Shown here piece by piece: positions 1 through 64,000 of a stretch of DNA of 64,000 bases. Position 1 is the stretch's first letter; every line of letters begins with the position of its first letter. Origin of the DNA: Gloeobacter morelensis MG652769 (GTDB lineage Bacteria > Cyanobacteriota > Cyanobacteriia > Gloeobacterales > Gloeobacteraceae); contig NZ_CP063845.1 in the NCBI RefSeq assembly GCF_021018745.1, forward strand, positions 930,001-994,000. Reading direction: 5' to 3'. The notes beneath the pieces are model-generated. The model ran no database searches. It was not told where the DNA came from and worked only from the letters and a program-made list of their open reading frames with translations. The position numbers were made by a program, and so were the translations under genes.

Positions 1-346
1 AAAAAAACAATGATGCCTGCATTCTACCAGACCTTCTTCGCACACCTGCTCACTGCGCGACAGTCTCTGTTTTTGCATTTGCTTGTCGCCACTTTGCAAA
101 CCCACAAACAGCTCGCCTTGGGCAAACTCTCCCAGGCACTGCCGCTGCCGATCACTGCCGACAGTCGCAAGCGCGCTCTCCAACGCTTTCTCACCCTCGA
201 CAAACTCAATATTTTCGAGGCTTGGTTCCCATTGGTTTTGTACCTGGTACTGACCCACTTTTCCAAGACAACCACACTCAAACTGGCGATCGACCGCACC
301 GACTGGTGGCACTACAACGTGCTGACAGTGGCCCTGGTGTGGCATA

Positions 347-354
347 GACATGCC
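347..354. repeat. 8-bp target-site duplication (left copy)
   Basis: GACATGCC at 347-354 recurs exactly at 1586-1593, immediately outside the two terminal inverted repeats. Deleting the element and one copy restores the host transposase reading frame, which confirms the insertion boundaries. Confidence 0.93.
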
Positions 355-1585
355 GGCTCTCCTGAGTTCAAGGTGAGCAGCATCCCTTCTTGGCAAAGCC
401 AGCGAGCAGCCGCAAGCGCAGGTTCTCAAAGTTTGTAAAGCCGTAGCCCTGGCGTTTGATTAACTTGATGCGGTTGTTGATGCCCTCCATCACTCCACTA
501 CTCGACCGACGGATAAAATAGTTGCAGACCCCCTCGAAATGTTCTGTAATGGTCTGCACCACCTTCCCATATACCTTGCGGGCTTTCAAAAGCCAGTCTT
601 CCAACTTCTGCTGACCTTCATCTACACTCTGACTCCTCTCATAAATCCACCGAAATTCCTCTTTGTATTCATACGCTTTGCGTAAACGTTTGTCGATCTG
701 CAGATAGGTTTCTAGCTGAACTTTCTGCCCGGCATTCAAGTCCACTCCATTCTTTAGGAGCAAAAATTGCTCCTTGCGCTTGCCCAAGCCACATTGGCGA
801 GCAATCTTCTTGACCTCTTCGTTCACCATCCGCATCACGTGAAACCGGTCGTAGACAATCACAGCATTGGGAAAGGCTTCCTGGACAACCTTTCGAAAAC
901 CTCCCCACATGTCGATGCTCACTTCTTCAATAGCTTCGCGCACCTCAAGCGCTTGCAGGCAAAGGCTTTCAATGATCTCTTTTTGTTTGTGACTATCGAT
1001 GACCTCCAGCAATTCGCCAGTCTCGATATCGCAAAGTACCGTTTTAAAATCGTGGCCGCGCCGCCCACTAAACTCATCGATGCTGATGCGCTTGACGGGG
1101 CCCCAGTCTTTTTTTTAACTGCCTGGCCACATGCTCGAACATGCCTCGTACTTCGTCTGGACTGATGCCTTCTTCGCGCGCAATCTGTTCGAGACTTGAG
1201 GCGGGTACCCGCTCGTAGATATCCTGCTCGAAACGGCGGGTGTGTCGCCGTCGCCAATCGACGAAATCCAGTTGTTCGGTACAGTAGCGTTCGCAGGTTT
1301 GGCAGTAAAATTGTCTTCGAGGAATGTGCAAAAATACGGGCATTTTACGTATTTTCAAGTCTCGGATGTGCAGGGGACGTGCTTGATGTTCGCGGTCGGT
1401 AAACTGGCCGCAACCGCCGCAGAGTATACCTGGAGCAAGCGGCTTGAGATAGAAGATAATGCCCCGTTCATCGATGGACTGCCGTTCGACATAAACGTTG
1501 GGTAGCCCGAGCAGTTGCGTCAGTTCGATACTCATTGGCAGAATGTATGGTGCTATACAGCATACACCATGGACTCAGGAGAGCC
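355..1585. mobile_element. ISL3-family insertion sequence, complete ends
   Basis: A 1231-bp element begins and ends with imperfect inverted repeats: 355-375 reads GGCTCTCCTGAGTTCAAGGT and the reverse complement of 1565-1585 reads GGCTCTCCTGAGTCCATGGT, 19 of 21 positions identical over the full 21. It is flanked by the 8-bp direct repeat GACATGCC, the target duplication size typical of the ISL3 family. It carries one transposase gene on the minus strand, broken by a frameshift. It sits inside an IS4-type transposase gene. Confidence 0.92.
368..1535 (-). pseudogene. ISL3-family transposase, frameshifted
   Basis: The N-terminal part (1535 down to about 1117) has the ISL3 zinc-finger region with CGGCG and CQTCERYC cysteine pairs, followed by a helix-turn-helix. 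The C-terminal part (about 1108 to 368) has the ISL3 DDE domain, including the EVSIDMW motif and VIVYDRFHVM. The two parts are in different frames. They meet at a run of eight A residues (minus strand; T run at 1109-1116), and removing one A would fuse them into a protein of about 388 residues. This is either an inactivating insertion in a homopolymer or a site where polymerase slippage could restore a fraction of full-length product. The gene stops 13 bp inside the left terminal repeat. Confidence 0.88.
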
Positions 1586-2409
1586 GACATGCCTTGCCAC
1601 TCAATTGGACCTTGCTCGACCATCCTGGCAACAGTAACCTCGAAGACCAACAACTGTTACTCTCACCGGTTCTGTCTCTACTTTCTGCCTATCGCGTCGT
1701 GGTGTTGGGGGACAGAGAGTTTTGCAGTGTCAAGCTGGCCAATTGGTTGCGCAGTCGAAAGGCCGGCTTTTGCTTGAGATTAAAAATCAGTGAATATATT
1801 CGACAACAAGGTGCAGACTTTCGCTCGCTAAAGTCTTTGGAACTACAACCTGGAATGTCGATGTTTCTTGGCGGAGTGCGCGTCACCAAAAATCGTAAAA
1901 ACAAGGGATTCGAGCCGTTCAATATTGCTTGTATCTGGAAACGAAAAATCCGGAATATGCAACCGGGTGAAGGCTGGTATATTTTGACAGACCGGCCAAA
2001 GTTACACGAAGCACTTGAGCTGTATGCTGACCGTTGGGGAATCGAAGTTTGGCACAAAGACGTCAAATCCTGTGGCTACCATCTTGAAGAAGTACGCGTC
2101 AGTCAGGAACGGATGATGCGGGTACTGTTGTTAGCATCGATTGCCTGGAGTGCAGCGATGCTCAACGGTCTGCAACTGGAGCGAATAGGGGTGGACAAGT
2201 ACACCGGCAGGGTTCAAGAAAAGCAGCGACGCTTGCGGCGTCACAGCCCTTTTCGGGTTGGCCAGTACGCTTGGCACTGGGCACAGGCGGTGCTGGGTTT
2301 GGGTGACTGGCTCGACAATTTGATAGACACCTGTAGGAACAAAGCCCGGGACTATCGACGCGGGTTGCGGGCTGCAAGGTTGATGCTGAGCGTCACGTAG
2401 CCTTGTCTG

Positions 2410-2955
2410 TCACCCCTTGAAAATGCCTTCAATAAACACTTGGAAACTTCGCGACTTATTTTGACCTTCTTCAAGACTCAGGTGCAATGCAATCTCTCTA
2501 GCGCATAGAACTTTACCGTAGCCGCTTACAAGTTTTGATATTTCATCGCTAGCATTTGCTAGTGAGTCAGGATTGCGATATTTTCTTTTTGACTGCCTTG
2601 CAGCTAATCCCTGTATTAAGAAAGCTTTTTCAACTGCGGATAAATCTCCTAAAAACCAGGATTCAAGATGATGGCAAACTATCCTTACCAATGTATCTGG
2701 CCGCCCACACTCCTCGCATATTTTCACATATTTCTCTTTTAACTTTCTACAATCCGAGCTGTCTTTATCTCTGAGTATTACAAAGTGATCATCTGGATGC
2801 TGCCATCCCTTCAATTTGCGAGGTATAGATGAATCAAGGTCCGATTTCCCCTCGTGGGACACAAGGAGATACTCAACGTTTGGAATCAGTTTTGGGAGAA
2901 TAACATCCAGAGCCTCCTTCATCGAACGCTCTTCAAGAAGAAAGACAATGCGCAT
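2410..2955 (-). CDS. DUF4276-family protein, TOPRIM-like, ATPase partner
   Basis: This 181-residue protein begins with a strand ending in an acidic residue (MRIVFLLEE) and has a second strand followed by a D-x-D cluster (VILRDKDSSD, about residues 58-67). A Glu after strand 1 and a downstream DxD are the metal-binding pattern of TOPRIM nuclease folds; that assignment is my inference. Its start overlaps the stop of the upstream AAA ATPase by one base (TAATG), so the two are translationally coupled. An AAA15 ATPase followed by a small TOPRIM-like effector is the layout of OLD and PARIS type defence systems. The genes are A+T-richer than the core genome here and lie beside insertion sequences and a toxin-antitoxin pair. 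Direct evidence of defence function is lacking. Confidence 0.75.
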   Translation of the reverse strand: MRIVFLLEERSMKEALDVILPKLIPNVEYLLVSHEGKSDLDSSIPRKLKGWQHPDDHFVILRDKDSSDCRKLKEKYVKICEECGRPDTLVRIVCHHLESWFLGDLSAVEKAFLIQGLAARQSKRKYRNPDSLANASDEISKLVSGYGKVLCAREIALHLSLEEGQNKSRSFQVFIEGIFKG

Positions 2956-4136
2956 TATCGCGGCCCAGCTCCTTCAAAGAGTCCCTGCTTCCAAAGCAAT
3001 CCAGGGAGATCCCCTTCTCTCACCAAAGCTTTCAGATTGAGATCATCAGAAGCACGTGTTATTTTCGTGAAACCTGATTGTTTCGTTAGCCAAAATAGCT
3101 CCTCAAGCTTCACGCCGTTGACAAAATCTGGAGAATGGGTGGATATGAAAACTTGTCCCCCTTTAGACGCATACTGCCGAAATTCCTCAGCCAATTCCAC
3201 AAGTAGCTCTGGATATAACTGATTTTCTGGCTCTTCCACTGCTAATAAAGGGTGAGGGCTCGGATCATAAAGTAATAATAAATAGGCAAACATCTTTATA
3301 GTGCCATCCGACACAAATCTTGCGATAAAGGGATCTTTAAACGCGCCGTCCTGAAATTTCAAAACGATTCTCCCATCCTCCGTCTCAGTTGCCTCGACTT
3401 TGGAAATCCCAGGAACGCGTTGTGACATACGGGAGAGAATTTTATCAAATTCAACTCTATGGTACTCGTACATGAATTGAGCTACCAATGGCAGGTTTTC
3501 TCCGCGCATTGACAAATGCTCAGCGTAGCCAGCATCCTGCACTTCTCGGGCATCACTAATATGAAAATCCGAAATGTGCCAATTTTCAATTAACTTGCGG
3601 AACTCTGCAACTGCTTTGAATCGTTCAAACTGACCTAAGCCTTTTATAGCAAGGATGTCAGCAGAAGCGAGCTTTTGATACTCTCGCTTTTGTTCGTCTT
3701 CTTTGCCACCATAGTCTGCTTCATTGATTATCGCTTCGCCCTCTCCATTTCTAAAATCTAAAAATCGCCACGGTTTACCCTTTTGGCCTCGCCTATACTG
3801 CAGTAATTCTCGCTTAACCACTGGCTGGTTTGTATCGGAAAGACCAATGTGCAACAAATAAGTTACAAGAGGAGCATCATCTTTTATTCTAAATTTAATT
3901 TCTATAACTATCGGACCATTCTCACCTCTAGAAACAACTTCTTTAAAACCTCCTCGCCGCGTTAAAGCCTGTCTCACATTATTGATTAAAGCATCCTTTA
4001 AAAAGCTGAAAACATCAAAGAACGTACTCTTGCCAACACCGTTTGCACCCAAAAAAACGGCCAAATTTGGCAAAGAGGGAATCTCAACGTCCTTGAATAC
4101 TTTGTAGTTCTTGATGCGTATTGACTCGATTTTCAT
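2955..4136 (-). CDS. AAA15-type ATPase (OLD/RecF-like)
   Basis: A 393-residue SMC/RecF-type ATPase. Near the N-terminus, IKNYKVFKD is the usual start of AAA15 proteins and GANGVGKST is the Walker A loop (about residues 32-40). The C-terminal half has a Walker B in LLAVEEPENQLYPEL with the catalytic double glutamate, then VFISTHSPDFVN as the switch histidine. No TOPRIM domain is fused to it; the separate DUF4276 gene that follows with a one-base overlap probably supplies the effector. Such ATPases typically sense a phage or DNA signal and gate a nuclease partner. The start at 4136 is the only one that leaves the N-terminal motif intact. No obvious promoter could be pinned down in the A+T-rich upstream region. 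Confidence 0.88.
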   Translation of the reverse strand: MKIESIRIKNYKVFKDVEIPSLPNLAVFLGANGVGKSTFFDVFSFLKDALINNVRQALTRRGGFKEVVSRGENGPIVIEIKFRIKDDAPLVTYLLHIGLSDTNQPVVKRELLQYRRGQKGKPWRFLDFRNGEGEAIINEADYGGKEDEQKREYQKLASADILAIKGLGQFERFKAVAEFRKLIENWHISDFHISDAREVQDAGYAEHLSMRGENLPLVAQFMYEYHRVEFDKILSRMSQRVPGISKVEATETEDGRIVLKFQDGAFKDPFIARFVSDGTIKMFAYLLLLYDPSPHPLLAVEEPENQLYPELLVELAEEFRQYASKGGQVFISTHSPDFVNGVKLEELFWLTKQSGFTKITRASDDLNLKALVREGDLPGLLWKQGLFEGAGPR

Positions 4137-4507
4137 CTTGACGTCTTAAGGTTGTCTACTTGATCTTAGTATGCTCTTAGTGTACCGGAACGCATCTGAT
4201 TGTAGCAAATCTGCTGGCGCTTAAGAAACGTTGGCAACCACAAATAGTATGAAAAAAACTTTGCGGTTTATCTGTGATGAGCATCTAGATTGATCTGCCG
4301 GATGGCAATCTCATGTCTCACGCGGACTCGCTTGGCTAAAGGGTGATTGGATATAGCTAAACGATCACCCCCAGGCCTGTGTGTAGTACAGGTGAACTAC
4401 ATTGGTAACGAGTGACCCAAGCCTAAAAACTGGGCTGCCTAGGGGCCAATCTTTCGCAATCTTGATCTTTGACGTTGAGGTAGAGCTCATAATGGAGTAG
4501 AGTCTAT
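4137..4507. other. A+T-rich intergenic region
   Basis: No convincing gene lies here. It holds a weak hairpin (GGGTGAT at 4341-4347 with ATCACCC at 4364-4370) and a possible promoter for the downstream toxin-antitoxin genes: TTGACG at 4469-4474 and TAATGG at 4490-4495, with a short 15-bp spacer. The upstream edge must also contain the promoter of the AAA ATPase on the minus strand. Confidence 0.4.
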
Positions 4508-4540
4508 GCAATCAATGATTACAATAACATCAATGATTGC
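4508..4540. promoter_or_regulatory. Palindromic operator of the fitAB-type pair
   Basis: The arm GCAATCAATGAT (4508-4519) and the reverse complement of the arm at 4529-4540 (GCAATCATTGAT) match at 11 of 12 positions. Because the core ATCAATGATT is itself nearly symmetric, it also occurs as a direct repeat (4511-4520 and 4529-4538). It ends 11 bp before the antitoxin start codon. FitA-type ribbon-helix-helix antitoxins bind such inverted repeats to repress their own operon. Confidence 0.7.
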
Positions 4541-4551
4541 ACGAGGCACTC

Positions 4552-4800
4552 ATGGCAAGTATTACCATCAGAAATCTAGATGAGGCCCTCAAGGAACGGT
4601 TGCGGGTGCGGGCCGCGCAGCACGGCCGCTCGATGGAGGACGAGGCTCGCGACATATTGCGCACGGCTCTGGCCGAAGAGCGACCAAGTCCCTGCGACCT
4701 TGCCGAGGCGATCCGGCGACGCTTTGCACCGCTCGGCGGTGTGGAGCTGCCGCAGACACCGCGCGAGCCGATGCGCGAGCCGATTGCTTTCGAGGAATGA
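4552..4800 (+). CDS. fitA: FitA-type ribbon-helix-helix antitoxin
   Basis: An 82-residue protein. MASITIRNLDEALKERLRVR is the typical FitA N-terminal ribbon-helix-helix, in which the TIRNL strand contacts DNA; HGRSMEDEARDILRTAL is the second helix. The acidic-basic C-terminus would wrap the toxin and block its active site. I chose ATG 4552 over the upstream ATG at 4537 because 4537 lies inside the palindromic operator and the family starts at MASITIRNL. The stop overlaps the toxin start (ATGA), so the two proteins are made together. The antitoxin should repress the operon through the operator at 4508-4540. Confidence 0.9.
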   Translation: MASITIRNLDEALKERLRVRAAQHGRSMEDEARDILRTALAEERPSPCDLAEAIRRRFAPLGGVELPQTPREPMREPIAFEE

Positions 4801-5219
4801 TCATCCTCGATACCAATGTCCTCTCGGAGTTGATGAGAGCAGTGCCCTCGCAGAAAGTGCAGCGCTGGGTGGCCACCCGGCCGTCTGCGAGTTTATTCAC
4901 CACAACCGTTACCCAGGCCGAAATTCTCTACGGCCTGGCATTGATGCCGACAGGCCGACGGCGCGAGCAACTCGAAGCGGCTGTGCAGTCGATGTTTGAG
5001 GAGGATTTGGGCGGACGGGTTCTTCCCTTCGACAGTGCTGCGGCAAGCGAGTTTGGAGCACTTGCTGCCTCTCGCCGTCAGGCCGGGCGGCCCATCGCGC
5101 AGTTCGATGCGCAGATTGCTGCGATCGCGCGCTCGCGAGGTGCGGCCCTCGCCACCCGGAACATTGGAGATTTCGACGGCTGCGGTGTGCAGTTGTTCAA
5201 TCCCTGGAACGCCCCGTGA
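4797..5219 (+). CDS. fitB: FitB/VapC-type PIN-domain ribonuclease toxin
   Basis: A 140-residue PIN-domain protein. MIILDTNVLSELMR carries the first catalytic Asp (residue 5), TVTQAEILYGL the Glu (about 42), and FDAQIAAIARSRGA plus LATRNIGDFDG the remaining acidic residues that bind Mg2+ or Mn2+. Such toxins cleave RNA, often tRNA, when free of the antitoxin. Length and motif order match FitB fully, so the toxin appears intact. It overlaps fitA by four bases and forms a bicistronic module in the accessory island at the left of the window. Confidence 0.92.
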   Translation: MIILDTNVLSELMRAVPSQKVQRWVATRPSASLFTTTVTQAEILYGLALMPTGRRREQLEAAVQSMFEEDLGGRVLPFDSAAASEFGALAASRRQAGRPIAQFDAQIAAIARSRGAALATRNIGDFDGCGVQLFNPWNAP

Positions 5220-5534
5220 GAGACGATCGCTGCTGCATCTTCGATAAATCGGGAATGACGTTCAGGCCGCTCGGACGAAGTCGTTTACCGGCGTCCCTCA
5301 TCGCGCAGTTCCTTCCAGGAGAACGGGACGAGGGTGCTGCCTTTGCGAAGAGCCTTCAATCGGATAATGGTTTGCTCGAAGTTCGAAGGTTCGCAGCCAT
5401 GAAGGATAGATCTCAACTAGCAATGACAAGGACGAGTCTACCCTGCTGAGCAGATGAACGAATCCCTACCTGCGTCTGTTGCTGCCGCAATTTGGATGGT
5501 GCCATGCTGGGTGGGGTGGTGACTACGAGCATCG
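5220..5534. other. Intergenic region without a recognised gene
   Basis: About 315 bp between the toxin and aguA. Open frames here are short and have no recognisable motif. The aguA promoter must lie here, but no clear -35/-10 pair was found. Confidence 0.5.
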
Positions 5535-6587
5535 ATGTCGACTCCGCTCAGTGATGGCTTTATACAGCCTGCCGAATGGCAGCCCCACAGCGCCTGCTGG
5601 CTCGCCTGGCCGAGCGACGCCAAACTGTGGCTGGAGGATCTGCCCAAGGCGCAGGCGGAATTTACCGGGCTGTGCCGGACGATCGCCGATCCGGACCCAC
5701 AGAACGGATTGCCCCGGGGTGAATATCTCGAAATTCTGGTTCCCGATGCCGGGGCGGAGTGCGCCGCCCGTCTGGCCCTCGAAGGGCTGGGGGCGCGCTT
5801 TCACCGCATCCGGTTCGGCGACATCTGGCTGCGCGACACCGCACCCATATTTCTAAGCGGCCCCTGCCGCGCGCTTGCGGCGGTGCGCTTCGCCTTTAAC
5901 GGCTGGGGCGGCAAGTACGTGCTCGACCACGACACCGAAGTGGCTGCCGCCGTCGCTGCGGCGGCGGATCTGCCGACCTACAGCTTCCCCTGGGTACTGG
6001 AGGGAGGCTCCGTCGAGGTGGACGGCGAGGGCACCTGCCTGACCACCCGCCAGTGCCTGCTCAACCCCAACCGCAACCCCGAACTGGACAGTGATGCCAT
6101 CGAGCAGGGGCTCAAAGAAGCTCTTGGGGTGCGCAAGGTGCTCTGGCTCGACGAAGGGCTCCTCAACGACCACACCGACGGCCACATCGACACGATCGCC
6201 CGCTTCGCAGCCCCCGGCGTCGTGGTCTGCATGCAGGCTACCAATGCAGACGACCCGAACGCCTCGGTGCTCGATAATATCGCCGCCACCCTCGCCGGTT
6301 TTACCGACGCAGCAGGCAGGCCGCTCACAGTCGTGCGCGTCCCGTCGCCGGGCCGGGTGGTGGACGACAATGGCGAGCTGATGCCCGCCAGTTACGTCAA
6401 CTTCTACATCGCCAACCGCACCGTCGCCGTGCCCACTTACGGCTCGCCCCACGACGCGGCGGCAGTGAGCGCTATTGCGGCACTCTTCCCGGGCCGCCGG
6501 ACGGTCGGTCTGCCGGCGCGCACTATCTTGATGGGCGGCGGCGCGTTCCACTGCATTACCCAACAACAACCGGAGGCCGGACCATGA
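5535..6587 (+). CDS. aguA: Agmatine deiminase
   Basis: A 350-residue member of the agmatine deiminase (porphyromonas-type peptidyl-arginine deiminase) family, which hydrolyses agmatine to N-carbamoylputrescine and ammonia in the cytoplasm. Visible signatures are WLAWPSDAKLW near the N-terminus, WVLEGGSVEVDGEGT, the catalytic HTDGHID (about 213-219) and the C-terminal GGGAFHC with the nucleophile Cys340. Length is normal for the family. Its stop codon overlaps the start of aguB by four bases (ATGA), so the two steps from agmatine to putrescine are encoded as one operon. Confidence 0.96.
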   Translation: MSTPLSDGFIQPAEWQPHSACWLAWPSDAKLWLEDLPKAQAEFTGLCRTIADPDPQNGLPRGEYLEILVPDAGAECAARLALEGLGARFHRIRFGDIWLRDTAPIFLSGPCRALAAVRFAFNGWGGKYVLDHDTEVAAAVAAAADLPTYSFPWVLEGGSVEVDGEGTCLTTRQCLLNPNRNPELDSDAIEQGLKEALGVRKVLWLDEGLLNDHTDGHIDTIARFAAPGVVVCMQATNADDPNASVLDNIAATLAGFTDAAGRPLTVVRVPSPGRVVDDNGELMPASYVNFYIANRTVAVPTYGSPHDAAAVSAIAALFPGRRTVGLPARTILMGGGAFHCITQQQPEAGP

Positions 6588-7438
6588 GTGCTCTCACCGT
6601 CGCCGCTCTGCAGATGGCCTTTCTCGAAGATGTGGCGAGCAACGTCGAGCGCGTGAGCGCCCTGGTGCGCGAGGCGGCCGAGCGGGGAGCGCAGATCATT
6701 CTGCCTTCGGAGCTGTTCGAGAGCCACTATTTCTGCCGGGTGGAGCGCGACCAGTTTTTTGATCTGGCCAGGCCGGCTGAAGGGCACCCGACTATCGCCC
6801 ACTTCCAGGCCATCGCCGCCGAACTGGGGGTGGTGATCCCCGTCTCGTTTTTCGAGCGCGCCGGCCAGTGCTACTACAACAGCATCGCCGTCGTCGATGC
6901 CGACGGCCGCTGTCTGGGCACCTACCGCAAAAGCCACATCCCCGACGGCCCCGGCTACGAAGAAAAATTTTACTTCCGCCCCGGCAACACCGGCTTTCGC
7001 GTCTGGCGCACCCGCTACGCCACCATCGGCGTCGGCATCTGCTGGGATCAGTGGTTTCCGGAGGCGGCCCGGGCGATGGTGCTGATGGGGGCGGAGGTGC
7101 TCTTCTATCCGACCGCCATCGGCAGCGAACCCGAGAGCCCGGATCTCGACACCAAAGACCCCTGGCAGCGGGCGATGGTAGGCCACGCCGTCTCCAACGT
7201 CATCCCGGTAGTGGCGGCCAACCGCACCGGCACCGAGGGCAATCAGACCTTCTACGGCCACTCGTTTATCTGCAACCACCGCGGCGACACGGTGGCCGAA
7301 CTGGGCCGCAAAGAAGAAGGGGTGATCACCGCCCGCTTCGACCTGGCGCAGGTGCGCCGCCAACGCGCTTCGTTCGGTTTTTTCCGCGACCGGCGCCCGG
7401 AACTATACGGGGTGCTCACCACGGCCGACGGCCAGTAG
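6584..7438 (+). CDS. aguB: N-carbamoylputrescine amidase
   Basis: A 284-residue nitrilase-superfamily enzyme that converts N-carbamoylputrescine to putrescine, CO2 and ammonia. The catalytic triad is complete: Glu43 in ILPSELFE, Lys116 in YRKSHIPDG and Cys153 in GICWDQWFPE. The FYRPG-like segment and GHSFICNHRGD near the C-terminus match the plant and bacterial AguB subgroup rather than a generic nitrilase. It follows aguA with a four-base overlap. Together they give the cell an arginine-decarboxylase route to putrescine without urea release. Confidence 0.96.
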   Translation: MSALTVAALQMAFLEDVASNVERVSALVREAAERGAQIILPSELFESHYFCRVERDQFFDLARPAEGHPTIAHFQAIAAELGVVIPVSFFERAGQCYYNSIAVVDADGRCLGTYRKSHIPDGPGYEEKFYFRPGNTGFRVWRTRYATIGVGICWDQWFPEAARAMVLMGAEVLFYPTAIGSEPESPDLDTKDPWQRAMVGHAVSNVIPVVAANRTGTEGNQTFYGHSFICNHRGDTVAELGRKEEGVITARFDLAQVRRQRASFGFFRDRRPELYGVLTTADGQ

Positions 7439-7705
7439 CCCCTGCAGGAGAGAGCGGCACACCCACCACTGCCTACCCGGCGATGGGCTTGTAAAGAAAC
7501 GCTTCTTCCTGCCGGTTGAGTGTTACTTTCTATCTCATGGGTGAGCCGTCAATTTAGAACGTGATAGAAACTGATAACTAAGCAAGGGAAATGAATTAAA
7601 CACATCGTTCCTTGCAGGCCATCGCGGGCAAATTTTACGGTTTATTCCCGCACATCGCCAAACGGAGGAGAACGACGGCAGGGAGGCGAATGGTCGACAA
7701 CTGGA

Positions 7706-7845
7706 TAGGGGTTCCGGTGGTGAGTCTGTGGTGCAGGGTTTTTGTCGTTTCCCCTGCTTCGCAGTGCCCAAAGGGAAGCGAAACCTTCCACCAGAACCGT
7801 CGAGGGGCTGACATACACACGATTAGGCCCACGACCGGAACCCTT
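7706..7845 (-). ncRNA. Candidate structured RNA, possibly 6S-like
   Basis: The segment is closed by a perfect 10-bp stem: GGGTTCCGGT at 7709-7718 pairs with ACCGGAACCC at 7834-7843. Inside are short local hairpins, for example GGAAG/CTTCC and CTGC/GCAG, within a largely unpaired middle. No reading frame fits. On the minus strand a TAAAAT box (7852-7857) stands at the right distance to start a transcript with AAGGG at the foot of the stem. A long closed rod with a central bubble and about 140 nt is the general shape of 6S RNA, but I could not confirm the family, and the opposite strand is possible. Confidence 0.35.
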
Positions 7846-7950
7846 TCCAACATTTTATTTTGTTAGCGCATTTCAATACCGGCGGCCGTCCTTATAAAGT
7901 GGCCGCCATTTGTTTTGCTTATACATTTTTTTTGAACTAAGTAGTCGGAG

Positions 7951-8123
7951 CTAATCAAATGCCAGGTCGTGGACGATGGGTATGAAGCGATGGACCGGAC
8001 CGGCAAAGGCCAACTCATCGGAGTGCATAAAGAAGCGATTCAGTTGCGGGTGAAGTTCGTTGAGCGTCTGTTCAGATTTGCAGCCTAGCAGATAGTGTTC
8101 TGGAGCTATTTGTGGTAGGAGTT
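7951..8123 (-). pseudogene. Possible C-terminal gene remnant
   Basis: On the minus strand an open stretch ending in a TAG stop at 7951-7953 encodes a segment that reads like genuine protein (APEHYLLGCKSEQTL, then ELHPQLNRFFMHSDELAF). Upstream of it the frame runs into the antisense of the FG-GAP gene and no start or family is visible. It may be the tail of a gene whose front was replaced. I do not recognise the parent protein, and chance is not excluded. Confidence 0.25.
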
Positions 8124-8155
8124 GTCTCTGCAACAGAACCAGTCGGAGGGCAACC

Positions 8156-9703
8156 GTGGGAGGTAGAGCTGAGAGAGAACGGCGGTGCCGCCCGGTGTGG
8201 TGGTGGGGCTTGGGACTGGCGGCGGTGCTGGGAGTGTGGCCGTCGGCTGCGGGGGCGCGGGTGAACTTCCTGGTCGCCCCGAGTTTTCCTGCCGGGGACT
8301 TTCCCCTGTCGGTGGCGTCAGGAGACCTCGACGGCGACGGCGACCTCGACCTCGCCACTGCCAACAGCAACACAGACACGGTGTCGGTGTTATTAAATTC
8401 TGGCGGCGGCAAGTTCCCCCGCGTCCGCTCCTTCGCAGCCGGGGACGGTCCCTTCTCGGTGGCGTTGGGAGACATAGATGGCGACGGCGACCTCGACCTC
8501 GCCGCGACTAATTTCTACTCTGCCGATGTGTCGGTGTCGCTGAACAACGGCAAGGGCAGCTTCGCCCGCGCCCGCTCCTTTGCGGTCGGGGGCATTCCCG
8601 GCTCTGTGGCGTTGGGGGACATAGACGGCGACGGCGACCTCGACCTAGCCGTCGCCAACACCGGCTTGTATCCCGACTTCATTGGCACCGTGTTCGTGCT
8701 AATAAATGCTGGCGGCGGCACCTTTGCCCCCGATCGTTCCTTTGTAGTCGGGGACGCTCCCCTATCGGTGGCGTCAGGGGACATAGACGGTGACGGCGAC
8801 CTCGACCTCGCCACCGCCAATTTTGGCTCCGACACTGTGTCGGTGCTGCTGAACACCGGCGGTGGCAAATTCGCCCCAGCCCAACCCTTTGCAGTCGGGG
8901 GCGGCCCCGTTTCTGTGGTGTTGGGGGACATAGACGGCGACGGCGACCTCGCCATCGCCATCGCCAATTTTGGCTCCGACACAGTGTCGGTGCTGCTGAA
9001 CACCGGCAATGGCAGCTTCGCTGCCACCCAATCCTTCACGGCCGGGAGAGCTCCCACCTCGGTGGCGTTGGGGGACATAGACGGCGACGGCGACCCCGAC
9101 CTCGCCACTTCCAATTACTCCTCCCGTGCCGTGTCGGTGCTGTTGAATACCGGCGACGGCAGCTTTGCTCCCGCCCAATCTTTCGCAGTCGAGAACCGTC
9201 GTCCCTACTTGGTGGTGTTGGGGGACATAGACAGCGACGGCGACCTCGACATCACCACCGCCAATCGCTACTTCGACGACGTGTCGGTGTTGTTGAACAG
9301 CGGCGGTGGCAGTTTCGGCCCCGCCCAATCCTTTGCAGTCGGGGACGGTCCCTTCTCGGTGGCGTTAGGGGACATAGATGGCGACGGCGACCTCGACCTC
9401 GCCGCGACTAATTTCTATTCTGCCGATGTGTCGGTGTCGCTGAACATCGGCGGCGGCAGCTTTGCCCGCGCCCAATCTTTCGCGACCGGGATCGGTCCCA
9501 AGGCGGTGGTGTTGGGGGACATAGACAGCGACGGCGACCTCGACATCACCACCGCCAACCGCTTTTCCTCCACCGTAACGGTGCTGCGCAACATCACGCC
9601 CAACCCTGCCCCCTGGCCATCGCCGCCCTCCTCCCCCGGTCAGGCCCGAGGCCACCAATTTTCGGGGGCTGCCACTGCATCCGGTTTGCGGGGCGCTTTC
9701 TAA
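8156..9703 (+). CDS. FG-GAP/VCBS repeat protein, exported
   Basis: A 515-residue protein with a signal-like N-terminus: an arginine-rich start, a hydrophobic stretch WWGLGLAAVLGV and an AGA cleavage-like site near residue 34. Nine tandem units of about 50 residues follow, each with a calcium-binding DxDGDGDxD loop, a pattern of FG-GAP beta-propeller blades that bind Ca2+ and often mediate adhesion or sugar binding. Units repeat with a 150-bp period. Two units exactly 900 bp apart (8441-8545 and 9341-9445) differ at only three of 105 positions. The GTG start at 8156 has a good GGAGG-like ribosome site at 8145-8149. The C-terminal 40 residues are proline- and serine-rich with no anchor. Substrate or partner is unknown. 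Confidence 0.88.
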   Translation: MGGRAERERRCRPVWWWGLGLAAVLGVWPSAAGARVNFLVAPSFPAGDFPLSVASGDLDGDGDLDLATANSNTDTVSVLLNSGGGKFPRVRSFAAGDGPFSVALGDIDGDGDLDLAATNFYSADVSVSLNNGKGSFARARSFAVGGIPGSVALGDIDGDGDLDLAVANTGLYPDFIGTVFVLINAGGGTFAPDRSFVVGDAPLSVASGDIDGDGDLDLATANFGSDTVSVLLNTGGGKFAPAQPFAVGGGPVSVVLGDIDGDGDLAIAIANFGSDTVSVLLNTGNGSFAATQSFTAGRAPTSVALGDIDGDGDPDLATSNYSSRAVSVLLNTGDGSFAPAQSFAVENRRPYLVVLGDIDSDGDLDITTANRYFDDVSVLLNSGGGSFGPAQSFAVGDGPFSVALGDIDGDGDLDLAATNFYSADVSVSLNIGGGSFARAQSFATGIGPKAVVLGDIDSDGDLDITTANRFSSTVTVLRNITPNPAPWPSPPSSPGQARGHQFSGAATASGLRGAF

Positions 9704-9750
9704 TCTGAAACCTGCCCTAACGCCCTGTATTGCTATCGGCAAACTGCCAA

Positions 9751-10383
9751 TTATTCGAGCCGGACCAGCCCGCGGCGGATGGCGAGGGTGGCTGCCTGGG
9801 TGCGGTCGTGGGCGCCCATTTTGGCGAGGATATTGTTCATGTGGGCGCGCACGGTGCCCTCGCCGATAAACAGGCTGGCGGCAATCTCTTTGTTGGTCTG
9901 GCCTTTGACCACCAGGTGCAGCACTTCGAGTTCGCGGGCGGTCAGTTCGGGATTGCTCAGGCGGTTGGCCAGTTTAGCGGCCACCTGCTGGGGGATGCGC
10001 TTGTGGCCCGCGTGCACGGCCCGGATCGCCTCGACCAACTCTTCGGTGGGCGCTTCTTTGAGCAAAAAGGCCATCGCCCCGGCCCGCAGCCCCCGATAGA
10101 TATCCTCATCGGTGTCGTAGGTGGTGAGCACGATAATCCGCGAGTCGGAAAATTCGGAGCGGATGGCGGCAATCGCTTCGACGCCGTCCATGGCGGGCAT
10201 CCGCAAATCCATCAGGGCCACATCGGGCAGGTGCTCTCGGTAGCGCACCACCGCTTCGCGCCCGTCGGCCGCTTCGGCGACGACGCGCATGGCCGCTTGG
10301 CGATCGATCACAGCGGCCAATCCCTGCCGAACGACGGGGTGATCGTCGGCGATCAAAATTCGAATGGTCGCATCGGAAGGCAT
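9751..10383 (-). CDS. NarL/FixJ-family response regulator
   Basis: A 210-residue two-domain regulator. The receiver has the acidic pair in LIADDHPVVRQGL, the phosphoacceptor Asp59 in VALMDLRMP and the conserved Thr and Lys in IIVLTTYD and FLLKEA. The C-terminal LuxR-type helix-turn-helix (about 146-205) includes LTARELEVL and KEIAASLFIGEGTV. I placed the start at 10383 because a GGGAGG ribosome site lies just upstream and the family begins at this point, although the frame is open further. No kinase gene is adjacent on the same strand, so its partner is unknown. Confidence 0.93.
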   Translation of the reverse strand: MPSDATIRILIADDHPVVRQGLAAVIDRQAAMRVVAEAADGREAVVRYREHLPDVALMDLRMPAMDGVEAIAAIRSEFSDSRIIVLTTYDTDEDIYRGLRAGAMAFLLKEAPTEELVEAIRAVHAGHKRIPQQVAAKLANRLSNPELTARELEVLHLVVKGQTNKEIAASLFIGEGTVRAHMNNILAKMGAHDRTQAATLAIRRGLVRLE

Positions 10384-10552
10384 CGGATTGACCTCCCGCC
10401 GGTCAGGATACTCATTGTGACAATCGTACACCGTGCGATGCTCCGCGGCCCAGCAGCGGCTTTTCCACGGCCATCTGAGGCTTTTTGTCCGCAAATTGTG
10501 GTCCGTCGCTGCGGCTTTCGACTAGGATTAAGCTTGAGCACAAATTGCCAGC

Positions 10553-10963
10553 ATGGACCAAAAGCATATCCTGGTAGCCGAGGATGTCGCCGACAATCTC
10601 CTGCTGATCCAGAGCATTCTGGAAAGCAGTGGGTATATGGTGAGTGTCGCCCAGAACGGTGCCGAAGCGATCGATCTGGTAACCAGCAAATTGCCCGATC
10701 TGGTCTTGATGGACCTGTCGCTGCCGATTGTCGATGGTTGGGAAGCCACCCGCGTCCTCAAAGCCCAGGATGCCACCCGCCACATTCCGATCATCGCCCT
10801 CACCGCCCACGCCATGCAGGGCGACCGCGAAAAGGCTCTCCTCGCCGGTTGTGACGATTATCTGAGCAAGCCCATCGATATTGTCGAAATCGAACAGGTG
10901 ACCGCAGATTGGCTCGCGCGCTCCCAGTTGGACGGCGGGTACCCGGCTGTGCTCGACAGTTAG
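10553..10963 (+). CDS. Single-domain response regulator (DivK/PleD-like)
   Basis: A 136-residue stand-alone receiver. ILVAEDVADNLLLI has the acidic pocket, Asp54 in LVLMDLSLPIVDG is the phosphoacceptor, and IIALTAHAMQGD and DYLSKPID carry the switch Thr/Ala and Lys. The ALTAHAM motif is typical of receivers that work with hybrid histidine kinases. No output domain follows; the last 15 residues are a short tail. Its TAG stop overlaps the TAA of the convergent HD gene. Confidence 0.93.
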   Translation: MDQKHILVAEDVADNLLLIQSILESSGYMVSVAQNGAEAIDLVTSKLPDLVLMDLSLPIVDGWEATRVLKAQDATRHIPIIALTAHAMQGDREKALLAGCDDYLSKPIDIVEIEQVTADWLARSQLDGGYPAVLDS

Positions 10964-12225
10964 CTTCCCACCAGTTTTTGCGCTTCAGACTGCACCTCGC
11001 GCGGGTAGACAAGCCACAGGCGCGTCTCCGGCTGGATGAGCGAGCGCACCAACAGCGAAGCGTCCGCCAGTTCGCGCAACTGGGCGCCATCGCGCAGGAA
11101 AATCCCCTGCTCGTACAGGGTATAGCCCTTGGCCTGGGTGTCCTGCAGGGCGCAGTAGCGCTCGGGAGGGCGCCCAGTTGCGGCGACGGCGGCGCGCAGG
11201 CGGTTGAGCACGAACTGGCGGTGCAGCTCGCCCAGGGCGGTCACCTCGACGGTTTTAAAGAGATCGCGGTCGAGAAACCGTCGACAGAGGTCACCCAGAA
11301 TCGGGTCGGGGTGGGTGCGCCAGCGGTGCAGATGGTAGCCCAGTACCGTGTCGTCGCAGGCCAGGTACGTCGAGAGCGCCAGCCGATCCACCGCCTGCAC
11401 CAGCCAGGCTTTCATGTCCTCATCGACTTCGAGTTCGCCGCGTCGGGCGTAATGGGCGGCAAGGGCAAGCGCTTGCTGCAGAATGAAGCGCGCCGCCATG
11501 TTCTTGGGGTGGTGGTAGACCTGGGAGTACATAAAGTGGCGTACCACCAGGTAGTGCTCGATCGCCACCATCTGCTTGCGGCCGCTCAAGACCAGTGACT
11601 GGGTGGGCGGATCGTAGTCGAGGGCGTGGATGATCCGGTCGAGGTCGAGCTGGCCGTAGCGTGCGCCGGTAAAGTAGCTGTCGCGCAGCAGGTAGTCGAG
11701 GCGGTCGCAATCGAGCTGGCCTGAGACCAGTTGGGTGAGGGCGGCCACCGGATGGGTCTTATCCAGCACGGCGCACAACTGGGACGGCAGTTGCGGGTCG
11801 AAGGCCTCCAGCAATCGGGCGACCTGGGTGGGGCCGCTGAGGATGCGCCGGGTCCACCGCTCGTGGTCGTAGTCGAAGATGTGCTCGCTCGCGTGGCTGT
11901 AGGGACCGTGGCCGATGTCGTGCAGCAGCGCCCCGCACAGGGCCACCGCCCGAAAGGGGGCGAGCATCGGGTAGCGGGGGGCGAGCCGGTCGAAGACCCG
12001 CCGGGCCACGGCGAGCACGCCCAGCGAATGGGTAAAGCGCGACCCTTCGGCGCCGTGAAAGGTGAGGGCGGCCACGTCGAGCTGGCGGATGCGGCGCAGG
12101 CGCTGAAATTCGGGCGCGTCGATGAGCCCGATGAGCAAAGCTTCCGCCGGGTCGCTGCCCGAGAGGCTGATCGCCCCGTGGATCGGGTCGTGGTAGGTGC
12201 GCGATTTGCGGGTGAAAAGGTTCAT
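10960..12225 (-). CDS. HD-superfamily phosphohydrolase
   Basis: A 421-residue HD-domain protein of the dGTPase-like/YwfO class. The N-terminal RTYHDPIHGAI and LRRIRQLDVAALTF, then SRFTHSLGVL, HDIGHGPYSHASEH and the later LDCDRLDYLLRD, are the ordered metal-binding motifs (H..HD..D). Relatives hydrolyse nucleotides or related phosphoesters; the substrate here cannot be read from sequence. I chose the start at 12225 (MNLFTRKSRTYHDPIHG) because the HD family begins just before YHDPIHG, although the frame is open to 12288. It follows the sensor kinase gene on the same strand after 40 bp and is convergent with the single-domain receiver. Confidence 0.92.
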   Translation of the reverse strand: MNLFTRKSRTYHDPIHGAISLSGSDPAEALLIGLIDAPEFQRLRRIRQLDVAALTFHGAEGSRFTHSLGVLAVARRVFDRLAPRYPMLAPFRAVALCGALLHDIGHGPYSHASEHIFDYDHERWTRRILSGPTQVARLLEAFDPQLPSQLCAVLDKTHPVAALTQLVSGQLDCDRLDYLLRDSYFTGARYGQLDLDRIIHALDYDPPTQSLVLSGRKQMVAIEHYLVVRHFMYSQVYHHPKNMAARFILQQALALAAHYARRGELEVDEDMKAWLVQAVDRLALSTYLACDDTVLGYHLHRWRTHPDPILGDLCRRFLDRDLFKTVEVTALGELHRQFVLNRLRAAVAATGRPPERYCALQDTQAKGYTLYEQGIFLRDGAQLRELADASLLVRSLIQPETRLWLVYPREVQSEAQKLVGS

Positions 12226-12265
12226 CGAAAAGCGGCCGGAACGCCCGTCCACAGTATGGCGCGAC

Positions 12266-13627
12266 TCAGCCCTCCAAGGGAAGCGCACCGGGGGTGTTTT
12301 CGGAGGCTGGGCGCCGTTCCTGCCCGTCGGGACGCCCGGGCAGGCGCACCCGCAGGGTAGTACCCCGGCCGGGTTCGCTCAGGGCGCGAATCTCCCCCTG
12401 GTGGTTTTCGACGATCGTCCGCGCGATAGCCAGGCCCAGACCGCTGCCGCCCGCCTGGCGGGTGCGGGCCGAATCGACCCGCCAGAAGCGCTCGAATATC
12501 CGTTCCAGGTGCTCCGGGGCGATGCCGATACCGGTGTCGCTTACTTCTACCAGCGCGTCGCGGCCGTCGCGCACAGCACTGAGGTATACCCGCCCGCCGG
12601 TGGGGGTGTAGCGGATGGCGTTGCTCAGCAAATTGGTAAACAGCTGATGCATCTGGTCGGGGTTGGCGATGACGGTGAGCGGCCCACCGCTTTTGAGCTG
12701 TACCGCAAGACCCGCAGTCTGGGCGAGGGGAGTCTGCTCCTCGACGACCTGTTGGAGGATCTCGGTGAGGTTGCAGCAGATCTGGCCCTCGGCGCTCTGC
12801 AGGCCTTCGTTGCGCGCCAGGAACAACAAATCCGCCACCAGCCGTCCCAGGCGGCGGGTGAGCCGCTCGGTCACCTCCAGGCTCCTGCGGTACTCGTCCA
12901 CACTCGGCTGCGGGTCGGCGAGGGCCACCTGCACGTTGGTCTGCAGCGCTGCTAACGGCGTGCGCAGCTCGTGGCTCGCATCGGCGGTGAACTGTTTGAG
13001 CCGTTCGTAGGACTCGCGCACCGGTCTGAGGGCGAGTTCGGTCAGAAACCAGCCGCCCAGGCCAATCATCACCATGGTGAGCACAACGCCCGCGCTCAGT
13101 TCGACAAAAAGCTGCCGGCTGGGTCTGTCGACTTCGAACCACTGGTGCGAGACGCGCAGGTAGCCCAGCAGGTGGCCCGCGCGCCGCACCGGCACCGTCA
13201 CCTGCCGAAGCTTGTGATCTGGGCTCACTTCGACCGTCGCGTGCAGCGAACCGCGCACCAGCGGCACCGGCCGCGGGAAAATGGCTGTCGAGCGCACCAC
13301 CTGGCCGCGCTTATCGAACCACTCTAGATAAATCAAGTCCATCTCGACGGTCGGGTCGTCGTCGCCCCCCGCGAAGACGTAGTTGGCATCGACGACCGGT
13401 TCGCCGTCCGGTCCGGGCACCACCACCAGCGAGCGCTCGATCAGCTCCACGACGTGGTCGAGGGTGTCGTCGACCCGTTCGACCAGGGTACTGCGCACGT
13501 AGGTATAAAAACCGACGGCAAACAGGGCCATGATCGCGGCGGTGACGGCGATATAGCTCACCAACAACCGCAGGCGGGTCTGCTTGATCGGATTGCGCGG
13601 CTCGGCGCGCGGTCGGTCGGCGGGCAC
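12266..13627 (-). CDS. Membrane sensor histidine kinase (RppB-like)
   Basis: A 453-residue classical sensor kinase. A transmembrane helix spans about 20-43, a periplasmic sensing region about 44-172, and a second helix about 175-197. The phosphorylatable His219 lies in ADASHELRTPLAAL, followed by the ATP-binding N box (LFTNLLSNAIRYTP), G1 (VSDTGIGIAPE), F box (IFERFWRVD) and G2 (GGSGLGLAIAR). The periplasmic region and overall order resemble cyanobacterial RppB/NrsS kinases, but no partner response regulator is adjacent. The Spy-like gene is divergent 110 bp away, so an envelope or metal stress role is plausible. Confidence 0.92.
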   Translation of the reverse strand: MPADRPRAEPRNPIKQTRLRLLVSYIAVTAAIMALFAVGFYTYVRSTLVERVDDTLDHVVELIERSLVVVPGPDGEPVVDANYVFAGGDDDPTVEMDLIYLEWFDKRGQVVRSTAIFPRPVPLVRGSLHATVEVSPDHKLRQVTVPVRRAGHLLGYLRVSHQWFEVDRPSRQLFVELSAGVVLTMVMIGLGGWFLTELALRPVRESYERLKQFTADASHELRTPLAALQTNVQVALADPQPSVDEYRRSLEVTERLTRRLGRLVADLLFLARNEGLQSAEGQICCNLTEILQQVVEEQTPLAQTAGLAVQLKSGGPLTVIANPDQMHQLFTNLLSNAIRYTPTGGRVYLSAVRDGRDALVEVSDTGIGIAPEHLERIFERFWRVDSARTRQAGGSGLGLAIARTIVENHQGEIRALSEPGRGTTLRVRLPGRPDGQERRPASENTPGALPLEG

Positions 13628-13736
13628 AGGTGCAGCGAGTGACGATTACTTTCTATTAAACCTGGCACTGCGGTGTTGAACGCGGGTGCCAGGCCCGCCG
13701 TCCTAGTGGATACCGACCGTTTCGAAGGTAGTCACC

Positions 13737-14201
13737 ATGCAGAAATTTGCCGGCGTTCTCCTCGGTGCCCTGGTGCTGCTCGGCGCCCCCGCGGCCTACG
13801 CCCAGCAGACTCCCGCTCCCGCCCCTGCTCCCGACGCCCAGCGCTACCCCGGCAAGGGCCACGGCAACAAGATGATGGTCTACGAGCAGCTGAACCTCAC
13901 CCCCGATCAGCGCGCCCAGATCGAGCAAATCTACGCGAGCGAAAAGCAAAAGAACGCCCCCCTCAAAGAGCAGATGCGCCAGCTGCGCAGCGAGTACCAG
14001 GCCGCCCGCGAAGCGAACGACACCGCTAAAATCGAGAGCGTGCGCGAGCGGATGATGGCCCTCAAGCCGCAGATGCAGCAGGCCCGCACCGAGACCGAAC
14101 AGCAGATTGCGGCGATTCTCACCCCCGATCAGCGCGCCCAGATGGAGCAGCTGCGCGCCAACAAGCAGCGGCGCGGGCCGGGTGGCCCCGCACCGCTCTA
14201 A
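13737..14201 (+). CDS. Spy/CpxP-like LTxxQ periplasmic protein
   Basis: A 154-residue exported protein with a clear signal peptide (LLGALVLLGAPAAYAQQ, cleavage near residue 22), then a proline-alanine linker and a helical body. Two LTPDQRAQ motifs (about residues 54 and 125) bracket a charged coiled segment, the layout of Spy/CpxP periplasmic chaperones and stress sensors. Its divergent neighbour is a membrane sensor kinase; in other bacteria such proteins either dampen a kinase or protect envelope proteins from aggregation or metals. That pairing is an inference from position. A strong intrinsic terminator follows at 14225. Confidence 0.82.
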   Translation: MQKFAGVLLGALVLLGAPAAYAQQTPAPAPAPDAQRYPGKGHGNKMMVYEQLNLTPDQRAQIEQIYASEKQKNAPLKEQMRQLRSEYQAAREANDTAKIESVRERMMALKPQMQQARTETEQQIAAILTPDQRAQMEQLRANKQRRGPGGPAPL

Positions 14202-14224
14202 GTTCTCCCAGTGCCCAAAGCACG

Positions 14225-14262
14225 ATCCGGCCGAGGTACGCCCCGGCCGGATTGCATTTTTT
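14225..14262 (+). terminator. Rho-independent terminator of the Spy-like gene
   Basis: ATCCGGCCG (14225-14233) pairs perfectly with CGGCCGGAT (14244-14252), with a ten-base loop, followed by TGCATTTTTT. Confidence 0.88.
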
Positions 14263-14265
14263 GAG

Positions 14266-14339
14266 CGGGCACGGAGGGATTCGAACCCCCGTTAGTCCTG
14301 ATCCGTAGTCAGGTGCCATATCCACTAGGCGACGTGCCC
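14266..14339 (-). tRNA. tRNA-Arg (ACG)
   Basis: On the minus strand the acceptor stem GGGCACG (14333-14339) pairs with CGTGCCC (14267-14273); the discriminator base is G. The D arm has GCCTAGTGGATATGGC, the anticodon stem CCTGA/TCAGG encloses the loop CTACGGA with anticodon ACG, and the T arm contains GGTTCGAAT. A encoded at position 34 is expected to be edited to inosine, as is usual for bacterial tRNA-Arg(ACG). The 3' CCA is not encoded. Confidence 0.96.
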
Positions 14340-14404
14340 ACGAGAACCCAATATAACACCCGAGATTTGGGAGCCACAAGCTTGAGGTCCGTGGACCGCA
14401 CGGC

Positions 14405-14869
14405 TTAGCTGCCGACGGTTTGCGGGGTCTTGGGTGCTTCGAAGCTCTGGATTTGATCGAGGCGGCGCTGGTGGCGCTCGCCGCCAAATTCGGTGCTCAG
14501 CCAGGTTTCAAGCACATCCTTGGCCACCTCCGGCCCGAGCACCCGACCGCCCATCGCCAGCACATTGGCGTCGTTGTGCTCGCGGCTCATCCGGGCGGTG
14601 TAGTGATCGTGGGCGAGGGCGGCGCGGATGCCGTCAAATTTGTTGGCGGCAATCGAGATGCCGATGCCGGTGCCGCACAACAAGATGCCCCGGTCCGCTT
14701 CGCCGCGCTGAATTTTTTCGGCGACGCTCTGGGCGACTAGCGGGTAGTCGCAGCGCTCGCCGTTGTGGGTGCCCACGTCCTCGAAGGCGTATTCGTGCTC
14801 GCCAAGCCAGGTTTTCAATTCTTCTTTGAGTTCGTAGGCGCCGTGGTCACTGCCGATCACAAGCTTCAT
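14405..14869 (-). CDS. rpiB: Ribose-5-phosphate isomerase B
   Basis: A 154-residue RpiB/LacAB-family enzyme that interconverts ribose 5-phosphate and ribulose 5-phosphate in the pentose phosphate and Calvin cycles. MKLVIGSDHGAYELKEELK is the N-terminal phosphate-binding start, with Asp in GSDHG, and LLCGTGIGISIAANK carries the catalytic Cys and the GTGIG loop; REHNDANVLAMGGRVLG is also diagnostic. Length is normal. The start at 14869 is the family start. It lies divergently from the downstream hydrolase gene. Confidence 0.96.
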   Translation of the reverse strand: MKLVIGSDHGAYELKEELKTWLGEHEYAFEDVGTHNGERCDYPLVAQSVAEKIQRGEADRGILLCGTGIGISIAANKFDGIRAALAHDHYTARMSREHNDANVLAMGGRVLGPEVAKDVLETWLSTEFGGERHQRRLDQIQSFEAPKTPQTVGS

Positions 14870-14996
14870 GCGGGTCCTCTCAACGGCTGCACATCGATTG
14901 TACCGGCTTGGGCAATGGCCCCCGCGCACAAAAGGGCGAAAGGAACATGCTATTTCTAGAGGGTCCACCTCCCCTTTTCTACGGAATCTTCCCAGC

Positions 14997-15992
14997 GTGC
15001 AATCCCCTGGCAGCAAATATTTTGAAGTCGGCACCGTCGAGATGCTGCCGCTTGTGGACGCAAGCCGCCACCGCGAGATCCCCCTCAAGATTTTTTATCC
15101 GGCCGCTGCGGGGTCCTTTCCACTCATTCTTTTTTCCCACGGCTCCGGCGGCTCGAAAGATTCCTACGACTATCTGGGGCAGTACTGGGCGCGCCACGGC
15201 TATGTGAGCTTTCACCCCACCCACCACGGCAGCGACACCGCCGTACTCAAAAACGAAGGGTTGCGGGCGATGATGGGCAGCAACGACGACCCGCGCCAGT
15301 GGGTGGACCGGGTGCGGGACATGGGCTTTTTGCTCGACTCGCTCGATCGCATCGGTCTGCAGGTGCCGGCGATCGCAGGCAAGATCGATCAGGGACGCAT
15401 CGCAGCAGGGGGGCACTCCTTTGGCGCCTACACCGCCATTTTGCTCGCCGGGGCGTCGGTGGTCATGCCGACAGGCGAGACCGTGGGCTTTCGCGACCCG
15501 CGCTTTCGGGCGTTTTTGACCATTTCTCCCCAGGGCTCGGGCCTCAACGGCCTGCTACCCAACTCCTGGGTGCACATCGAGTCTCCGGTGATGAGCATCA
15601 CCGGCTCCGAGGACAAGGGCCGCACTGGCCAGTCCGCCGAGTGGCGCCTCGAAGCCTACTACAACATGCCCCCCGGCGATAAGTACTTGATAGTGATCCA
15701 GGGGGCGGGGCACTTCGGTTTTTCCGATCGCAGCATCGAAGGACTGGGCGACGGCGAGGGCGGCCGGGGTGGTCGCTTTGGGGGAATGTTCCGCCGCGGC
15801 GAAGGGGGAGCGATGGCCAGGCGGATGGCCCGCATGCAAATCGACCCCCAGAGCGTCCACCAGTACACCCAAATCGCCAGCCTCGCCTTCTGGGACGCCT
15901 ACCTCAAAGACGACGGCGCTGCCCGCGAGCATCTGGCAAGCGGCGAAATCTTTGCCGACAACGAGCATCTGGTAACGCTGTGGGCAAAGTGA
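14997..15992 (+). CDS. Alpha/beta hydrolase, dienelactone-hydrolase-like
   Basis: A predicted alpha/beta hydrolase of about 331 residues. FPLILFSHGSGGSKDSYDYL is the oxyanion region (HGSGG), AAGGHSFGAYTA holds the nucleophile Ser in GHSFG, and an acid and a late histidine (VIQGAGHFGFSD) complete a probable triad. The insert rich in glycine and arginine (about 250-265) before the last helix is unusual. No signal peptide is visible. The start is uncertain: GTG 14997 fits the family, but an ATG at 14868 and one at 15042 are in frame. The last 39 bases and the downstream stretch are duplicated at 17241-17304. The substrate is unknown. Confidence 0.83.
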   Translation: MQSPGSKYFEVGTVEMLPLVDASRHREIPLKIFYPAAAGSFPLILFSHGSGGSKDSYDYLGQYWARHGYVSFHPTHHGSDTAVLKNEGLRAMMGSNDDPRQWVDRVRDMGFLLDSLDRIGLQVPAIAGKIDQGRIAAGGHSFGAYTAILLAGASVVMPTGETVGFRDPRFRAFLTISPQGSGLNGLLPNSWVHIESPVMSITGSEDKGRTGQSAEWRLEAYYNMPPGDKYLIVIQGAGHFGFSDRSIEGLGDGEGGRGGRFGGMFRRGEGGAMARRMARMQIDPQSVHQYTQIASLAFWDAYLKDDGAAREHLASGEIFADNEHLVTLWAK

Positions 15993-16018
15993 GCGAATAA
16001 ATGCCCTACTTGAAGGCT
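15954..16018. repeat. Direct repeat A, 3' end of hydrolase gene
   Basis: This stretch covers the final codons of the hydrolase and its downstream flank. It recurs at 17241-17304: the first 32 bases are identical and the rest, through CTTGAAGGCT, is mostly conserved. The two copies enclose the glycine-zipper protein gene and the small membrane protein gene. Confidence 0.9.
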
Positions 16019-16188
16019 CTAACTAACTTCGCCCGCCTCAGTGTCGGTCGAGGCCGGGTGCCTTCGAGCCACCAGCCGAAATACCCCTTTTGTGGCAAAG
16101 CACGCCCAATATTTGACAATAAGCATATACTTTAAGGCATTCCGTGGTTCGCCCCAGCCAGGAGTGCACGCCTTCACTGGAGATTGCG

Positions 16189-16944
16189 ATGGACCCTCCC
16201 GATTGGCAGATACAGGCTTCAGAATTTGATAGTGATAACAGTGGTTACGCAAATGAGCGGGTTCAAGAGTGGGAAGATGACAATCCGTTCGACAGCAATC
16301 AGGATTTTGAGAACGGTGTGTTGTCCAGTCATGCAGAGGATTACTCGACAGTAGCGGCTAACGAGAATGCGGAAGATCAGGCCGGATGGGATTTGAGTGA
16401 AAATTCCAGCGCTTTGATGGCTGCCTTGCCAATTGATTCGGTCAGTAGTGATATCGGAGAGGTTTCAGATATCTCGTCTGCAAATGCCTTGGACGGCATG
16501 GCCACTCACCTCGATAAGATAGCCTGGGAGCCGCGCCGGGGCACTCAGCCTAGCTACGAGAAAGTGGAAACCCGCTACAGCTATCCGACGAAGCAAGATT
16601 GCAGGGACCTCTACTGGCAAGAGCAGGCACATCCGACGCCAGCCAAAGAAGAGCGCGACAAAGAGGATAAGGCTGTACTTGAGCAGGTTGCGGTAGACGG
16701 CATAGGTGGTTTCGTTGGCGGTGTTGTGGGTGGCTTTATTGGTGGACCTGTTGGGGCGGGAGCGGGTGGCGTCGTCGGTGCTTTGCTTGCTGAAGAAGGT
16801 AGGCTCAAAGGACAAAGGGAGGAGGAGGCGCGCGACGGCTGCCGCGAAAATGGAAAGCTAGAGCCCTGGATAAAGCCTAACCCGACTTCCGGAGCTTATC
16901 CCGCAGAACAGTACGGGCCGATAGCACCGACACCGAAGGAGTAG
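16189..16944 (+). CDS. Glycine-zipper protein, unknown function
   Basis: A 251-residue protein I do not recognise. The first 130 residues are strongly acidic and rich in Ser, Asn, Asp and Glu, likely disordered. A basic middle part (ETRYSYPTKQDC) leads into a long glycine-zipper membrane helix (about 172-202, GGFVGGVVGGFIGGPVGAGA), then a charged tail ending in prolines. Glycine zippers of this type occur in pore-forming bacteriocins and in membrane-inserting toxins. ATG 16189 is chosen for its GGAG site; the upstream GTG at 16144 has none. The next gene, a small membrane protein, begins two bases after the stop, and both lie between direct repeats and look A+T-richer than the neighbours. A toxin or bacteriocin with its immunity protein is a hypothesis only. 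Confidence 0.75.
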   Translation: MDPPDWQIQASEFDSDNSGYANERVQEWEDDNPFDSNQDFENGVLSSHAEDYSTVAANENAEDQAGWDLSENSSALMAALPIDSVSSDIGEVSDISSANALDGMATHLDKIAWEPRRGTQPSYEKVETRYSYPTKQDCRDLYWQEQAHPTPAKEERDKEDKAVLEQVAVDGIGGFVGGVVGGFIGGPVGAGAGGVVGALLAEEGRLKGQREEEARDGCRENGKLEPWIKPNPTSGAYPAEQYGPIAPTPKE

Positions 16945-16946
16945 AT

Positions 16947-17225
16947 ATGACAGAGCCGACCCTACTTGCTCCTGAATTTATTGCTTGGGGAATTGCATGC
17001 AGTGCTATCGCCACCTGTGCTGAGCAGGTTGCCCGCAGTCAAGAAGGACAAGGCTGGAATAAGCAGGTGGTGATCGTCGCCACTATCGTTGTTCTCATCG
17101 CTGGGGTCTTCGCAGCAGGTATCAATCCTGTCGGGACTGCCATTTGCTTGGTGGGGCTGGTTGCCGCCATAACGCTTTTTTGGCCGCTTTACAGAGTAAT
17201 GTGGCGGCTACGAAACGGAAAGTAG
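16947..17225 (+). CDS. Small membrane protein, possible immunity partner
   Basis: A 92-residue integral membrane protein. It has an N-terminal moderately hydrophobic helix (FIAWGIACSAIATCAEQ), then two strong transmembrane segments: VVIVATIVVLIAGVFAAGI and TAICLVGLVAAITLFWPLY, ending in basic residues. An AAGGAG ribosome site sits inside the previous gene's end, six bases before the ATG, so the two genes are co-translated. I do not recognise a family. The size, topology and position directly after a glycine-zipper protein resemble immunity proteins of pore-forming bacteriocins, but no other evidence supports that. Confidence 0.7.
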   Translation: MTEPTLLAPEFIAWGIACSAIATCAEQVARSQEGQGWNKQVVIVATIVVLIAGVFAAGINPVGTAICLVGLVAAITLFWPLYRVMWRLRNGK

Positions 17226-17240
17226 CGCCGGAAAATTTAT

Positions 17241-17304
17241 GCCGACAACGAGCATCTGGTAACGCTGTGGGCGAAGTGAACGAATCAAGCTCCACTTGAA
17301 GGCT
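17241..17304. repeat. Direct repeat B, copy of hydrolase 3' end
   Basis: A copy of 15954-16018, starting GCCGACAACGAGCATCTG and still spelling the last residues and stop of the hydrolase, but with no gene in front of it. It marks the right edge of the two-gene cassette. Confidence 0.9.
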
Positions 17305-17335
17305 GGGACTACTGCTACCGTCAGGAGGTCTAGTG

Positions 17336-17369
17336 AAAAAAAAGCCCCTTCCTGAAGGCAGGAAGGGGC
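17336..17369 (-). terminator. Rho-independent terminator of clpC
   Basis: GCCCCTTCCT (17344-17353) pairs perfectly with AGGAAGGGGC (17360-17369) around a six-base loop. Read on the minus strand it is followed by a run of eight T (A run at 17336-17343), just beyond the clpC stop. Confidence 0.93.
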
Positions 17370-17393
17370 CATTCCAGTGATTGGGAAACTTGC

Positions 17394-19730
17394 CTAACGG
17401 GCGCTGACGGCCATCTCCGCCTTGGCGTCGGCCGGATCCGGGTAGAGGAAGATTACCTTGCCGTTGGCATCGACATCTGCCAGATAGCGCTCACCGCTCA
17501 CCAGCTGCCCGAGCAGGACGGCGTCGGCGACAGAATCCTCCAGCAGGCGCTGTACGGCGCGGCGCAAAGGACGGGCACCCCAGGCCGGGGAGTAGCCCTC
17601 GGCGATGAGCTTGTCGATGAAGGCAGGACTCGCCTCCAGTTCGATGCCCAGTTCGCGCACCCGAGCAAGCGATTCGTCCAGAAGCAGCCGGGCCACCTGG
17701 CCCAGTTCCTCGCGGCCCAGCGGCTGGAAGACGATCACCTCGTCGAGGCGGTTGAGAAACTCGGGGCGGAAGACCGGCTTGAGTTCTTCTTGCACCCGGT
17801 CGCGGATGGCGGCGTAGCGCCGCTCGCCCTCGCTGCCGGTGGTGTTGAACCCGAGTCCGCCGCCGCCGCGCTCGATGACCCGCGAACCGAGGTTGCTGGT
17901 CATGATGATGAGCGCGTTCTTGAAGCTCACGGTGCGGCCCTTGGCGTCGGTGAGCCGACCGTCGTCGAGCAGTTGCAGCAGGGTATTGAACACATCCGGG
18001 TGGGCCTTCTCGATTTCATCGAGCAGGATCACCGTGTAGGGCCGACGGCGCACCGCCTCGGTGAGTTGGCCGCCCTCGTCGTAGCCCACGTAGCCGGGGG
18101 GCGAGCCGATCAGCTTGCTCACCGTGTAGGACTCCATAAATTCGGACATGTCGAGGCGGATCATCGCGTCTTCGGAGCCGAAGACCGTGGCCGCGAGCGC
18201 CTTGGCCAGTTCGGTCTTGCCGACGCCGGTGGGGCCGGCGAAGATGAAGCTCGCCAGCGGACGCTCGGGAGACTTCATGCCGGCGCGCGCCCGGCGAACC
18301 GCTCTGGCCACCGCACTCACCGCGGGGCGCTGGCCGATGATGCGCTCGTGCAGACGCGCTTCGAGGTGCACCAGGCTGGTGGCCTCTTCGCCCGTGAGCT
18401 TGCCCACCGGGATGTTCGTCCACTCCGAGAGCACCTGGGCGATCGCTTCGCTATCGACAATGGCGGGCAACTCGGCGCCCCGGGCAAGTTTCACCCGGAT
18501 CATCGAACCGGCCTCGTCGATCAGATCGATGGCTTTGTCCGGCAAGAAGCGATCGGCGATGTAGCGATCCGCCAGGTGCACCGCCGCTTCGAGGGCGGCG
18601 TCGGTGTAGCGCAGCTTGTGGTGCTCCTCGTAGCGCCCCTTGAGGCCCTGTAGGATGGCAATCGCCTCATCCACGCTCGGTTCACCCACCGTCACCGGCT
18701 GGAAGCGGCGCTCCAGGGCGGCGTCGCGCTCGATGTGCTTGCGGTACTCATCGAGGGTGGTCGCCCCGATGCACTGCAGTTCGCCGCGCGCCAGGGCGGG
18801 CTTGAGGATGTTGGCGGCGTCCATGCCGCCCTCGCTCGCCCCGGCTCCCACCAGGGTGTGCAGTTCGTCGATGAACAGAATAATCTGCCCCTTGGAGGCG
18901 ATCACTTCCTGCATGACGCCCTTGAGGCGCTCCTCGAATTCGCCGCGCATCTGGGTGCCGGCCAGAACCTGGCCCATGTCCAGGCTCACGATGCGCCGAT
19001 CGAAAAGCATCTCGGGCACGTCGCCCTCGGCGATGCGCACGGCGAGGCCCTCGGCGATGGCGGTCTTGCCGACGCCCGGTTCGCCGATGAGCACGGGGTT
19101 GTTCTTGGTACGACGACCCAGAATCTGGATCACCCGCTCGATCTGCTCGGCCCGCCCCACGACCGGATCGATTTTGCCGCCACGGGCCAGTTCGGTCAGA
19201 TCCCGACCAAAGCGTTCGAGCGGTCCGCCGCTGCGGGAAGCTCTGCCGCCGCGGCGCGGCTGCTCGTTGCCGCGCGAAGCGGCGGTCGCTTTGGCCGCAT
19301 TCCCCAGGCTTTCAAGCAGCATCTGGCGGGCCTTGTCGCGGTCGAGGCCGCATTCATCGAGCACGCGGCTTGCCACCCCTTCGTTGTCGCGCAGCATGCT
19401 CAAAAGCAAGTGCTCCGGTTCGACCAGGCGCTGGCCGAAGCCGTTGGCCTCGATGAGCGCCTGCTCGATAAGCCGCCCCGCCCGGGGGGTAAAGGCGACG
19501 CGCTGGCTCGGACGGCTCTCACCTTTGCCCACGATGCTCTCCACCTCGCGGCGGGCACCGGCAAGGCTGAGGCCCAGCTCGGTCAGTACCTGGGCGGCGA
19601 CGGCGTCGGAATGGGCCAACAGTCCAAGCAGAATCTGCTCGGTGCCGACGGCGTTCTGGCCGAGGCGCAATGACTCCTGCTTGGCCAGGTTGAGCACCTG
19701 GAGAGCCGACGGGCTGAATTGCTCAAACAT
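17394..19730 (-). CDS. clpC: ClpC-type AAA+ unfoldase lacking the M domain
   Basis: A 778-residue class I Hsp100 ATPase. Two Clp N repeats (1-150) precede AAA1 with [13 protein letters not shown] and AAA2 with [25 protein letters not shown] is the substrate-gripping pore loop. It can supply unfolded substrates to ClpP. In canonical ClpC the segment between AAA1 and AAA2 carries a coiled M domain with a UVR motif of about 40 more residues; here [14 protein letters not shown] runs almost directly into [13 protein letters not shown]. The C-terminal ClpP-binding tripeptide could not be identified with certainty. It lies 62 bp downstream of a TetR gene on the same strand and ends at a strong terminator. 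Cyanobacteria usually have a second ClpC with the M domain. Confidence 0.9.
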
Positions 19731-19792
19731 GGAACCTCCTTAAGTACCGCCCTGCGACGGCCGTTGAGCGAAAGATCAAACTTGCGGAAAAC

Positions 19793-20374
19793 TCATGCGT
19801 TCGGGCGGACGCTCTGCCAGAAATCCTGCGCCCACTGGCGGGCGAACTGCTCGGGTGGAGTCGGTGCCTCGCCGCCCAAAAAAGCCCGGGAGATAAACAC
19901 GTAATAGAATAGCGGGCCGCAGAAAGCCGCTGAGAGGCGCTGAGGGTCGCCCGGCCGGATGCGCCGACGCTCGATTTCCAGCCGAAAGTAGTGTGTCTGC
20001 AACTTCATCGTCTGCAGCGGACCGCTGCAGCAATCGTCCGCCTGCGGGCGCAAGGCCCTCAGCAGCAAGGTGGGCAGATGCTGGCAGTAGTAGCGCACCG
20101 TGAAAAGGGCGGCTTCTTCCAATAGAGCGCTCACCGGCCGCGACTCGCCCTGGGCAAACAACTTGCGCCAGAATTCCTGCGGCTCGACGCTCTCGCTGAT
20201 GCAGGCGCGCAGCAAGTCCTCCTTGCTGGCAAAGCACTTGTAGATCGACGCCTCGGAGATACCCGCCTGCCTGGCAATCTGGGCAATGGTCACCGCCTCC
20301 ACGCCGTGGGTGGAGAGAACCACCAGCGTGGCCTGAATGATGTGCTCGGGATCGATGGTGCGGCGGCGGCCCAT
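19793..20374 (-). CDS. TetR/AcrR-family regulator
   Basis: A 193-residue TetR-type repressor. The N-terminal helix-turn-helix (IAQIARQAGISEASIYKCFA, about 29-48) is canonical, preceded by HIIQATLVVLSTHG. The C-terminal ligand domain contains an LLLRALRPQ segment and a hydrophobic cavity, with no recognisable effector. A near-perfect 22-bp palindrome lies just upstream of the start, so it is probably autoregulated. The unfoldase gene 62 bp downstream on the same strand could be co-transcribed. Confidence 0.9.
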   Translation of the reverse strand: MGRRRTIDPEHIIQATLVVLSTHGVEAVTIAQIARQAGISEASIYKCFASKEDLLRACISESVEPQEFWRKLFAQGESRPVSALLEEAALFTVRYYCQHLPTLLLRALRPQADDCCSGPLQTMKLQTHYFRLEIERRRIRPGDPQRLSAAFCGPLFYYVFISRAFLGGEAPTPPEQFARQWAQDFWQSVRPNA

Positions 20375-20381
20375 GGAAATA

Positions 20382-20403
20382 AATAAGTGAACGCTTACTT
20401 ATT
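20382..20403. promoter_or_regulatory. Palindromic TetR-type operator
   Basis: The sequence AATAAGTGAACGCTTACTTATT reads almost the same on both strands (18 of 22 positions). It ends eight bases upstream of the TetR start codon, the usual site for autorepression. Confidence 0.75.
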
Positions 20404-20506
20404 ATTTATAAACGATCCGCGCGGTAGGATCAACGGTTAGGGCCCGAAACCCATCTTGGGGAGTAGGTGCCAGGGGGACCGCCTTCCGTAGGGCGTCTAC
20501 AATAAT

Positions 20507-20524
20507 TACATCTGTGTAGATGTA
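20507..20524. promoter_or_regulatory. Palindromic operator of the VapBC-like pair
   Basis: TACATCT (20507-20513) and AGATGTA (20518-20524) are perfect inverted repeats around four bases, and end four bases before the antitoxin start. A ribbon-helix-helix antitoxin dimer would bind here. Confidence 0.6.
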
Positions 20525-20527
20525 GAG

Positions 20528-20830
20528 GTGGACTTGGCTTTGTACCGCGCCCAGATTTTGCTCGAACCCGAGCAGCACCGACGGTTGGCCGAGATCGCCC
20601 GGGAGCAGGGACGTGCACTCTCCGAGGTGATGCGCGAAATCGTCCGGGATTATCTTGACCTGCACCAGCAGCAAACCGGCCTACAGCGGGAACTGCAGGC
20701 TATGGAGGCTTTAACGCGGATACGCAGGCGTGTGCAGGAGCGGCATGGTCTGTTGCCCGCCGACCTTCTGGAGCGCTCGCGCGATGAGCACTTAGAAGAT
20801 GTCGAGCGTACGTGGCAGGATGGCGATTGA
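20528..20830 (+). CDS. Ribbon-helix-helix antitoxin (VapB-like)
   Basis: A 100-residue protein from GTG 20528. ALYRAQILLEPEQHRRLAEI and QGRALSEVMREIVRDYL form a ribbon-helix-helix DNA-binding motif, followed by a long charged helix that would cover the toxin. The GTG start is close behind a GTAGAGG ribosome-binding region and the 18-bp palindrome 20507-20524. The stop codon overlaps the start region of the PIN toxin, as in the other toxin-antitoxin pair of the window. Confidence 0.85.
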   Translation: MDLALYRAQILLEPEQHRRLAEIAREQGRALSEVMREIVRDYLDLHQQQTGLQRELQAMEALTRIRRRVQERHGLLPADLLERSRDEHLEDVERTWQDGD

Positions 20831-21258
20831 GCGTTGTACTAGATGCCAACCTGGTGGCGGCGCTTGTGTTGGCTTTGCCTTATTCAGACCAAGCCGACGC
20901 CAAAATCGCCGACTGGAAGCACAAAGGGCAGACACTTTTAGCTCCGGCCCTGCTGGAATATGAAGTGACGACCGTTCTGCGCAGGGCAGTGGTTGCCGGG
21001 TGGATAGACAGCGAGAGTGCCCTGGAGGCATTGTCCCAGATTGCGGCTTTGGGTGTCGAATGCGTACCAGCCACCCACACGCTGCAGGCAAGCGCCCTGC
21101 GGTGGGCCGAACGACTTGGGCAGAACAAAGCCTACGACGCACACTACCTGGCACTCGCCGAGCAGCAGCGTGCCGAATTCTGGACTGCTGATCGGCGCCT
21201 GGCCAACGGCTCGCAAGCAGCTGGGGCAACCTGGGCATACTGGCTTGGAGAAGCCTGA
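20827..21258 (+). CDS. PIN-domain toxin (VapC-like)
   Basis: A PIN-domain ribonuclease of about 143 residues. The acidic residues sit in SVVLDANLVAALV (Asp), LLEYEVTTVLRR (Glu), AYDAHYLALAE (Asp) and FWTADRRLAN (Asp), the full metal-binding set. The start could be TTG 20827, which overlaps the antitoxin stop (TTGA), or an in-frame GTG at 20812; I favour 20827 because the family begins right before the first strand. With the preceding gene it forms a bicistronic toxin-antitoxin pair. Confidence 0.88.
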   Translation: MSVVLDANLVAALVLALPYSDQADAKIADWKHKGQTLLAPALLEYEVTTVLRRAVVAGWIDSESALEALSQIAALGVECVPATHTLQASALRWAERLGQNKAYDAHYLALAEQQRAEFWTADRRLANGSQAAGATWAYWLGEA

Positions 21259-21346
21259 GTGTCTTATGAAGGGGAGCGGGAACGGATTTGTCAATTATTT
21301 TGTGAAGTGAGTTTGTCATACTTTTAGCCTTCCTTCGAACTCAGAC

Positions 21347-21392
21347 GGCCCTCTTGAGGCCATGGTATATGCTGTTTAGCAGCATACATTTT
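21347..21392. mobile_element. Solo ISL3-type terminal inverted repeat
   Basis: The 46 bases starting GGCCCTCTTGAGGCCATGGT match the right end of the complete ISL3 element at 1540-1585 at 39 of 46 positions, including the inner TATGCTG and CATACATT blocks. No transposase or second end is nearby. This is the relic of a related element and it abuts the stop codon of the glxA-type regulator. Confidence 0.75.
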
Positions 21393-22402
21393 CACCTGGA
21401 GAATCGCTTGCGATAATCCGTCGGCGATACTGCAAGATGGCGCTGAAAAGTGACCCGCATTTTCTCCTCGTCGCCAAAACCGCATTGGCGAGCGATCTGA
21501 TTGGCATTGCGCTCCGAATCTTCCAGCAATCGCCGCGCCGCTTCCAGCCGGAAGATCTCGACTGCCTTTGCCGGTGTGCGACCGGTTTTTTGTTTGTAGA
21601 CGCGCGCGAAATTGCGCGGGCTCATACCGACCCTTTCGGCCAAAAGGTCTACCATCAAATTCTCATTGCCGATATTGTCGGCGATCCAGAGGTGCAAGCC
21701 GTCGAAGGCGGCGCTGTCCTGAAGTTGCGATTGCAGCAACTCGCTGAACTGAGACTGTCCGCCAGGCCGTTTCAAAAAGACGACTAGCTCCCGTGCCACC
21801 TTCATCGCAATCTCTCGTCCGCAGTCGGCCTCCACGAGTGCCAGGGCGAGATCGATTCCCGCGCTGACGCCGGCCGAGGTCCAGACCGAATCTTCCTGAA
21901 CAAAGATGGCGTCGCGTTCAATTTCGATCGAGGGGAAATGTCCTTTGAGCAGATCGCACATCGCCCAGTGCGTAGCGGCACGCTTGCCGTCGAGCAGCCC
22001 CGCCTGCGCCAGCAGGAACGCACCGCTGCACACGGAGGCAATCCGGCGCGCTCTGCCGGATACCCGGCGCAGCCATTCCACCAGACGCCCGGAGTTAGCC
22101 ATCACTTGCTCGATATCGGGGGAGCCGGGGACGACGACGGTATCAACCGCGACGTCTTTGAACTCGGGCAGTGGCGACGTTGCCAATGCCACGCCTTCGA
22201 CACTGGGGACCAGCCCGCCATCCAAACCGACCGTGTGGCGGCTGTACCCTGGCAAGCCACGTTGTTGCATGTATTTTGATGCCGCCCAGAACACCGTCTG
22301 CGCACCCGTCAGGTCAAGCAGACACATGCCGGGAAACGCCACGAAGAGGACGAGGCGTTCCCGGTCAAAAGCAAATGGCAGGAATTCTGGCACATATGTC
22401 AT
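21392..22402 (-). CDS. GlxA-family transcriptional regulator (GATase-like + AraC)
   Basis: A 336-residue regulator with an N-terminal DJ-1/PfpI-like domain (1-200), including the nucleophile-elbow-like Cys in SVCSGAFLLA, and a C-terminal AraC helix-turn-helix (ERVGMSPRNFARVYKQKTG, then ANQIARQCGFGDEEKM). Such proteins usually sense a small metabolite with the DJ-1 fold and activate neighbouring genes. It is divergent from the cupin and dehydrogenase genes, which are its likely targets. The last codons run directly into the solo IS end at 21347-21392, so the original 3' flank may have been altered. Confidence 0.9.
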   Translation of the reverse strand: MTYVPEFLPFAFDRERLVLFVAFPGMCLLDLTGAQTVFWAASKYMQQRGLPGYSRHTVGLDGGLVPSVEGVALATSPLPEFKDVAVDTVVVPGSPDIEQVMANSGRLVEWLRRVSGRARRIASVCSGAFLLAQAGLLDGKRAATHWAMCDLLKGHFPSIEIERDAIFVQEDSVWTSAGVSAGIDLALALVEADCGREIAMKVARELVVFLKRPGGQSQFSELLQSQLQDSAAFDGLHLWIADNIGNENLMVDLLAERVGMSPRNFARVYKQKTGRTPAKAVEIFRLEAARRLLEDSERNANQIARQCGFGDEEKMRVTFQRHLAVSPTDYRKRFSR

Positions 22403-22587
22403 TTACAGCAAATTCTTTCATGGCTAATATAAAGATGTCAACCGAAAGCGATGCAGCAGTAGACAAATTGCTGCGAGTCCAATCGAATTTGCCTTCTAAA
22501 TCTGCAACACAGATCGGCTCAGCGGAAGGCGCTGTTGGGCAGTTGATCCATGAATCTGCATCAACAAATCAATCAAGGAGAACGCAG

Positions 22588-23037
22588 ATGTTCACCAGAT
22601 TTTTCTGCGCGGTTGCATGCGCAGTTCTCTGTGCGAGCGCCGCTGCGGCCGGTGACTTATCTACTGACAGGTCCAGGGTAACAGTGGTCTTCGATCGCAC
22701 CCTTCCCAACGTGCCCGGCAAGAGCATCAAAGGCGTGCTGGTCGAATACCCGCCGGGCGGGTCATCGCCCGCCCACACCCATCCGGACTCATCTTTCATC
22801 TATGCCACGGTTCTGGAAGGTGCGATTCGCAGCAAAATCAACGATGAGCCTGAAAAGGTCTATCGCGCCGGCGAGAGCTTTGCCGAAGTCCCTGGCGATC
22901 ATCACGGCGTCAGCGCAAACGCCAGTGACACGCAGCCCGCTCGCCTGCTGGCTGTTTTTGTTGTCAACACCGACGAAAAGAACCTGGTCAGGGACGACAA
23001 ACCAGAGGGCTCAAAGACAAAAACTGGCAAACCATGA
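22588..23037 (+). CDS. Secreted cupin-domain protein
   Basis: A 149-residue protein with an N-terminal signal peptide (FFCAVACAVLCASAAAAG, cleavage near 20). The cupin fold is marked by PPGGSSPAHTHPDSSFIY (metal-binding HTH with Asp and a downstream His in EVPGDHHGVS). A perfect AAGGAG site stands seven bases before the ATG. The enzyme or binding role is not known. It shares an intergenic region with the divergent GlxA-type regulator and precedes an SDR-type gene on the same strand. Confidence 0.88.
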   Translation: MFTRFFCAVACAVLCASAAAAGDLSTDRSRVTVVFDRTLPNVPGKSIKGVLVEYPPGGSSPAHTHPDSSFIYATVLEGAIRSKINDEPEKVYRAGESFAEVPGDHHGVSANASDTQPARLLAVFVVNTDEKNLVRDDKPEGSKTKTGKP

Positions 23038-23129
23038 ACGCCTCAGTACTGATTGCCTGGTAACCTTCGCGATTCCCCGATTTCGGGCAGTAATCGCGTC
23101 TTCAAAACCAACAGCACAGGAGATAAGAC

Positions 23130-23930
23130 ATGAAGATCGTAGTGATTGGCAGCAGCGGGCTCATCGGAAAAAAGCTCGTGGACAAGCTCCGTCGCAAGGG
23201 CCATGAGGTGGTGGCGGCGTCGCGTGCCTTGGGAGTCGATATCATCACCGGTGAGGGACTGGCCGAAGCGCTTACAGGCGCTCGGGTCGCCGTCGATGTG
23301 GCGAACTCCCCTTCGTTCGAGGACACGGCTGCTTTGGAGTTCTTCGAGACGTCGGGTCGCAACCTCCTTGCGGCCGAAGCGGCCGCCGGTGTGGGCCATC
23401 ACGTCGCGCTGTCGGTTGTCGGCACCGAGCGCCTTCAAGATAGCGGCTATTTCCGGGCGAAGTTGGCCCAGGAGAGCCTGATCAAGAACTCATCGATCCC
23501 GTTTACGATCGTCCGCGCCACGCAGTTCTTCGAATTTATTCGGGGCATCGCACAGTCGGCCACCGAAGGCCAGACGGTTCGGCTGTCGCATTCACTGATA
23601 CAACCTGTCGCGGCGGACGATGTCGCTGCCGCAGTGGCCGAGGCCGCGCTTCAACCGCCCGTGAACGGGACGATCGAGGTTGCCGGCCCGGACGCTTTTC
23701 ATCTCGATGAGTTGGTGAGGCGCGTGCTTGCCCACGACGAAGATCACCACCGGGTGATCGCAGACCCGAACGCTCGCTACTTCGGGGTGTTGTTGAACGA
23801 TCAATCCCTCGTTCCCGGCGAGAACCCGCGCCTCGGCCCGACTCGTTTCGAATACTGGCTCGGCCGCACAATGCCGCCGAAGCAAGAGGCGACGAAGACT
23901 CCCTTGTCGTCGCAGACGGGGCCGGGGTAA
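23130..23930 (+). CDS. NAD(P)-binding NmrA/SDR-like protein
   Basis: A 266-residue atypical short-chain dehydrogenase. MKIVVIGSSGLIGKKLVDKL is the nucleotide-binding glycine motif (GSSGLIG), and FTIVRATQFFEF with DDVAAAVAEA are typical of NmrA/YwnB-type proteins. The Tyr-Lys catalytic pair is not evident, so it may be a redox sensor or a reductase with a modified site. ATG 23130 follows a CAGGAG site. It probably forms an operon with the cupin gene (92-bp gap) under the divergent GlxA-type regulator. Confidence 0.88.
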   Translation: MKIVVIGSSGLIGKKLVDKLRRKGHEVVAASRALGVDIITGEGLAEALTGARVAVDVANSPSFEDTAALEFFETSGRNLLAAEAAAGVGHHVALSVVGTERLQDSGYFRAKLAQESLIKNSSIPFTIVRATQFFEFIRGIAQSATEGQTVRLSHSLIQPVAADDVAAAVAEAALQPPVNGTIEVAGPDAFHLDELVRRVLAHDEDHHRVIADPNARYFGVLLNDQSLVPGENPRLGPTRFEYWLGRTMPPKQEATKTPLSSQTGPG

Positions 23931-24228
23931 GGTTTGTGAAATTCGGAAATGATGTGGGATCTGGGCATTGTCAACCAAACGTTCCGAGCCGGCAGGCAGA
24001 GCTTCCGGGCACGGCGCATCCGTCGCTCCCACGCCAGGGTCGGTGGGAGTTTTCGGCCCGATTGTTCAATCCCCTGTGCCGTCGGTGTTCCACCGACTTG
24101 AGGATTTCCTTCTCGGCCGCACCGTAGCCGGCCGGTTTTTCGGTGATGAGTGCCCGTGGCACGTGGCGCAATCCCTTCGGCGGTGTATAGACTCGATCCA
24201 AATTGTTGAAAAACAGCCAGGGAATAGT
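23931..24228. other. Intergenic region without a recognised gene
   Basis: About 300 bp between the convergent dehydrogenase and cpeT genes. No recognisable coding sequence or clear terminator was seen. Confidence 0.5.
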
Positions 24229-24786
24229 TTATTCGACAAGCTGCTTGAGATACCGATACGCCCCGGCCCGCGATCCCCAAGTCTGCTCGCCGGTAGTAGC
24301 ATCGAAGCCGCGATCGAGGGTGAAAAACGACCGCTCGCCAAGTTCAAATTCGATCTCGATATAGCTGGCGTCACCGGGAAAAAGCCGGCAGCCGCCTCCG
24401 GGTTGCATCTTGCCCGTGAACGTCTCCCCCTGGCGCTCCAGATAGATCGTGCAGCCGGCAAGCTGCTCGCAGTCGTCCGCCCTCAGCCGCCCGAGACGCC
24501 CCGGGTCCTTTGCCGCCCCGGCCCAGACTTTCTGGTCTTTGAGGCGATAATTCTCCAGCCGCAAGGGGTTATCGAGCAGCTGTAATACCCGGCTACGGTA
24601 GGGCTGGTTGGGGGTGTGCTCGCTCACCTGTTCGGTAAAAAAGCCCGCCCCTTCGCCGAAGAGCCCAGCCACCTCCACATACCAGAGTGTGACCGGAATG
24701 AACCAGACGGGCTCCGCCATCGCCTGGGTGCGGTTGGAATAGTTACCGGCAAGCCAGGTGCGCACCCTCTGGAAGTCGCTAATCAC
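24229..24786 (-). CDS. cpcT: CpeT/CpcT-family phycobilin lyase
   Basis: A 185-residue member of the CpeT/CpcT family, which attaches phycocyanobilin or phycoerythrobilin to a beta-subunit cysteine of phycobiliproteins. YVEVAGLFGEGAGFFTEQV, PYRSRVLQLLDN, LRADDCEQLAGCTIYL and FFTLDRGFD are the family hallmarks. The GTG start at 24786 overlaps the stop of the DEP-protein gene (GTGA), so they are translationally coupled. Position says it belongs to the phycobilisome pathway, with the CpcS-like lyase elsewhere in the window. The exact subunit it serves (CpcT versus CpeT) is not decidable from sequence. Confidence 0.9.
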   Translation of the reverse strand: MISDFQRVRTWLAGNYSNRTQAMAEPVWFIPVTLWYVEVAGLFGEGAGFFTEQVSEHTPNQPYRSRVLQLLDNPLRLENYRLKDQKVWAGAAKDPGRLGRLRADDCEQLAGCTIYLERQGETFTGKMQPGGGCRLFPGDASYIEIEFELGERSFFTLDRGFDATTGEQTWGSRAGAYRYLKQLVE

Positions 24787-25853
24787 ACATCCTCCGCCGG
24801 TTGGGCTACCTGGTCGATCTGCTCGGGGCTGGTAAAGCGGTAGAGCAAGTAAGCGTCTTGAAACCCCCAGCGGCCCTCGACGTGGTAGAGCCGTCCCAGA
24901 TCGAGCAGGTAGTTGCCTAGGGCCACCGCCTCGGGGCGGGTGATCTGCAGCAGGTCCGACCAGAGGCTCACCGCGTCGAAACCGGCAAAGCACTCCGCAT
25001 AGTGCACAGCACCATAGACGCGCTCTTTGAGCCCGAGACTGGGGGCGCGCTTGCACTGGGCGATAAACGTGTCGATATCGGCGATGCCGTAACTTTGGAT
25101 GGTTTGCCAGGCCCGGCGGTAGACCTGCTGGGGGGTGAGCACTTCGTTGCTGTACTCGTCGTCGTAAAAGCGATAAAATACCTCGCCGTCTTCAAAGTTG
25201 GCGCCATCCAGGACGTGGTGGAAGACCCGAAGCGAGATGAGCGCGTTGCCCAGGGCGATGGCCTGGGAGCGTTCGAGATTGAAGCGCCGCCGAAACCAAC
25301 AGGCGGCGTCTTTGCCCACGAAGCAGCGGCGAAACAGGCGCAACCCGACTCGGTGATCCTGGATGGTGACTGCCTGGTAGAACTGCACCACCAGCGAGTC
25401 GAGCTGCGGTACCTTCATCTGCATCAAGACCGCGAGGGCCTGCTCGCGGGTGTAGGGAGCGCCGACACTGTTTTTCTCGTCGCGGTAGAAGCGATAGAAC
25501 AAGTAGTCGTCGCGAAAATCCCAGTTGTCGAGCACGTGGTGGAACACCGACATCTCGATAAGGTCGTTGCCCAGCATGACGGCGATCTCTTTGGGGATGC
25601 TGTAGTGGCGCGTCAGCCACAGCACCGCCTCGCTGCCTACAAAGCAGCGCGGGAAGCGCACAAAAAAATACCAGCGCTCGCGAATATCGAGGTGGGTATA
25701 AGCATCCTCGACGAGTTGCTGCGGGTCGAGGCCGACGGCCCGGATGCGTTCGGCGGGATCCCCTTTGCGTTGAACGATCACACGAGCCTCCGGAAGAACC
25801 GCCGCAGGTGTCCCGGGAACGTGCTCTACACTTGGGACATGGGCAGGCGGCAT
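24783..25853 (-). CDS. Triple-DEP-domain protein
   Basis: A 356-residue protein with three tandem DEP-type repeats, each marked by a CFxGxxAxxW-like core: CFVGSEAVLWL (about 70), CFVGKDAACWF (about 180) and CFAGFDAVSLW (about 290), each followed by ALGN or LGND and a hydrophobic helix ending in FYRFYxDE or LLYRFTSPE. DEP domains usually bind membranes or partner proteins. Its stop overlaps the start of the CpeT lyase, suggesting a shared function, perhaps guiding the lyase to a membrane-associated phycobilisome assembly site (inference). The start at 25853 overlaps the divergent MscS gene by 15 bp and may be further in. Confidence 0.8.
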   Translation of the reverse strand: MPPAHVPSVEHVPGTPAAVLPEARVIVQRKGDPAERIRAVGLDPQQLVEDAYTHLDIRERWYFFVRFPRCFVGSEAVLWLTRHYSIPKEIAVMLGNDLIEMSVFHHVLDNWDFRDDYLFYRFYRDEKNSVGAPYTREQALAVLMQMKVPQLDSLVVQFYQAVTIQDHRVGLRLFRRCFVGKDAACWFRRRFNLERSQAIALGNALISLRVFHHVLDGANFEDGEVFYRFYDDEYSNEVLTPQQVYRRAWQTIQSYGIADIDTFIAQCKRAPSLGLKERVYGAVHYAECFAGFDAVSLWSDLLQITRPEAVALGNYLLDLGRLYHVEGRWGFQDAYLLYRFTSPEQIDQVAQPAEDV

Positions 25854-27077
25854 GGCTATTCTCTTTTAGCGCAGGCGGCGGGACTCTGGGGGGCGCTCGC
25901 CCTACCGGCCGGGGCGCAAAGCGAGATGCCGCTCATCACCGTGCCCCTCGAAGCGCTGCAGTGGTTGATGGCCGTCGCTTCGGTGGTCCTGGGGGCGCTG
26001 GGCAGTTGGGGACTGAATATTGTGCGCGGCCGCTTGAAGTTTTTTATCGGCGACCAGCGCTTCGACCCGTGGTTGAGGAGCCTGTTTGGCCTGCTGCAGG
26101 GGGGAGTGTGGTTTGCAGCCCTGTGGCTGGCCGCCGGGAACCTCAAAGGTCTCGATCCATTGCGCTCCCAGGTGGCGATGCTGCTGGGGGGGGTGGCCGA
26201 TTTTTTGGTCGGGGTGTGGCAGGTGCCGGTGCTCACTATCGACAAGACCCGCTTTCCCCTGGGCACGCTGCTGTTGCTGTTGGTGCTCGCTTTTGCCGTC
26301 TTCTGGGCCTCGCGACTCTCGGCGGTGGTGCTCAAGCGCTTCGTGCTCAGCCGCTTCAACCTGACCATCGGCAGCCAGGAGGCGATCGCCACCGTCTGCA
26401 ACTACGTGATCAGCGCCGTCGGCTACATTTTGCTGTTGCAGCTGGCAGGTATCGATCTCGGCTCGATCGCCATTTTGCTGGGGGTGATCGGCCTGGGCGT
26501 CGGTTTCGCCCTGCAGAACCTGGCGCGCAACTTCATCAGCGGACTGGTGTTGCTGATCGAGCGGCCCGTGCAGGTGGGCGACTACATCGTCATCGACAAT
26601 AAAGACGGCGTCGTCGAAAGCGTCAATCTGCGCGCCGCCACCTTGCGCCGCTTCGACGGCTCGCGGCTGATCGTTCCTAATACCCTGCTGGTCGATCAGC
26701 AGGTGCTCAACTGGTCCACCGCCGAAAACCGGGCGCGCCTGTCCCTCGAAGTACTGGTGCGCGGCAGCGGCGATCCGGAAGTGGTGACCGAGACGCTGCT
26801 TAAAATTGCCTCCGAGGAGCGGCGCGTGCTCACCAATCCCGTTCCGGAAGTGATCTTCCGCGGCTGGCGCGAGTTGGGGATGCTCTTCGAACTATGGGCC
26901 TGGTGCGGCACGCCCAAGGAGCAACTGCGCATCAAAAGCGCCCTCTACTACAAAATCGACGCCGAGCTGCGCGAGCGCGGCGTCGAATTGGCCTTTCTGG
27001 AGTACGGCCAGTCGTGGCAAATGCTTCCGAACGGAACAACGCCGATGTCGATGCAGCAGCCCAACGGTCGCAACTGA
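25839..27077 (+). CDS. MscS-family mechanosensitive channel
   Basis: A 412-residue small-conductance mechanosensitive channel. A signal-like N-terminus is followed by transmembrane segments near residues 40-60, 85-105, 130-160 and 185-205. The pore-lining third helix is seen in ILLGVIGLGVGFALQNLARN, followed by ISGLVLLIERPVQVGDYIVI, the beta-domain start, and the conserved PNTLLVDQQVLNWS. It releases solutes on osmotic downshock. I chose ATG 25839, in frame with the open stretch that extends 279 codons upstream as antisense to the DEP gene; the first residues are otherwise not family-like. It overlaps the divergent DEP gene at their starts. Confidence 0.9.
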   Translation: MGRRHGYSLLAQAAGLWGALALPAGAQSEMPLITVPLEALQWLMAVASVVLGALGSWGLNIVRGRLKFFIGDQRFDPWLRSLFGLLQGGVWFAALWLAAGNLKGLDPLRSQVAMLLGGVADFLVGVWQVPVLTIDKTRFPLGTLLLLLVLAFAVFWASRLSAVVLKRFVLSRFNLTIGSQEAIATVCNYVISAVGYILLLQLAGIDLGSIAILLGVIGLGVGFALQNLARNFISGLVLLIERPVQVGDYIVIDNKDGVVESVNLRAATLRRFDGSRLIVPNTLLVDQQVLNWSTAENRARLSLEVLVRGSGDPEVVTETLLKIASEERRVLTNPVPEVIFRGWRELGMLFELWAWCGTPKEQLRIKSALYYKIDAELRERGVELAFLEYGQSWQMLPNGTTPMSMQQPNGRN

Positions 27078-27150
27078 GCGGGCAGGTCATAGCGAATCCC
27101 CGAACGGTGGTATTGGCTGGCCTTGCCAGTAAGCTTGCCTGGGGTCCATC

Positions 27151-27186
27151 GCTTGGTTTACAATGCACCAAGCAAAAGTTTACAAT
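27151..27186 (+). promoter_or_regulatory. Promoter and operator of the STAS-like regulator
   Basis: TTTACA (27157-27162) and TACAAT (27181-27186) make a good sigma-70 promoter with an 18-bp spacer. The inverted repeat GCTTGGT/ACCAAGC (27151-27157 and 27167-27173) overlaps the -35 box and could be the operator. The expected transcription start is at about 27193, the chosen start codon. Confidence 0.6.
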
Positions 27187-27192
27187 GGACGG

Positions 27193-28287
27193 ATGGAGAA
27201 CCTGGACTGGAACCCAGAGATCGTTACCACCGAAGATCCGAAGATCTGGCTGCTGCAGGCTCTCTATGAGAAGCAGCCCAACCCTGTCCAGGTGGTGGCC
27301 GATAAACTTTCGATTACTCGCCAGGCTGCTCACCGGCAGATGGCTAAACTTGTCAAAGATGGATTAGTGCAGGCTACGGGTCATACAAGAGCCAGAGTTT
27401 ATACATTGACAACTGTTGCTAATAAGCAAAAAATTTACTCGCGCTCTAATGGTCTTGATGAGGACCTTGCGTGGAGAGAAGTGTGTCAACCGCTTTTACA
27501 GAACCTTGAAAAGAACAATAATGAAATCTATCAAATATGTTTCTATGGCTTTACCGAGATGTTCAATAATGCCATAGATCACTCTGGAGCCTCTGCTGTG
27601 ACAGCGGAAATCATTCTGACAGGGGCTTACATAGAGTTGCAAATCAACGATGATGGAGTAGGAATTTTCAAGAAGATCAAAGAAGCTTTTAACCTTGAAG
27701 ATGAGCGTCACGCCATCTTCGAATTATCTAAAGGCAAGCTCACCACCGACCCAGACAATCATAGTGGCCAAGGCATTTTTTTTACTAGCCGAGCTTTTGA
27801 TTACTTCGACATATTCTCGCGTGGCTTATTTTTTGCGTGTCACAATACCCAAGATTTGCTGGTCGGAGAAATTGAGGATATGGAAGGTACTTTGGTGACC
27901 ATGAAAGTTGGTTTATTCTCCAACCGGAATTTGGGAGAGATTTTTGCTCGATTTGAGGGTGAGGAAGGAGAAGACGGGTTGCGAGGTTTTGATCGTACAC
28001 AGGTGCCCGTGTCTTTGGCCGCTGCTGGGGAGGACAACTTCGTCTCCCGCTCGCAGGCTAAAAGAGTCCTTGCCCGCGCCCACCAATTTAAGGAGATTAT
28101 TCTAGATTTTGAAGGCGTGGATTATGTAGGACAAGCCTTCGCGGATGAAATTTTTAGGGTTTATACAGCTAACAACCCAGACGTACACATTACCTACATC
28201 CAAGCAAATTCTGAAGTCAAAAAAATGATTAACTGGGCTCTGCATACAGCTCGGGAGAGGAAGCGAGACCAGAAGCAGGAGCCTTAG
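27193..28287 (+). CDS. HTH-ATPase-STAS-like (DUF4325) regulator
   Basis: A 364-residue protein with three parts. Residues 1-75 form a winged helix (VVADKLSITRQAAHRQMAKL). Residues about 100-250 are a GHKL ATPase with an N box (EMFNNAIDHSG), a G1 loop (NDDGVGIFKKI) and a G2-like loop (HSGQGIFFTSRAF), without a histidine box. The rest has a C-terminal STAS-like/DUF4325 domain (EIILDFEGVDYVGQAFADEI). The fusion looks like an anti-sigma or partner-switching type regulator in one chain. Codon use and composition are A+T-richer than both neighbours, suggesting transfer. ATG 27193 is preferred over 27163 because the latter lies within the promoter spacer. Role and ligand are unknown. Confidence 0.8.
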   Translation: MENLDWNPEIVTTEDPKIWLLQALYEKQPNPVQVVADKLSITRQAAHRQMAKLVKDGLVQATGHTRARVYTLTTVANKQKIYSRSNGLDEDLAWREVCQPLLQNLEKNNNEIYQICFYGFTEMFNNAIDHSGASAVTAEIILTGAYIELQINDDGVGIFKKIKEAFNLEDERHAIFELSKGKLTTDPDNHSGQGIFFTSRAFDYFDIFSRGLFFACHNTQDLLVGEIEDMEGTLVTMKVGLFSNRNLGEIFARFEGEEGEDGLRGFDRTQVPVSLAAAGEDNFVSRSQAKRVLARAHQFKEIILDFEGVDYVGQAFADEIFRVYTANNPDVHITYIQANSEVKKMINWALHTARERKRDQKQEP

Positions 28288-28338
28288 ACATTCTCTCTAA
28301 TCTGAGCATCACGCTACAAACCGAGCAAATACCATACT

Positions 28339-30753
28339 TCAATCCAGCTCCAGAGTCCGAAAGTCGCTCACCTGCAGGTACGCTCCCGAAAAGGGAACCG
28401 GCTGCCCGTCTACCCGTGCTCGCCCTACGCGGACACCATGCACAAAAATGCGCACCCCCCGATAAGGAAAGGCGAAATCGCCTTCCCAAGAGCGCTCCAG
28501 CACAAAACCCGCGCCGCACCGGCTGAATCGCAGCCGCTCGATGCGGTTTGCCCCGTAGCCGTCCCCGGCGTCCTCGTATATCGTCCCTTCAAACGCGCCG
28601 GACTCGGGCGCATAGAGGTGCAAAGCCAGATGGCCATCCTCCTCCATCGGCAATACGCTGCCGGCTTTGACCAGCAGCGGAATGCGCTCGATCGGTGCGT
28701 CGAGGCGGATGCTGCCCGGCCCCTCCAGCACCTGATCGTCCCAGAGGTGGTACCAGCGCCCCGCGGGCAAGACGACCTCCCGGGCGCGCTCGCCCTCGCG
28801 CACCACCGGATAGACGGCCAGGGCGTCGCCCAGCAAAAAGGCGTCGTCGATGTCCCACAGCCGCGCGTTGCCCGGATCGGCCCAAAATAGGGGGCGCACC
28901 AGAGGAACCCCGCGTCGGCTGGCCTCCCAGCAGAGCGTGTAGAGGTACGGCAGCAGCCGGTAGCGCAACTTGATGAACGCGCGGGCGATGCCCAGCGACG
29001 GTTCGCCAAAAGTCCAGGGAGCGCGGCTGCGCGAATCGTTGGAGGCGTGGGTGCGAAAGAAGGGCAAAAACGCCGACAACTGCATCCAGCGTATGTATAA
29101 CTCCGACGAGGGATTGCCCCGGAAGCCGCCCGTGTCGGGGCCGGAGTAGGGGATGCCGCACAGTCCCAGTTCGAGCACCTGGGCCACGGTCATGGCGAGC
29201 GCCCCCCAACTGCTCTCGGTGTCGCCGGTCCATGTCCAGGCGTAGCGCTGCAGACCCGCCCAGCCCGCCCGCGAGACGATAAACGGCCGCGCCTCGGGCC
29301 GGAAGGTGCGCAGGCTCTCGTACCCCGCCCGCGCCTGCAATAGACCGTACAGATTGTGCGCCTCGCGGTGATCGCCGCCCCGCCCTTCCATGGAGTGACG
29401 GGTCGGGCGCGGCAGCGATCGGTCGCCCCAGGCGACGAAGGCGGCCGGTTCGTTCATGTCGTGCCAGAAACCGGCGATCCCGAGCGAGAGCAGGTGGCGG
29501 TACTGCTCGCTCCACCAGTGGCGGACCTCGGGGTCACTAAAATCCGGAAAGGCGCACCAGCCCGGCCAGACCGGGGCAATCACCGGTTGGGCGTCGGGGG
29601 TGCTCACAAAGGCCTTGCGCTCCATCCCGTCGCGAAAGATCGGCAGATCCGGATCGGCCTTGATGGCCGGGTTGAGGATGCTCACCAACCGCACGCCCCG
29701 CCGGGCCAGCTCCCGGGTAAATTCGCCCAACAGCGGAAAGCGCCTGGGGTCGATCGTGAACGCCTTGAAATCGTCCATCACATCGATGTCGAGGTGGATG
29801 GCGCTGACGGGAATGTCGTTGGCCTCAAAGGCCCGGGCGACGTTGCGCACGGCCGCCTCGGTCTCGTAACCCCAGCGCGACTGGTGATAGCCCAGAGCCC
29901 ATTTGGGCGGCAACGGCGGCCTGCCGGTCAACTCTGTATAGCGCTCCAGCAGCTTCTCCACAGGACCGATTCCCACGTAATAGCGCAGGGCGCCGCCCTC
30001 GAAGGCGGCGACCGCCTCTTGTTTGAAGGTGAAGGCGGCCGGGAAGGAGTTTTCGTAGAAGACCAGATAACTCCCCTGCGGTTGCAGGCTGATATAAAGA
30101 GGAATCGAGATATAGAGCGGGTCGGCCCCGGGGCCGTAGCGCCCTGCCATGTCGAAGTTCCACATCTGAAAGGCCGTCGCTCCGCCGCCCGCATCGCGGG
30201 CCTGGCGCAAATTGAGGGGAGCGGCCCGCTCGCCGAGGCCATAGATCCGCTCTTCTTCAGCCAGCGACACCCGGTGCACCCAGCCGCCTCTCTGGTGGTC
30301 CGGGGGCAATTCCGCGCGCAGAATCCGCCCATCGGCATCGGCGAAGCGCACCCGGCCGTCCGGAGTGACGCGCACCCGCATTGCTCCCGTGGTCGCTTCG
30401 ATACCCTGGGCACCCGCCTGGACCTCCACGGCCACCGCCGGCCACTCGTCGCGGGCGATGGCGTAGGGCACCGGCAGTCGTTCCGACAACCAGTCGCAGC
30501 GCACCAGGTCCACCGCCAAAAAGCGCACGGTCAGTTCGCTGTGCTCGAAGCGGCAGTGCACACCCCATCTCTCAGTGCGGTGCTCAAGAAGCTTGCCGGG
30601 TCGCTCGAAACCCTGAAGGGCGGGCGGTAGAAATCGTCGTTCAATCCCGTCTCGCCAAAAGGAATATTGCAAGGCCTTGCGGGCGTACCCCAGGTAAAAA
30701 AAGGAGCTGACAAAGTATTGCCACTTTGAGACGATCTTCTGGATGATGCTCAT
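28339..30753 (-). CDS. Glycoside hydrolase family 31 alpha-glucosidase
   Basis: An 804-residue GH31 enzyme. The catalytic nucleophile Asp sits in IAGFWHDMNEPAAF and the acid/base Asp in WTWTGDTESSWGAL. The N-terminal beta-sandwich, the (beta/alpha)8 barrel (PPKWALGYHQSRWGYE near residue 300) and the C-terminal sandwich are all present at the usual length. Substrates are probably alpha-linked glucose oligomers, such as maltose or glycogen fragments; sulfoquinovosidase or xylosidase activity is not excluded. No signal peptide is evident. Convergent with the STAS-like gene, it has no obvious operon partner. Confidence 0.92.
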   Translation of the reverse strand: MSIIQKIVSKWQYFVSSFFYLGYARKALQYSFWRDGIERRFLPPALQGFERPGKLLEHRTERWGVHCRFEHSELTVRFLAVDLVRCDWLSERLPVPYAIARDEWPAVAVEVQAGAQGIEATTGAMRVRVTPDGRVRFADADGRILRAELPPDHQRGGWVHRVSLAEEERIYGLGERAAPLNLRQARDAGGGATAFQMWNFDMAGRYGPGADPLYISIPLYISLQPQGSYLVFYENSFPAAFTFKQEAVAAFEGGALRYYVGIGPVEKLLERYTELTGRPPLPPKWALGYHQSRWGYETEAAVRNVARAFEANDIPVSAIHLDIDVMDDFKAFTIDPRRFPLLGEFTRELARRGVRLVSILNPAIKADPDLPIFRDGMERKAFVSTPDAQPVIAPVWPGWCAFPDFSDPEVRHWWSEQYRHLLSLGIAGFWHDMNEPAAFVAWGDRSLPRPTRHSMEGRGGDHREAHNLYGLLQARAGYESLRTFRPEARPFIVSRAGWAGLQRYAWTWTGDTESSWGALAMTVAQVLELGLCGIPYSGPDTGGFRGNPSSELYIRWMQLSAFLPFFRTHASNDSRSRAPWTFGEPSLGIARAFIKLRYRLLPYLYTLCWEASRRGVPLVRPLFWADPGNARLWDIDDAFLLGDALAVYPVVREGERAREVVLPAGRWYHLWDDQVLEGPGSIRLDAPIERIPLLVKAGSVLPMEEDGHLALHLYAPESGAFEGTIYEDAGDGYGANRIERLRFSRCGAGFVLERSWEGDFAFPYRGVRIFVHGVRVGRARVDGQPVPFSGAYLQVSDFRTLELD

Positions 30754-30895
30754 TGTTGGGCAACGAAGCTCGATGGTGTGAATACAGACAACAACTGCCG
30801 ACAAGCATTCCGATTATCGGGGCAAGGCGGTCTGGCGCTCCATCTGCCTCAGGTCGGATCTGTCGCTCAGGTGGGTTTGGTTGGCCCCGGAGCGC

Positions 30896-31309
30896 TCAGG
30901 ACAGTTTCAGCGACTGCACGACATTGATGAGCGATTCGGTTCCTATCGGTTTGATCAGGTACGAAAAAGCCCCAAGGGCGTAGGCCTGGTCGCTGTCGCT
31001 CTCCAGTGCGGAACTGGAAAGCATCACCACCGGTGTGTCCTTGAGGTGGTCCTGCCGGCGCATCCAGGTGAGCAACTCGAAGCCGCTGACGTGGGGCATC
31101 TGGATATTCGAGATTACCATCACCGGCAATGGATAGCTCTCGCGGTCGGTGTAGGGCGGCTCGCCGCCCAGATAGAGTAGCGCCTCGCGTCCGTCCAGGA
31201 CCACTTTGAGTGCAAAATCGAGCTGCCCCTGGCGAAAGGCCCTTTCCACCATCACCACGGCCGCCGGGTTGTTCTCCACCAGCAAAATCGTCCGCCGCTC
31301 CGCCCTCAT
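30896..31309 (-). CDS. Degenerate receiver (pseudo-response regulator)
   Basis: A 137-residue receiver of the Rcp1 type, from ATG 31309. The conserved fold is clear, but two key acidic residues are gone: the acidic pair reads VENNP (E12, N13) where a functional receiver has ED, and the phosphoacceptor position in VMVISNIQMP is Asn68 instead of Asp. The switch Ser (VVMLSSSA) and Lys (YLIKPIG) remain. It is thus unlikely to be phosphorylated at the usual site, and may act by protein binding. It is next to a kinase of the same type and its sister receiver (33031-33450). Confidence 0.9.
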   Translation of the reverse strand: MRAERRTILLVENNPAAVVMVERAFRQGQLDFALKVVLDGREALLYLGGEPPYTDRESYPLPVMVISNIQMPHVSGFELLTWMRRQDHLKDTPVVMLSSSALESDSDQAYALGAFSYLIKPIGTESLINVVQSLKLS

Positions 31310-31500
31310 CGCTGCGCTGATTGCCTCAAAATGCCCAATACAGGGTACCGTACCATGTGACCTGTACCGATGAACCCAAAGTCCCTTTGCACCGCCGGCC
31401 GCTTCTAGAAGTTTTTGATAGCAGCCCCAATGCCTGGGAAAATGAAAAACACTCCTTTGCGCAGAGTCGCTCCTCACCAAATTTCAAGCAAAGTTAAGCT

Positions 31501-33003
31501 ATGCCGTCCCAATCCACCTTCATGGCCAGTCCAGACCTGCGCATCATTCTCATCGACGACAACCCCGGCGATCGGCTGCTTGCCTTGCGGGAGCTGACCC
31601 AGGAGTTTCCCAACCTGCAAGCCGAGCAAATCACCGACCAGGCGGCCTTCGAAGGTGCTCTGGCGACCCAGCGCTTCGATGTGGTGATTACCGACTACCA
31701 GCTGCACTGGGGAGACGGACTGCAGGTGCTGCGGCGGGTCAAGCGGCGCTTTCCGGACTGCCCGGTGATCATGTTCACAAACAGCAGCAACGGTGAACTG
31801 GCTGCCCAGGCGATGAAGGATGGGCTGGACGACTACGTGACCAAGTCTCCCCGGCAGTACATCCGGCTGGCGGGAGCGGTACGCTCGGCGCTTGCCTTCA
31901 CCCGGGCCAACCGGCGCGTCGAGCGGTTGCAGTCGCGCCTGCAGACGCTGCTCAACCGGCTGCACGTCGGCGTGTTTCGGGCGAGTGTGGGCGGCCGGCT
32001 CATCGAGTGCAACATCGCCTTTTTGCAGTTGCTGGGCTTCACTTCGAGCGGACAAATCCAGCAGTTGCCCTTCGAGCAGCTGTACTGCCCACCGCCGGAC
32101 GGTGCCCCGGAGGGCTACTGGGAGAACGAGATTTTACTGCAGCGGCCGGACGGCAGCGAACTGTGGGTGCTGTTGAGCGCCACGCTCAGCGCTGGGGAGG
32201 ACGGCGGCATCATCGACGGACTGATCGAGGATATCAGCGCCCGCAAGCAAAACAGCGAACAACTGGAAAGGCGGGTGCGCGAACGCACCGTGCAGTTGGA
32301 GGCGGCCAACCAGGAGTTGGAGGCATTTACCTACTCGGTCTCCCACGACTTGCGCGAGCCCCTGCGCAACATGCAGGGATTGGCCCAGGCGCTGCTTGAA
32401 GATTTTCCCGCCCAATTGTCCCCTACCGCCCACCAGTACGCTCAACTGATCGTCCGCTCCAGCCAGCAGATGGACGCGCTCATCCAGGATCTGCTCACCT
32501 ACAGCCGCCTGGGACGAGCCGACACCCACCCGCAACCGGTCAATCTCAACACGGTGATTTCCGCCGCGCTCACCCAGCTGCAGACCAAACTGCAGGAAGC
32601 CGCAGCCGAGGTGCAGGTGGATAGTCCGCTTCCGGAGGTGCACGGCCACTTCAATACCCTGGTTCAGGTTCTGCTCAACTTGCTGACCAACGCCATCAAG
32701 TTCGTCGCCCCGGGCGTTGCTCCCCGCGTGCGCATCCGCGCAGACGTACACGACCGGGGAGGCTCCCGCTGGGTGCGGCTGTGGGTGGAGGACAACGGCA
32801 TCGGCGTGTCTCCCCAGAACCACCAGCGCATCTTCCGCGTCTTCGAACGGCTGCACGGCAGTGAGACCTACCCCGGTACCGGCATCGGCCTGGCCATCGT
32901 GCGTAAGGGCATTGATCAACACGGGGGCCGGGCGGGAGTCGAGGCGGATCTGGGGCAGGGTAGCCGCTTCTGGGTAGAGCTGCCGACGGTCTCAGGCGGG
33001 TGA
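31501..33003 (+). CDS. Hybrid-type histidine kinase (REC-PAS-kinase)
   Basis: A 500-residue soluble histidine kinase with an N-terminal receiver (Asp65 in VVITDYQLHWGDG), a PAS-type domain (about 145-260) and a kinase core. His282 lies in YSVSHDLREPLRNM, the H box of phytochrome-like kinases; the N box (VLLNLLTNAIKFV), G1 (VEDNGIGVSPQ), and GTGIGLAIV complete it. A second start at MASPDL is possible. No chromophore-binding GAF domain is present. It lies between a degenerate receiver and a canonical one, on opposite strands, which suggests a local phosphorelay. Confidence 0.92.
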   Translation: MPSQSTFMASPDLRIILIDDNPGDRLLALRELTQEFPNLQAEQITDQAAFEGALATQRFDVVITDYQLHWGDGLQVLRRVKRRFPDCPVIMFTNSSNGELAAQAMKDGLDDYVTKSPRQYIRLAGAVRSALAFTRANRRVERLQSRLQTLLNRLHVGVFRASVGGRLIECNIAFLQLLGFTSSGQIQQLPFEQLYCPPPDGAPEGYWENEILLQRPDGSELWVLLSATLSAGEDGGIIDGLIEDISARKQNSEQLERRVRERTVQLEAANQELEAFTYSVSHDLREPLRNMQGLAQALLEDFPAQLSPTAHQYAQLIVRSSQQMDALIQDLLTYSRLGRADTHPQPVNLNTVISAALTQLQTKLQEAAAEVQVDSPLPEVHGHFNTLVQVLLNLLTNAIKFVAPGVAPRVRIRADVHDRGGSRWVRLWVEDNGIGVSPQNHQRIFRVFERLHGSETYPGTGIGLAIVRKGIDQHGGRAGVEADLGQGSRFWVELPTVSGG

Positions 33004-33030
33004 AGCCCTCAATCCCACGATTACTCAGGC

Positions 33031-33450
33031 TCACGCCGTCTGGAAGGAACTAAGCACTTCTGCCAGAGTGTCGGCCGCCAGGGGTTTGAGCAGATAGAAG
33101 TAGGCCCCCATCTGGTAGGCGCGCTCGAGTTCGCGGTTGCCCGTGCCGGTCAACACGAGCACCGGCAGGTCTTTGAGTTCCGGACGCCTCTGGATCCAGG
33201 CGAGCAGTTCAAGGCCGGATGACCCCGGCAAGCGCAGGTCCGTGACCACGATCCTGGGTAAGGGAAAGTTCTCGCGATCAGCGTAGCGGCTCGCACCTTC
33301 GAGGTAGCGCATCGCCTCCTCAGCGGAGCTGACCCAGTGGCACTCGCTGTCGGCTGACGCCTTGCAGAAGGTGCGCTCGATCATCAGCGAATCGATGGAG
33401 TTGTCCTCTACCACCAGTACAACGTTACGGGCACGAGCTTCCATCTTCAC
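33031..33450 (-). CDS. Rcp1-type response regulator
   Basis: A 139-residue (or 137 from the second Met) stand-alone receiver. All key residues are present: VLVVEDNSIDSLM has the acidic pair, IVVTDLRLPGSSG the phosphoacceptor Asp71, VLVLTGTGN the Thr and YLLKPLA the Lys. The layout matches Rcp1 regulators that accept phosphate from bacteriophytochromes. It is convergent with the kinase just upstream, likely its source of phosphate, and paralogous to the degenerate receiver at 30896-31309. Confidence 0.93.
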   Translation of the reverse strand: MKMEARARNVVLVVEDNSIDSLMIERTFCKASADSECHWVSSAEEAMRYLEGASRYADRENFPLPRIVVTDLRLPGSSGLELLAWIQRRPELKDLPVLVLTGTGNRELERAYQMGAYFYLLKPLAADTLAEVLSSFQTA

Positions 33451-33722
33451 TTCTCCCTGGCACTAGGTTCAGCTACAAAAAACAGTTGCTCCATACGAGT
33501 ATGTTCGACGCGACCGCAGCCTCATCACTATCCAAAGACAGGTTTTCAAGAAGTATCGCCGATCCCGCCGGTCGGCGGCTCACCTGCCTGAAGTAGCAGC
33601 GCTCAATCTATCCGTATACCCCCTGCTGCACAGGGCATGCCAGCAAAGCGGTGCTAAGATAAAGAAAGTTTACATTGACCGGTTCAGCCTCTGCCCCGGT
33701 CGGCTCGACAGGACACAGACCG

Positions 33723-34247
33723 GTGCAAACGCTCACTCAATCTTCCGAATCGCTGATCTCGCGCCTGTTCCAGCGCTCCGCGGGGCACTGGCGCTCCGAG
33801 CGACGCTACTACACGCTGCCCGAGGGCCGAACCCAGGAGATGGAGAGCTTGATCGAGATTGCCTACTTGCCCTCGGGCAGTGCAGAACTCGTTGAACTAG
33901 CCGAATTGCACAGCTTGCCGCCCGAAATGCAACTGGTCTGCGGAGCCAAAATCCACTGGCGCAGTAGTGCGAAGCTGACTGGCCGCGAGCAGTCCGAGGG
34001 GATCACACTATTCGGGGCACTCGGGGACACCCTCTACCGCGATCGGGGTTTTGCCACCCGCAAGCCGGTCATCGCCCTTTACCGGTTCACCGACCTGAAC
34101 ACGTTGCACCTGCGCACCGAGTACAACGGTTCGGTATTCGAAGAAGAACTCAAACTGGTCGGCGAACGCTACCGCACGCGCCAGACAATCATCTCCCGCC
34201 TCGGCGAACAGCAGATGATTGGCCAGTATCTAGAAAAGCGCATCTAG
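33723..34247 (+). CDS. cpcS: CpcS/CpeS-family phycobilin lyase
   Basis: A 174-residue protein of the S-type phycobilin lyase family, which attaches phycobilins to allophycocyanin or to beta-subunits at Cys84-type positions. RLFQRSAGHWRSERRYYTLP is the diagnostic N-terminal motif, and YRFTDLNTLHLRTEYNG lies in the C-terminal half. The start is ambiguous: an open frame reaches a TTG at 33675, but GTG 33723 (MQTLTQSSESL) places the family motif at the usual distance. The next gene on the opposite strand is pdhB, separated by a hairpin. With CpcT at 24.2 kb, this supports phycobilisome assembly in this organism. Confidence 0.9.
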   Translation: MQTLTQSSESLISRLFQRSAGHWRSERRYYTLPEGRTQEMESLIEIAYLPSGSAELVELAELHSLPPEMQLVCGAKIHWRSSAKLTGREQSEGITLFGALGDTLYRDRGFATRKPVIALYRFTDLNTLHLRTEYNGSVFEEELKLVGERYRTRQTIISRLGEQQMIGQYLEKRI

Positions 34248-34253
34248 TTTAGG

Positions 34254-34287
34254 TTCCAGGGGGCAAGCGCCTCTCTGCCGCCTGGAA
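34254..34287. terminator. Hairpin between convergent cpcS and pdhB
   Basis: TTCCAGG (34254-34260) pairs with CCTGGAA (34281-34287) around a 20-base loop in the 42-bp gap between two convergent genes. There is no T run, so it may be a weak two-way terminator. Confidence 0.45.
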
Positions 34288-34289
34288 TC

Positions 34290-35273
34290 TTAAACGCGCA
34301 GGGCAAGCATCTCCTCGACAGCTTTGACGATATCGTGCGGCTGCGGGATCACCGTCGCCTCCATCCGGCCGTTGTACGGCACCGGCACATCTTTTGAGGC
34401 CAGACGCACTACCGGCGCGTCCAGATAATCAAAATAGTGCTCGTCGATACTTGCGACGATCTCCGCACCCACACCCCCGGACTTCATGTCCTCCTCGACA
34501 ATCACCACCCGGTGCGTCTTTTTGAGCGAACGGCCAATCGTCTCCAGGTCCAACGGCTTCAGCGCTATCAGGTCGATCAGCTCCACATCGATATCGCGCG
34601 CGGCCAGCTCCGCCAGCGCCTCGCTGCAGTGGTGGCGCATCCGCCCGTAGGTCAGCACCGTCACATCGCGGCCTTCTTTGACCATTTCGGCTTTGTCCAG
34701 AGGCAGCAGGTACTCCGCCTCGGGGATATCCTCCTTGAGGTTGTACAGCAGCACGTGCTCGAAAAACATCACCGGGTTGTCGTCGCGGATCGCCGCTTTG
34801 AGCAGGCCCTTGGCGTTGTAGACGGTCGAGGTGTGCACGATCTTGAGGCCGGGGACGTTGTTGAAGTAGCCTTCGAGTCTTTGGGAGTGCTCGGCTCCCA
34901 GTTGTTTGCCGACCCCACCGGGACCGCGCACGACCATCGGGATTTTGAACTGGCCGCCGCTGGTGTAGCGCAGCATGCCGCCGTTGTTGGCGATCTGGTT
35001 GAAGGCGAGCAGCAAAAAGCCCATGTTCATCCCTTCGATGATCGGCCGCAGTCCGGTCATCGCGGAGCCAACGGCCAGTCCCGTGAAGGCGTTTTCGCAG
35101 ATGGGCGTGTCGAGCAGTCGCAGTTCGCCGAATTCTTTGTAGAGGTCCTTGGTGGCTTTGTAGGAGCCGCCGTAGTGACCGACGTCTTCGCCGAGGACGT
35201 AGACGTTCGGGTCGCGGCGCATCTCTTCGGCCATGGCGTCTTTGAGCGCTTCGTAAAACAGTTTGACCGGCAT
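34290..35273 (-). CDS. pdhB: Pyruvate dehydrogenase E1 beta subunit
   Basis: A 327-residue E1 beta subunit of the pyruvate dehydrogenase complex, which decarboxylates pyruvate and hands the acetyl group to lipoate on E2. [33 protein letters not shown] and [20 protein letters not shown] are typical. Length is that of the cyanobacterial or plastid type. It is four bases after pdhA and translated with it; a GGAGG site lies in the pdhA tail. The E2 and E3 genes are not in this window. Confidence 0.95.
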
Positions 35274-35277
35274 AAAT

Positions 35278-36282
35278 TTATTCGTCCTCCGCGAACTGGA
35301 AGCGATAGAGTTCGTCGAGGGGTGGCTCCGGGGACTCCTCGGCAAAGAGGACCGCATCGTCGATTTCGGCTCTGATTTGCTGGTCGATAGCTTTGAGTTC
35401 CTCGGCGGTGGCCAGTTCCTGCTCGCGGATAAAGGCCGCCAGGCGCGGGATCGGATCTTGTTTGCGCCAGAATTCTTTTTCGGCCGGGTCGCGCAACTCG
35501 TCCGGGTCCGCCAGCGAATGGCCCCGAAAGCGATAGGTCGTGCATTCGATTAAAGTCGGGCCGCCGCCCGCCCGGGCGCGTTCGATCGCTTCTTTGGCTA
35601 CCTCGCGCACGGCGAGTACGTCCATCCCGTCCACGCGCACCCCCGGAATACCGAAGGCGTCCGCTTTTTTGTAGATTTCGACGACCGAGGAGGCGCGGTG
35701 GTGGTACATGCCGATCGACCAGAGGTTATTTTCGACCACGTACAGCACCGGCAGATTCCAGAGGGCCGCCATGTTCAGGCACTCGAAAAACTGGCCGTTG
35801 TTGGTGGCGCCGTCGCCAAAAAAGCAGGCGCTTACCTGATCGGTGCCTTTGTAGACCGCCGTGAAGCCCGCCCCCGTGGCAATCGGGATCCCTTCGGCCA
35901 CGAAGGCGAAACCGCCCAGCAGATTGTGCTCCGCCGAGAACAGGTGCATCGAGCCGCCGCGGCCCTTGGAGCAACCGGTGGCCTTGCCGAACAACTCCGC
36001 CATCACCGAGCGCGCCGAAACCCCTTTGGAAAGGGCATGGACGTGGTCGCGGTAGGTGCTCGTCACATAATCGTCGGGGCGCAAAGCTTTGATGACGCCC
36101 GTGGAGACGGCTTCCTGGCCGTTGTAGAGGTGCACAAAGCCGAACATTTTGCCGCGGTAGTACATCTGGGCGCAGGTGTCCTCGAACGTCCGCCCGAGGA
36201 CCATATCGCGGTAGAGGGCCAGCGCCTCTGGGCGGTCGATGTGGTAGCGCGTCGGCGGTAGTTGTTGCTGGACCATCGTCAT
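35278..36282 (-). CDS. pdhA: Pyruvate dehydrogenase E1 alpha subunit
   Basis: A 334-residue E1 alpha subunit. The thiamin diphosphate motif begins at [20 protein letters not shown] (GDG to N), and [30 protein letters not shown] and [14 protein letters not shown] are all expected. It forms an operon with pdhB. I use ATG 36282; a second ATG at 36276 is also possible. Both genes are divergent from gatA, and the 142-bp gap must hold both promoters. The frame is open further upstream to 36699, but that is antisense to gatA and not part of this gene. Confidence 0.95.
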
Positions 36283-36424
36283 CCTCTGGGTGAAAGTCAC
36301 GAAGTGTTGCGCTTCGCCCCTGTCGTAGCCCCACCATACTATGAGTTTGAATCGGACAAACGGTGTCGATTGTTCCAGAATCGGGGCCAAGTCGGTACGA
36401 TGGTTGTCTGTGCGGACAGGAAAT

Positions 36425-37900
36425 ATGCAAATGACATCGATCGGACAGCTGCGCTCGCAGGTCACAAGTAAAGAGCGCTCGGCTGTGGAAGTGGCCAGGC
36501 AGTATCTGGAGCGGGCCGAAAGACTCGACACGGAGGTCCATGCCTTTTTGCGCCTCACCCCGGAGCGCGCCCTCGCAGCAGCTGAAGCCGTCGATGCAAA
36601 AATCGCCAGAGGCGAGGATCCGGGCCTGCTCGCCGGGGTGCCGGTCGCGATCAAGGACAACCTGTGCATGGTGGGCATTCCCACCACCTGCGCTTCCAAA
36701 ATTCTTGAAAACTACCGCCCGCCCTACGAGTCGACCGTGACCCGCCTTTTGGAGGAGCAGGGGGCGCTCATCATCGGCAAGACCAACCTCGATGAATTTG
36801 CGATGGGCTCCTCGACCGAAAATTCCGCCTTCGGCCCGACGCGCAATCCCTGGGATCTGGGCCGCGTGCCGGGGGGCTCCTCGGGCGGTTCGGCGGCGGC
36901 GGTGGCAGCGGGGGGGGCGGTGGCCTCCCTGGGATCCGATACCGGCGGTTCGATCCGCCAGCCCGCATCTTTTTGCGGCGTGGTTGGCCTCAAGCCCACC
37001 TACGGGCTGGTCTCGCGCTACGGCCTGGTCGCTTTTGCCTCCTCGCTCGATCAAATTGGTCCCTTCACCCGGACGGTGGAGGATGCCGCCCTGGTGCTGC
37101 AGGCGATCGCGGGCCATGACCCCCTCGATTCGACCAGTCTGGCGGTGAACGTGCCCGATTATCGTCAGGCCCTGGTAAGCGACCTCAAGGGCGTAAAGGT
37201 GGGTTTCGTCAAAGAATTTTTTGCCGAGGGTCTCGATCCCGACGTGGCCGACGCCGTCTTCGAGGCAATCGAGGTGATGCGGGATCTGGGAGCTCAGATT
37301 CAGGAAGTGAGCTGCCCGCGCTTTGCCCGGGGGCTGTCGACTTATTACATCATCGCCACTTCCGAGGCGTCGGCCAACCTGGCGCGCTACGACGGCGTCA
37401 AATACGGTCTGCGCGATCGAGAGGCGGACGCGCTGGTGCCGATGTACGGACGAACCCGCGAGGAAGGGTTCGGCAGCGAAGTGAAGCGCCGCATCATGCT
37501 CGGTACCTACGCGCTATCGGCCGGTTACTACGACGCCTATTACTTAAAAGCCCAGAAGGTGCGCACACTCATCAAACAGGACTACCTGGACGCCTTCGCC
37601 AAAGTCGACGTGCTGGTCGGTCCCACCGCCCCCACCACTGCCTTCGCCTTCGGCGACAAGGTGAGCGACCCGCTCAGCATGTACCTCTCGGACATTTACA
37701 CCATCCCCCTCAACCTGGCGGGGGTGGCCGGGGCGAGCATCCCCTGCGGCTTCGACGCCAAGGGGCTGCCCATCGGCTTTCAGATCATGGCGAACGCCCT
37801 GGAGGAGGGCAAGCTTTTGCGGGCCGCCTACGCCTACGAGCAGGCCACCGAATGGCACAAACGCACCCCGGCCCTGGCGGCGGAAGCACTCACTCGCTGA
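36425..37900 (+). CDS. gatA: Glutamyl-tRNA(Gln) amidotransferase subunit A
   Basis: A 491-residue amidase-signature enzyme. It hydrolyses glutamine to supply ammonia for the Glu-tRNA(Gln) to Gln-tRNA(Gln) conversion, working with GatB and GatC. The Ser-cisSer-Lys triad is seen as Lys77 (GVPVAIKDN), and the serines in [14 protein letters not shown] and [29 protein letters not shown] and PTAPTTAF are also characteristic. ATG 36425 lies after AGGAAAT. The 3' end overlaps that of the APC permease gene by 11 bp. gatB and gatC are not in this window. Confidence 0.97.
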
Positions 37901-39851
37901 GCAAAAAGATCAAAGGCCTGACGTCCTCCTCGCCCGGGGTCCATTCCCAATAGCGCACCAGAATCTGGTAGACCATCAGGCCGGTCTCCCCCTGGCCCGT
38001 GAGGATGTAGTTGAGCGACTGCTCGGTCATATTCTTGCGGGTAAGACCCAAAAAGATCGACACCGGGTCCATCAGTTCGCTCAGGTAGGCGATGGCGTTG
38101 GCGATGGCCACCGCCCCGAACACCTCGATGGTAAAATTCTCGCCCTCCTGGCGAATCTGCAGCCTGAGGCCACTGGTAAAGTCGCTGCAGTCGTCGCGCA
38201 AATTGACGTGCAAAAAGGCAAACGGGTTGCGAATGGTGTAGTAGGTGCGAATTTGGGTGGCTTTGCGCTCGCGGGGGGTCGGAGCGTTGCTGATCAGGGG
38301 TACCAGGCACACTTTTTTGCCCACCAGCTTCGGCCACAGTTCAGCGGACAGATCGTCTGCGAAGGCAACCTGCTCGACGCGCAACTCGGTAGCGCGCCTC
38401 AGGCGCGTCCAGAGCCCCACCGCCAGTACAAAGGCGATAAACAAGCTGGCGATGATCACCCCGTCCGGTCGTTCGATGTTGTTGTCCCACAGCGCGTAGG
38501 CGAAGATCGCCGCCACCAGCCAGAAATAGATGCTCAGCAGGCGGTCGCGGGTGCGGCGGTAGAGCTGTCCTTCGCGCCCCAACGAGAGCGCCACGGCAAC
38601 CGCCGCCGAGAGGATCAGCGCCAGCACCCCGGTGGCATAGGCGCCCCCCTGCGCTTCTACGTTCGCATTAAATAGCCAGGTCACCAGCGCGTTGATGGCA
38701 AAGAGCACCAGCACCAGCGGCCGGTTATAGCTCACCCAGGAGGGGGCCATCCCGTAGCGCGGCAGGTAGCGCGGGATCAAGTTGAGCAGACCCACCATCG
38801 CCGAGGCGCCGGCAAACCAGAGAATGGCGATCGTCGAAACATCATAGATACTGCCGAACAGTTCCCCGAGATACTCGTGCGCCAGGTAGGCGAGCGAGCG
38901 CCCCGCGGCCGGTCCGCCCGTCCGGTACGCAGCCGGCTCGATGAGCAGCGTGGTCACAAAGCTTGAACTAATCAACAGCCCGCTCATCAGCACAGCTGCC
39001 GAGGTGAGCAGATAGCGGGCGTTGCGGATGCGGCCTTCGGGCGCGGGCTTGTTGCGGTCCTCAGGGTCGCCTTTGACCAGGGGAATGACCGACACCCCCG
39101 TCTCAAATCCGCTCAGTCCGAGGGCCAGCTTCGGAAAAGCGAGCGCCGCCAGCAGCACCAGGCCGGTCCAATCCCCCAGCGCCAGGAGATTGCCCTGCCA
39201 GCGGCCGATCAGCTCAGGTCTGGCGGCGATCTCCATCAGGCAACGGCCGAGCACCACAATATTGAGCAGGATGTAGGGCACTCCCACCGCCACGGCCAGA
39301 CCGACCGCCTCCGAGAAGCCCATCAAGAAGACCACGGCGAGCAAGGCGAGCAACAGCAGCGTCAAAGGCAGGTTGAAACCTTCCAGGTACGGTTCGAGCA
39401 GGGGATTTTTGACGATGTGCTCCGCGGCGTCAGAAGCCGAAAGGGTCATCGTGATGATGAAACTGGTCGAGGCAAAGCCGATGAGTACCAGGACCAGCAA
39501 CTTGCCCGACCAGCCCGAAAGCAGGTTTTCGAGCATCGCGATCGACCCCTGGCCGATGTAGGAGCGCTTGGCCACCTGAATATAGACCGGCAGTGCTCCC
39601 ACCAGGGTGACGATCACCAGCATCAGCGTCGCCAGGGGTGAGATCGCGCCTGCCGCCAGCAGGGCAATGCCCGGTTGATAGCCCAAGGTCGAAAAGTAAT
39701 CGACTCCCGTGAGCCAGAGCACCGCGTACCAGGGCTGAGCCTTCTCCGCGTGGTGCTCTCCCCCCGGTCCCCCAGCTTTAAACCAACGCCCTAGAGGAGT
39801 TTTGCCGGAGCCGGAGCCGGGGACGGGCAGCAATGGCAGCGTCTTCGTCAT
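37890..39851 (-). CDS. APC-superfamily amino acid permease
   Basis: A 653-residue membrane transporter. After a soluble N-terminal stretch of about 45 residues there are about 12 predicted transmembrane helices, the first with the [19 protein letters not shown] motif typical of this APC branch. [17 protein letters not shown] is the conserved loop. The last ~165 residues are cytoplasmic and contain a predicted alpha/beta segment, longer than in simple permeases. The substrate is not predictable from sequence. ATG 39851 (MTKTLPLLP) is preferred over 39869 because GGAG lies upstream. Confidence 0.85.
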
Positions 39852-39913
39852 GACGAAAAACCACTCCAATCCAATTGCCTACCTACACTAACGGATCCAG
39901 TATTCCCGTGAAC

Positions 39914-39942
39914 AAAAACACCGGAGCCCGAGGACTCCGGTG
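39914..39942 (-). terminator. Rho-independent terminator of the glycosyltransferase gene
   Basis: CACCGGAG (39919-39926) pairs with CTCCGGTG (39935-39942). On the minus strand it is followed by TTTTT (39914-39918), just downstream of the gene's stop. Confidence 0.8.
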
Positions 39943-39984
39943 GAAAACTAGCATCGAGGGGGTTGGGGTCTGTACACAATGCTC

Positions 39985-41115
39985 CTAGGCACGCCCCGGG
40001 CCGAAATTAAGTTCCCCCGCCAGTGCGCGCGCCACGCACGAGCGCACCGCCTGACCGAAGCGCGCCTGGGAAAAGTTCTCCGCCCGGGCGCGGATGCGGT
40101 CGGGCCACCAGTGCAGCTGCTCGCAGCGCTCCACCGCCGCCACCAGCGCTTCGACCGTCTGCTCGCCAAAGAGCACGCCGCTTTCGCCGTCGGCCACCGT
40201 CTCGGTGGCGCCACCGCGCCCGTAGGCCACCACCGGCCGCCCGCACGCCTGCACCTCCACCGGCACGATGCCGAAGTCTTCTTCCCCCGGAAAGATCAAA
40301 GCCCGGCAGTTGGCGAACAAGTCCGCCAGTTGCTTGGGAGGTTGATAGGGCAAAAACACCACGTTCGGCCGCGCCTTAGCCCGCAGCCGCGCCAGATCCG
40401 GCCCTTCGCCCGCCACCCACAGCGGCAGCCCCAGGCGGTTAAAGGCTTCAACGGCCAGATCCAGACGTTTGTAGGGCACGAAGCGGCCCGCCGCCAGATA
40501 GTACTCGAGACTCGGAGCCGCCACCGGCTGAAAGAACTGGGTGTCCACGGGCGGATAGACGACCGTCGAAGGCCGCCGGTAAAACTTGGCGATGCGCTGC
40601 TGGACGTAGCGGGAATTGGCCATCAGGTAATCCGGCCTTTGGGCGGCCTGAAAGTCCCAGGTGCGCAGCGCACTGAGCACCAGCGGCATCAAGGCGCCCA
40701 CCAGCGGCACCCGAAAATCGCGCTGGTACTCCCAGGTCATATCCCATAGGTAGCGCGTCGGCGTGTGGATATAACTCAGGTGCAGCGCGTCCTGGCGGGT
40801 GAGCACCCCTTTGGCGAAGGCGTGGGAACTAGAAATCACCACGTCAAATTCGCGCAGGTCGAAGCTCTCGTAGGCGGCGGGCATCAGGGGCAACACATAC
40901 TGCAGCCGCCTCTGGTAGCTGGTGCTGCCCCCCAGGGGCAGTTTTTGCAAAAACGACGGGCGCACGTCGTAGCGGCGCCAGCGCTCGGGCATCGTCGCCG
41001 CCCCAAAGTAGCTGGTGTAGATGGGCGCCTCCGGAAACAACCCCTTGAGCGCCTCCACCACATTCTCCGAGCCGCCCTGCTTGATCAGGTACTCGTGGAC
41101 GAGGGCGACTTTCAC
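39985..41115 (-). CDS. Group 4 glycosyltransferase
   Basis: A 376-residue GT4-type transferase. The N-terminal MKVALVHEYLIKQGGSENVVEAL is the family start, PPVDTQFFQP and YYLAAGRFVPYKRLDLAVEAF are the nucleotide-sugar domain, and EEDFGIVPVEVQACGRPVVAYG carries the EX7E motif (E in FPGEEDFG and E in PVEVQ) that retains the sugar phosphate. It builds a cell-surface or exopolysaccharide; donor and acceptor are not known. It follows the S41-like gene by 12 bp on the same strand. Confidence 0.9.
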   Translation of the reverse strand: MKVALVHEYLIKQGGSENVVEALKGLFPEAPIYTSYFGAATMPERWRRYDVRPSFLQKLPLGGSTSYQRRLQYVLPLMPAAYESFDLREFDVVISSSHAFAKGVLTRQDALHLSYIHTPTRYLWDMTWEYQRDFRVPLVGALMPLVLSALRTWDFQAAQRPDYLMANSRYVQQRIAKFYRRPSTVVYPPVDTQFFQPVAAPSLEYYLAAGRFVPYKRLDLAVEAFNRLGLPLWVAGEGPDLARLRAKARPNVVFLPYQPPKQLADLFANCRALIFPGEEDFGIVPVEVQACGRPVVAYGRGGATETVADGESGVLFGEQTVEALVAAVERCEQLHWWPDRIRARAENFSQARFGQAVRSCVARALAGELNFGPGRA

Positions 41116-41127
41116 AGGGTGCGCCGG

Positions 41128-42573
41128 TTAACTGCCGGGTTTGTAGATGCCGATTTCACGCACGACATTGGTGCCGGTCTCCAGGCCGAAACTTACTCCA
41201 ATGGCATCGTAATTGACGTAGTAGCGGTCCGGGCGGTTGGCGCGGGAGCGCTCCGGAAACGGAAACAGTTCGTTGTACCCGCCGGTGCCCGGATTGCCGT
41301 AGGCTTCGAGGATGTCGTTGTAGCCCGAACCGATGCGGATGCCCTTGTCGGTGACGGTGTTCGCGGCGGTCGAATAGATGCGGTCGGCAAAAAAGTTGAG
41401 TAGCGACGAGGACGGCTTGTAGTTGAGGACGATGTAGTCCGGGACGAACCAGATTTTTAGCTCGTCGCTCGGGCGCATGGCGTTGCTCTCGCCGCCGCGG
41501 AAGTACTCGACCGCCCCGGCCAGGCCCAGATCGCCCGTACCGGCGTTAAATCCGAGGGTCTTGTCGCCGATTTCGCCGCGCGCCGGGAAGACGTTTGGTT
41601 TGAGCGGCTGCCCCGGCTGAGAGGCGAGCAATTCGACCGCCCGCGGCAGCGGGTCTGTGCCGCTCGGTTCGGTAGGTTCGACCCCTTCGGCCAGGCCGCG
41701 ACCGTCGCCGGTGCGCCAGCGGCCGGTCACCAACCGCACCGCCGCCCCACTGGGCAGCGCAAAACTTTCACTGAACAGATCTGCCCCCGCCGTGCGCGTG
41801 CCCAGCACCTGGGCGCGGCCGGTGCGGCCAAGTTGGGCGGCAAGCGCCTCCGCCCCGGCCCGCGTCTTTTTGTCGATGAGCACCACCACCGGAAGATCGA
41901 CGGCCACCGCCCGCACTTTGCTGTCCCAGCGCCGGACGCTGTCGCGCGCCCCGACCGTCTGCACCAGCGGCGAAGCGCCGATCGGGAAAAAGAGCCGCGC
42001 TGTATCCGCCACCGACTGGGCGTCCTCGCCCGAGGCGCCGCGCAGATCGAGGATCACCCCGCGGCTGTGGTCCGCCTGGTGCAGGGCCTGGCTCACCTGG
42101 GAGGCAGAACCGAACCCCAGAGAAGCAACCCGCACCTGGGCAATACCTTCGCCTACGGGCGTCACCGACACACTCGCCCGGTCGCGCTGGCGCTCGCGCT
42201 GCAACTGCTCGGGTGTGAGCAGCGCGTCGCCCTTGCCGCCGTACTTGCCGAGCACCTTGGCAATCACCTCGTACTCGACCAGCTTCGGATCGCGGCCCTT
42301 GCCCTCGGTCTCCTGGGCGACCACCAGTTCGCGGTAGCTGCGCTCGCTGCTGAGGGACGCCGTGCGCCCCCCCTCATCGAGGGCCTGCTGCTGCAACAGC
42401 GCCACCACCGTCTGCAGATCCGCCCCCGCCTGGTAGCGGCTTGCGGCGATGCGCGGCGGCTCGGTAGCCGCGGGCAGTTGCGGCTCACCCTGGGCAAACA
42501 CCGGCATCCCCGTTGCCCACAAGCATAATCCCCACCACCAGCCCGTCCGACGGTTCCAGCACTGTCTCGCCAT
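41128..42573 (-). CDS. S41-family protease homologue, dyad lost
   Basis: A 481-residue exported protein (signal peptide ending near MPVFAQ, residue 27) with an S41 (CtpA-like) domain. In the catalytic loop where active enzymes have Ser followed by Glu (ASASE), this protein reads KTRAGAEALAAQLG, so the Ser is Ala. The Lys that normally follows TFGKG is also absent (TAGADLF). Both members of the Ser-Lys dyad are therefore missing, and it is unlikely to cut peptide bonds. The C-terminal ~125 residues form a separate domain of unknown type. It stands between pyrG and a glycosyltransferase on the same strand. Confidence 0.85.
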   Translation of the reverse strand: MARQCWNRRTGWWWGLCLWATGMPVFAQGEPQLPAATEPPRIAASRYQAGADLQTVVALLQQQALDEGGRTASLSSERSYRELVVAQETEGKGRDPKLVEYEVIAKVLGKYGGKGDALLTPEQLQRERQRDRASVSVTPVGEGIAQVRVASLGFGSASQVSQALHQADHSRGVILDLRGASGEDAQSVADTARLFFPIGASPLVQTVGARDSVRRWDSKVRAVAVDLPVVVLIDKKTRAGAEALAAQLGRTGRAQVLGTRTAGADLFSESFALPSGAAVRLVTGRWRTGDGRGLAEGVEPTEPSGTDPLPRAVELLASQPGQPLKPNVFPARGEIGDKTLGFNAGTGDLGLAGAVEYFRGGESNAMRPSDELKIWFVPDYIVLNYKPSSSLLNFFADRIYSTAANTVTDKGIRIGSGYNDILEAYGNPGTGGYNELFPFPERSRANRPDRYYVNYDAIGVSFGLETGTNVVREIGIYKPGS

Positions 42574-42685
42574 CGCAGCGGCCCTCCAGGCGCTCCCCAA
42601 CTCTAGATGTAGGGGTTGCAAGCAGCTTAGCTGAAGGCCAGCCACTAGGGCAAGTCTTGAAGCACTTTCGATTCGGCCAATCCGC

Positions 42686-44750
<2,065 letters not shown>

Positions 44751-44801
44751 GGCGCCGCAGTGGGTAGATTACTATGGCAGGCAACGGTTCAAACTTTCAC
44801 A

Positions 44802-45479
44802 TTGGTTCTTTACAACACCCAAGCTGTACTCTATCCAGAATCGGACGGCAAGCCCATGTCCGACAACACCCGGCAGTTTCGCTGGATCGTCTACATCAAA
44901 GAAGGCTTGGAGTGGTTGTTCGCGGGCGATCCGAACGTCTTTATCGCAGGCGATCTGCTGTGGTACCCGGTCGAAGGAGACAATAAGATCCGCGAGGCTC
45001 CTGACGCGATGGTCGCCTTCGGCCGCCCCAAAGGGGACCGGGGCAGCTACCGTTAGTGGGAAGAGGACAACATTCCACTCCAGGTGGTTTTCGAGGTGCT
45101 TTCGCCGAGCAATACCATTTCGGAGATGACTCGCAAGTTTCAGTTCTACCATCGCCACGGTGTCGAAGAGTATTACCTTTGCGACCCGGACGAAGGCACC
45201 CTGGATGGATTTGTGCGCCAGGGGACGGCGCTAGCAGGTATCGAGCGGATGGAAGACTGGGTGAGTCCACGGCTGGGCACGCGCTTCGGAATCACGCCGC
45301 AAGGAGATCTGCAGTTGTGGCGGCCGGACGGCACCCCCTTCGAGAGCTACGTGGAAATGGCGGCGCGCGCGGAGCAAGAAAGCTTGCGTGCACAAATGGC
45401 CGAGCAACGTGCCGAGCGCCTGGCCGAGCGGTTGCGCCAACTGGGGATCGACCCGGACAATGGCGAGCTTTCCAGCTAG
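44802..45479 (+). pseudogene. Uma2-family protein with in-frame amber stop
   Basis: Family-typical sequence runs in one frame from TTG 44802 (AVLYPESDGKPMSDNTRQF) through the N-terminal domain, but a TAG at 45054-45056 interrupts it after GDRGSYR. The same frame continues with WEEDNIPLQVVFEVLSPSN and the rest of the catalytic domain (FQFYHRHGVEEYYLCDPD) to the C-terminal coiled tail ending at 45479. In intact relatives the position is usually Gln (CAG), one base from TAG. The protein should be about 225 residues. It is either a pseudogene or needs nonsense suppression. Confidence 0.85.
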
Positions 45480-45526
45480 ACTCCAAAGAAAGCGGTTCTG
45501 CCGACCTTCAAGGGTGGTGATCAGTC

Positions 45527-46087
45527 GTGACACTGGCTAAAGTTCGCAGCTGGACAGTGGATGACTACCATCGCATGCTCCAAAGTGGGATTTTGACTGC
45601 CGATGAGCGGGTCGAACTGCTGGGGGGACAGGTCTTCGAAGTAAGCCCGCAAGAACCTCCCCACGCAGCCACGACCCGCCGGTCCTCCCGTTACCTTGAC
45701 CGCTTGCTCGAAGGCCGGGCTGATGTGAGAACGCAATTGCCGATTACCCTCAGGCCCGACTCGGAGCCTGAGCCTGATATCGCGGTCGTGCGCTGCGACC
45801 CCGGCGAGTACGCCGATCGCCACCCAGCCGCCGCGGATGTGTTGCTGCTGATCGAGATAGCCGACGCCACGCTGTCCAAAGATCGCAATCAAAAGGCTCT
45901 CATCTATGCCAGGGCAGGTATTGGCGATTACTGGATCCTGGAAACGAACAAACGACGGGCGATCATCTTTCGCGACCCTGGCAGCGAAGGCTACGCGTCT
46001 GAGATTAATCTGTCCACTGCGGATTCTTTGTCCCCGGTGGCGTTTCCAGATCTGGTTGTTCCCCTGTCTGCGCTATTTCTGCCGTAG
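45527..46087 (+). CDS. Uma2-family PD-(D/E)XK protein
   Basis: A 186-residue member of the Uma2/DUF820 family, common in cyanobacteria. It has the predicted restriction-endonuclease-like core: DDYHRMLQSGILTADERVEL at the start, EPDIAVVRCDPGEY, LLIEIADATLSKDRNQKALIYARAGIGDYWILE with the conserved acidic residues and lysine. The biological role of the family is unknown, with transposon association suggested. GTG 45527 starts the protein. It is intact, unlike its neighbours. Confidence 0.85.
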   Translation: MTLAKVRSWTVDDYHRMLQSGILTADERVELLGGQVFEVSPQEPPHAATTRRSSRYLDRLLEGRADVRTQLPITLRPDSEPEPDIAVVRCDPGEYADRHPAAADVLLLIEIADATLSKDRNQKALIYARAGIGDYWILETNKRRAIIFRDPGSEGYASEINLSTADSLSPVAFPDLVVPLSALFLP

Positions 46088-46192
46088 GACGCCCGCCCCC
46101 TACCCATTCACCAGGCAATGCGCCCTCGACCTTTGGCGAATGGTTGCTCACCCCTAGCCATAGCTAGTCTGACGGGGTCTGGAGGGTGTGTT

Positions 46193-46624
46193 GTGGCGGC
46201 GATGGAAGAAGCGTTGAACGACAGGCAGCGGGCCTTTCTGGGGACGGGTCTCGCCTTTCCGCTCAGGCTCAGTCTGCAGGGCGGTATCCAGCTCAGTGCC
46301 GCCGCCCAGGATGTCGAGGAGGCCATCTGGATTATCTTGCGCACGGGCATCGGCGAGCGGGTCTACCGGCCGAACTTCGGCTCGCGCCTTGCGGATCTGG
46401 CCTTTGCGCCCCTCAACACCTCGACCCTGCTGCGCATCCGCTCCTATGTGCGCGAGGCGCTCGAAATTTGGGAGCCGCGCATTGATCTTACCGAGGTGCG
46501 CGCCGATCCCGATCCGGTGGCCGGGCGTATTGATATAGTCATCGACTATCGCCTCAAGGGCACCCCCGACCCGCGCAGCCTGGTGTACCCCTTTTATTTG
46601 AATCCGCAAGCAGCGGCGGAGTAG
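46193..46624 (+). CDS. gp25-like baseplate wedge protein
   Basis: A 143-residue GPW/gp25-family protein, the small wedge component of contractile tails (Afp9/Cis9 type). VEEAIWIILRTGIGERVYRP and GSRLADLAFAPLNTSTL are the typical conserved core, followed by REALEIWEPRIDLTEV. GTG 46193 lies seven bases behind GGAGGG, which supports it over an ATG at 46202. It is the first gene of the tail cluster; the next starts five bases after its stop. Confidence 0.9.
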   Translation: MAAMEEALNDRQRAFLGTGLAFPLRLSLQGGIQLSAAAQDVEEAIWIILRTGIGERVYRPNFGSRLADLAFAPLNTSTLLRIRSYVREALEIWEPRIDLTEVRADPDPVAGRIDIVIDYRLKGTPDPRSLVYPFYLNPQAAAE

Positions 46625-46628
46625 GCCT

Positions 46629-48824
46629 GTGGAATTCGATTTTTTGCCCAAATTGCCCAAGTCCGACCTCGACGATCGCACCTTCGACGATCTGGTGGCC
46701 GAGTGTCTGCTGCGCATCCCCCGCTACTGCCCGGAGTGGACCGACTACAACCTGAGCGACCCGGGCATCACGCTCATCGAACTGTTCGCCTGGCTGACCG
46801 ACCAGATGCTCCTGCGCTTCAACCAGGTACCCCGCCGCAACTACGTGGCCTTTCTGGAACTATTGGGTATTCGATTGCAGCCCCCGGCCCCGGCAGGAAC
46901 GGACGTGACGCTTTATCTGACCAACGCCCTACCGGATGTCTACCGGGTACCGGCCGGCACCGAGGTGGCCACCGAGCGCACCCAGACCGAGGAGGCAATC
47001 GTCTTCAGCACCGACCGGCCGCTGTTGGTGGGTAAGCCCAGTCTGCTGCACTTTTTGACCGCCCAGACCACCGACGAAACCCCCCAGGCACTGCGCGACC
47101 GGGTCACGGACCTCTGGACCCGCCAGCCGGGCGGCCAGTGGGGTGGCAGCGAGCAGCCCATATTCGACGAGCAGCCCCAGGCGGGCAATTGTTTTTATCT
47201 GGTGGTCGACCCGGAACAGCCCCTCGACGGCAACGTGCTTGCCATCACCCTCAAGGGAGCCGCCGCCACCCCCACCGGCATCAACCCCAACCTGCCCCCG
47301 CGTCGCTGGGAAGCCTGGGACGGCCAGCGCTGGCAGTCGGTGCTCTTGCGCGAGGTCGACGACGCTACGCGCGGATTTAGTTTTAGCGAAATGGCCCAGC
47401 AGGGCAAAAATCCGCTGCAGGGTGTCGATGTGATCTTGCACCTGCCCCAGCGCTGGCCCCCGGCGCGCTTTACCAGCTATCAGGGCCGCTGGCTGCGCTG
47501 CGTGTGCCTGCCCGCCGCCCCCAACCAGCCCGCCTACAGCGCTTCGCCGCGCATCGTCGGCCTTGCCGTGCGTTCGATCGGCGGCACCGTCGGGGCGAGC
47601 AACAGCACGACGGTACGCGAAGAGCGCCTCGGCATGAGCGACGGCACCCCGGGTCAGAAATTTCAACTGCAAGGTTCGCCGGTGCTGGCGCGCGGCGCCG
47701 CCGAGCACGTGCTTGTCTCCCCCCCGAGCGGCCTGCCGCAGATCTGGAAGGAAGTAGCCGACTTTGCCGACTCCGGCCCGGAGGATCTGCACTACACCGT
47801 CGATTCGCTCACCGGCACGGTGCAGTTCGGGCCGCTCATCCGCGAACCGGCCCAGCTCCAACACCAGACCGCCATCCGCTCGCGCATCCAGCAGCAGGGG
47901 CTCACCCCGCAACTGGCCGCCGTCGCCGAGGCGAACGCCCAGGAGGAGCGGCAGTACGGCGCCATTCCGCCTCGGGGCTCGGTAATCCGCATGGTGGCCT
48001 ACCGGGTGGGGGGCGGCCGGATGGGCAACGTCCAGGCAGGAACGCTCAAAGTGCTCAAATCGGCCGTTCCCTACATCGCCCGGGTGACCAACCACCAGCC
48101 CGCCCGCAACGGCGCGGACGCCGAATCGCTCGATCAGGCCGTGCTGCGCGCCCCGCAGATGCTGCGCACCCGCGACCGGGCGGTGACCGCCGAGGATTTT
48201 GAGATTCTCACCGAGCGCGGAGCGGGTGGGGCGGTGGCCCGGGTCAAGTGCCTGCCCACCCCCGAGGGGGCGGCGGGTACCGTGCGGCTGATGGTCGTTC
48301 CCCAGGCGAACGTGGATGCGGTTGGACGCGGGGAGGGCCTCAACCCCGATCGCTTCACCCTCAGGCCCCAGCTGCAGCAGCAGATCCTGGGCTATTTGGA
48401 GCAGCGGCGGCTGATGGGGGTGCAGGTGCAGCTGGCCGAACCCGAGTACGTCGGGGTGGCGGTACAGACCGAAGTGGCCCTGGAGCCCGAGTACAACAAC
48501 CCCCGCGCCCAGCAGGAAATTTTGTTCAACCTGCGCGTGGCCCTCTACCGCTTTCTCAACCCGGTCACCGGCGGGCCGGACGGCAAGGGCTGGCCCTTCG
48601 GCCGGCCGGTCTACCCTTCGGATATCGTGGCGCTGTTGCAGCAGACGGCGGGGGTGCGCTATCTAGGGGCGGTGCTGCTCTTTTCGGTGCGCAAGCGCGG
48701 CCCCAACTGGACGCGCAAACCCGCCCCCGACCCGGTGGTCGATCCCGGTCCTTTGGGGCTCATCTGCTCGTGGGCCGACAACCGCCTGCGCTCCAGCCAC
48801 GTCATCAACCTGATTGCCCGCTAG
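46629..48824 (+). CDS. Baseplate J-like protein (Cis11-like)
   Basis: A 731-residue putative baseplate assembly protein. The start, LPKLPKSDLDDRTFDDLV, RIPRYCPEWTDYNLSDPGIT and LIELFAWLTDQMLLRFNQVP, matches the large gp6/GpJ-like subunit that forms the wedge ring of contractile injection systems. A C-terminal domain (after about 500) has ALREPQMLRTRDRAVTAEDFE-like motifs (MLRTRDRAVTAEDFEILTER) shared by the same family. The length and conserved motifs are normal for CIS baseplates. It overlaps none of its neighbours: gp25-like is four bases upstream. Confidence 0.9.
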   Translation: MEFDFLPKLPKSDLDDRTFDDLVAECLLRIPRYCPEWTDYNLSDPGITLIELFAWLTDQMLLRFNQVPRRNYVAFLELLGIRLQPPAPAGTDVTLYLTNALPDVYRVPAGTEVATERTQTEEAIVFSTDRPLLVGKPSLLHFLTAQTTDETPQALRDRVTDLWTRQPGGQWGGSEQPIFDEQPQAGNCFYLVVDPEQPLDGNVLAITLKGAAATPTGINPNLPPRRWEAWDGQRWQSVLLREVDDATRGFSFSEMAQQGKNPLQGVDVILHLPQRWPPARFTSYQGRWLRCVCLPAAPNQPAYSASPRIVGLAVRSIGGTVGASNSTTVREERLGMSDGTPGQKFQLQGSPVLARGAAEHVLVSPPSGLPQIWKEVADFADSGPEDLHYTVDSLTGTVQFGPLIREPAQLQHQTAIRSRIQQQGLTPQLAAVAEANAQEERQYGAIPPRGSVIRMVAYRVGGGRMGNVQAGTLKVLKSAVPYIARVTNHQPARNGADAESLDQAVLRAPQMLRTRDRAVTAEDFEILTERGAGGAVARVKCLPTPEGAAGTVRLMVVPQANVDAVGRGEGLNPDRFTLRPQLQQQILGYLEQRRLMGVQVQLAEPEYVGVAVQTEVALEPEYNNPRAQQEILFNLRVALYRFLNPVTGGPDGKGWPFGRPVYPSDIVALLQQTAGVRYLGAVLLFSVRKRGPNWTRKPAPDPVVDPGPLGLICSWADNRLRSSHVINLIAR

Positions 48825-48834
48825 GAGACGCACG

Positions 48835-50097
48835 GTGACCCAGGCCCGCGACCACAAACTCCTGGCCGTCCAGATCACCCCGATGCGGGTGCCCGAGGCG
48901 GTGCCCCTGGCCGGGCTGATGGTCAACGGCCCCGAGGAAAGCGTGGCGATGAACGCCCGCAGCAACGGGCTATTGCTCCATCCGGGTGAACCCAGCGAGA
49001 TGGTGGTGCAGATCAAAAACCTGGGCAAGCGCCCCATCTGGCTCAATTTGCGCGTCGAGGGCGATTTTCCGGTCGACTGGTACCGCTTCGGTATGGAGGG
49101 CAACCAGATCGCCCCCGGCCATCAGATGGAGGCAGTCATCTACTTCCAGGTGCCCGCGTCCTATTTCGAAGATCAAAAAGCGCTCACCCCCAAAAAAAAG
49201 CGCCACCTCGACCTCGATTTTCAGGGCCGCATCTATTTTTTCTACGGCATCAACGCCCTCGAACTCGACCAGGTCGAATTGGAGGAGTTCAGTGTTCATG
49301 TGCGCGCCCACAGCCTTTATCTCAACTACCTGCCCGCCCTCTACCGCGAAGTCGACTTTATCGGCCGGTTTCTGAAGATTTTTGAGGAGACCTTCGAGCC
49401 CGCCTTTCACGGCCTGGAGGGCATGTGGGCCAACCTCGACCCGCTGACTGCCCCCAGGGCGCTGTTGCCGTTTCTGGCCTACTGGGTGTCCTGGCCGATG
49501 GACGCGCGCTGGGAACTGCCCCAACAGCGCCGCCTCATCAAGCGGGCGGTCGAAATTTACCGCTGGCGCGGCACCCGTAAGGGCCTCAGGCTCTACCTGC
49601 ACCTGTACACGGGGCTGCCCCTCGACGACCAGATTCCCGAGGAAGCGGCTAAGCACATCGCGATTACCGACCACTTCGGGCGCGGCTTTGTGCTGGGGGG
49701 AGAACGCCTCGGCCAGGGCACAGTCCTGGGGGGCGGTCGGCCGTTTCACTTTGTGGTGCGCCTGCGCGAGGAGCGCCCCGGGCAGATCGACGAGCGGCTG
49801 GTGCGGCTGATCATCGAGCAGGAGCGCCCCGCTTTTTGCACCTACGACCTCACCATCGAAAGCCCACCCCCACCGCCGGCCACCCCGCCGGGCCAGGGCG
49901 GGCGGGCCGCCCCGCCGCCCCCCGGTCCGAGCCGCCGCCCGGCTCCTACTACCCCCAACGGCCGCCCCGGCGCGCCACCTCCCAAACCTGTCCAGGGCAC
50001 CCCAAAACCCCTGCCCCCCAAGCCGCCCGCGCCGGGCCAGCCCGGCCCAAAACGCCCCGAGCCCCCGCCTGCGCCGCCCGCATCCTCTTCGCCATAA
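48835..50097 (+). CDS. Phage-tail protein I-like, with proline-rich tail
   Basis: A 420-residue protein. Residues 1-160 are an Ig-like module; residues about 162-340 match tail protein I/Afp12-type subunits (YLNYLPALYREVDFIGRFLK, TAPRALLPFLAYWVSW, IYRWRGTRKGLRLYLHLYTG). The last 80 residues are almost entirely Pro, Ala and Gly (PPPPPATPPG), a flexible extension absent from phage proteins. GTG 48835 follows GGAG. It is likely the outer baseplate component contacting the tail or, here, the membrane anchors. The Ig-like N-terminus matches the style of two later genes. Confidence 0.85.
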   Translation: MTQARDHKLLAVQITPMRVPEAVPLAGLMVNGPEESVAMNARSNGLLLHPGEPSEMVVQIKNLGKRPIWLNLRVEGDFPVDWYRFGMEGNQIAPGHQMEAVIYFQVPASYFEDQKALTPKKKRHLDLDFQGRIYFFYGINALELDQVELEEFSVHVRAHSLYLNYLPALYREVDFIGRFLKIFEETFEPAFHGLEGMWANLDPLTAPRALLPFLAYWVSWPMDARWELPQQRRLIKRAVEIYRWRGTRKGLRLYLHLYTGLPLDDQIPEEAAKHIAITDHFGRGFVLGGERLGQGTVLGGGRPFHFVVRLREERPGQIDERLVRLIIEQERPAFCTYDLTIESPPPPPATPPGQGGRAAPPPPGPSRRPAPTTPNGRPGAPPPKPVQGTPKPLPPKPPAPGQPGPKRPEPPPAPPASSSP

Positions 50098-50103
50098 AGA
50101 CCC

Positions 50104-51315
50104 ATGAGCCAACTGTTCCCCGCCCCACCCATCCGTCCTTTCGAACGCCTGCAGGCCGCCGACGGTCTGCTCATCAACGCCGAGCGCTGGCGGCGCGCCC
50201 ACGAGTACCACCGACTGCGCCAGGGCATGCACTACCAGGCGCTCAACCAGCCGGGGATCGTCTGCGGCCTGGGGGTGCAGGCGATCACCGCCCCGAGCGA
50301 CGTCAAGGCCGAATATCGCGACGGGCGCTGGGTGCGCATCCAGCCGGGGATCGCTATCGACCTGGTGGGCAATCCGATCGTCGTTCCCCAGCCCATCGAC
50401 TTTCGCATCGCCGTCGAACTGGCCGACAACGAGCCCGCGATGGTCTATCTGGTGGTCAAGTACGTCGATCCCGACGACTTGCGCCGCGAGGAGCGCCGCG
50501 ACATCGTCCAGGAGACGTTCCGTGTCGATGAAAAAAGCAGCCCCCCTGAAGAACTGGAAGTCGAAGTTTGCCGGGTGCTGTTGCAGCCTGGGACCGTGCA
50601 GCTCGAAAACCCGCGCGAAGTTTTCTTTCCGGGCTACAGCAACATCGACCTGCGCTTCCGGCTGCAGGCGCAGCCGCGCCCCCAGGCCCTGATCAGCATG
50701 GCGGTGGTCAACCACCCCGACCCCGACGGCACCCGCCACTTCTTCAACCTGCCCCATTTGCTCCGGGCCACCGGCGCACTCTATCCGGCCCTGCAGGGGG
50801 TGGGCGAGGTGGGCCAGGTGAGCTTCGACGAAGCGGAGGATTTAGAAGCCCATGACCTGCTGTACCTGACCGGTCGCCAGCCGCTGGTGCTCAATAGCCG
50901 CGAATTCGAAGCGCTCAAAGGCTACCTCGACCGCGGCGGAGTGCTGATGGTGGACGCCCCTGCCGACGCCGTTCCCCTGGTCGAGAGCGTGCTGGCCCTC
51001 GCTCAGCAACTGGAGACCCCTCTTGAATACCTCGAACGTCTGCGCCGGGATCACCCGCTGCGCACCCACCCGTTCTTGTTCTCGGCGCTGCCCGCGATCA
51101 ACCAGCAACCTTTGCGGCTGCTTAGCGGCGGCGGCATCGTACTGACGATCGGCGAACTGGCCGCCGCCTGGGGCATCGACGACAACTTTGCCCTCTCGCG
51201 CCTGGCCATCCGCACCGCCCACGAATTGGGCATCAATATCCTGGCCTACGCCTGGCGCAGGCGGCAGCTGTTTGCCCTGCAGGGCACGGACGCCGCCTGG
51301 ACGGGCGGGGCCTAA
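50104..51315 (+). CDS. CIS-associated protein with DUF4159-like C-terminus
   Basis: A 403-residue protein I cannot assign to a known part. Its first 130 residues (RLQAADGLLINAERWRRAHE, RLRQGMHYQALNQPGIVCGL) resemble a beta-rich attachment domain seen in CIS-linked proteins. The last 150 residues have DLLYLTGRQPLVL and GYLDRGGVLMVDAPA, a DUF4159-like core that resembles a nucleotide or glutamine-amidotransferase-type fold without visible catalytic residues. It begins six bases after the tail protein I gene. A role in anchoring or regulating baseplate assembly is inferred only from its position. Confidence 0.75.
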   Translation: MSQLFPAPPIRPFERLQAADGLLINAERWRRAHEYHRLRQGMHYQALNQPGIVCGLGVQAITAPSDVKAEYRDGRWVRIQPGIAIDLVGNPIVVPQPIDFRIAVELADNEPAMVYLVVKYVDPDDLRREERRDIVQETFRVDEKSSPPEELEVEVCRVLLQPGTVQLENPREVFFPGYSNIDLRFRLQAQPRPQALISMAVVNHPDPDGTRHFFNLPHLLRATGALYPALQGVGEVGQVSFDEAEDLEAHDLLYLTGRQPLVLNSREFEALKGYLDRGGVLMVDAPADAVPLVESVLALAQQLETPLEYLERLRRDHPLRTHPFLFSALPAINQQPLRLLSGGGIVLTIGELAAAWGIDDNFALSRLAIRTAHELGINILAYAWRRRQLFALQGTDAAWTGGA

Positions 51316-51460
51316 AAGACGGCGCTATGGCCTGCCGGGAGTTGTCCCTAGCAGCCCCTACCCCGGACCGACCGCCCCACAGCCAGGGGGCAGGGCGATC
51401 CATCGTCCCGAGGGCCGGAGTAGTAATAGCAGTCAGCCCACAAGCATGAGGGAGCGAGCC

Positions 51461-52045
51461 ATGTCCAACTTCTTTAAAGACTTCATGAACGTGGAGAGTT
51501 TCATCTACAGCACGTGGATGAACCTGTTCGGCGGGGCGTTTTCCCGGCTGACCCGTCCCCAGTCCGGTGCCAGTTCGGTGGTGCCTGGCGTAGCGGCCCC
51601 CCCGCGCCCCGGTATGCGCCCGCCGCAGCGCCCCGGTGCCCCCGCTCCCCAGCGCCCCGGCGTCCCGCCTGCCCAGGGAGCCGCGCCGCAGCGCCCCGGT
51701 GCCCCCGCTCCCCAGCGCCCCGCGGCGGGTGCCCCCGGCCCGCGCCCGCCCGCTGCTCCCCAGCGCCCGGGGATGCCCCCCGGCATGCCCGCCCCCAACC
51801 CGAACCGGCAGTTGGACAAATCCGCCCAGGGGGCGCAGCTGTTCGGCATGAACATCAACAATTTGCCCCAGATCCCCGGCCTCAACGCACCGCCCAGCGG
51901 CAAGGGCAACGCTGCGCAGACCCGCGCCGAACAAGAAATTTATTTGCTCAAGGCGCGCGGCATGAACTTTGTTTCCCAGGGCGTCCACCGCTCCTTCAGT
52001 CAGATGTACACCAACTTGCGAAGCTTCTTCGAAAGAAGGGCGTGA
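51461..52045 (+). CDS. Proline-rich small CIS-locus protein
   Basis: A 194-residue protein with a hydrophobic amphipathic N-terminus (FIYSTWMNLFGGAFSR), a long low-complexity middle of repeated PQRPG/APAPQRPG units (about residues 45-115) and a conserved-looking C-terminus (MNINNLPQIPGLNA and GMNFVSQGVHRSFSQMYTNL). No family recognised. The ATG 51461 follows GGGAGCGA. It may be a flexible linker or tether. The coding repeats at 51600-51780 can recombine and change the linker length. Confidence 0.75.
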   Translation: MSNFFKDFMNVESFIYSTWMNLFGGAFSRLTRPQSGASSVVPGVAAPPRPGMRPPQRPGAPAPQRPGVPPAQGAAPQRPGAPAPQRPAAGAPGPRPPAAPQRPGMPPGMPAPNPNRQLDKSAQGAQLFGMNINNLPQIPGLNAPPSGKGNAAQTRAEQEIYLLKARGMNFVSQGVHRSFSQMYTNLRSFFERRA

Positions 52046-52092
52046 GCACCCGCCGCGGCCACCCCCAGCCCGCCTAGCCAACCCGCACCCGT

Positions 52093-54333
52093 ATGGAAAA
52101 ACGCGTTATCAGCGCTGTGCTCTCGGAGCAGGCGGTCACCTACCGCCCCGGTGGTCCGCCGGTCACTTTTGAGGTGACCGTCAGCAACGACAGCAACCAG
52201 TTCGCGGGATTCAAACTGGAGTTGGTGGCGGCGGGGACGGGGCGCAATCCCAACTGGTACCAGCTTTTTCCGGAAGTCTCCACCGCCAAGCCCCCCGGCA
52301 GCCGCACCCAGTTTCAGGTGACGATCGTCGATTCGCCCATCCCCGGTTTTGTCGGGGCGATCAACGTCACGATCTTGATCACCTCCCCGCAGCTCAAGGA
52401 GGAGCGCAAGTACCTGCTGCGGCTGATTGTCGAAGCAGGTTCGGGGCCGTCGCAACTCTTGGTCGACCTGCCGGTGCGCCAGTTTCAGACCTATCCGCGC
52501 AACCCCGTGGACATTCCGGTGCGGGTGCGCAACCTCAGTCAGCGGCCGGTGGATATCGTTTTGCGCTTTTTGGGAATCGACCCGGTCTGGCTGGCCACCG
52601 GCACCGAGCGGCGCTTCGTCGTCGAAGCGGGCGCGCTGGCGGATGTCGCCTTTCAATGCCTGCCGCCGGGGCCGAACCAGGCCCTCGGCCAGGAGTATCC
52701 CTTCGCAGTCGAAGCGCTCCCCCAGAGCGGGAGCGCCGCGCGTGCGGAAGGGTCGCTGGAGGTGCTGCCGGTAGGCTTCGTGCAGTTCAATTGCAGCGAA
52801 CCGCGAAAACGTCTGCCGGAGAAAGGTGGCGCCTGGTGGCCCGACTGGAGCGAGCTTGCCGCCACCTTTCCGTTGCTGTTTAAAAACGCGAGCAACCTGC
52901 GCCAGGAGGTGAGCGTCGCCGTCGAAGGCCGCGACAGCGGCAGGTGCGCCGCCCGCACCGAACCGCCCCAGGGAGTGCTGGGGGTCTCCACCACCACCGA
53001 ACTCAAACTCGAAATCACCCGCAAGCGCTCGCTATTCGGTCTCCCCAAGACCCTGCAATTGGAGGCGGTGGCGGTCCTGTCCGACGAGCGGCTGGGAGGT
53101 GCCGATCCGCCCTCCCAGAAACTCGAACTGCGCGTGTTGCCGAAGTTGCCCGTCTGGATGCAGGTATTGTCCGTTGCACTCACGTTTATCTCGGGCAGTT
53201 GGGGGGCAGTCACGGTCCACGAGCATTTCAATCCCCGCGCCCACACCGACCTGGTCAATTCGGTGCGCGTCAGCGGCGACGCGCGCATGGTCTACAGCGC
53301 CAGCGACGACCGCACCATCCGCAGCTGGCGCGTCGGCAAAGAAGGGGGCGATCTGAGCTACGAGGGCATTCTGGTCGATACCGGCAGGCCCGTGCGGGCG
53401 CTGCGCTTTATGCCCAAGAACAACAGCCAGCTGGCCGCCGGGCTCGAAAACGGAGCAGTGCAAATCTGGAACGTCGCCACCGGCGAGAAGCTGCGCCAGC
53501 TCGACTACCAGCCGGAGGTGGACGACCGGGTCTTTGACCTCGTTTTTACTGCCAACTCGCGCCATCTATTTAGCGCCCACGGCAGCGGCATGGTGCAGAT
53601 GTGGGATCTGCAGTCGGAGGCCACCCAGCCGGTGCGCGTCCTTGAGCTGGATAAAAAACTCGATTACACCGTGCAGGCGCTCGAACTGAGCGGCGATGAG
53701 CGCACACTGATTAGCGCCGGTCGGTTTTTCAGGCTGTTGCTCTGGGATCTGGACAAACCCGACGCCAGACCGCGCCGATTGCAGCCGCGCGGCGGCCAGA
53801 ACGACGTCATCTGGAGTGTCGCCCTCTCGCCTAAAAACCCGAATTTGCTCGCCACCGCCGATTCGGCGGGCAACATCACCACCTACGACCTCGCCCGCTG
53901 CGCCGACCCGAACGCTACAAAGGCGCCGTTTAAAGGGGCGACCGCCCTGGGCTCCCTGCTCAAAGCCGACCCCAAGGCGCAGGACCGGGCCGTCCCCGTC
54001 CAGAGCGCCGAAACGGTGCCTGCGAACGTGCCCGTCGATGTCACCTGCCCGGTGCTCGACCGCTGGTTGGGCCACGGCAGTTTTGCGGTCCGCTCGCTCG
54101 CCTTCGGCGGCGACGGCCTGTCGCTGATTAGCGGCGGGGACGATCACCGGGTGATGCTCTGGCAACTGACGCCTAAAGGCACCCGCGCGGCGCGCTCCGT
54201 CACCGGCCGCCTGCTGGAGGAGCGCCCCAAAAAGGTCAACGCCGTTGACCTCGGCCGTGACCGCGAGGGGATCATCGGTGTGAGCGGCGGCGACGATTTT
54301 CAAGTGTCGATGCGACGAGTGCCCCTGCCGTGA
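52093..54333 (+). CDS. Ig-like/WD40 membrane protein of the CIS locus
   Basis: A 746-residue protein. The first ~350 residues are three Ig-like units (for example LLVDLPVRQFQTYPRNPVDI), then a predicted transmembrane helix (about 352-374, VWMQVLSVALTFISGSWGAV) is followed by a WD40 propeller with blades marked by DDRTIRSWRV, ENGAVQIWNV and MVQMWDLQSE. This order suggests Ig domains on one side of the membrane and a WD40 scaffold on the other. It overlaps the next gene's start. WD40 and Ig parts are unknown in phage tails, so it is a probable membrane anchor or docking factor of the injection system. Confidence 0.82.
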   Translation: MEKRVISAVLSEQAVTYRPGGPPVTFEVTVSNDSNQFAGFKLELVAAGTGRNPNWYQLFPEVSTAKPPGSRTQFQVTIVDSPIPGFVGAINVTILITSPQLKEERKYLLRLIVEAGSGPSQLLVDLPVRQFQTYPRNPVDIPVRVRNLSQRPVDIVLRFLGIDPVWLATGTERRFVVEAGALADVAFQCLPPGPNQALGQEYPFAVEALPQSGSAARAEGSLEVLPVGFVQFNCSEPRKRLPEKGGAWWPDWSELAATFPLLFKNASNLRQEVSVAVEGRDSGRCAARTEPPQGVLGVSTTTELKLEITRKRSLFGLPKTLQLEAVAVLSDERLGGADPPSQKLELRVLPKLPVWMQVLSVALTFISGSWGAVTVHEHFNPRAHTDLVNSVRVSGDARMVYSASDDRTIRSWRVGKEGGDLSYEGILVDTGRPVRALRFMPKNNSQLAAGLENGAVQIWNVATGEKLRQLDYQPEVDDRVFDLVFTANSRHLFSAHGSGMVQMWDLQSEATQPVRVLELDKKLDYTVQALELSGDERTLISAGRFFRLLLWDLDKPDARPRRLQPRGGQNDVIWSVALSPKNPNLLATADSAGNITTYDLARCADPNATKAPFKGATALGSLLKADPKAQDRAVPVQSAETVPANVPVDVTCPVLDRWLGHGSFAVRSLAFGGDGLSLISGGDDHRVMLWQLTPKGTRAARSVTGRLLEERPKKVNAVDLGRDREGIIGVSGGDDFQVSMRRVPLP

Positions 54334-56330
54334 TCCAGACTCGCTCCTGCCCGATTGCGCTCATCATGAACCCGCCCGGCCCCCAGCAGGCGACGCCGGG
54401 TTCGCAGGTCGAGCTGTTTGTCACCGTGAGCAACCAGGGCGACCAGAGCGCCGTGATCGACGTCTTTATCGACGACTCCGAACGCGACTTGCGCAAGTGG
54501 TGCGACTCGCCGCGCCAGCGCCTCGCCCTCGATCCCAAGCAAAGCAGCGAGGTGGCCTTTCGCTTCACCATCCCGCCGCAGGCGTTTCCGGGCATCTACG
54601 ACTACGCCATCGTCGTGGACGCCCCCGAGCACTACCCGGAGGACACCCCCCTGCAGCGGCCCCGCCAGTTGCAGCTGCTGCCGCGCGACCAGCAGGCGGT
54701 GCGCGTCAGCGATCCGACCTTTGCGCTCAAACCCCAGACCACTCCCCAGCAGCCGCTGGTGGTCCAACCCGGTAAACCCCAGATAGTCCAGATCCAGGTG
54801 CACAATCGCTCCGACCGGGTCGACCGCTTCAGGCTCACCTGCCCGGATCTCGAAGAGAGCTGGTATTCGGTGCGCTACCAGGTGCCGAGCCTGAGCGGCC
54901 CGGGCCTGGTAGACTGCCCCGACGGCCTCGATCTCAACCCCAACACCCGGGGCCAGATTGTCCTGCTGTTCCAGCCTCCGACCGATACCCTGGCAGGCAG
55001 CTACTCGCCGACTTTGCGGGTCTATTCCGCCAACACCCCCGACCTGGTACTGCTCGACCTGGTGTATCTGCAAATCCCGACCACCTACGGGCTTAAAGTC
55101 GAGATCGAGACGCTACTTGGCAAAGTCACCCGCAAGCCGGGGCGCTTCAAGGTAAACATCGCCAACGAAGGCAATGTGATTCGCGAACTGGGGGTCGGGG
55201 CCAGCAGCAGCGAGGAGGACGAGTACGCCGCCTACGAGTGCAGACCTGAGGAGGTGCGCCTCCTGCCGGGTAGAAGTGTCGGCATCGATCTGACGGTCAA
55301 ACCCAAAAACTGGTGGCAGCGGCCCTTCTGGGGCGAACCCTTCGAGATTCCCTTCAAGATCGACCTCACCGACGCCAAGGCGCTGCCGTTGCCGAAGACA
55401 CCCCCAAAAGCCAAGCTCGAATGGCTGGCCCGGCCCTGGTGGCAACTGGCGCTGGCCGTTTTGCTGGTGCTGGCCGCCCTGGGGGGGATATTCTATCTGG
55501 TCTGGCTGGTGTACTTTCGTGCCCCCGACCCCGTGCGCGTCGAGAGCTTCCAGTCCGACAGCATCCGTTACCTGGAGGCCAACGGCGATCGGATCACCCT
55601 CAACTGGCAACTGCGCCACCCCGGCCAGATCCGCAAGATCACAATCAATGCCCGCGCGGGCAACGGCCAGCCAGTCAGCAAACCGATGGAACTGGCCTTC
55701 GGCGATCAGCTCAAAGACGTGGCCGACCTGCCCGCCGCCCTCAAGGGCAAATGCCAGATCACCGAGGATCTGCTCGCCTGCCGCAACGTCAAGACCGACG
55801 CGCGCAAAGGCGGCTACTATGTCTTCGAGATGAAGGTACTCCAGCGCCGCCGCGACGCCCCGGCGGTCACCACCCAGAGCGATCTCATCGAGATCATCCC
55901 CAAGCCCAAACCGAAGCCGCAACCGCTCTCCAAGCCGGTGATCGGCAAATTTACCCTCAACGGCACCGCCGCCCCGGCCAATGTTCCTCTCAAGATCAAG
56001 ACCGACACCCATCCCGGCGACAAGGTGGCGCTCTCCTGGCAGGTCACAGGCAAAGATGTGAGCGTCGAACTGGAGACCTACGGTACCTTCGGCGCCAATG
56101 GTTCGCTGAGTTTGCCGCCTTTTACGCGCGCGGGCCAGCAGATCCCCATCACCCTCAAAGCGGCCAACAAAGCGGGTGAGGTGCGCCGCGGTTTCGTCAT
56201 CGAGACCTTCGACCCGACCCCGCCGCCCCCGACCCCACCGCCACCCGGCCAGGACGCTGCCAAAAATTCCGGCAAACCCGCCGCCCCGGCCTTCAAAACC
56301 GCCCCCGAACCCACCGCCCCCGCTCCCTAA
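54330..56330 (+). CDS. Ig-like membrane protein of the CIS locus
   Basis: A 666-residue protein from GTG 54330, which overlaps the previous stop (GTGA). Residues 1-350 are Ig-like units (LFVTVSNQGDQSAVIDVFID, QIVQIQVHNRSDRVDRFRLT), then one transmembrane helix (about 367-394, LALAVLLVLAALGGIFYLVW) and about 270 more residues with two further beta-rich modules ending in a proline-rich tail. It resembles the N-terminal part of the upstream protein, so the two may be paralogous anchors. A membrane-tethering role in the injection system is inferred. Confidence 0.82.
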   Translation: MIQTRSCPIALIMNPPGPQQATPGSQVELFVTVSNQGDQSAVIDVFIDDSERDLRKWCDSPRQRLALDPKQSSEVAFRFTIPPQAFPGIYDYAIVVDAPEHYPEDTPLQRPRQLQLLPRDQQAVRVSDPTFALKPQTTPQQPLVVQPGKPQIVQIQVHNRSDRVDRFRLTCPDLEESWYSVRYQVPSLSGPGLVDCPDGLDLNPNTRGQIVLLFQPPTDTLAGSYSPTLRVYSANTPDLVLLDLVYLQIPTTYGLKVEIETLLGKVTRKPGRFKVNIANEGNVIRELGVGASSSEEDEYAAYECRPEEVRLLPGRSVGIDLTVKPKNWWQRPFWGEPFEIPFKIDLTDAKALPLPKTPPKAKLEWLARPWWQLALAVLLVLAALGGIFYLVWLVYFRAPDPVRVESFQSDSIRYLEANGDRITLNWQLRHPGQIRKITINARAGNGQPVSKPMELAFGDQLKDVADLPAALKGKCQITEDLLACRNVKTDARKGGYYVFEMKVLQRRRDAPAVTTQSDLIEIIPKPKPKPQPLSKPVIGKFTLNGTAAPANVPLKIKTDTHPGDKVALSWQVTGKDVSVELETYGTFGANGSLSLPPFTRAGQQIPITLKAANKAGEVRRGFVIETFDPTPPPPTPPPPGQDAAKNSGKPAAPAFKTAPEPTAPAP

Positions 56331-56335
56331 TCGCC

Positions 56336-57067
56336 ATGGCCATCGTCTGCTCACAATGCCAGCACGCCAACCCCGACACCGCCCTGAACTGCGGGCACTG
56401 CCAGAGGGAAATTGCTGTACTGTGTCTTGAATGCGGCAGCATCAACCCGACACCCTGCCGGTACTGTGGCGAATGCGGCGTCGAGTTGCCCCACGTCGCT
56501 TTCGCCCCGCTGCAGCCGGTGGCAACGGCCGGCGAAGCGGCCGTTGCCACGGTCCCTGCTCCGTCGCCTGTTCCTGAGGCGCCCCCCGAGCGGCGTTCCG
56601 CCCGCCGGGCTTCTGCGGCGCCTGTCGATCCACCTTTACCCCAGGTTGCCCGCCCCATGGAAAGCCCGCCTCCCCGCCCCAACGCCGGTGCGCCGCCGCC
56701 CTTCGCTTCGCCCGGCACGCGCCTGCAGATTGCCACCGCCGTTCTCGTCCATATCGGCAGCGACGAGCGGCTCGAACTGCCGGCGGATCAGCCCCTGGTC
56801 TACCTCGGTAAACCCAACGAGGATCTGCCGCCCGATATCGACATCTCCCATCTGCCCGGCGCAGAAGTGGTCTCGCGCGTCCACGCCGCCATCCACTGCA
56901 GCGAAGGTGCCTTTGCCCTCGAAGACGCCGGCAGCAGCAACGGCACTTTCTTGAACGGCGAACTCATCAAACCGGGGACGCGCTTTCGCCGTAAGCTCAA
57001 AGCGGGCGACATCGTCGCCCTCGGCAAAGCCAACAAGATGAACTTCCGCTTCGAAATCGAAGAGTAA
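56336..57067 (+). CDS. Zinc-ribbon and FHA domain protein
   Basis: A 243-residue protein. The N-terminus has two Cys4-like zinc ribbons (CSQCQ...CGHC and CLECGS...CRYCGECG, residues 5-46), then a proline-rich linker and a C-terminal FHA domain (about 138-243) with phosphothreonine-binding signs SRVHAAIH and DAGSSNGTFLNG. FHA domains bind phosphothreonine. The following gene is a PP2C phosphatase, so the pair probably reads and erases phosphorylation within the injection system, by analogy with Fha and PppA of type VI secretion. The kinase would be encoded elsewhere. Confidence 0.9.
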   Translation: MAIVCSQCQHANPDTALNCGHCQREIAVLCLECGSINPTPCRYCGECGVELPHVAFAPLQPVATAGEAAVATVPAPSPVPEAPPERRSARRASAAPVDPPLPQVARPMESPPPRPNAGAPPPFASPGTRLQIATAVLVHIGSDERLELPADQPLVYLGKPNEDLPPDIDISHLPGAEVVSRVHAAIHCSEGAFALEDAGSSNGTFLNGELIKPGTRFRRKLKAGDIVALGKANKMNFRFEIEE

Positions 57068-57074
57068 ACCGCCC

Positions 57075-58442
<1,368 letters not shown>

Positions 58443-58456
58443 TTTTTTAGCCGCCG

Positions 58457-59578
58457 TTGAACGTCGTCGAGTTGGATCAGGTCGTCAAGTGCTTCAGTGA
58501 GCCCGGCGGCAAGCCACTGCGCGCCGTGGACGCGGTGAGCCTCGCGGTGCGATCGGGAGAATTTTTTTCGCTGTTGGGCGAGAGCGGCTGCGGCAAGACC
58601 ACGGTGCTCAGGCTGATGGGCGGCTTCGAGCAGCCGGATGGCGGCACGATCGTCATTGCCGGCCAGCCGATGGCGGGGGTACCGCCCTACCGGCGGCCGG
58701 TCAACACGGTCTTTCAAAGTTACGCGCTCTTCCCGCACCTGAACGTGTACCAGAACATTGCCTTCGGCCTGGAGATGGAGCGGCTCGCGCGCGCCGAGGT
58801 GCGTCTGCGCGTCGAGGAGATGCTCGCCCTGGTGCGCCTGGAGAAACTCGCCGCCCGCAAACCCCACCAGCTTTCCGGCGGCCAGAAGCAGCGGGTGGCC
58901 CTGGCCCGGGCGCTAGCCAAACGTCCGGCGGTACTGCTTTTAGATGAACCTTTAAGTGCACTGGATTTGAAGTTGCGCCAGCAATTGCGTCTGGAACTGA
59001 AGGCCTTGCAGCGGCAGACGGGAATCACATTTATCTTTGTCACCCATGACCAGGAGGAGGCTTTGAGCTTGTCAGACCGGGTGGGGGTGATGCGCGCGGG
59101 AAGGCTTTTGCAGGTGGGTACCGCTGCAGAAATTTACGAGCGGCCGACCAGCCGCTTCGTGGCCGAGTTCGTGGGCGAGACCAACTGGCTGAACGGCACC
59201 GTCGAAGCGGTCGAGGCGGGTGTTGTAGCGGTGCTTGTGCCGGGACTTGGCCAGAGCGTTAGAGGAGTGGCGCCGGTGAGGGTGGCGCCAGGGGAGCGGG
59301 TAGGGGTGGCAATCCGCCCCGAGAAACTGGCGGTGCGGCCGACGCAAGCGACGAGGGAGCCGGGAGTCAACTGGTTCGCGGCGACTTTGGGGGCGGGACG
59401 TTACGAAGGCGCCTTAACCTGGCAAGAGGCAGTGTTGGCCAGTGGGGAACGCTTCGGGTTACGTCTGGCCAACCGCAGCGGCCAGGAAAGATTGCCGGAG
59501 GGAACGCTCTGCGCTCTGGAAGCCAGGTTCGAAGACACCGTCGTTTTGCCCACTGTGCAACCGGGAAGCGTTCGTTGA
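58457..59578 (+). CDS. ABC transporter ATP-binding protein, PotA/CysA type
   Basis: A 373-residue ATPase. Walker A is [13 protein letters not shown], the signature [15 protein letters not shown], Walker [13 protein letters not shown], and the switch [11 protein letters not shown]. The C-terminal ~130 residues are a TOBE domain. Such proteins energise uptake of polyamines, sulfate or iron. The start is TTG 58457 ([13 protein letters not shown]). No permease or binding protein is adjacent, so it may be used in trans with a transporter elsewhere. Substrate is not predictable here, though the aguAB genes in the window make polyamine tempting. Confidence 0.92.
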
Positions 59579-59618
59579 GCGGGTTGCCAACCGAAGCGAA
59601 GCACTTGTCGGCAACCGA

Positions 59619-59903
59619 TTACGGAATCATTCCGCATTCGAACATCTTGTTGGTGATTGGCCCGGCGACCTTGTTGAGAAAGGCGGTTCGCGCCTGCGGA
59701 TCGTCGCGCAGCAGTTGTATTGCTTTTTTCTCCTTGGCCGATGGCGGCTCGTTCTTCTGCGTCTTCAACTGATCGCAGGTGGAGCTTTGATATTTATCAA
59801 TTACTTTGTTGGCGACCATGTCCATGAGCATGCCCTGGGCGCCGACCACGCTTGGGACCAACAGCGCTGCCACGATCGCGAATAGATAAATGCGTTTGCT
59901 CAT
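59619..59903 (-). CDS. Small secreted protein
   Basis: A 94-residue protein with a signal peptide (MSKRIYLFAIVAALLVPSVVGAQ, cleavage after about 23) and a helical body with two cysteines, STCDQL and FECGM. Its final section, RTAFLNKVAGPITNKMFECG, is a pattern of small exported bacterial proteins. Function unknown. A second Met at 59906 is one codon earlier. It is convergent with the ABC ATPase gene. Confidence 0.75.
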   Translation of the reverse strand: MSKRIYLFAIVAALLVPSVVGAQGMLMDMVANKVIDKYQSSTCDQLKTQKNEPPSAKEKKAIQLLRDDPQARTAFLNKVAGPITNKMFECGMIP

Positions 59904-60054
59904 CACTGACTCCTATCACGTTGATTTAAAAACAAGGACTGCTGGAACGTTGCCCGAGGGCAGAAATTTTACCACTTCCACTATGGTCATTTATCCATTG
60001 AGCAGTCTCCCAATTGCAACCAAAAACCTTTCAGTGAGTGCCGAAGCGATTCGG

Positions 60055-61758
60055 CTATTTTTCAATGCCGGTGTATTTCTTGAAGATCGCCGCGAGCGAC
60101 TGCTTCGTTCCGTCGTTCAGTGAGCTAACAAAGCTGAAGCGCATCGGCTCTTCTCCCAGCGAGCGGGCATAACCCTGTCCCAGATAGCCGTCATAGCGAT
60201 CGGCGCCTTCCAGATACTTTTTGAAGAACGCCACGCTCAAAGCATCAAGAGCCCGAAACATCTGCGCAGGCGGTGGTCCAATCATCCAGGCAGGCAGCTG
60301 AAAAGCCGAATCGCCGCCGTCATCCCCCAGCGTCGGCGTGAAGTGGGTCGCATTTTTGGCCAGAACCAGATATTTATCCTGAGTCGTCAACCAGTTAAAT
60401 GGCAGGATCTGTTCGCCGACCGGCCGCGCGAACAGGTCTTCGCTCGCGGAGAGGATCATCGTCGGAATCTGAATTTGGCCAATTCCCCGAGGGCCGGCGA
60501 CGGCGGCTGCCAAGGGATTGACGGCAAAAACCGCCTTGATGCGCGGATCACGAAGATCCATCGGCTCGAGAGGAGCACTGTCCAGCGTGCACTCCAGCAG
60601 CACCGACGGGTTGATGAGCACGGTAATCTGCAGCTCGATATTGCAGATGCGGCGCACGAACTCGTAGTCGATGTTGGCCCCGGCGAGGGCGAGGACTGTG
60701 TACCCTCCCCAGGATTGGCCGAACGCCCCGATGCGCGCCATGTCCAGCCGACCCTGCCAGGCGGGATCGGAGGAGAGCTGTTGCAATCGGTCGAGCAGCA
60801 TCGAGACGTAGAGCGGCCGGGCGACGAACGGGAAGGTGCTGCGGCCGCGCACCGTGCTGCGGCCCTTGAACGCTCGCGCGACCGCTTCGGTATCGGAATC
60901 CGGGTGCTCGACGGCTGCCACAGCAATGCCCCAGGAAGCGAGATGCCGCGCCAGATAGGCAAACGTCCGGCGGTTGGAACCAAGCCCATGGGAGATGACC
61001 ACCAGAGGAGCGGGCTGCGTCAGTCCCTGCGGCAGGTAGATGTCGGCGCCGATCGTAGTCCAGATCGGATCGTCGAACAACGCCAGCGTGCCGCGGCGCG
61101 GATTGGCGAAACGCAGGGTCTGCATCTGCCAACTGCGCGGTCCTGCCGCCTGCAAGTCCTCGGCGGGCACGGGGGCATCTGTCGGTGTTTCGGACTGCGC
61201 CTGCCGCTCGATGCTCGCGTAAATCTCCCTGCCCTGTTCGATCCCGGTAACCACTGTGTTCGCCAGAGCGAGATTTTGCTGAAGATCCAGGAAAAAGGTA
61301 TCGAGGGGGTAGTAGCGCAGGAAGTTCAGGAAAGTCAGCCCCTGCGGATCGGCCGCAGCAAGCAACATGGCCGCGCGCAGGGCGTGGAAACTATTGTTGT
61401 CTTTATCGGTTCGCAGCTGATCACCGAGACCCTGGAGTACTTTTGTGCCAAGAGGGCCGTAGGTAAGTTCTGAGAGAGCGGCTGGACTATTAAGAGGCGC
61501 CTGCTGGGTCAATGCGTCGCGCAGCGCCAGCGAGGGCTGCACCCGTGCAAGGTTGAGCACGTAGGCCAACCGCTCGCTGACAACACCTGTTTTTGAGTAT
61601 GCTTCTAAATCTGCAACCGGTAGCGAAAAACCGAAAAGACCGTAATTGAAGTAGATGCGTTCGGCCGCTGCAACAGGCACAGCTATCGATACCAACGACA
61701 CCCACACTATCAACAGCGCTAGAGCACAAAAATACAGTACAGCTTTCAAGGCTTGCAC
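60055..61758 (-). CDS. DUF1400 alpha/beta hydrolase
   Basis: A 567-residue cyanobacterial-type secreted hydrolase. The signal peptide (YFCALALLIVWVSLVSIAVP) is followed by a DUF1400 domain (about 30-170, FNYGLFGFSLPVADLEAYS) and an alpha/beta hydrolase with the HGLG oxyanion motif (VVISHGLGSNRRTFAYLA), the nucleophile Ser in FGQSWGGYT and a late His in KNATHFTP. Substrate unknown; esterase or lipase-like activity is plausible. A similar pairing of DUF1400 with a hydrolase occurs throughout cyanobacteria. Confidence 0.9.
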   Translation of the reverse strand: MQALKAVLYFCALALLIVWVSLVSIAVPVAAAERIYFNYGLFGFSLPVADLEAYSKTGVVSERLAYVLNLARVQPSLALRDALTQQAPLNSPAALSELTYGPLGTKVLQGLGDQLRTDKDNNSFHALRAAMLLAAADPQGLTFLNFLRYYPLDTFFLDLQQNLALANTVVTGIEQGREIYASIERQAQSETPTDAPVPAEDLQAAGPRSWQMQTLRFANPRRGTLALFDDPIWTTIGADIYLPQGLTQPAPLVVISHGLGSNRRTFAYLARHLASWGIAVAAVEHPDSDTEAVARAFKGRSTVRGRSTFPFVARPLYVSMLLDRLQQLSSDPAWQGRLDMARIGAFGQSWGGYTVLALAGANIDYEFVRRICNIELQITVLINPSVLLECTLDSAPLEPMDLRDPRIKAVFAVNPLAAAVAGPRGIGQIQIPTMILSASEDLFARPVGEQILPFNWLTTQDKYLVLAKNATHFTPTLGDDGGDSAFQLPAWMIGPPPAQMFRALDALSVAFFKKYLEGADRYDGYLGQGYARSLGEEPMRFSFVSSLNDGTKQSLAAIFKKYTGIEK

Positions 61759-62160
61759 CTAGACACAGCTCAACTTCTTGGCTAATTTTGTTCCAATTCC
61801 AAGGATATACAGAAGTTCTGCGATAAGCGCAAATTGAGACATTAAGATACATTACATTGGCTAGACAGGGGCAATCAATATCACTATAAAAGATAGTTGT
61901 TTGGTCAATTCTAGGAGATTGATTCTCCTAGAATAAGATTCAATAACAGTGGCACTCTTGCGCTAGCCGCAAAGCCTTCGAGAAAATGATTTTCCCTTTT
62001 AGAAAGTTTAGCTTGAGCTAGATTATGCTCAGGCCTGCACTCTTCCGATGCTTGAGAATTCAGTATCGGGAAAATCCTGTGTGTAAATTATTGCAATACC
62101 TGCTCAATCGGTCACGCTGAATTGAAGGAGTTTAAAGATGATTTCACTTAGAGACAGATC
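61759..62160. other. Intergenic region with a perfect dyad
   Basis: About 400 A+T-rich bp hold no gene. A perfect inverted repeat (ATTCTAGGAG at 61908-61917 and CTCCTAGAAT at 61925-61934) stands midway between the two divergent genes; it could be an operator or a stem in a leader. No T run follows, so a terminator is unlikely. Confidence 0.5.
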
Positions 62161-63162
62161 ATGAAGCAGGTTTGGCTGATCCTTCCGTTGCTGGTAGTTT
62201 GTCAACTTCCCCTACAGGCCCAAAGCCCTAAACAGGCATCGTCACAACAGACGACCAACGCGGCTGTCGATGCCCAGGTGCGAGAGGCTGTGATCGACAA
62301 CTGGTTGGTTCCCAAACTCACCAGCGACGCCATCATCACCGTGAACGCAACACTGCTGCCGGGCGGCACCTTGGCAAATCCCCAACTGTCTGTCGGCGGG
62401 GTGCAGGGTTCAGAACTGAACGATACGCGGACAAGTTTTCTCAAAGCGCTCTCCGATACCAAAATCAGCAGCAACCAGCCGGTAGGGCCGGTGAGTTTCG
62501 AGGTGGAGGCGCGCACGAGGGCGGGTATCGCACGCTGCTATCCGCTTCGGGTTTACCTTCCAACGACTACAACGGACAGCAAAGAAACGATCCCGACCGA
62601 TCTCGAAGAGACGCTGCAAAAGGCGGTTGTCACGTGGAACAAGATGGCTGTCAGCTACTCCAAGGCCAAAACGCTCCCACCTTATCAATTTGTTGACAGT
62701 CCCGAGAAGGCAGAAGTGATCGTCGAAGCCTACGCCAACCATCCGAGCTTCAGCGCCTACTTGATCGATGACTTGACCAAAAAAATTATCCTGCGTATCC
62801 CGGTCAAGGTTCTGTACGGCGGAATGGTTTCGACCGGTCTGCGCTGGTGGTCTCCCGGGGCGGTCAAACAGATTGCCTTGTTTGAGTTTGGGCGTCTTTT
62901 GGGCTTGGGTCTTTCGAACGTTGCTACCAATGTTCTGTACCCTGATTTTTCGCGTGAGATCCTTACAACCGAGACGCAGGACACCCAGACGAGCGACGTT
63001 TCGGTTTATGCCGTGGCTCAGGATGGCGACCCCTACTTTTATCAAGGCGTCGGTACCAAAACAGTCAACAGCAATCAGTTGCAAGCGGTCGACAGTCTGC
63101 TACAGAGCCGCGTCTGTCCAAATGCTCCAAAGAATTTATCCGTGCAGGGAATAGCGCCATAG
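62161..63162 (+). CDS. Secreted protein with degenerate matrixin-like site
   Basis: A 333-residue protein with a signal peptide (LILPLLVVCQLPLQAQS, cleavage near 21). Residues 35-110 recall TonB/TolA C-terminal modules (VREAVIDNWLVPKL then ITVNATLLPGGTL). The rest resembles cyanobacterial matrixin-type metalloprotease-like proteins, but the zinc motif is destroyed: the canonical ALHELGHALGLGHS reads IALFEFGRLLGLGLSN, with all three ligands changed (His to Phe, Arg and Leu). It therefore should not bind catalytic zinc and could be a binding protein. The partial gene downstream is in the same orientation. Confidence 0.8.
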   Translation: MKQVWLILPLLVVCQLPLQAQSPKQASSQQTTNAAVDAQVREAVIDNWLVPKLTSDAIITVNATLLPGGTLANPQLSVGGVQGSELNDTRTSFLKALSDTKISSNQPVGPVSFEVEARTRAGIARCYPLRVYLPTTTTDSKETIPTDLEETLQKAVVTWNKMAVSYSKAKTLPPYQFVDSPEKAEVIVEAYANHPSFSAYLIDDLTKKIILRIPVKVLYGGMVSTGLRWWSPGAVKQIALFEFGRLLGLGLSNVATNVLYPDFSREILTTETQDTQTSDVSVYAVAQDGDPYFYQGVGTKTVNSNQLQAVDSLLQSRVCPNAPKNLSVQGIAP

Positions 63163-63229
63163 GATTTTTCAGTTGGTGGAATCGGGGTTGCACCGCCATT
63201 TCACAACTGGTTGTTGAGGAGTTGGGTTC

Positions 63230-64000
63230 ATGTACAAGCGGCTGGGAGATCTGGTGGTTTTCGTTGCGGTGTTTCAGATCGCGCTGAGTTTTTCCTGTCC
63301 GGCAACGGCACTTGCCATTCCGACTCGAATAGCGACGGCACCGGGCGGGCAACTTGCTGCCGTCCAAGAGAGCTTCGTTTTCCCTCGACAGGCACCTTTT
63401 TCAGTCTCACGCCTTGAAAATTTGGCAAAAGTGTCGACTTCAGCCCAGTTTCTCAAATCTGGAAAGGGTCTGGATACCCCTGCCGTCGATGGTTTCTCAG
63501 CACAGAAAATTTCGCAGGACAGTGCGCCGCCACCCTCTGCAAGCCAGGCCGCCAGCGAAGCAATCGATCCTAGCGAAGACAGCAACCGGTGGCACTTTAA
63601 GCTCCAGCCCTACCTGACGATTCCGATCAGCACTTACGGCAATGTAACCGTGGGGGGACGTACGACAAATTACGATCTCGGTCTCGGTTCGTTACTGAGC
63701 GCTTTTACGTTTACAGCCAGCGCCCGTGTTGAGTCGTGGGTCGACAATTTGGGTTTCATTATCGATGCGTACTACGTCAAGCTGGACGCGGCCGAAACCG
63801 TTTCCTTGAGCGTGGCTGACATCGGCACATCCCTAAGCTTCCAACAGGGAATCTACGACTTTGCCCTCAGCTATCACCTCGGCGCTCCCGCCATGTTCCG
63901 CTTACCGGACAAACCATCGAACAAGCCTTTCCCGCTTTTCTGGTTCGAACCGATCGTCGGCACGCGATTAAATTCGTTGAACTCCACAATTGGTTTTCGC
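63230..64000 (+). CDS. Outer-membrane beta-barrel-like protein, partial
   Basis: The frame from ATG 63230 is open to the end of the window (257 codons) with no stop, so the protein is truncated at the right edge. It starts with a signal-like stretch (LVVFVAVFQIALSFSCPATA, cleavage near 29), a disordered linker (residues 30-120), and beta-rich sequence beginning at RWHFKLQPYLTIPIST that resembles an outer membrane barrel with strands alternating polar and aromatic residues (FKLQPYL, FTASARVESW, FEPIVGTRL). Family not identified. It is 67 bp downstream of the previous gene and may be co-transcribed. Confidence 0.75.
   Translation, partial: MYKRLGDLVVFVAVFQIALSFSCPATALAIPTRIATAPGGQLAAVQESFVFPRQAPFSVSRLENLAKVSTSAQFLKSGKGLDTPAVDGFSAQKISQDSAPPPSASQAASEAIDPSEDSNRWHFKLQPYLTIPISTYGNVTVGGRTTNYDLGLGSLLSAFTFTASARVESWVDNLGFIIDAYYVKLDAAETVSLSVADIGTSLSFQQGIYDFALSYHLGAPAMFRLPDKPSNKPFPLFWFEPIVGTRLNSLNSTIGFR

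Follow-up and report, generated by a model that had tools for sequence, protein, structure and literature searches.

The segment between an alpha/beta hydrolase gene and clpC that is described here is probably a polymorphic toxin-/immunity-like cassette restricted to the genus Gloeobacter, which would have been inserted with a duplication of approximately 80 bp of its target and not by a dedicated integrase. It lies in the window, i.e. the whole stretch of 64,000 nucleotides that was analysed (C1:930001-994000 of genome G000, 5.1 Mb in three contigs). The comparison within the genus comprised four genomes, namely G000, which is the window's own, and G001, G002 and G003.

The upstream neighbour of the segment is a PAF-AH/chlorophyllase-like alpha/beta hydrolase gene on the plus strand (14998..15992), whose start is inferred at the GTG at 14998, the longest open reading frame beginning at 14868. 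The 3' end of this gene is duplicated. The resulting direct repeat aligns 15946-16025 with 17233-17311 at 86% identity over 80 columns (E 3e-17), and a gapped alignment stretches it to 15939..16025 and 17224..17311, both on the plus strand, with a score of 57, whereas none of 100 shuffles scored above 18. The original prediction had described a direct repeat of 64-65 bp; such a repeat is indeed present, its size being nearer to 80 bp. As also predicted, the left copy contains the true end of the hydrolase gene with its stop codon (TGA 15990-15992), followed by about 30 bp beyond it. The right copy represents the same hydrolase end without the gene; it starts where the second cassette gene has its stop codon, and its right half passes into sequence that G002 has conserved next to clpC. 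Outside three repeat-rich stretches, the whole window has no other pair of this kind. Other internal repeats in the window are located at 8275-9593 (358 bp, 80%) and at 51621-51722 (an exact 39-bp repeat with a spacing of 63 bp).

Between the two copies the only open reading frames are those at 16189-16944 and 16947-17225, so that the repeat flanks a glycine-zipper gene and a gene for a small membrane protein, and the list of open reading frames contains neither an integrase nor a transposase there, in agreement with the original prediction that an integrase is absent. A leader of about 160 bp (16026..16188, plus strand) precedes the two genes and carries a TTGACA hexamer near 16114; a full sigma-70 match was not found in it. 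The first gene (16189..16944, plus strand) encodes a toxin-like Gly-zipper protein of 251 amino acids, recognised from its reading frame, Pfam, the family alignment and a structural model. It consists of an acidic, unstructured N-terminus (residues 1 to about 128), Cys138, a Gly-zipper helical hairpin (about 151-221) and Cys218. Pfam gave a weak match to PF13488 at residues 171-200 (E 0.005, under the curated cut-off), and the AlphaFold model, of low confidence (mean pLDDT 50), likewise shows an N-terminus without structure and, at the C-terminus, a helical hairpin. After 2 bp follows the immunity-like partner (16947..17225, plus strand), a membrane protein of 92 amino acids that is modelled as three helices (9-32, 39-59 and 61-90; mean pLDDT 85), for which a fold search against the PDB returned no significant match. 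Searches of the pair against Pfam, NCBIfam, PADLOC and PHROGs yielded nothing beyond weak Gly-zipper or chance matches, and neither a signal peptide nor, between the hydrolase gene and clpC, a secretion gene was identified for it. On the right, the convergent gene clpC, encoding a Clp ATPase (17394..19730, minus strand; reading frame and relatives), is accompanied by its terminator-like hairpin (17343..17370, minus strand).

Relatives of both proteins stand side by side at several other places in the genus. Gly-zipper genes occur at five places in G000, three in G001 and two in G003, and downstream of each there are one to three genes for small membrane proteins. In G000, relatives of both proteins are found at 773, 1734-1736 (two units), 3447 and 245 kb, in G001 at 1205, 1237 and 2214 kb and in G003 at 1884 and 921 kb; G002 and other genera of the order yielded no family pair. 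The Gly-zipper proteins of this family have 251-657 amino acids and an acidic N-terminus with 18-24% D/E and 1-5% K/R. Two invariant cysteines (C138 and C218) flank the zipper, invariant glycines are present in the 11 members, and a small hydrophobic protein is encoded downstream of the Gly-zipper gene in all members. Outside the genus, the matches of a phylum-wide profile search were for the most part generic Gly zippers (best E 1.8e-12), and no relatives were found in plasmids and phages. Judged by these searches, the multi-copy family appears to be confidently recognisable only in this genus. Two further features were observed at individual members. A transposase-like gene lies directly upstream of the 921-kb cassette of G003 (G003:C1 about 919913-920968; L056:414-1469), and the leader of the 3447-kb cassette contains 119 bp (G000:C1:3446531-3446649) that form a short dispersed repeat, also found beside unrelated genes in G002 (C53) and G003 (4125825).

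The two proteins are likely a toxin and its immunity protein, a reading drawn from sequence comparison. The cobQ site of G000 holds a tandem of two cassettes, with 86% identity across the repeat, the leader and the N-terminal part of the coding region. They then diverge through the zipper region and the first partner gene, and a 97% identical copy of the partner of cassette 1 is retained after cassette 2's own partner. A conserved N-terminus, a C-terminal tip exchanged together with its partner and a displaced partner that is kept were thus all encountered at one locus only, cobQ; the same exchange of tips with a retained orphan immunity gene is seen in polymorphic toxin-immunity loci. The one to three partner genes per unit also fit a toxin-tip exchange with a retained immunity gene. 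The co-divergence of Gly-zipper tip and partner was significant when the orthologous pair was included (r 0.71, p 0.0065) but weak and not significant when this pair was removed (r 0.27, p 0.11). The putative content, predicted to be a pore-forming bacteriocin with its immunity protein, is supported indirectly as to its type, via the exchange of tip and partner at cobQ. The Gly-zipper protein would attack competing cells by inserting into their membranes, and its small partner would confer protection.

Two known systems invite comparison. The Cdz bacteriocins of Caulobacter (CdzC/CdzD/CdzI) combine a Gly-zipper protein with a small immunity protein of three transmembrane segments; CdzC and CdzD have 84-86 amino acids and RTX-like signals, and a type I exporter is encoded next to them (PMC5380434). 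The window pair likewise consists of a Gly-zipper protein and a small membrane protein with three predicted helices, and the Gly-zipper motif of the Cdz effectors is recognisable in the weak PF13488 match and the invariant glycine positions of the 11 members. However, the Gloeobacter family has a single protein of 251-657 amino acids whose N-terminus is long and acidic; an exporter gene is missing between the repeats, and cdzAB-type type I secretion genes are absent between the hydrolase gene and clpC. The ionophore toxins of contact-dependent inhibition (CDI) carry polymorphic, membrane-acting C-terminal tips with a putative Gly zipper in highly polymorphic pairs, and their CdiI immunity proteins are very hydrophobic two-helix hairpins of 72-100 amino acids (PMC11630599). 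Here the resemblance is in the toxin-like C-terminal Gly zipper, the small hydrophobic partner and the strong polymorphism from pair to pair, but the window protein lacks the CdiA adhesin and a VENN motif, and its partner is modelled with three helices and not with the two of CdiI. No CdiA domains were found in the 251-residue protein, the N-terminus of which is acidic and unstructured. By these features the pair resembles Cdz and CDI in its logic and belongs to neither.

The orthologues of the hydrolase in G002 and G003 share 97% and 92% identity with it, and in both cases the similarity ends at the stop codon. Both genomes lack the pair at this place and possess the hydrolase gene once. In G003, clpC is located 137 kb from the hydrolase gene in opposite orientation, as expected for one inversion with a breakpoint at the hydrolase-clpC junction. 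In G002, the hydrolase end is on one contig and clpC on another, where the part of copy 2 from window position 17278 onward, its right half, flanks clpC. Since the hydrolase-clpC junction is rearranged in both relatives, the empty site has to be inferred from two halves, and an intact one was found at this locus in neither G002 nor G003. The flank of clpC in G002 together with the single inversion in G003 suggests that the ancestral order was probably hydrolase-spacer-clpC. Moreover, both repeat copies in the window read GTAACG, where G002 has GTATCG and G003 has GTCTCG, so that, judged from a single base, the duplication appears to have arisen after the lineage had separated from that of G002. 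On the G002 contig C62 (L044:180-232), the hydrolase end runs directly into an inverted copy of itself of about 24 bp, which forms a palindrome over the stop codon, and unrelated sequence comes next. The junction (window 15990-17340) is broken in both relatives, and the synteny of G003 also breaks exactly at the site of the tetR cassette. The breakpoints at hydrolase-clpC and tetR may have been reused.

Clean single-copy empty sites exist elsewhere. The cassette at the tetR site (L047) is flanked by a repeat of 58 bp (88%), and G002 has one repeat copy there, the flanks overlapping by 57 bp (C29:54648-54704). The repeat at the cobQ site has 75 bp (87%; G003 orthologue 84%), and again G002 carries one copy with an overlap of 66 bp (C85:1686-1751). 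With the absence of the pair from both relatives, these sites support the predicted insertion, by which the host gene stays whole and its end is repeated beyond the insert. A fourth site (G000:C1:3724226-3725190; L203:4226-5190), at the 5' end of a DUF218 gene, holds another cargo, an aspartic-protease-like gene and a small open reading frame between 82-bp repeats (89%); G002 has a single copy with an 80-bp overlap, and G003 retains the 3' end of that cargo. Since G003 shares the cobQ cassette and keeps this cargo end, the absence of both inserts from G002 could be a precise loss between the repeats and not the original state.

Long duplications are not a general feature of insertions in these genomes. 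Approximately 125 kb of aligned sequence of G000 and G002 contain some 17 insertion-type differences, and overlaps of 57-80 bp were observed only at the three sites already known. The other roughly 13 insertions show an overlap of 7 bp or less or a small gap, and with none of these unselected cases overlapping by at least 30 bp, long duplication as a general insertion rule was rejected. It accompanies two of the three cassette sites with resolvable empty sites compared to 0/13 of the others (Fisher p 0.025, with small numbers). Since the long overlaps are confined to three known sites, long duplication is a property of certain insertions. Within the family, the 3447-kb cassette has no duplication and replaced about 40-53 bp, and flanking repeats were not found at six family cassettes. 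A scan for repeats in 864 kb and then in a further 380 kb detected few other pairs, including repeat-bearing genes and a CRISPR-like array at G000:C1:3684219-3687376 (L201:4219-7376) with the repeat GTTTCCAACTAATCGCTCCCGCACTGAAGAGCGCAC.

A compact cassette composed of a promoter, a toxin-like gene and an immunity-like gene would thus have entered between the hydrolase gene and clpC. In this event about 80 bp of the target, i.e. the 3' end of the hydrolase gene and the adjacent spacer, would have been duplicated, and since the duplication covers this 3' end, the hydrolase would have stayed intact. We infer that the duplication was made at insertion without a dedicated integrase, either by a widely staggered break that was repaired or filled around captured DNA, or by a single crossover with a small circle. 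No Ku homologue was found in the genus, which makes Ku-type end joining an unlikely repair route. Survivorship may contribute as well, as between direct repeats only those insertions would persist that spare the neighbour and whose cargo is costly to lose.

A more specific version of the second route is a Campbell-type integration of a small circle that carried the cassette and a short homologous segment from another strain. It accounts for the intact gene with a partial copy, the variable repeat length and the divergent inner tails, but it requires efficient recombination over 57-80 bp. Since both window copies have the lineage-specific base, no foreign donor is needed, and we consider this origin unlikely. 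It is rather doubtful, too, that an undescribed process acting in trans places toxin-immunity-type cassettes at gene borders with neighbour-preserving target duplications of 57-82 bp. Nevertheless, since a like cassette stands between copies of 57-75 bases at two unrelated sites, an insertion process that does without an integrase gene of its own is worth seeking.

The original prediction had likened the arrangement to the work of site-specific integrases. A tyrosine or serine integrase, since lost or acting in trans, could have used the 3' end of the gene, the repeats then being attL and attR. Integrative elements likewise leave the host gene whole, as it is here, with a copy of the gene end on the far side, and at cobQ the left copy ends differently but is still coding, and the right copy is near the ancestral end, as in integrated elements. 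However, a comparison of the repeats of the four sites on both strands gave no shared motif that exceeded shuffled controls; the repeats fold differently, without a common hairpin, and the cassette ends are unrelated and free of terminal inverted repeats. A common integrase att site is unlikely for this reason. Furthermore, the cassettes encode no integrase, two of the sites are not gene 3' ends but an upstream region and a gene 5' end, and the window cassette differs from integrative elements in its cargo of about 1.2 kb and its unrelated targets. Att sites of the integrase type thus find no backing, and we regard this origin as improbable.

Still less probable is the relic of a tandem duplication that the original prediction had named as an alternative, in which a second hydrolase copy decayed and two genes settled between the copies. 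Such histories do occur here. At the PTPS site (G000:C1:381112-383932; L188:1112-3932) about 520 bp of a gene end are duplicated, with an internal deletion, beyond a two-gene cassette for a 317-residue protein and a small membrane protein. Since G003 has part of this duplicated end without the cassette, the PTPS site may be a tandem duplication. In contrast, no second hydrolase copy was found near the window locus in any of the four genomes, although a full second copy in relatives had been named as the sign of such an origin, and at tetR and cobQ a relative has exactly one copy with contiguous flanks. The closest hydrolase paralogue in G000 is only 41% identical and 1.8 Mb away, and since the close relatives without the pair carry the gene once, a decayed second hydrolase is unsupported.

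We attach equally little probability to a non-autonomous transposition in which the transposase leaves long target duplications of variable length. Elements of the IS1549/IS1634 kind give direct repeats of 8-514 bp (PMC2266710), comparable to the long repeats of variable length at the targets of the Gloeobacter cassettes, and the transposase-like gene beside one G003 cassette (L056) would fit. However, the Gloeobacter cassette has neither a transposase nor inverted-repeat ends, and the four sites show no terminal inverted repeats or shared ends. An integron cassette with attC is not supported, as the repeats of the sister sites are target sequence, single in the empty relative, with no consistent hairpin. 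Taken together, unrelated repeats, folds and ends and the lack of an integrase argue against an integrase with one att site, an integron attC and a transposon with fixed ends.

The preferred reading, an insertion with target duplication and without a dedicated integrase, means that in Gloeobacter small cassettes can insert at unrelated sites and thereby duplicate a long piece of the target, the empty sites being preserved in a sequenced relative. It also draws attention to a multi-copy family of toxin/immunity-like gene pairs in this genus that had no name before. An addictive cargo of this kind could explain why easily excised, repeat-flanked inserts persist.

Follow-up and report, generated by a model that had tools for sequence, protein, structure and literature searches.

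A receiver with asparagine at its phosphoacceptor position, conserved between Gloeobacter genomes beside a REC-PAS histidine kinase and a canonical paralogue

Gene Organization of the Locus

Why should a receiver domain with Asn in place of its phosphoacceptor Asp be kept beside a histidine kinase and a canonical receiver? This question is raised by a locus of Gloeobacter morelensis MG652769, located in the window analyzed here, i.e., the whole stretch of 64,000 nucleotides of contig NZ_CP063845.1 from which all positions below are counted. The features of interest are the following:

30896-31309, minus strand: N, an Rcp1-type single-domain candidate pseudo-receiver of 137 aa, with its ATG start at 31309
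31310-31500: the N-K intergenic region of 191 bp, between the divergent genes N and K
31501-33003, plus strand: K, a REC-PAS-HisKA-HATPase histidine kinase, divergent from N
33031-33450, minus strand: S, a canonical Rcp1-type single-domain receiver with the motifs VEDNS and VVTDLRLP, convergent with K

The stop-to-stop reading frame of N is longer than the 137 aa counted from its ATG, and the product matches PF00072 (Response_reg) with an E value of 9.6e-16 and 58.4 bits against a cut-off of 30.2; it has no output domain, the receiver being the only domain found by Pfam. The initial annotation of this DNA had described the gene as a receiver separated by a REC-PAS kinase from a canonical sister, a description borne out by the open reading frame, the Pfam match, the domain order of K, and the motifs of S. 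In K, the H-box (SHDLREPLR) and the ATPase domain appear intact, and its own REC possesses the Asp (TDYQL). Both N and S are encoded on the strand opposite to K and share no operon with it, N being divergent and S convergent. A promoter and terminator scan of positions 30700-33700 was uninformative, and the lone sigma-70-like match in the N-K gap (31415-31443, plus strand) is weak and constitutes no evidence of a promoter.

The order N-K-S is preserved in the four genomes of the Gloeobacter genus group, as is a gene encoding a CpeS-like phycobiliprotein lyase (33675-34247) adjoining S, which may have a functional link with the K/S circuit. On the other side, a GH31 gene lies beside N in three of these genomes, and no GH31 match was found in the 15-kb locus of the most distant one. 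At lower coordinates of the window, a 374-aa gene (27082-28338) was assigned to the STAS-like DUF4325 family, with weaker matches to a MarR-type HTH and to HATPase. The alignments with genomes G005 and G004 stop at 27081 and resume at 28339, the stretch of this gene being missing there, an apparent insertion or loss relative to both genomes.

Residues of the Phosphorylation Pocket

Pocket positions are named after PMC12632262. The class-level sample comprised 388 genomes, 214 of them with a match at E 1e-13 or better, and residues were read for 72 receiver rows, chosen mainly by similarity to N and including the window's own N and S and four weaker paralogues of the genus group. The canonical N-like set consists of 43 of the 72 rows; left out of it were 10 S or S-like rows, six SN-type rows (Ser followed by Asn at the acceptor), and a further 13 that were divergent, partial, or paralogous, among which L100 and L118 are also Asp-less.

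The key residues of N are Glu12 (DD1), Asn13 (DD2), Ala17 (DD+4), Ser67 (D-1), Asn68 (acceptor), Ser98 (T), Tyr117 (K-3), and Lys120 (K), with Pro at D+4 and Gly at D+8. The initial annotation had reported two changes of Asp to Asn, one at the acceptor and one in the acidic pair. The first stands: the acceptor motif is VISN-IQMP, and the phosphorylatable Asp is absent from the N proteins, which show VISN or VMSN instead, whereas Asp occupies the acceptor position in 43/43 canonical rows. The second applies in part, as only DD2 of the pair (within VENNP) is Asn, the Glu at DD1 being the norm (43/43 canonical relatives), and the DD2 Asn is found in the three close genomes of the genus group, while the most distant orthologue (60% identity) has Asp (VEDNP). 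The Lys, which the annotation had listed as retained, was read in the alignment and is unchanged in all four N proteins, together with the D+4 Pro, the D+8 Gly, the Ser at T, and the Tyr at K-3. A further change, absent from the earlier list, affects DD+4, one of the positions reported to distinguish receivers from pseudo-receivers (PMC12632262), with Ala in the four N proteins versus Asp in 40 of the 43 canonical relatives. At D-1, the four N proteins share a Ser with the two distant SN-type proteins described below, versus Leu in all 43 canonical relatives, and the canonical sister S has Thr.

At 12 positions, all four N proteins differ from residues kept in at least 80% of the canonical rows. 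These departures cluster round the beta3-alpha3 loop (66-69, 71, 73, 74, and 79; the others are 17, 22, 98, and 102), mostly off any known partner-binding face, so that the partner of N is not readable from them. Position 22, which is Glu in three N proteins and Lys in one, and Gln in 37 of the 43 canonical relatives, is Glu in S as well; this is at best a hint that N and S could address the same kinase.

Among aspartate-less receivers (ALRs), Asn has been reported as the second commonest acceptor replacement (16%), with DD1 acidic in 65% and DD2 in only 29%, the Lys position basic in 70%, and both Y/T residues kept in 44.5% (PMC4395418). N retains the acidic DD1, the Lys, and both Y/T residues, with a non-acidic DD2 in three of the four proteins, and, judged by these residues, the retention of DD1 and Lys with loss of DD2 is a pattern frequent in such receivers. 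Asp-less receivers have a share of about 4% among receivers, and about 6% of a representative bacterial set are pseudo-receivers (PMC12632262); therefore one such domain in a genome is unsurprising in itself; the case against chance comes from the conservation of N and of its gene neighborhood.

Predicted Structure and Closest Known Proteins

The AlphaFold2 model of N, built on an alignment of 33 sequences, was predicted with high confidence (pLDDT 92.0, pTM 0.87) and, while such a model cannot show binding, it presents the alternating strands and helices of a receiver, with Asn68 at the end of the third strand. A Foldseek comparison with the PDB placed Rcp1 on top, the best 12 of 50 matches all being phytochrome response regulators, and the best PDB match by sequence was 5BRJ (E 4.2e-19). 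The Rcp1, RcpA, and bacteriophytochrome response regulators that top the sequence and fold matches (PDB 1I3C, 1K68, 5BRJ, and 6XVU) include single-domain receivers like N, and in the three alignments shown (5BRJ, 6XVU, and 5IC5) they possess Asp at the position of the Asn of N. Rcp1/RcpA-type regulators partner phytochrome kinases; a histidine kinase (HisKA, HATPase) adjoins N in the four genus-group genomes, but in K Pfam detected REC and PAS and no phytochrome domain. The kinase part of K may be Cph1-like.

In its lack of the acceptor Asp, N resembles known Asp-less receivers and pseudo-receivers such as RitR, CmrT, FrzS, and NblR (PMC4395418, PMC12632262), from which it differs in being a single-domain Rcp1-type protein, encoded divergently from a REC-PAS kinase and beside a canonical paralogue. 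The CmrRST system of Clostridioides difficile, as described in PMC12632262, also encodes a kinase, a true receiver, and a pseudo-receiver together, in the manner of K, S, and N; however, the Cmr genes form one operon and their regulators belong to the OmpR family, whereas N and S show a receiver domain only. The N locus was not mentioned in the titles and abstract beginnings of the papers listed on Gloeobacter two-component or receiver proteins and on cyanobacterial Rcp1-type or pseudo-receiver proteins. N adds a further member to a class already described, in an informative setting.

Conservation and Selection in the Gloeobacter Genus Group

The order-level search covered nine genomes and recovered N in the four of the Gloeobacter genus group (identities of 100, 99, 97, and 60%), the best match in the remaining five having an E value of 1.5e-12 or weaker. 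The acceptor Asn, whose conservation in relatives the initial annotation had left to be checked, is present in all four genomes, including the 60% orthologue, and is encoded by AAT in three and by AAC in the fourth, a silent difference; the random substitution that the annotation had linked with decay is not seen at this position. The most economical history of these residues would be a loss of the acceptor Asp that preceded the divergence of the four genomes sampled, followed by that of the DD2 Asp in one sublineage.

Nei-Gojobori dN/dS ratios against the distant genome, which are rough because silent sites are near saturation (dS about 1.0-1.3), were 0.24-0.25 for N, 0.20-0.24 for K, and 0.24-0.26 for S, and a value for N like those of its neighbors argues against decay. 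Among the three close genomes, N showed ratios of 0.25-0.32, computed from just 4 to 9 changes per pair with few silent ones among them, and both K (0.09-0.16) and S (0.06-0.18) lay below it. This closer comparison leaves room for selection on N being a little more relaxed than on K and S, not for decay.

At the DNA level, about 30700-32300 matches G005 at 95-100% per 100 bases, a stretch that takes in N, the gap between N and K, and K up to about its middle; from about 32400 to 34300, the identity is 86-97%. Over about 30700-32300, the identity to G004 is 90-100% and less conspicuous. Selective constraint on the DNA of N alone was rejected as an explanation of the few silent changes in N, as the high identity to G005 runs well into K, and a local recombination tract is likelier, with about 30700-32300 perhaps exchanged between species.

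Related Receivers in Other Cyanobacteria

The acceptor Asp was found in 64 of the 72 receiver rows. The eight rows without it are the four N orthologues, two SN rows, one TN row, and one SQ row, a count in which SN types are possibly underrepresented, weaker matches among the 214 genomes lying outside the 72 rows. The four Asp-less proteins from outside the genus group are the following:

L091 (genome G169): SN-type, VISNMKMP, with Ser at the Thr position
L104 (genome G199): SN-type, ILSNMRMP, with Ser at the Thr position
L100 (genome G027), 2992-3438: TN-type, ILTNKDMP
L118 (genome G158), 2960-3400: SQ-type, with Gln at the acceptor, Asn at DD2, and Tyr at the Thr position

The two SN-type proteins rule out the SN receiver as a trait of the window's genus only. 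The gene adjoining L104 encodes a REC-PAS-GAF kinase with a K-like REC. Beside L091 come first the gene of a PAS/GAF kinase and then that of a REC-PAS kinase resembling K; the distance between the SN gene of L091 and an S-like tandem receiver is about 8.7 kb, and a canonical N-like receiver is present elsewhere in the L091 genome. No K-like kinase match was found in the 6.4-kb locus of L100. Genome G199 also encodes a degenerate Rcp1-type receiver (L117, 3020-3475) in which the acceptor is still Asp, DD2 is Ser, and the Thr position is occupied by Asp.

No further close copy was found with the L091 protein in the 388 genomes or, under a strict E cut-off of 1e-36, in 42 genomes of its own family, nor with the L104 protein in 36 genomes of its family (cut-off 1e-34); both family sets lie within the 388-genome sample and add no genomes to it. 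A second tree of 62 of the 72 rows, with the trait columns removed and ten long, partial, or paralogous rows dropped (the SQ row among them), paired L091 with L104 (98/95) and recovered the four N proteins as a clade (100/96). A single origin of the SN types was not rejected (AU p 0.435), and parsimony required two changes, or three with the TN row. It is possible, although doubtful, that the SN receivers of the genus and those of the two distant families represent one ancient pseudo-receiver lineage ([IML]SN[IM][QKR]MP, the Thr position being Ser), which was retained alongside REC-PAS kinases and would serve a cyanobacterial relay as a dedicated brake or scaffold working without phosphate.

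In the non-Gloeobacter loci L059-L084, scanned with flanks of about 1.5 kb and with one locus truncated, a match to the HisKA/ATPase part of K with at least 50% identity was found in 26/26 and a match to its REC in 20/26. The neighborhood is not universal, since a K-like match was absent in four of the 20 further loci L085-L104 (L094, L095, L100, and L101). To judge by these neighborhoods, receivers of this family would usually be phosphorylatable, of the Rcp1 type, and surrounded by K-like kinases. The Asp is nearly always kept in the other cyanobacteria sampled, and such circuits therefore need no pseudo-receiver in general.

Proposed Role and Alternative Explanations

The conserved acceptor Asn, the preserved linkage of N, K, and S, and the dN/dS of N, similar to those of K and S, favor N as a maintained pseudo-receiver derived from an Rcp1-type response regulator and acting by direct protein contact in the K/S circuit, a reading in which our confidence is evenly balanced. 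The initial annotation had proposed that N may signal without phosphate, which agrees at the sequence level with the conserved acceptor Asn, purifying selection, and the retained fold and switch residues. Without a canonical phosphate acceptor but with the predicted receiver fold and these switch residues, N would most likely bind the dimerization and phosphotransfer helices of K, in competition with the phosphorylatable S; alternatively, it could pair with S through the alpha4-beta5-alpha5 face. We infer that, by such competition or by S:N heterodimers, the level of N would set the amount of phosphate reaching S or staying on it. Competition for K, also raised by the initial annotation, is plausible because the association of N, K, and S persists in four genomes, including one in which N is flanked by a different gene.

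In the H-box of K, positions H+1, H+4, and H+7 are Asp, Glu, and Arg, respectively. Residues at these positions have been linked with the activity of phytochrome kinases or with their binding of receivers (PMC8292422), and from this agreement we infer that K is a competent kinase. In the models of the same work, the alpha1 helix of the receiver is set on the DHp helices; non-cognate receivers have been reported to sequester kinases (PMC10368727), and binding of the kinase or heterodimers have been proposed for the pseudo-receiver of CmrRST (PMC12632262). By analogy, these precedents favor a phosphate-free contact role for N in the K/S circuit.

Phosphate might nevertheless enter N by another residue, as the initial annotation had also considered; this and a target beyond the K/S circuit are the strongest alternatives. 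If Ser67, just before the acceptor Asn, were phosphorylated by K or by a Ser/Thr kinase, N would still be a phospho-switch, an explanation favored by the Ser that marks D-1 in the SN types and by the retained Glu at DD1 and Lys, and resembling the case of CheY D57N, which is reportedly phosphorylated on Ser56, in the same geometry as Ser67 of N. Nonetheless, we consider it unlikely, as a hydroxyl at D-1 is not special by itself (CheY has Ser and the canonical S has Thr there), and the Asn at DD2 in three genomes is expected to weaken the binding of Mg2+, normally needed for phosphotransfer. Deamidation of the acceptor Asn to Asp, which would make N a delayed or age-dependent receiver, appears very improbable: the Asn is followed by Ile (by Met in the two distant proteins) and not by Gly, a non-Gly residue is expected to slow Asn deamidation, and the DD2 Asn of three genomes would still weaken the pocket afterwards, even if one receiver is reported to have reverted from Asn to Asp at its acceptor, as cited in PMC4395418.

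N could also be a stand-alone, constitutively active pseudo-receiver with its target elsewhere, the neighborhood of K controlling only its expression. The divergent transcription of N and K would suit this arrangement, many pseudo-receivers are hypothesized to be active as synthesized, and the N proteins uniformly have Ile at K+2 (four of four), a residue among those said to shift CheY to active forms (PMC12632262); however, Val, on the same list, is frequent at K+2 in canonical relatives, so this position is not diagnostic, and the absence of an output domain and the linkage to K and S kept in all four genomes make such a role rather unlikely. That N is simply a decaying gene is scarcely credible. 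The second active-site change (DD2) in one sublineage and the higher close-genome dN/dS of N, based on few changes, would fit decay, but the ratio against the distant genome is about 0.25, like those of K and S, with no pair above 0.32, the frame is open with the predicted fold kept, and the acceptor Asn persists in the four genomes across a silent codon difference; from dN/dS and conservation, decay was judged unlikely.

As a maintained pseudo-receiver, N represents a minimal case, comprising one receiver domain with no output domain, a neighboring kinase, and a canonical paralogue. The natural series formed by these proteins, with DD2 intact in one species and lost in three, would allow the contribution of each step to be measured in vitro.
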